A stretch of DNA of 11,069 nucleotides, from contig JADHWK010000068.1 in assembly GCA_016783505.1 (NCBI GenBank), positions 1 to 11,069 on the forward strand, in the 5' to 3' direction. Position 1 is the stretch's first letter. The number at the start of each line of letters is the position of its first letter. This document shows positions 1 to 11,069 of the stretch, piece by piece. This stretch comes from Candidatus Zhuqueibacterota bacterium (lineage in GTDB: Bacteria > BS750m-G25). The translations under genes were made by a program, and so were the position numbers. The notes under the pieces are model-generated. The model did not search any database and was not told the DNA's origin. It saw nothing but the letters and a program-made list of their open reading frames with translations.

Positions 1-399
1 GACGATGCGGAGATCATGTTGGTGACGTCAGCTACAGTGACCGGCACTTCCCGGGTGGTGGTGGACAGAATGAGGGACAAGGGGCGAAAGGTGGGTCTTT
101 TGAAGATCCGCCTGTTCCGCCCGTTTCCCTTAGCAGAGGTGAGGAAGGTGTTAATGGGTGTCCCGAAAGTGGCCGTCATAGACCGGAACATATGTCCCGG
201 TTATGGGGGGATCTTCGCCCAGGAGATCAAATCAGCCCTGTACGGCCAATCCCAAAACGATCATCCCAGGGTGTTCGGTTTCATTGCCGGACTCGGGGGA
301 CGGGATGTCAAACCTGAAGTGATTGAGGAGATTATTCAATATACCGAGGATCATGACCGACCGGAGGAGGACATCATTTGGATTGGAGTGAAAAAGTAA
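1..399 (+). CDS. porA: 2-oxoacid (pyruvate):ferredoxin oxidoreductase alpha subunit, C-terminal part
   Basis: This is the 3' end of a gene that begins upstream of the window; the frame is open from base 1 (D-D-A-E-I-M...), so the first ATG at 16 is internal. The 132 visible residues resemble the C-terminal part of PorA-type alpha subunits: a region like VTSATVTGTSRVVVD, then LLKIRLFRPFPLAEVRK, a core beta strand with VAVIDRNICPGYGGIF, then a short helix with QEIKSALYG. In the family this subunit works with beta, gamma and delta subunits to cleave 2-oxoacids oxidatively with CoA, giving acyl-CoA, CO2 and reduced ferredoxin in the cytoplasm. The beta subunit follows at 655 on the same strand, which supports the call. 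Pyruvate is the default substrate, but branched-chain or other 2-oxoacids cannot be excluded from this fragment. Confidence 0.88.
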   Translation, partial: DDAEIMLVTSATVTGTSRVVVDRMRDKGRKVGLLKIRLFRPFPLAEVRKVLMGVPKVAVIDRNICPGYGGIFAQEIKSALYGQSQNDHPRVFGFIAGLGGRDVKPEVIEEIIQYTEDHDRPEEDIIWIGVKK

Positions 400-451
400 C
401 CCGAGTCATTTATCATTTCCTCTGAAAATAGACTACCGATAACACGCCTGT

Positions 452-490
452 CTGCCTCAGGCAGGGATAACACAGATTTACACAGATTTT
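452..490. repeat. Hairpin plus tandem 10-bp repeat in the porA-porB gap
   Basis: A short hairpin, CTGCC-TCA-GGCAG (452-464), is followed by two head-to-tail copies of CACAGATTT(A/T) at 471-480 and 481-490. Nothing here is coding. From memory, very similar CACAGATTTACACAGATTT strings occur as dispersed intergenic repeats in many environmental bacterial genomes; I could not check this. The element lies between two genes that are normally adjacent. Confidence 0.5.
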
Positions 491-604
491 TATAAAGGTT
501 CTGACGCCTTAACTCCCTATGAATTTTAGAATTATGGAGTTTATCCGTATGGATTTTATATTCTTTCTCTGAAAATTTTTTTCACCGCATCCTCATTTAT
601 CCTG

Positions 605-620
605 TCCCGAAGCTTCGGGA
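605..620. repeat. Perfect 16-bp palindrome TCCCGAAGCTTCGGGA
   Basis: The sequence TCCCGAAGCTTCGGGA is a perfect palindrome 35 bp before porB. It shares the arms TCCCGA...TCGGGA with elements at 8791-8806 and 10787-10802, so it belongs to a dispersed palindromic family rather than being a porB-specific operator. It could form a hairpin in RNA, but there is no T-tract after it, so it is not a convincing terminator. Confidence 0.6.
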
Positions 621-654
621 TAAAGGTTTCATTAGTCTTTAATCTGGAGATATT

Positions 655-1560
655 ATGTTTGAGGTTTACGAACGCCGGAATTTTATCGTACCCGAAGACG
701 AGATTATGACCCAGGGTCATCTGGGCTGTCCCGGGTGCGGGGCCACCATGTCAATGCGGCTGGCCCTGAAGGCCCTGGGGAGAAAGACCATTCTGATCAT
801 TCCCGCCTGTTGCTGGGCGGTGATTGATGGTCCCTTCCCCTATTCTGCCGCCGGGGTGCCGGTGCTCCAATGCGCCTTTGAGACGGCGGCCATTTCCGCC
901 TCGGGGGTGAGGGCTGGCCTGGATGTGCAGGGGAAAAGCGATGTTCAGGTGGTAGCTTGGGCGGGGGATGGGGGAACCTTTGACATCGGGTTGGGTGCTC
1001 TGTCGGCAGCAGCGGAGCGAAACGAGAACATCATATACGTTTGTTACGACAACGAGGCCTACATGAACACGGGGATCCAGCGGAGCTCGGCTACTCCCTG
1101 GGGAGCGTGGACGACTACCACCCCAGCTCGCCATCCTAAAAGTGAGCCCAAGAAAGACCTGATGGGGATCTTCGCCGCCCACCGCATCCCCTATGCCGCT
1201 ACAGCTACGGTGGCTTATCCCGATGATCTGATTCAAAAGTTTAAAAAGGCGGTTTCAATCAAGGATGGATTGAGGTTACTGCATCTCTTCTCTGCATGTC
1301 CCCCGGGACACAAGTCCCTGGAAAGTGAGTCGGTGAAGATCATGCGGCTGGCGGTCCAGACCAGGGTGTTCCCACTCTACGAGGTGGAAAACGGGGAGAA
1401 ATGGACCCTGACCGTGGAATCTGAGGGTGTGCCCGTGAACGAGTATCTGAAGCTCCAGGGACGTTTCCGCCATCTTTCCGAAACGGACAGAGAGAAGATA
1501 CAAGAAGAAGTGAATGGCAATTGGAAAAGGTTGATGGAAAAGGTAAAGAAAGCGGACTGA
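655..1560 (+). CDS. porB: 2-oxoacid (pyruvate):ferredoxin oxidoreductase beta subunit (thiamine diphosphate-binding)
   Basis: This 301-residue protein has the usual length and layout of PorB. It should bind thiamine diphosphate and a [4Fe-4S] cluster and catalyse decarboxylation of a 2-oxoacid. Visible cluster ligand candidates are Cys25 and Cys28 (CPGCG), Cys52/53 (PACCW) and Cys215 (SACPPG). The thiamine diphosphate/Mg motif is GDGGTFDIG at 104-112, followed by N133 and N138 in YDNEAYMNTG. The lysine/glutamate-rich C-terminal tail is typical of the family. The ATG at 655 is preceded by GGAG (646-649) with 5 bases between, a good ribosome site. PorA lies upstream, and an acyl-CoA dehydrogenase begins 3 bp after the stop, so the two probably share a transcript. 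Pyruvate is assumed; another 2-oxoacid such as 2-oxoisovalerate is possible. Confidence 0.93.
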   Translation: MFEVYERRNFIVPEDEIMTQGHLGCPGCGATMSMRLALKALGRKTILIIPACCWAVIDGPFPYSAAGVPVLQCAFETAAISASGVRAGLDVQGKSDVQVVAWAGDGGTFDIGLGALSAAAERNENIIYVCYDNEAYMNTGIQRSSATPWGAWTTTTPARHPKSEPKKDLMGIFAAHRIPYAATATVAYPDDLIQKFKKAVSIKDGLRLLHLFSACPPGHKSLESESVKIMRLAVQTRVFPLYEVENGEKWTLTVESEGVPVNEYLKLQGRFRHLSETDREKIQEEVNGNWKRLMEKVKKAD

Positions 1561-1563
1561 GTG

Positions 1564-2703
1564 ATGGATTTTAAGTTGACCGAAGAACAGCAGATGATCC
1601 GGGAAACGGCCCGGGAATTTGCCCAGAATGAACTGGCCCCTGGCGTGGCCGAGCGGGATCGGGACGAAAATTTTCCCGGAGAACAATTAAAAAAACTTGG
1701 AGAACTGGGGTTTATGGGGATCACCGTCCCCGAAGAATATGGGGGTGCCGGGCTGGACCCTATCTGCTCTTGCCTGGCTATCGAGGAGATATCCAAAATT
1801 GACGCTTCTATGGGGGTGATCCTATCGGTGACGAATTCCTTAGCCTGCCATCCCATCGAGCGATTCGGCACCGAAGAGCAGAAGCGGAGGTATTTGGTGC
1901 CCCTGGCGTCGGGCCAAATGCTGGGGGGGTTTTCCATGTCTGAACCCGGGGCTGGTTCCGATGCCGCAGCCTTGACCACCACCGCCGTAAGGGACGGAGA
2001 CTTTTATGTGATTAACGGTGGAAAAAACTTTGTTACCAGTGGAAAGAACGGGGACGTTTTCATCCTGATGGCGGTCACCGATAAAGCCAAGGGCGCGAAG
2101 GGAATCAGCGCTTTTATCCTGGAACAGGGGACTCCGGGCATGACGGTGGGCCACAAGGAGAAAAAGCTGGGCATCCGGGGTTCGGACACCACCTCTTTTT
2201 CCTTTGATGATTGTCGTATCCCCAAGGAAAACCTCCTGGGAGAGGAGGAGATGGGGTTTAAGATCGCCCTTACCGCTCTGGATTCAGGCCGGTTGGGCAT
2301 CGCCTGTCAGGCGCTGGGTATCGCCGGGGCGGCATTGGATGAATCAATCAAATATTCCAAGGAAAGAAAGCAGTTCGGCAAGTTCCTTTCTGAATTTCAG
2401 GCAATTCAGTTCAAGCTGGCCGATATGGAGACCCAGATCAACGCCACCCGGCTGCTGATCTATCAGGCGGCAATGAAGAAAGATAGGGGGGATCGCTACT
2501 CCAAAGAGGCGGCTATGGCCAAGCTGTACGCCTCCGAGGTGGCCATGCGCTGCTCCATCGAGGCGGTGCAAATCCATGGGGGATACGGGTACACCAAGGA
2601 CTATCCAGTGGAGCGGTTCATGCGGGATGCCAAGATCACCGAGATCTACGAGGGGACATCAGAAGTGCAGAGGATGGTGATTGCGAATTCTCTTTTAAGA
2701 TAG
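1564..2703 (+). CDS. Acyl-CoA dehydrogenase (short-chain/butyryl-CoA dehydrogenase-like)
   Basis: This 379-residue FAD flavoprotein oxidises acyl-CoA to trans-2-enoyl-CoA, normally passing electrons to electron-transfer flavoprotein. The start is ambiguous: GTG at 1561 is directly followed by ATG at 1564. ATG is preferred because it gives the family-typical beginning MDFKLTEEQQ. Seen in order: N-terminal helical domain; FSMSEPGAGSD (123-133) of the flavin/substrate region; a middle beta domain around residues 140-225; and the C-terminal helical domain with RKQFGK, an IHGGYGYT motif and EIYEGTSEVQ. The Glu in YEG (about residue 363) matches the catalytic base of the SCAD/MCAD type. The length and absence of extra domains fit short-chain, branched-chain or glutaryl-type enzymes; substrate length cannot be read from sequence alone. 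No etfAB or other beta-oxidation gene is in view. Confidence 0.92.
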   Translation: MDFKLTEEQQMIRETAREFAQNELAPGVAERDRDENFPGEQLKKLGELGFMGITVPEEYGGAGLDPICSCLAIEEISKIDASMGVILSVTNSLACHPIERFGTEEQKRRYLVPLASGQMLGGFSMSEPGAGSDAAALTTTAVRDGDFYVINGGKNFVTSGKNGDVFILMAVTDKAKGAKGISAFILEQGTPGMTVGHKEKKLGIRGSDTTSFSFDDCRIPKENLLGEEEMGFKIALTALDSGRLGIACQALGIAGAALDESIKYSKERKQFGKFLSEFQAIQFKLADMETQINATRLLIYQAAMKKDRGDRYSKEAAMAKLYASEVAMRCSIEAVQIHGGYGYTKDYPVERFMRDAKITEIYEGTSEVQRMVIANSLLR

Positions 2704-2715
2704 AATCTCTATTTT

Positions 2716-2764
2716 TTCCCACGATTCCCAGCATTCCCAAACTTTCCCAGGATTCCCAGGGAAA
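2716..2764. repeat. Five phased TTCCCA repeats after the acyl-CoA dehydrogenase
   Basis: TTCCCA occurs at 2716, 2725, 2734, 2744 and 2753, a spacing of 9, 9, 10 and 9 bp. The last unit extends to the palindrome TTCCCAGGGAA (2753-2763). TTTCCC at 2743-2748 can also pair with GGGAAA at 2759-2764 around a 10-base loop. The array starts 12 bp past the stop codon. It could be a small satellite, a transcript-end structure or a protein-binding array; no T-tract follows. Confidence 0.55.
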
Positions 2765-2831
2765 TTCATGAGGTGCCAGAGTCGGGAATAGAAGAACTTG
2801 GTTTGTCTATCACTCCAAATGAGAAAATAAC

Positions 2832-2846
2832 ACAAATTTGATTTGT
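2832..2846. promoter_or_regulatory. Inverted repeat ACAAAT-TTG-ATTTGT upstream of the transporter operon
   Basis: A perfect 6-bp inverted repeat with a 3-bp centre lies 55 bp before the substrate-binding protein start. The flanks extend the symmetry imperfectly (ATAAC on the left, TTAT on the right, with one base offset). Size and position suit an operator or promoter-overlapping site, but no convincing -35/-10 pair was found and the region is A+T-rich, so chance is possible. Confidence 0.3.
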
Positions 2847-2900
2847 TTATCCACTAGTTAGATGAAATTGCTGCCCTTAGAAAACGAAAGGAGGTTTAAA

Positions 2901-3854
2901 ATGAAGCGTTTAATTATCATAATAGTAACAGTAGTCTTGGGCGTAACATTTTTAACAAGTTGTGCCCGAAAGCCAGAGAAAGTAAAAATCGGCTATCAAA
3001 AGACGGAAATCTACCAGCATTTCTTCACTGCGGTCGAAAGGGGATTCTTTAAAGCAGAAGGGGTTGAAGTTGAGCCAGTGGAGTTTGCCTCAGCGAACTT
3101 GATGGCCGAAGCTCTCATCGCGGGAAGAATTGATGGAACTGCTACCAGTGCTTTCCCTGTTATTTTTTCCGTCGAGCAGAATAATCCAGGACAGTTCAAG
3201 ATTTACATAGTTAACGTGATCACCGAAACTGCCTTCCCAGATTATATCTTGGTAAAGAAAGATTCAAAGATGAATAGCCTCTCGGAGCTCAAAGGGAAAA
3301 AGATAGGAACATACCCAGGCTCAACTATACTCACTTATACCAAAATTATTCTAAAACACTTTATGAATCCTGATGAGGATATTACGATAGTTCAACTTAA
3401 ACCTGTACTTCAGCTTCAAGCCCTTGAAACTGGCCAAGTAGATGCAATATTTGCTTTGGAGCCTATAGCCTCGGTGGGAATAGTGAGGGGTATTGCACGG
3501 GTGCTGGAGGAAGCACCCGTGGCCAAATATGTTATGGAGTCTCTCCCTGGGTCGGGCAGTACGTTCTCATCAAGGTTTCTGAAAAATTACCCTAAGGCCG
3601 CAGAAAAAGTAAAAAGGGCAATGTATCGAGCATTAGACTTTCTGAACGATCCTAAAAATATCGAGGAAGCTAGAAGTATACTTGGGGAATGGACAGAAAT
3701 AGATCCAGAGGTTATAGAAAGACTTCGACCCTTAAAATACTGGAAGCTGGAAGATATAGACCGAGGAGCGGTTCAGAAGCTTGCGGACCTACTTTTTGAA
3801 TGGGGTGCTTTAGAAAAGAAAATAGACACTTCTAATCTTTACTATGGCCAATAA
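2901..3854 (+). CDS. ABC transporter substrate-binding lipoprotein, NitT/TauT (SsuA/THI5-like) family
   Basis: This 317-residue protein should capture a small solute outside the membrane and deliver it to the permease encoded downstream. ATG 2901 is chosen over the in-frame ATG 2862 because AAAGGAGGT lies just before it and because it gives a clean lipoprotein signal: a basic start (MKR), a hydrophobic core (4-18) and the lipobox L18-T19-S20-C21. The mature part has the family's two-lobe periplasmic fold. An early GYQKTEIYQ strand is followed by a helix ending in ERGFFKAEGVEVE. LKGKKIGTYPGST (130-142) and ALETGQVDAIFALEP (174-188) are hallmark segments of NMT1/SsuA-type binding proteins. The family binds sulfonates, taurine, nitrate, thiamine precursors or riboflavin; the ligand here is unknown. 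It is the first gene of a likely six-gene operon. Confidence 0.87.
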   Translation: MKRLIIIIVTVVLGVTFLTSCARKPEKVKIGYQKTEIYQHFFTAVERGFFKAEGVEVEPVEFASANLMAEALIAGRIDGTATSAFPVIFSVEQNNPGQFKIYIVNVITETAFPDYILVKKDSKMNSLSELKGKKIGTYPGSTILTYTKIILKHFMNPDEDITIVQLKPVLQLQALETGQVDAIFALEPIASVGIVRGIARVLEEAPVAKYVMESLPGSGSTFSSRFLKNYPKAAEKVKRAMYRALDFLNDPKNIEEARSILGEWTEIDPEVIERLRPLKYWKLEDIDRGAVQKLADLLFEWGALEKKIDTSNLYYGQ

Positions 3855-3869
3855 AATAGGTTAACAAAA

Positions 3870-4646
3870 ATGGAGAATTCCGTAATTGTAAGAAATCTAT
3901 ACAAGTCCTTTCCAAAAGACATAAAAAAATCCTCATATGTATCGATCATTGAGGATGTCAGTATAGAGATCAAATCTGGTGAATTTGTTACGTTCTTTGG
4001 CCCAAATGGCTGTGGAAAGACTACATTTCTTAATGTCTTGTCCGGTTTGTTACCCCCAGACGAGGGTGAGATACTAATTCAAGGGAAAAATCCGGGTACA
4101 ACCAAAATAGGGTACATTTTTCAAAACTTTCCAGAGACTCTCTTCCCATGGCGGAAGAATATTGACAACATCGCCTTCCCTTTAGAGCTCAAAGGCATGT
4201 CAAAAGTTGAAAGATATAAGAATGTTATCGAGTTAGAGAGAAGTCTTGGAATAGAAATTGATAATGGTCTCTATCCTTATAAACTAAGTAGCGGCCAACA
4301 ACAACTTGTGGCGATAGCAAGAGCCCTTATTGATCAACCTTACGTCCTTCTAATGGATGAGCCATTTAATGCTTTAGACTTTCAAACCCGTGTGTTTGTG
4401 GAAGACAAGATATTGGACATTTGGGAAAAAACGAAGACTACGATACTGTTCGTTTCCCACGACATAGACGAGTCTATTTATTTAGCTGACAGAGTGGTTT
4501 TTTTTACCAAAATGCCGGCAAAAATAGCTTGTATAATGGAAGTTAATCTTCCCCGTCCGAGACACCAACAGATGATGACATCTAAGGAATTTTTTAGCCT
4601 GAGGAGCAAGGCGATAGAAATCTTTAGGAAGGTAATGGAGAGATGA
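3870..4646 (+). CDS. ABC transporter ATP-binding protein, NitT/TauT (SsuB/TauB) family
   Basis: This 258-residue cytoplasmic ATPase powers the importer. All core motifs are visible: Walker A GPNGCGKTT (44-52), Q-loop Gln85 in IFQNF, signature LSSGQQQ (139-145), Walker B VLLMDEP (159-165), D-loop ALD (168-170) and the switch His197 in VSHD. The signature reads LSSGQ rather than LSGGQ; the second Gly to Ser change is tolerated in many ABC proteins. The gene begins 15 bp after the binding-protein stop with only a weak ribosome site. Its last bases overlap the permease start (ATGA at 4643-4646), which indicates translational coupling. Together with genes 1 and 3 it forms a complete binding-protein-dependent importer. 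Confidence 0.92.
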   Translation: MENSVIVRNLYKSFPKDIKKSSYVSIIEDVSIEIKSGEFVTFFGPNGCGKTTFLNVLSGLLPPDEGEILIQGKNPGTTKIGYIFQNFPETLFPWRKNIDNIAFPLELKGMSKVERYKNVIELERSLGIEIDNGLYPYKLSSGQQQLVAIARALIDQPYVLLMDEPFNALDFQTRVFVEDKILDIWEKTKTTILFVSHDIDESIYLADRVVFFTKMPAKIACIMEVNLPRPRHQQMMTSKEFFSLRSKAIEIFRKVMER

Positions 4647-5386
4647 GAAAGGAACTTATTGTAGGCCCCATAGTATTTTTATTGATTTGGGCTCTTTTCA
4701 GTTACCTAAAAATCGTAAATCCAGTTCTAATTCCAACCCCATGGGCAGTAATAGTTAGATTTACTGAACTATTCTATAGGGGTGAGATTTGGGCAGATTT
4801 GCTTGCTACACTCTATAGGCTCTTGTTTGGATTTGCTTTGTCTATCGTCGTTGGAATTCCATTAGGTCTGATATTAGGCTCGTCAAAAAGGCTTTCGGAT
4901 TCCTTCGAGTTTCTTATTGATTTCTTCCGTTCAATCCCTGCTTCGGCACTTTTCCCTATGTTCTTACTTTTCTTTGGCATCGGTGATAAGGCGAAAGTTT
5001 CGGTAGTTGTTTTCTCCTGTTCTCTCATCATCATAATTTATACAATGTATGGGGTCAGAAATTGCAAAGAATCACGAATAAGAGTCGCTAAGGTTATGAA
5101 AGCAAATAAATTCTCCATATTTACTAAGGTGATTTTCCCAGAGTCATTACCTCATATCTTCGCTGGTGTGAGAATAAGCATTTCTATTGCTTTGATTCTG
5201 GTTGTTGTTACCGAGATGTTCATTGGAACCAAATATGGATTGGGTAGGTTAATATATGATTCTCACCTGATGTTTCGGCTCTCTACAATGTATGCGGCGA
5301 TCTTGATTGCTGGGATACTCGGTTATATGCTAAATAAGATATTTATGGTAGTGGAATCGAAGGTTTTTCATTGGGCTGGGAAGTAA
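4643..5386 (+). CDS. ABC transporter permease, NitT/TauT (SsuC/TauC) family
   Basis: This 247-residue inner-membrane protein forms, presumably as a homodimer, the channel for the substrate. About six hydrophobic helices are seen, near residues 7-24, 57-80, 98-115, 117-137, 173-195 and 214-236. The cytoplasmic EAA-type loop that docks onto the ATPase lies at about 147-170, ending in the expected ...FTKVIFPESLP. The start overlaps the ATPase stop by four bases. The stretches TPWAVIVRF and GIPLGLILGSS are typical of SsuC/TauC-like permeases. The stop is followed by a 6-bp gap and a radical SAM gene, so the importer is linked to the enzymes downstream. Confidence 0.9.
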   Translation: MRKELIVGPIVFLLIWALFSYLKIVNPVLIPTPWAVIVRFTELFYRGEIWADLLATLYRLLFGFALSIVVGIPLGLILGSSKRLSDSFEFLIDFFRSIPASALFPMFLLFFGIGDKAKVSVVVFSCSLIIIIYTMYGVRNCKESRIRVAKVMKANKFSIFTKVIFPESLPHIFAGVRISISIALILVVVTEMFIGTKYGLGRLIYDSHLMFRLSTMYAAILIAGILGYMLNKIFMVVESKVFHWAGK

Positions 5387-5392
5387 GGCTTT

Positions 5393-6262
5393 ATGGATGG
5401 CAAGCTAAAATTTGAGGAAGATAAGCTAAAAGGTAAGGTCATTGTGGTATCGCAAAAAGAAGAGATTTTTGCGGAGAACTACATCTGGAATTGCAAGAAT
5501 AAAGTGGTTTATGGTCCTATTCTATCCCGCAGACTTGGCAAGTCGCTGGGTATTAACCTTTTCCCCTCAGATTTTAATATCTGCACTTTCGACTGTATTT
5601 ATTGTGATTGTGGTCCTACAAAAAGAAACACGGTTAACACCTACAACTTTGCCTCCATGGAAAAGATTAAAGATGAGTTAGAACACTCATTTGAACACCA
5701 CTCGCAAAATCGGACTCCCATTGACTATATCACATTTGCAGGTAACGGAGAGCCGACTTACTATCCCTTCTTTCCTGAAATAGTGAACTTTGTATTAGAA
5801 TTACGAGATAAGTATTTCCCTCAAAAACCATTGGCTATATTCTCTAACGGGACGATGATATCCAAGCAGGAAGTTATCGAATCAATAGAAAAACTGGATG
5901 AAAGAATCTTCAAGCTCGATGCCGGAGATGAAAGGACATTCAAGTTAATCAGCCGGCCAAATAACAATGTTTCCTTTGAAGAGATTGTTGATAGACTTGC
6001 TAACTTAAAGGGAATAAAGATTTCCTCAGCAGTTCTCTGTTCGGGCATTAGGAACCTTGGTTCATTAAAGAATTGCGGTTATATCGAGGCACTGAAGAAA
6101 ATAGAGCCTCACGAGGTTCATCTCTATAGTATCGATTATCCACCAGCGTATCGGGGAATTAGACGAGCCAGAGTTTCAAAAATGCTCGAACTTGGCCAAT
6201 ATATAACCAGTAATATGGACATTGCAGTAAAAGTTCTTCGAGCAAGAAAGGCTTGGAGGTAG
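5393..6262 (+). CDS. Radical SAM protein of the COG0731 (TYW1-related) type
   Basis: This 289-residue enzyme should bind a [4Fe-4S] cluster and cleave S-adenosylmethionine to a 5'-deoxyadenosyl radical. The cluster motif is Cys64-x3-Cys68-x2-Cys71 (NICTFDCIYC), with an extra Cys73. It is preceded by GPILSRRLGKSLGIN (41-55), a lead-in characteristic of COG0731 proteins, which are often labelled wyosine synthetase-like. GNGEPT at 117-122 is the conserved SAM-contact region, and near the C-terminus LYSIDYPPAYRG matches the family's end. Bacteria generally do not make wyosine, so the true reaction is unknown. The first roughly 40 residues are a charged extension before the core. The gene starts 6 bp after the permease stop with AAGG upstream, and the next radical SAM gene begins 7 bp after it. 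Confidence 0.85.
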   Translation: MDGKLKFEEDKLKGKVIVVSQKEEIFAENYIWNCKNKVVYGPILSRRLGKSLGINLFPSDFNICTFDCIYCDCGPTKRNTVNTYNFASMEKIKDELEHSFEHHSQNRTPIDYITFAGNGEPTYYPFFPEIVNFVLELRDKYFPQKPLAIFSNGTMISKQEVIESIEKLDERIFKLDAGDERTFKLISRPNNNVSFEEIVDRLANLKGIKISSAVLCSGIRNLGSLKNCGYIEALKKIEPHEVHLYSIDYPPAYRGIRRARVSKMLELGQYITSNMDIAVKVLRARKAWR

Positions 6263-6269
6263 TAGAATA

Positions 6270-7640
6270 GTGAACATTTTATTAATACATCCCGATTTCA
6301 GACGTAATATAGAAATCCGAGACTATTGGGAAGGATTTAATCCTCCTTCACTGGTGGTAAATTATTTGGCTTCCATCCTTAAACAATACAATCATAGAGT
6401 AGTTGTTCTTGATTCCCTTTTTCAATTTTTCAGGACTGGCTTTAAGCGCGAAGTAGATCTATCAGATGGATTAGAAGACATGATAAAAGAAGAAAAAATA
6501 GAAGTTGTGGGTATGAGTGTTACTTCTCCTTCTCGATTAATTGCCCTAAATCTTGCTAGTGTAATTAAGAGGGTAAATCCACAAATAAAGATTATATGGG
6601 GTGGCCCTCATCCCACATTAGTAGGCGAAAGAATTTTGGAATATGAACCATTAATTGATTTTTTAATTTTGGGAGAGGGGGAAGATAATTTACCAGATTT
6701 GGTAAATGCCCTCGAGGAAAGAGATTTTAAAAGATTAGAAAAGATCGGTGGATTAGCATTTAGAAGGAACGGCGAAATTATTCGAACTCATGACAATCTT
6801 TCTATTCAGGATTTAGACATCTATCCTTTTACTGTTTATGACCAATATATAAAATTTGCACCACAAAAATCGTTAACGACTGTTTCGATAACTACAGTTC
6901 GTGGTTGTCCTTTCTATTGTAATTATTGTGGATCCAAGGTGATTTACAAGAGCAAGTCAAGAATGAGATCTATTGAGAATGTTATACAAGAAATTAAATA
7001 TTTAGCAGAAGAACATAAGATTAAAAGGATTCTATTTAACGATGAAACTTTTTCATTTCCTCTGGATCGTGCAAAAGCATTGCTTCGGGCTCTATCAGGT
7101 GAGAATATCCATCTTGAACTTGAATGCCAAACAAGGTTTGATGTTGTTGATAATGAATTTTTGAAGTGTTTTAAACAAGCAGGGGGGAGATCAATATTTT
7201 TTGGTATGGAATCCGGCTCGGAAAGGATTAGGGAATTAATGGGGAAAATCTCTTATATAAATAACAAGGTGGTAGAAATATCCCAACTGGTTAAGAAGCA
7301 TGGCATCCGATTAGGAATCCATACAATGTTCGGATATCCAACGGAAACACCGGAAGATATAAGGAAAACAGAAGAGATATTAGAGAAGGTAAAGCCACAT
7401 GAAATTACGGCCCACATCACCCATGTCCATCCTGGAACAAAAGTGTATAAGAATAGCGAATATACAATTGAGGATTGGCTCAAAAGAGATCGAGATTTCT
7501 TTCCTTATGAAACCTCAGCACGGAAATTAAGGGAATTGAGAAGAATCTGTAATTATTTTGAACAACGGTTTACTTCTAAGAGGACTGAGAGAAGCGGATT
7601 TCTTAGAGACTTTGGCTCAGCTATAGAAGTTGTGTATTAA
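6270..7640 (+). CDS. B12-binding-domain radical SAM protein (class B type)
   Basis: This 456-residue protein has an N-terminal Rossmann-like cobalamin-binding domain (about 1-145), with MNILLIHPDF at the start, then VVGMSVTSP and IIWGGPHPTL...ILGEGE. It is followed by a radical SAM core with Cys213-x3-Cys217-x2-Cys220 (VRGCPFYCNYC). Further core landmarks are FNDETF (256-261), GMESGSE (312-318) and FGYPTET (354-360). No DxHxxG cobalamin motif is seen, which is usual for this class. The start is GTG at 6270, chosen because GGAGG (6255-6259) sits 10 bases upstream. Relatives methylate unactivated carbons or rearrange rings (BchE, hopanoid methylases, natural-product methylases); the reaction here is unknown. 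It sits in the same operon as the importer and the other radical SAM gene, suggesting they act on one pathway. Confidence 0.88.
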   Translation: MNILLIHPDFRRNIEIRDYWEGFNPPSLVVNYLASILKQYNHRVVVLDSLFQFFRTGFKREVDLSDGLEDMIKEEKIEVVGMSVTSPSRLIALNLASVIKRVNPQIKIIWGGPHPTLVGERILEYEPLIDFLILGEGEDNLPDLVNALEERDFKRLEKIGGLAFRRNGEIIRTHDNLSIQDLDIYPFTVYDQYIKFAPQKSLTTVSITTVRGCPFYCNYCGSKVIYKSKSRMRSIENVIQEIKYLAEEHKIKRILFNDETFSFPLDRAKALLRALSGENIHLELECQTRFDVVDNEFLKCFKQAGGRSIFFGMESGSERIRELMGKISYINNKVVEISQLVKKHGIRLGIHTMFGYPTETPEDIRKTEEILEKVKPHEITAHITHVHPGTKVYKNSEYTIEDWLKRDRDFFPYETSARKLRELRRICNYFEQRFTSKRTERSGFLRDFGSAIEVVY

Positions 7641-7659
7641 GAATGAAAGGTAAACAACC

Positions 7660-8292
7660 ATGTCAGATTTTGACAAGAAAAAACAAAAGGAGATAATTCT
7701 ACCGCAACTTTATGAATTAATACGGCACACTGCTACTCGACGACATACGTATCTGAATATATACTTGTTGATCCTTGGGGCATACTTAGCCGCCGTTATA
7801 AGAATTCTTACAGATAATGGCTTCCCGATCTGGGGAGTATTCCAACAACTTTTGGGCTGGGGAGCAGTGGTTATATTCTTTATCACTTTAGTATTCTTAT
7901 TCATATCTCTAAGACATATCGCCTTTTTGGAGACTTTTCGAGACAATATAAAATCCATAACAGGAGAAAGTAATGATGGAGGCGAAAGTAATAATGAAGA
8001 TAAGGAGAGGAAATCAATTTTTGGTAAAGTTGAGAAGTTTTTTGAGAAACGAAAGATAGAGATACGAGAAGGACATCTGGTAATATTTATGAAATTCGTC
8101 TTTATGTTAGTACTTATCTCGACTACTCTAATTATTTACAACGGTGAGGTACTATTATTGCCATTCATAATTGAGATTATACTTTTAGGTATTTCGATTT
8201 TCTCCGTACGTTATAGGAAACTTTTCTTCAGGCCTCCTAAAACATTCTTGGTACCAAGACAGTTGTTAAATCATTCTAAGAGATCAAAATAA
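7660..8292 (+). CDS. Hypothetical membrane protein with four transmembrane helices
   Basis: This 210-residue protein is not recognised. It has two helix pairs: about 31-50 and 64-83, then 140-160 and 163-183. A soluble, highly charged loop separates them (about 95-138), beginning with a Ser/Asn/Gly/Glu-rich stretch and continuing with K/E/F-rich helix. N- and C-termini are basic and probably cytoplasmic. AAAGG (7646-7650) lies 9 bases before the ATG. It begins 19 bp after the radical SAM stop and appears to be the last gene of the operon. It might be a scaffold, a sensor or a membrane anchor for the pathway; nothing in the sequence decides this. The 3' end abuts a truncated helix-turn-helix gene on the opposite strand, so the C-terminus may lie at a recombination junction. 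Confidence 0.75.
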   Translation: MSDFDKKKQKEIILPQLYELIRHTATRRHTYLNIYLLILGAYLAAVIRILTDNGFPIWGVFQQLLGWGAVVIFFITLVFLFISLRHIAFLETFRDNIKSITGESNDGGESNNEDKERKSIFGKVEKFFEKRKIEIREGHLVIFMKFVFMLVLISTTLIIYNGEVLLLPFIIEIILLGISIFSVRYRKLFFRPPKTFLVPRQLLNHSKRSK

Positions 8293-8369
8293 GCAAGTTT
8301 ATATAGGGTTGAGGCGCCTGTCTTGAGGTACTTAGCGACTTCTTCTATAGTCATTATTTCTTCAGCCAT
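8271..8369 (-). pseudogene. Truncated excisionase/helix-turn-helix (HTH_17-like) gene, 5' remnant
   Basis: Reading the minus strand from ATG at 8369 gives 32 residues, with MTIEEVAKYLKTGASTLYKLA inside it apart from the first five. This matches the start of small excisionase/MerR-like DNA-binding domains (first helix EEVAKYL, turn, recognition helix STLYKLA). Normally a further 30 or more residues follow, with a wing and a basic end. Here the frame runs into bases belonging to the membrane protein's 3' end and stops at 8271. A GGGG-containing ribosome site precedes the ATG. The 5' part looks intact and the rest has been replaced, so this is best called a broken gene. Similar proteins serve as excisionases, antitoxins or regulators of small mobile loci. 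Confidence 0.55.
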
Positions 8370-8444
8370 AGTACCCCATCTTGTAATCAAAAAAATTACC
8401 AATATTTAGCAACAAATAAAATTAATAAATGGTTTAGAAAATAG

Positions 8445-8570
8445 CAAAAACTGGAAGCAATATCAGGGGCAAATAAGATAAGGTTCTGGAGGGATAAAGG
8501 AAGGGGAAATTTAGAAGATGCAGATCTACTTTTAGGATACGATAAAGACGATTATGAAGAATGGAACTAA
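8445..8570 (+). pseudogene. Possible antitoxin remnant (VapB-like position), 3' part only
   Basis: The frame is open for 41 codons before the stop at 8568-8570 and is closed upstream by a TAG at 8442, with no plausible start. The residues (ending LEDADLLLGYDKDDYEEWN) are acidic and protein-like, but the family is not recognised. The call rests on arrangement: its stop overlaps by 17 bases the start of a short frame with a PIN-domain-like beginning, which is the layout of vapBC pairs. Decay is inferred from the missing N-terminus. Confidence 0.3.
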
Positions 8571-8706
8571 TACTTTGCTGGACACTAGAACTTTCTTGGC
8601 GAAAAACAGATTAAACATTTGGCAATGTTATCTAGGGAAGCTTCGCCTAAAACCGACGAGGTGTGAGAAACATAAATTGGGAGAAACTTCGAATTGCAAA
8701 ATATAA
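8554..8706 (+). pseudogene. Possible VapC-type PIN-domain toxin remnant
   Basis: ATG at 8554 opens a 50-codon frame. Its first residues, MKNGTNTLLDTRTFLAKN, resemble the start of PIN-domain ribonucleases, in which a hydrophobic strand leads to the first metal-binding Asp (here Asp10 in LLDT). An intact toxin would be about 130 residues with three or more further acidic residues. Here the resemblance fades after about 18 residues, and the frame runs into the A+T-rich repeat and stops. Another frame (stop at 8664-8666) carries protein-like residues IKHLAMLSREA, so a frameshift or internal deletion may have occurred. Weak but specific because of the overlapping upstream frame. Confidence 0.35.
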
Positions 8707-8824
8707 AATGCAAAGTACAAAAGTCAAAATTACTTTTTCTTTCCTTACGGGTTCGTTAAGGCAACCTCCTGCCTTTCATTTTGCATTTTTTCCCGAAATT
8801 TCGGGACATTCTGCATTTTGCATT
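8692..8824. repeat. A+T-rich inverted dispersed repeat with a central palindrome
   Basis: The left part (8692-8715) reads like AATTGCAAAATATAAAATG. The right part repeats CATTTTGCATTTT (8776-8788) and CATTCTGCATTTTGCATT (8807-8824), which are imperfect reverse complements of the left. The perfect palindrome TCCCGAAATTTCGGGA (8791-8806) lies between the two right copies. The whole could fold as a long imperfect stem. It looks like a non-coding dispersed repeat or miniature element; copy number cannot be judged from one window. Confidence 0.45.
8791..8806. repeat. Perfect 16-bp palindrome TCCCGAAATTTCGGGA
   Basis: Second copy of the TCCCGA-NNNN-TCGGGA family in this window, perfect over 16 bp, differing from the 605-620 copy only in its central bases. 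It is followed after five bases by TGCATTTT, and the third copy (10787-10802) is also followed closely by TGCATTTT. Confidence 0.6.
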
Positions 8825-8880
8825 AGACGTTTTCAAAAGCTTGACTCATTCGTTAAGAAGTCGCCTTATGAAGACGTCTA
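8824..8880. promoter_or_regulatory. Inverted repeat TAGACGT/ACGTCTA bracketing a possible promoter for the GHKL ATPase
   Basis: TAGACGT at 8824-8830 and ACGTCTA at 8874-8880 are perfect inverted copies 43 bp apart. Between them lies TTGACT (8841-8846), a fair -35 box, with TTATGA (8866-8871) as a poor -10 box at a long 19-bp spacing. The ATPase start is 45 bp after the right arm. This could be a regulated promoter, but 7-bp arms can occur by chance. Confidence 0.22.
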
Positions 8881-8924
8881 GTTATACGTCATGCAGTATC
8901 TAAAAATCCAAGGGAGTTGGAACC

Positions 8925-10742
8925 ATGAAAAAAAGGCCAGTTAATCTTGAAAGAAGTGATGCCAACATTGCTGAACAATATACAAATATTTATGATGGAT
9001 TACAAAAAGATGCTGCGCAGAATTCTTGGGATGCACGAACTACTAAAAAAGGCAATGACTGGAGACTGGTTTTCAAATATATTCATGACCGTGATATTCT
9101 GGTTATTGAAGATTTCGGGACGACAGGAATGGATTTAAAAAAATGGGTTGCCTATCAGAGTTTATGGGATACCTCAAAAGTTGATGAAGAAACTCTCGGT
9201 GCAAGGGGACAAGGTAAGTTCTTATTTCATTACTTTTCCAAGGACAAGGTTGTGTTGACAGAAACAATCGACAAAAATGGAAATTACAGGTTCTCGTATG
9301 GAACAGCGGAAGAGTGGGATGATGAAACCAGAAAACTTCAGGATTTTATTCCCGGAGCGTCTCCTCTGCAACATCAGGGCACGGGTATATGGATAATGAA
9401 TATCAAACCTGAATTTAAGGATGAACTACTTGACTATAGATCATTTATGAAATACATAACTTCTACTTGGTGGGAGATTATTCGAAACGATAGCGCCACT
9501 TTTATTGTAAATTTTGATGGAGTTGATAGACAGGCAACATTACCTGACTTACCTGAAGTTCTAAAAGAAAAACATTTGGAGAATGAAAGAATAAAAGACA
9601 TCGGGCAAATTCGCAACCTTGTTTTGAAGTATTGTAAAGAGGATGTCCCTGAAGGATTTAGAGGAATTGCCATACAAAGAGGCGGAATGACCATTTTGAG
9701 GCTTCAAGTTGGTGCAGAGGAATCTATAAAAAACAGGGTGTACGGTTACTGCAATTTTGATGACGATCTGGAGATGGAACTTAAAAAGTGCGAAATGCCA
9801 AACCATTTTGGTTTCTTCAACAAAAAACCGTGGAACCATGTCAGAGAGTACGTTAGAAAGAAACTGGATGATTTTTTGCTGGAGATAACGCCCAAAAAAG
9901 AAAAAATAAAAATTGAAGCAAACATCCTTGAGGAAGCAGTAAAACTTGTAAATGATTTGGTAAGCGAATATGCTCCGGAGTTGCTTGCCGGACCGCCAGC
10001 AAAAGGAGGAAAGGGAGAAGAACCAAAAAAACCGGTTGAACCAAGAGAAGTACTGCCAGTACGTATTGATCTCTTTAGATCGAATCAATATAAATTTGAA
10101 TATAACGAAACTCTAATTATAGACTGTGAAATTGCAAATGATACGGGAGATGAGAAAAATTTGCTTTTTAAACTTACTATCAAACATGTCGGTGGTAGCG
10201 AAAAGCACAAATCAAGATATACCCTGAGCATATCCGCACATACTAGAAAAAAGATAGATATTCAACTTATCGACTTTGATGAGAAAAAAGATAAGGCTGG
10301 AGAATATACTGTTGAAGGAATTCTCATTAATGAAGATACAAATGAGCAACTTCATAAGAGGAAGTTTACATTTTATCTACACGAAGAACCACCCAGAAAA
10401 GGTAAGGCATTTGTGGCAAAATTTGATTTCCTTCTTGGCAAAAAAACCGATGGTACTTTGCAATATTATGCAAAGTGGAAAAATCTTCCGATAACAGAAA
10501 AAGGAATCATTTGGGTAGTGTACGACCATTCGGAGTTCGTCAGACTCAGGGAGATTGCGGGCACTAAAAAAGGAAAGAAAAGGGAGATTCTTCTCTATTG
10601 TGCTCGATGTGGTATTGACGAAGCCTTTCGGAAATTGCTTGAACTAAGATACACGGACGATACACTTGACCTTGATAAGATAAGGGAAATTAAAAATTCA
10701 TGCGAAGAGATGTTATATGAAGCATCTCTAAGAACGATATAG
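8925..10742 (+). CDS. GHKL (gyrase/Hsp90/histidine kinase/MutL-type) ATPase with C-terminal Ig-like region
   Basis: This 605-residue cytoplasmic protein begins with a GHKL ATP-binding fold. The N-box-like stretch is DAAQNSWDAR (29-38, with Asn33 and Asp36), the G1-like motif is EDFGTTGM (62-69), the G2/lid-like motif is GARGQGKF (92-99), and GTGIWI (152-157) follows. The usual catalytic Glu four residues before Asn33 is Asp29. A second alpha/beta segment continues to about 350, then a Gly/Lys/Pro-rich linker (354-377). A beta-strand-rich region (378-487) resembles an immunoglobulin-like sandwich, and an unrecognised C-terminal domain (493-605) contains a Cys-x2-Cys pair (559, 562). AGGGAG (8911-8916) precedes the ATG. 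It is not a histidine kinase: no phospho-acceptor helix or sensor is seen. Stand-alone GHKL/MORC-like ATPases occur in prokaryotic conflict systems, and the surrounding remnants and IS fit that, but no partner nuclease or methylase is adjacent. Exact family not recognised. Confidence 0.75.
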   Translation: MKKRPVNLERSDANIAEQYTNIYDGLQKDAAQNSWDARTTKKGNDWRLVFKYIHDRDILVIEDFGTTGMDLKKWVAYQSLWDTSKVDEETLGARGQGKFLFHYFSKDKVVLTETIDKNGNYRFSYGTAEEWDDETRKLQDFIPGASPLQHQGTGIWIMNIKPEFKDELLDYRSFMKYITSTWWEIIRNDSATFIVNFDGVDRQATLPDLPEVLKEKHLENERIKDIGQIRNLVLKYCKEDVPEGFRGIAIQRGGMTILRLQVGAEESIKNRVYGYCNFDDDLEMELKKCEMPNHFGFFNKKPWNHVREYVRKKLDDFLLEITPKKEKIKIEANILEEAVKLVNDLVSEYAPELLAGPPAKGGKGEEPKKPVEPREVLPVRIDLFRSNQYKFEYNETLIIDCEIANDTGDEKNLLFKLTIKHVGGSEKHKSRYTLSISAHTRKKIDIQLIDFDEKKDKAGEYTVEGILINEDTNEQLHKRKFTFYLHEEPPRKGKAFVAKFDFLLGKKTDGTLQYYAKWKNLPITEKGIIWVVYDHSEFVRLREIAGTKKGKKREILLYCARCGIDEAFRKLLELRYTDDTLDLDKIREIKNSCEEMLYEASLRTI

Positions 10743-10784
10743 GTAATGAAGTGCTTTTCTAGAAATTAGACTTTTTGGGGTCAG

Positions 10785-10804
10785 AATCCCGAGGCTTCGG
10801 GATT
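10785..10804. repeat. Third TCCCGA...TCGGGA palindrome, possible hairpin after the GHKL gene
   Basis: AATCCCGA and TCGGGATT form 8-bp arms around GGCT, 43 bp past the ATPase stop. It belongs to the same family as 605-620 and 8791-8806, though its centre is not perfectly symmetric. A hairpin here followed by GCATTTTCCC could act as a weak transcription end before the transposase gene; the T-run is short, so this is uncertain. Confidence 0.5.
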
Positions 10805-10857
10805 GCATTTTCCCTCCTGAATGATTAAATTACTGGTTAAAGAGAGGAGGGAAGATC

Positions 10858-11069
10858 ATGATCCAGAATAAGAGGCGGTATTCCACCCAACAGAAATTTA
10901 ACATTGTCAAAGAGGGATTACTCACAGGAACTTCCATTGCTGAAGTTTGTCGGCGTCATGGCATTTCTAATGTGATATATTATGAATGGCAGCGTCGGTT
11001 CTTTGAGGGGGCTTTTGAAGGGTTAAAGCCCCGGGATAATCGATCAAAAGCTAAGCTGAATGGAAAGTT
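10858..11069 (+). CDS. IS3-type transposase OrfA (helix-turn-helix), N-terminal part; gene runs off the window
   Basis: Seventy codons are open to the window end. The residues match the HTH_Tnp_1 type of transposase first subunit: YSTQQKFNIVKEGL helix, then SIAEVCRRHGISNVIYYEWQ as the helix-turn-helix that binds the element's ends, then RRFFEGAFEGLKP. ATG 10858 is preceded by GAGGAGG (10844-10850) with 7 bases between, a strong ribosome site. In IS3-type elements a second frame with the DDE catalytic domain follows and is often joined by frameshifting; it would lie beyond the window. The left end of the element must lie between 10743 and 10857, but no terminal inverted repeat can be fixed without the right end. 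Its G+C looks higher than that of the ATPase gene next to it. Confidence 0.82.
   Translation, partial: MIQNKRRYSTQQKFNIVKEGLLTGTSIAEVCRRHGISNVIYYEWQRRFFEGAFEGLKPRDNRSKAKLNGK

Follow-up and report, generated by a model that had tools for sequence, protein, structure and literature searches.

What joins a complete small-molecule importer to two radical SAM enzymes, and does the gene set amount to one pathway or to a chance neighbourhood? The window, meaning the whole stretch of DNA analysed here, is one entire contig of 11,069 bases from a Candidatus Zhuqueibacterota MAG that is 60% complete, and the features under discussion are the following:

2901..3854, + strand: SBP, lipoprotein substrate-binding protein of the NMT1/SsuA type, part of a NitT/TauT importer (Pfam NMT1_2, 3e-22)
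3870..4646, + strand: ATP, importer ATPase (Pfam ABC_tran, 4e-29)
4643..5386, + strand: PERM, importer permease (Pfam BPD_transp_1, 8e-23)
5393..6262, + strand: RS1, radical SAM protein of the TYW1-like (COG0731-type) group, importer-linked subfamily (Pfam Radical_SAM, 1e-13)
6270..7640, + strand: RS2, B12-binding radical SAM protein of an operon-specific clade, GTG start (Pfam B12-binding, 2e-18; Radical_SAM, 3e-20)
7660..8292, + strand: MEM, membrane protein (about four hydrophobic segments by hydropathy), without family
2881..6256, + strand: importer and RS1 core, a DNA homology block matching positions 5487-8864 of the Ca. Stahlbacteria locus L022 at 83% (blastn, single block)

The first-pass annotation had described a compact six-gene operon on one strand, with gaps of 6–19 bp, composed of a complete NitT/TauT-type importer, radical SAM proteins including one with a B12 domain, and a four-helix membrane protein, and this description agrees well with our results. 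All six ORFs lie on the + strand, the NMT1-like SBP, the BPD_transp_1 permease and the ABC ATPase score above the Pfam gathering thresholds and together form a NitT/TauT-type importer in the broad sense, RS2 has a B12-binding domain at its N-terminus (PF02310, 67 vs 32 bits) in addition to Radical_SAM, and MEM has the expected hydrophobic segments. The intergenic gaps from SBP through ATP, PERM, RS1 and RS2 to MEM are 15, −4, 6, 7 and 19 bp, and the quoted range is true for the genes after the importer (6, 7 and 19 bp). We placed the SBP start at 2901, which has AGGAGG in front, 2862 being merely the start of the longest ORF; the protein carries a lipobox-like LTSC. Separating promoters or terminators would speak against a single operon. 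Two terminator-like sites were found vs 5.8 expected, none of them between operon genes and the sole one within the operon (6887) lying inside RS2, and promoter-like sites were no more frequent than in shuffled sequences. Riboswitch control was rejected: nothing in the window reached the gathering threshold in riboswitch scans, and the sequence ahead of the operon in the window and L022 returned only a microRNA match attributable to chance.

The operon has a G+C content of 38% vs 53% for the upstream genes, with the shift at the upstream edge. These upstream genes include 2-oxoacid:ferredoxin oxidoreductase subunits and one gene that, reading by eye, we take to be an acyl-CoA dehydrogenase. 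As one whole contig of a MAG that is 60% complete, the window may have been misbinned or joined in assembly. Because the operons in two further genomes (L022 and L059, described below) are independent, the core unit is safe from this worry, a safeguard that does not extend to the junctions of RS2 and MEM in the window.

The first-pass annotation had named a gene-neighbourhood survey as its check, and this survey recovered the same order, importer-RS1-(...)-RS2, in two other genomes. Scanning genome contigs with RS1 returned one relative, at locus L022 in a Ca. Stahlbacteria MAG; a second (genome G173, locus L059) came from searching 147 genomes of this phylum, for three operons in total including the window. 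In L022, SBP-ATP-PERM-RS1 is followed by a cupin and then by a B12-radical SAM protein, and its RS1 is fused at the C-terminus to a class I methyltransferase (8001-9551, 516 aa), an enlarged version of the operon; L059 has the same gene order as the window up to its contig end, which falls inside RS2. Identities to the window are 85% (SBP), 84% (ATP), 89% (PERM), 74% (RS1) and 39% (RS2) in L022, and 63%, 53%, 62%, 49% and 34%, respectively, in L059. Since the order recurs in two other genomes, it is beyond chance, and since it is kept while identity of the importer and RS1 in L059 drops to 49–63%, the synteny is older than a long divergence. Genes are tightly spaced or overlapping in all three operons. 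Between the window and L022, dN/dS values of 0.12 (SBP), 0.10 (ATP), 0.06 (PERM) and 0.19 (RS1) reflect purifying selection, and these four genes are therefore in use. L022 and L059 share a phylum to which the window genome, the sole representative of its own phylum among the genomes surveyed, does not belong, so that at least two phyla carry the operon. It is nonetheless rare: no further operon was present in samples of 386 and 389 genomes, which partly overlap. The earlier claim of one operon thus stands for the importer-RS1-RS2 unit, found in three genomes, and is not supported for MEM, which is absent from L022.

RS1 has the Radical_SAM domain and the CX3CX2C motif (C64/C68/C71) of the radical SAM superfamily. 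Its COG0731-type label was judged via weak matches to TYW1 and viperin models, not via COG models, and both miss their cutoffs: 32 vs 318 bits for TYW1 (TIGR03972, 5e-8) and 32 vs 180 bits for prokaryotic viperin (NF038283). In the tree, the three operon RS1 proteins formed one clade (100/100) apart from 33 others. Cys34, Cys73 and Cys216 are invariant in these three and occur in only 0, 2 and 0 of the 33 others, respectively. With CX3CX2C and three further invariant cysteines, RS1 resembles enzymes such as MoaA and TYW1, in which three cysteines hold a second [4Fe-4S] cluster whose free iron site binds the substrate or co-substrate (PMC5352715). By analogy, an auxiliary [4Fe-4S] cluster, with one iron site left open for substrate, may be ligated by Cys34, Cys73 and Cys216 of RS1. 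However, the spacing of the extra cysteines fits neither MoaA nor a known TYW1 motif, RS1 sits with an importer and not with tRNA modification genes, and the AF2 model (pLDDT 44) is too weak for cluster geometry. More general relatives of RS1, at up to 41% identity, lie away from importers: at 1e-25 they are present in 92 of the 147 genomes of the L022 phylum, and among the best 30 loci only L029 (= L022) and L030 (= L059) have an importer alongside, the other 28 having no importer genes within flanks of about 1.5 kb. The objection that RS1 homologues might usually be found apart from the importer does not hold for close homologues, which form a distinct, importer-linked subfamily.

RS2 likewise has a CX3CX2C motif (C213/C217/C220) that places it in the radical SAM superfamily. 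Methyl transfer via methylcobalamin is the defining activity of B12-radical SAM methyltransferases. RS2 shares its domain order, B12-binding then Radical_SAM, with class B radical SAM enzymes (ApyD, BchE, PhpK, HpnJ, AprD4, CysS), but it scores far below all subfamily cutoffs (best, 179 of 750 bits) and falls into a clade of its own. The three operon RS2 proteins form this one clade (100/100), with L022 and L059 grouped inside it and an RTGF motif at 55-58. At 1e-75, the window RS2 had no match in 371 genomes except in the genome of L022 (3e-104), and since it is the closest relative found for the other operon RS2 proteins, the reading of RS2 as an unrelated neighbour was rejected.

At RS2 the relationship between the operons changes abruptly. 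DNA homology between the window and L022 stops at the last codons of RS1 (blastn), and while the importers of these two are 84–89% identical, their RS2 proteins share only 39%; between L022 and L059, the importer is at 56–61% and RS2 at 51%. An RS2 tree forced to group the window with L022 was rejected (p-AU 0.044). The importer trees favour that grouping, the opposite one giving p-AU values of 0.11 and 0.064, and because these are not significant, the conflict between importer and RS2 rests mainly on the identity figures. The simplest reading of these sequences is that in the window the original RS2 apparently gave way to a different protein of this operon-specific family, the alternative being very fast change in place.

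The nature of the imported molecule can be narrowed only in part. SBP matches the alkanesulfonate importers SsuABC/TauABC in binding-protein family and fold class and in the three-gene importer, and SsuA_fam is its best NCBIfam subfamily match, but it misses the cutoffs of both SsuA_fam (TIGR01728, 121 vs 163.5 bits) and TauA (TIGR01729, 28 vs 304 bits), and its companions are radical SAM enzymes. The sulfonate is contacted by Gln36, Gly68, Gly86 and Ser141 in SsuA (PMC3839906) and by Gln30, Gly61, Gly79 and Thr132 in TauA (PMC6906117). Aligned with these are Gln33, Ala65, Ser83 and Thr142 of SBP, so that two of the four positions (Gln33 and Thr142) are kept and both glycines are replaced; SsuA Trp185 aligns with Leu186. 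The AF2 model of SBP (pLDDT 58) is too weak for pocket work, and a fold search with this low-confidence model ranked SsuA bound to MOPS or MES at the top, ahead of TauA, Thi5, PqqT and others. An anionic ligand is plausible from sequence, while a plain alkanesulfonate goes beyond what sequence supports.

The best NCBIfam matches of ATP and PERM are SaoA and SaoP of the SAO (Sec-assisted organometallic) importer SaoXAP. These reach only about half of their cutoffs (207 of 360 and 156 of 295 bits, with SaoX at 37 of 300), and SaoL, SaoC and SaoT genes are lacking from the window. SAO membership was rejected on these scores and on the likeness being common to the whole importer clade, including Cupriavidus, cyanobacterial and other relatives. 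Each part of the gene set belongs to a known family, and the set as a whole is unnamed: literature searches gave no named system with this combination of genes, as the first-pass annotation had supposed.

Related importers have other companions. In the next-nearest (L069, 3-7157), a U32-family gene separates SBP from ATPase; another U32 gene and one for an isochorismatase-type protein also belong to this locus, which is adjoined by a phage portal gene (7960). In another (L063), a carbon-nitrogen hydrolase gene lies near one for nitrile hydratase, a third (L028) adjoins an ORF that, read by eye, is presumably amidase-like, and two (L075 and L076) have no obvious partner gene. Behind a distant importer (L077, 3441-13329) comes a gene for a small methyltransferase, and the neighbourhood also encodes a HerA-like ATPase and two large orphan proteins. 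The window's own genome also encodes two tandem stand-alone NMT1-like binding proteins by a histidine kinase and response regulators (L061, 2588-4635), which are perhaps sensory rather than transport proteins.

MEM is probably not part of the gene set. It had no match in family models, neither plasmids nor viral contigs contained a relative, and it has no counterpart behind RS2 in L022, the L059 contig ending within RS2. Downstream of it, only the beginning of an excisionase-like helix-turn-helix gene (MAEEIMTIEEVAKYLKTGASTLYKLA) is left, on the − strand at 8293-8384, cut short close to where MEM ends; this is a mobile-element remnant. It is followed by a gene for a 605-aa protein with GHKL-ATPase-like motifs (NSWDA, IEDFGTTG, GARGQG; 8925-10742), without family or PADLOC match and without plasmid relative, and by a transposase gene with an HTH_Tnp_1 domain that runs off the contig end (10858-11069). 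Directly behind the L022 operon (11424-15589) are conflict-type genes for an HD-CE protein, an HNH_5 endonuclease and a KAP P-loop NTPase (PADLOC PifA match). A defence role was set aside: neither MEM nor the 605-aa protein matched PADLOC; some L022 neighbours do match, and the HerA-like ATPase of L077 stands beside a distant importer only. Viral carriage was rejected as well, viral contigs holding no relative of RS1, RS2, MEM or SBP and the only permease match being L069, which has U32 genes instead.

These surroundings bear on whether the operon merely hitch-hikes in a variable, mobile-element-rich region, its importer and radical enzymes having unrelated roles. The IS transposase, the truncated excisionase-like gene and the conflict-type genes near the operon in the window and L022 fit such a scenario, as does the drop in G+C at the upstream edge, but the order is kept in three genomes down to 49% identity with tight or overlapping genes throughout, and the genes are under purifying selection; we regard it as very unlikely. 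The link between importer, RS1 and RS2 is well supported, and we infer that the three likely share a pathway, although their co-location falls short of proving a shared substrate.

What that pathway does could be read in other ways. Plain nutrition, in which for example a sulfonate or amide would supply sulfur or nitrogen, with the radical enzymes degrading the compound without oxygen in place of aerobic oxygenases, draws on the nearness of SBP to SsuA-type models, on the retained Gln33 and Thr142 and on the degradative genes beside related importers (the hydrolase near nitrile hydratase and the amidase-like ORF). We consider it rather unlikely, given the two changed glycines of the sulfonate site and a methyltransferase and cupin in L022 that are atypical of degradation, and we know of no B12-radical SAM enzyme for desulfonation. 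That same methyltransferase and cupin fit tailoring better than the import of a cofactor or precursor that RS1 and RS2 would complete or need, such as a corrinoid lower-ligand base or thiamin pyrimidine. In favour of the latter, the fold search listed Thi5, PqqT and a FAMP-binding protein below SsuA, and RS2 matched the model of BzaD, of B12 lower-ligand synthesis, at 4e-27; however, every one of these matches either falls far short of its model cutoff or derives from the low-confidence SBP model, and the riboswitch scans were empty, making a cofactor role improbable.

On balance, we favour a horizontally moving uptake-and-modify operon with a constant importer and RS1 core and a variable tailoring tail. 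The SBP lipoprotein would capture a small molecule, probably with an anionic group, which ATPase and permease would carry inside, and RS1 and the B12-dependent RS2 would then alter that molecule, as their substrate, or a product made from it, in a pathway that may serve salvage or biosynthesis. The tailoring genes behind the constant part would differ between operons in RS2 type, fused methyltransferase and cupin. Judging from the oxygen-sensitive enzyme families, the host bacteria are most likely anaerobic. A more specific version, which we put forward tentatively and think possible though doubtful, is an anaerobic cassette in which the importer and RS1, with its substrate-binding second cluster, stay constant while B12-radical SAM, methyltransferase and cupin genes are exchanged between lineages and phyla, giving different products from one imported scaffold. 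With two radical SAM subfamilies tied to a binding protein whose ligand could be found by simple binding assays, the operon offers a direct path to the substrate of enzymes whose roles are difficult to pin down by other means, and a change of tail behind a constant core, across two phyla, would suggest that oxygen-independent chemistry is exchangeable in uncultured bacteria.
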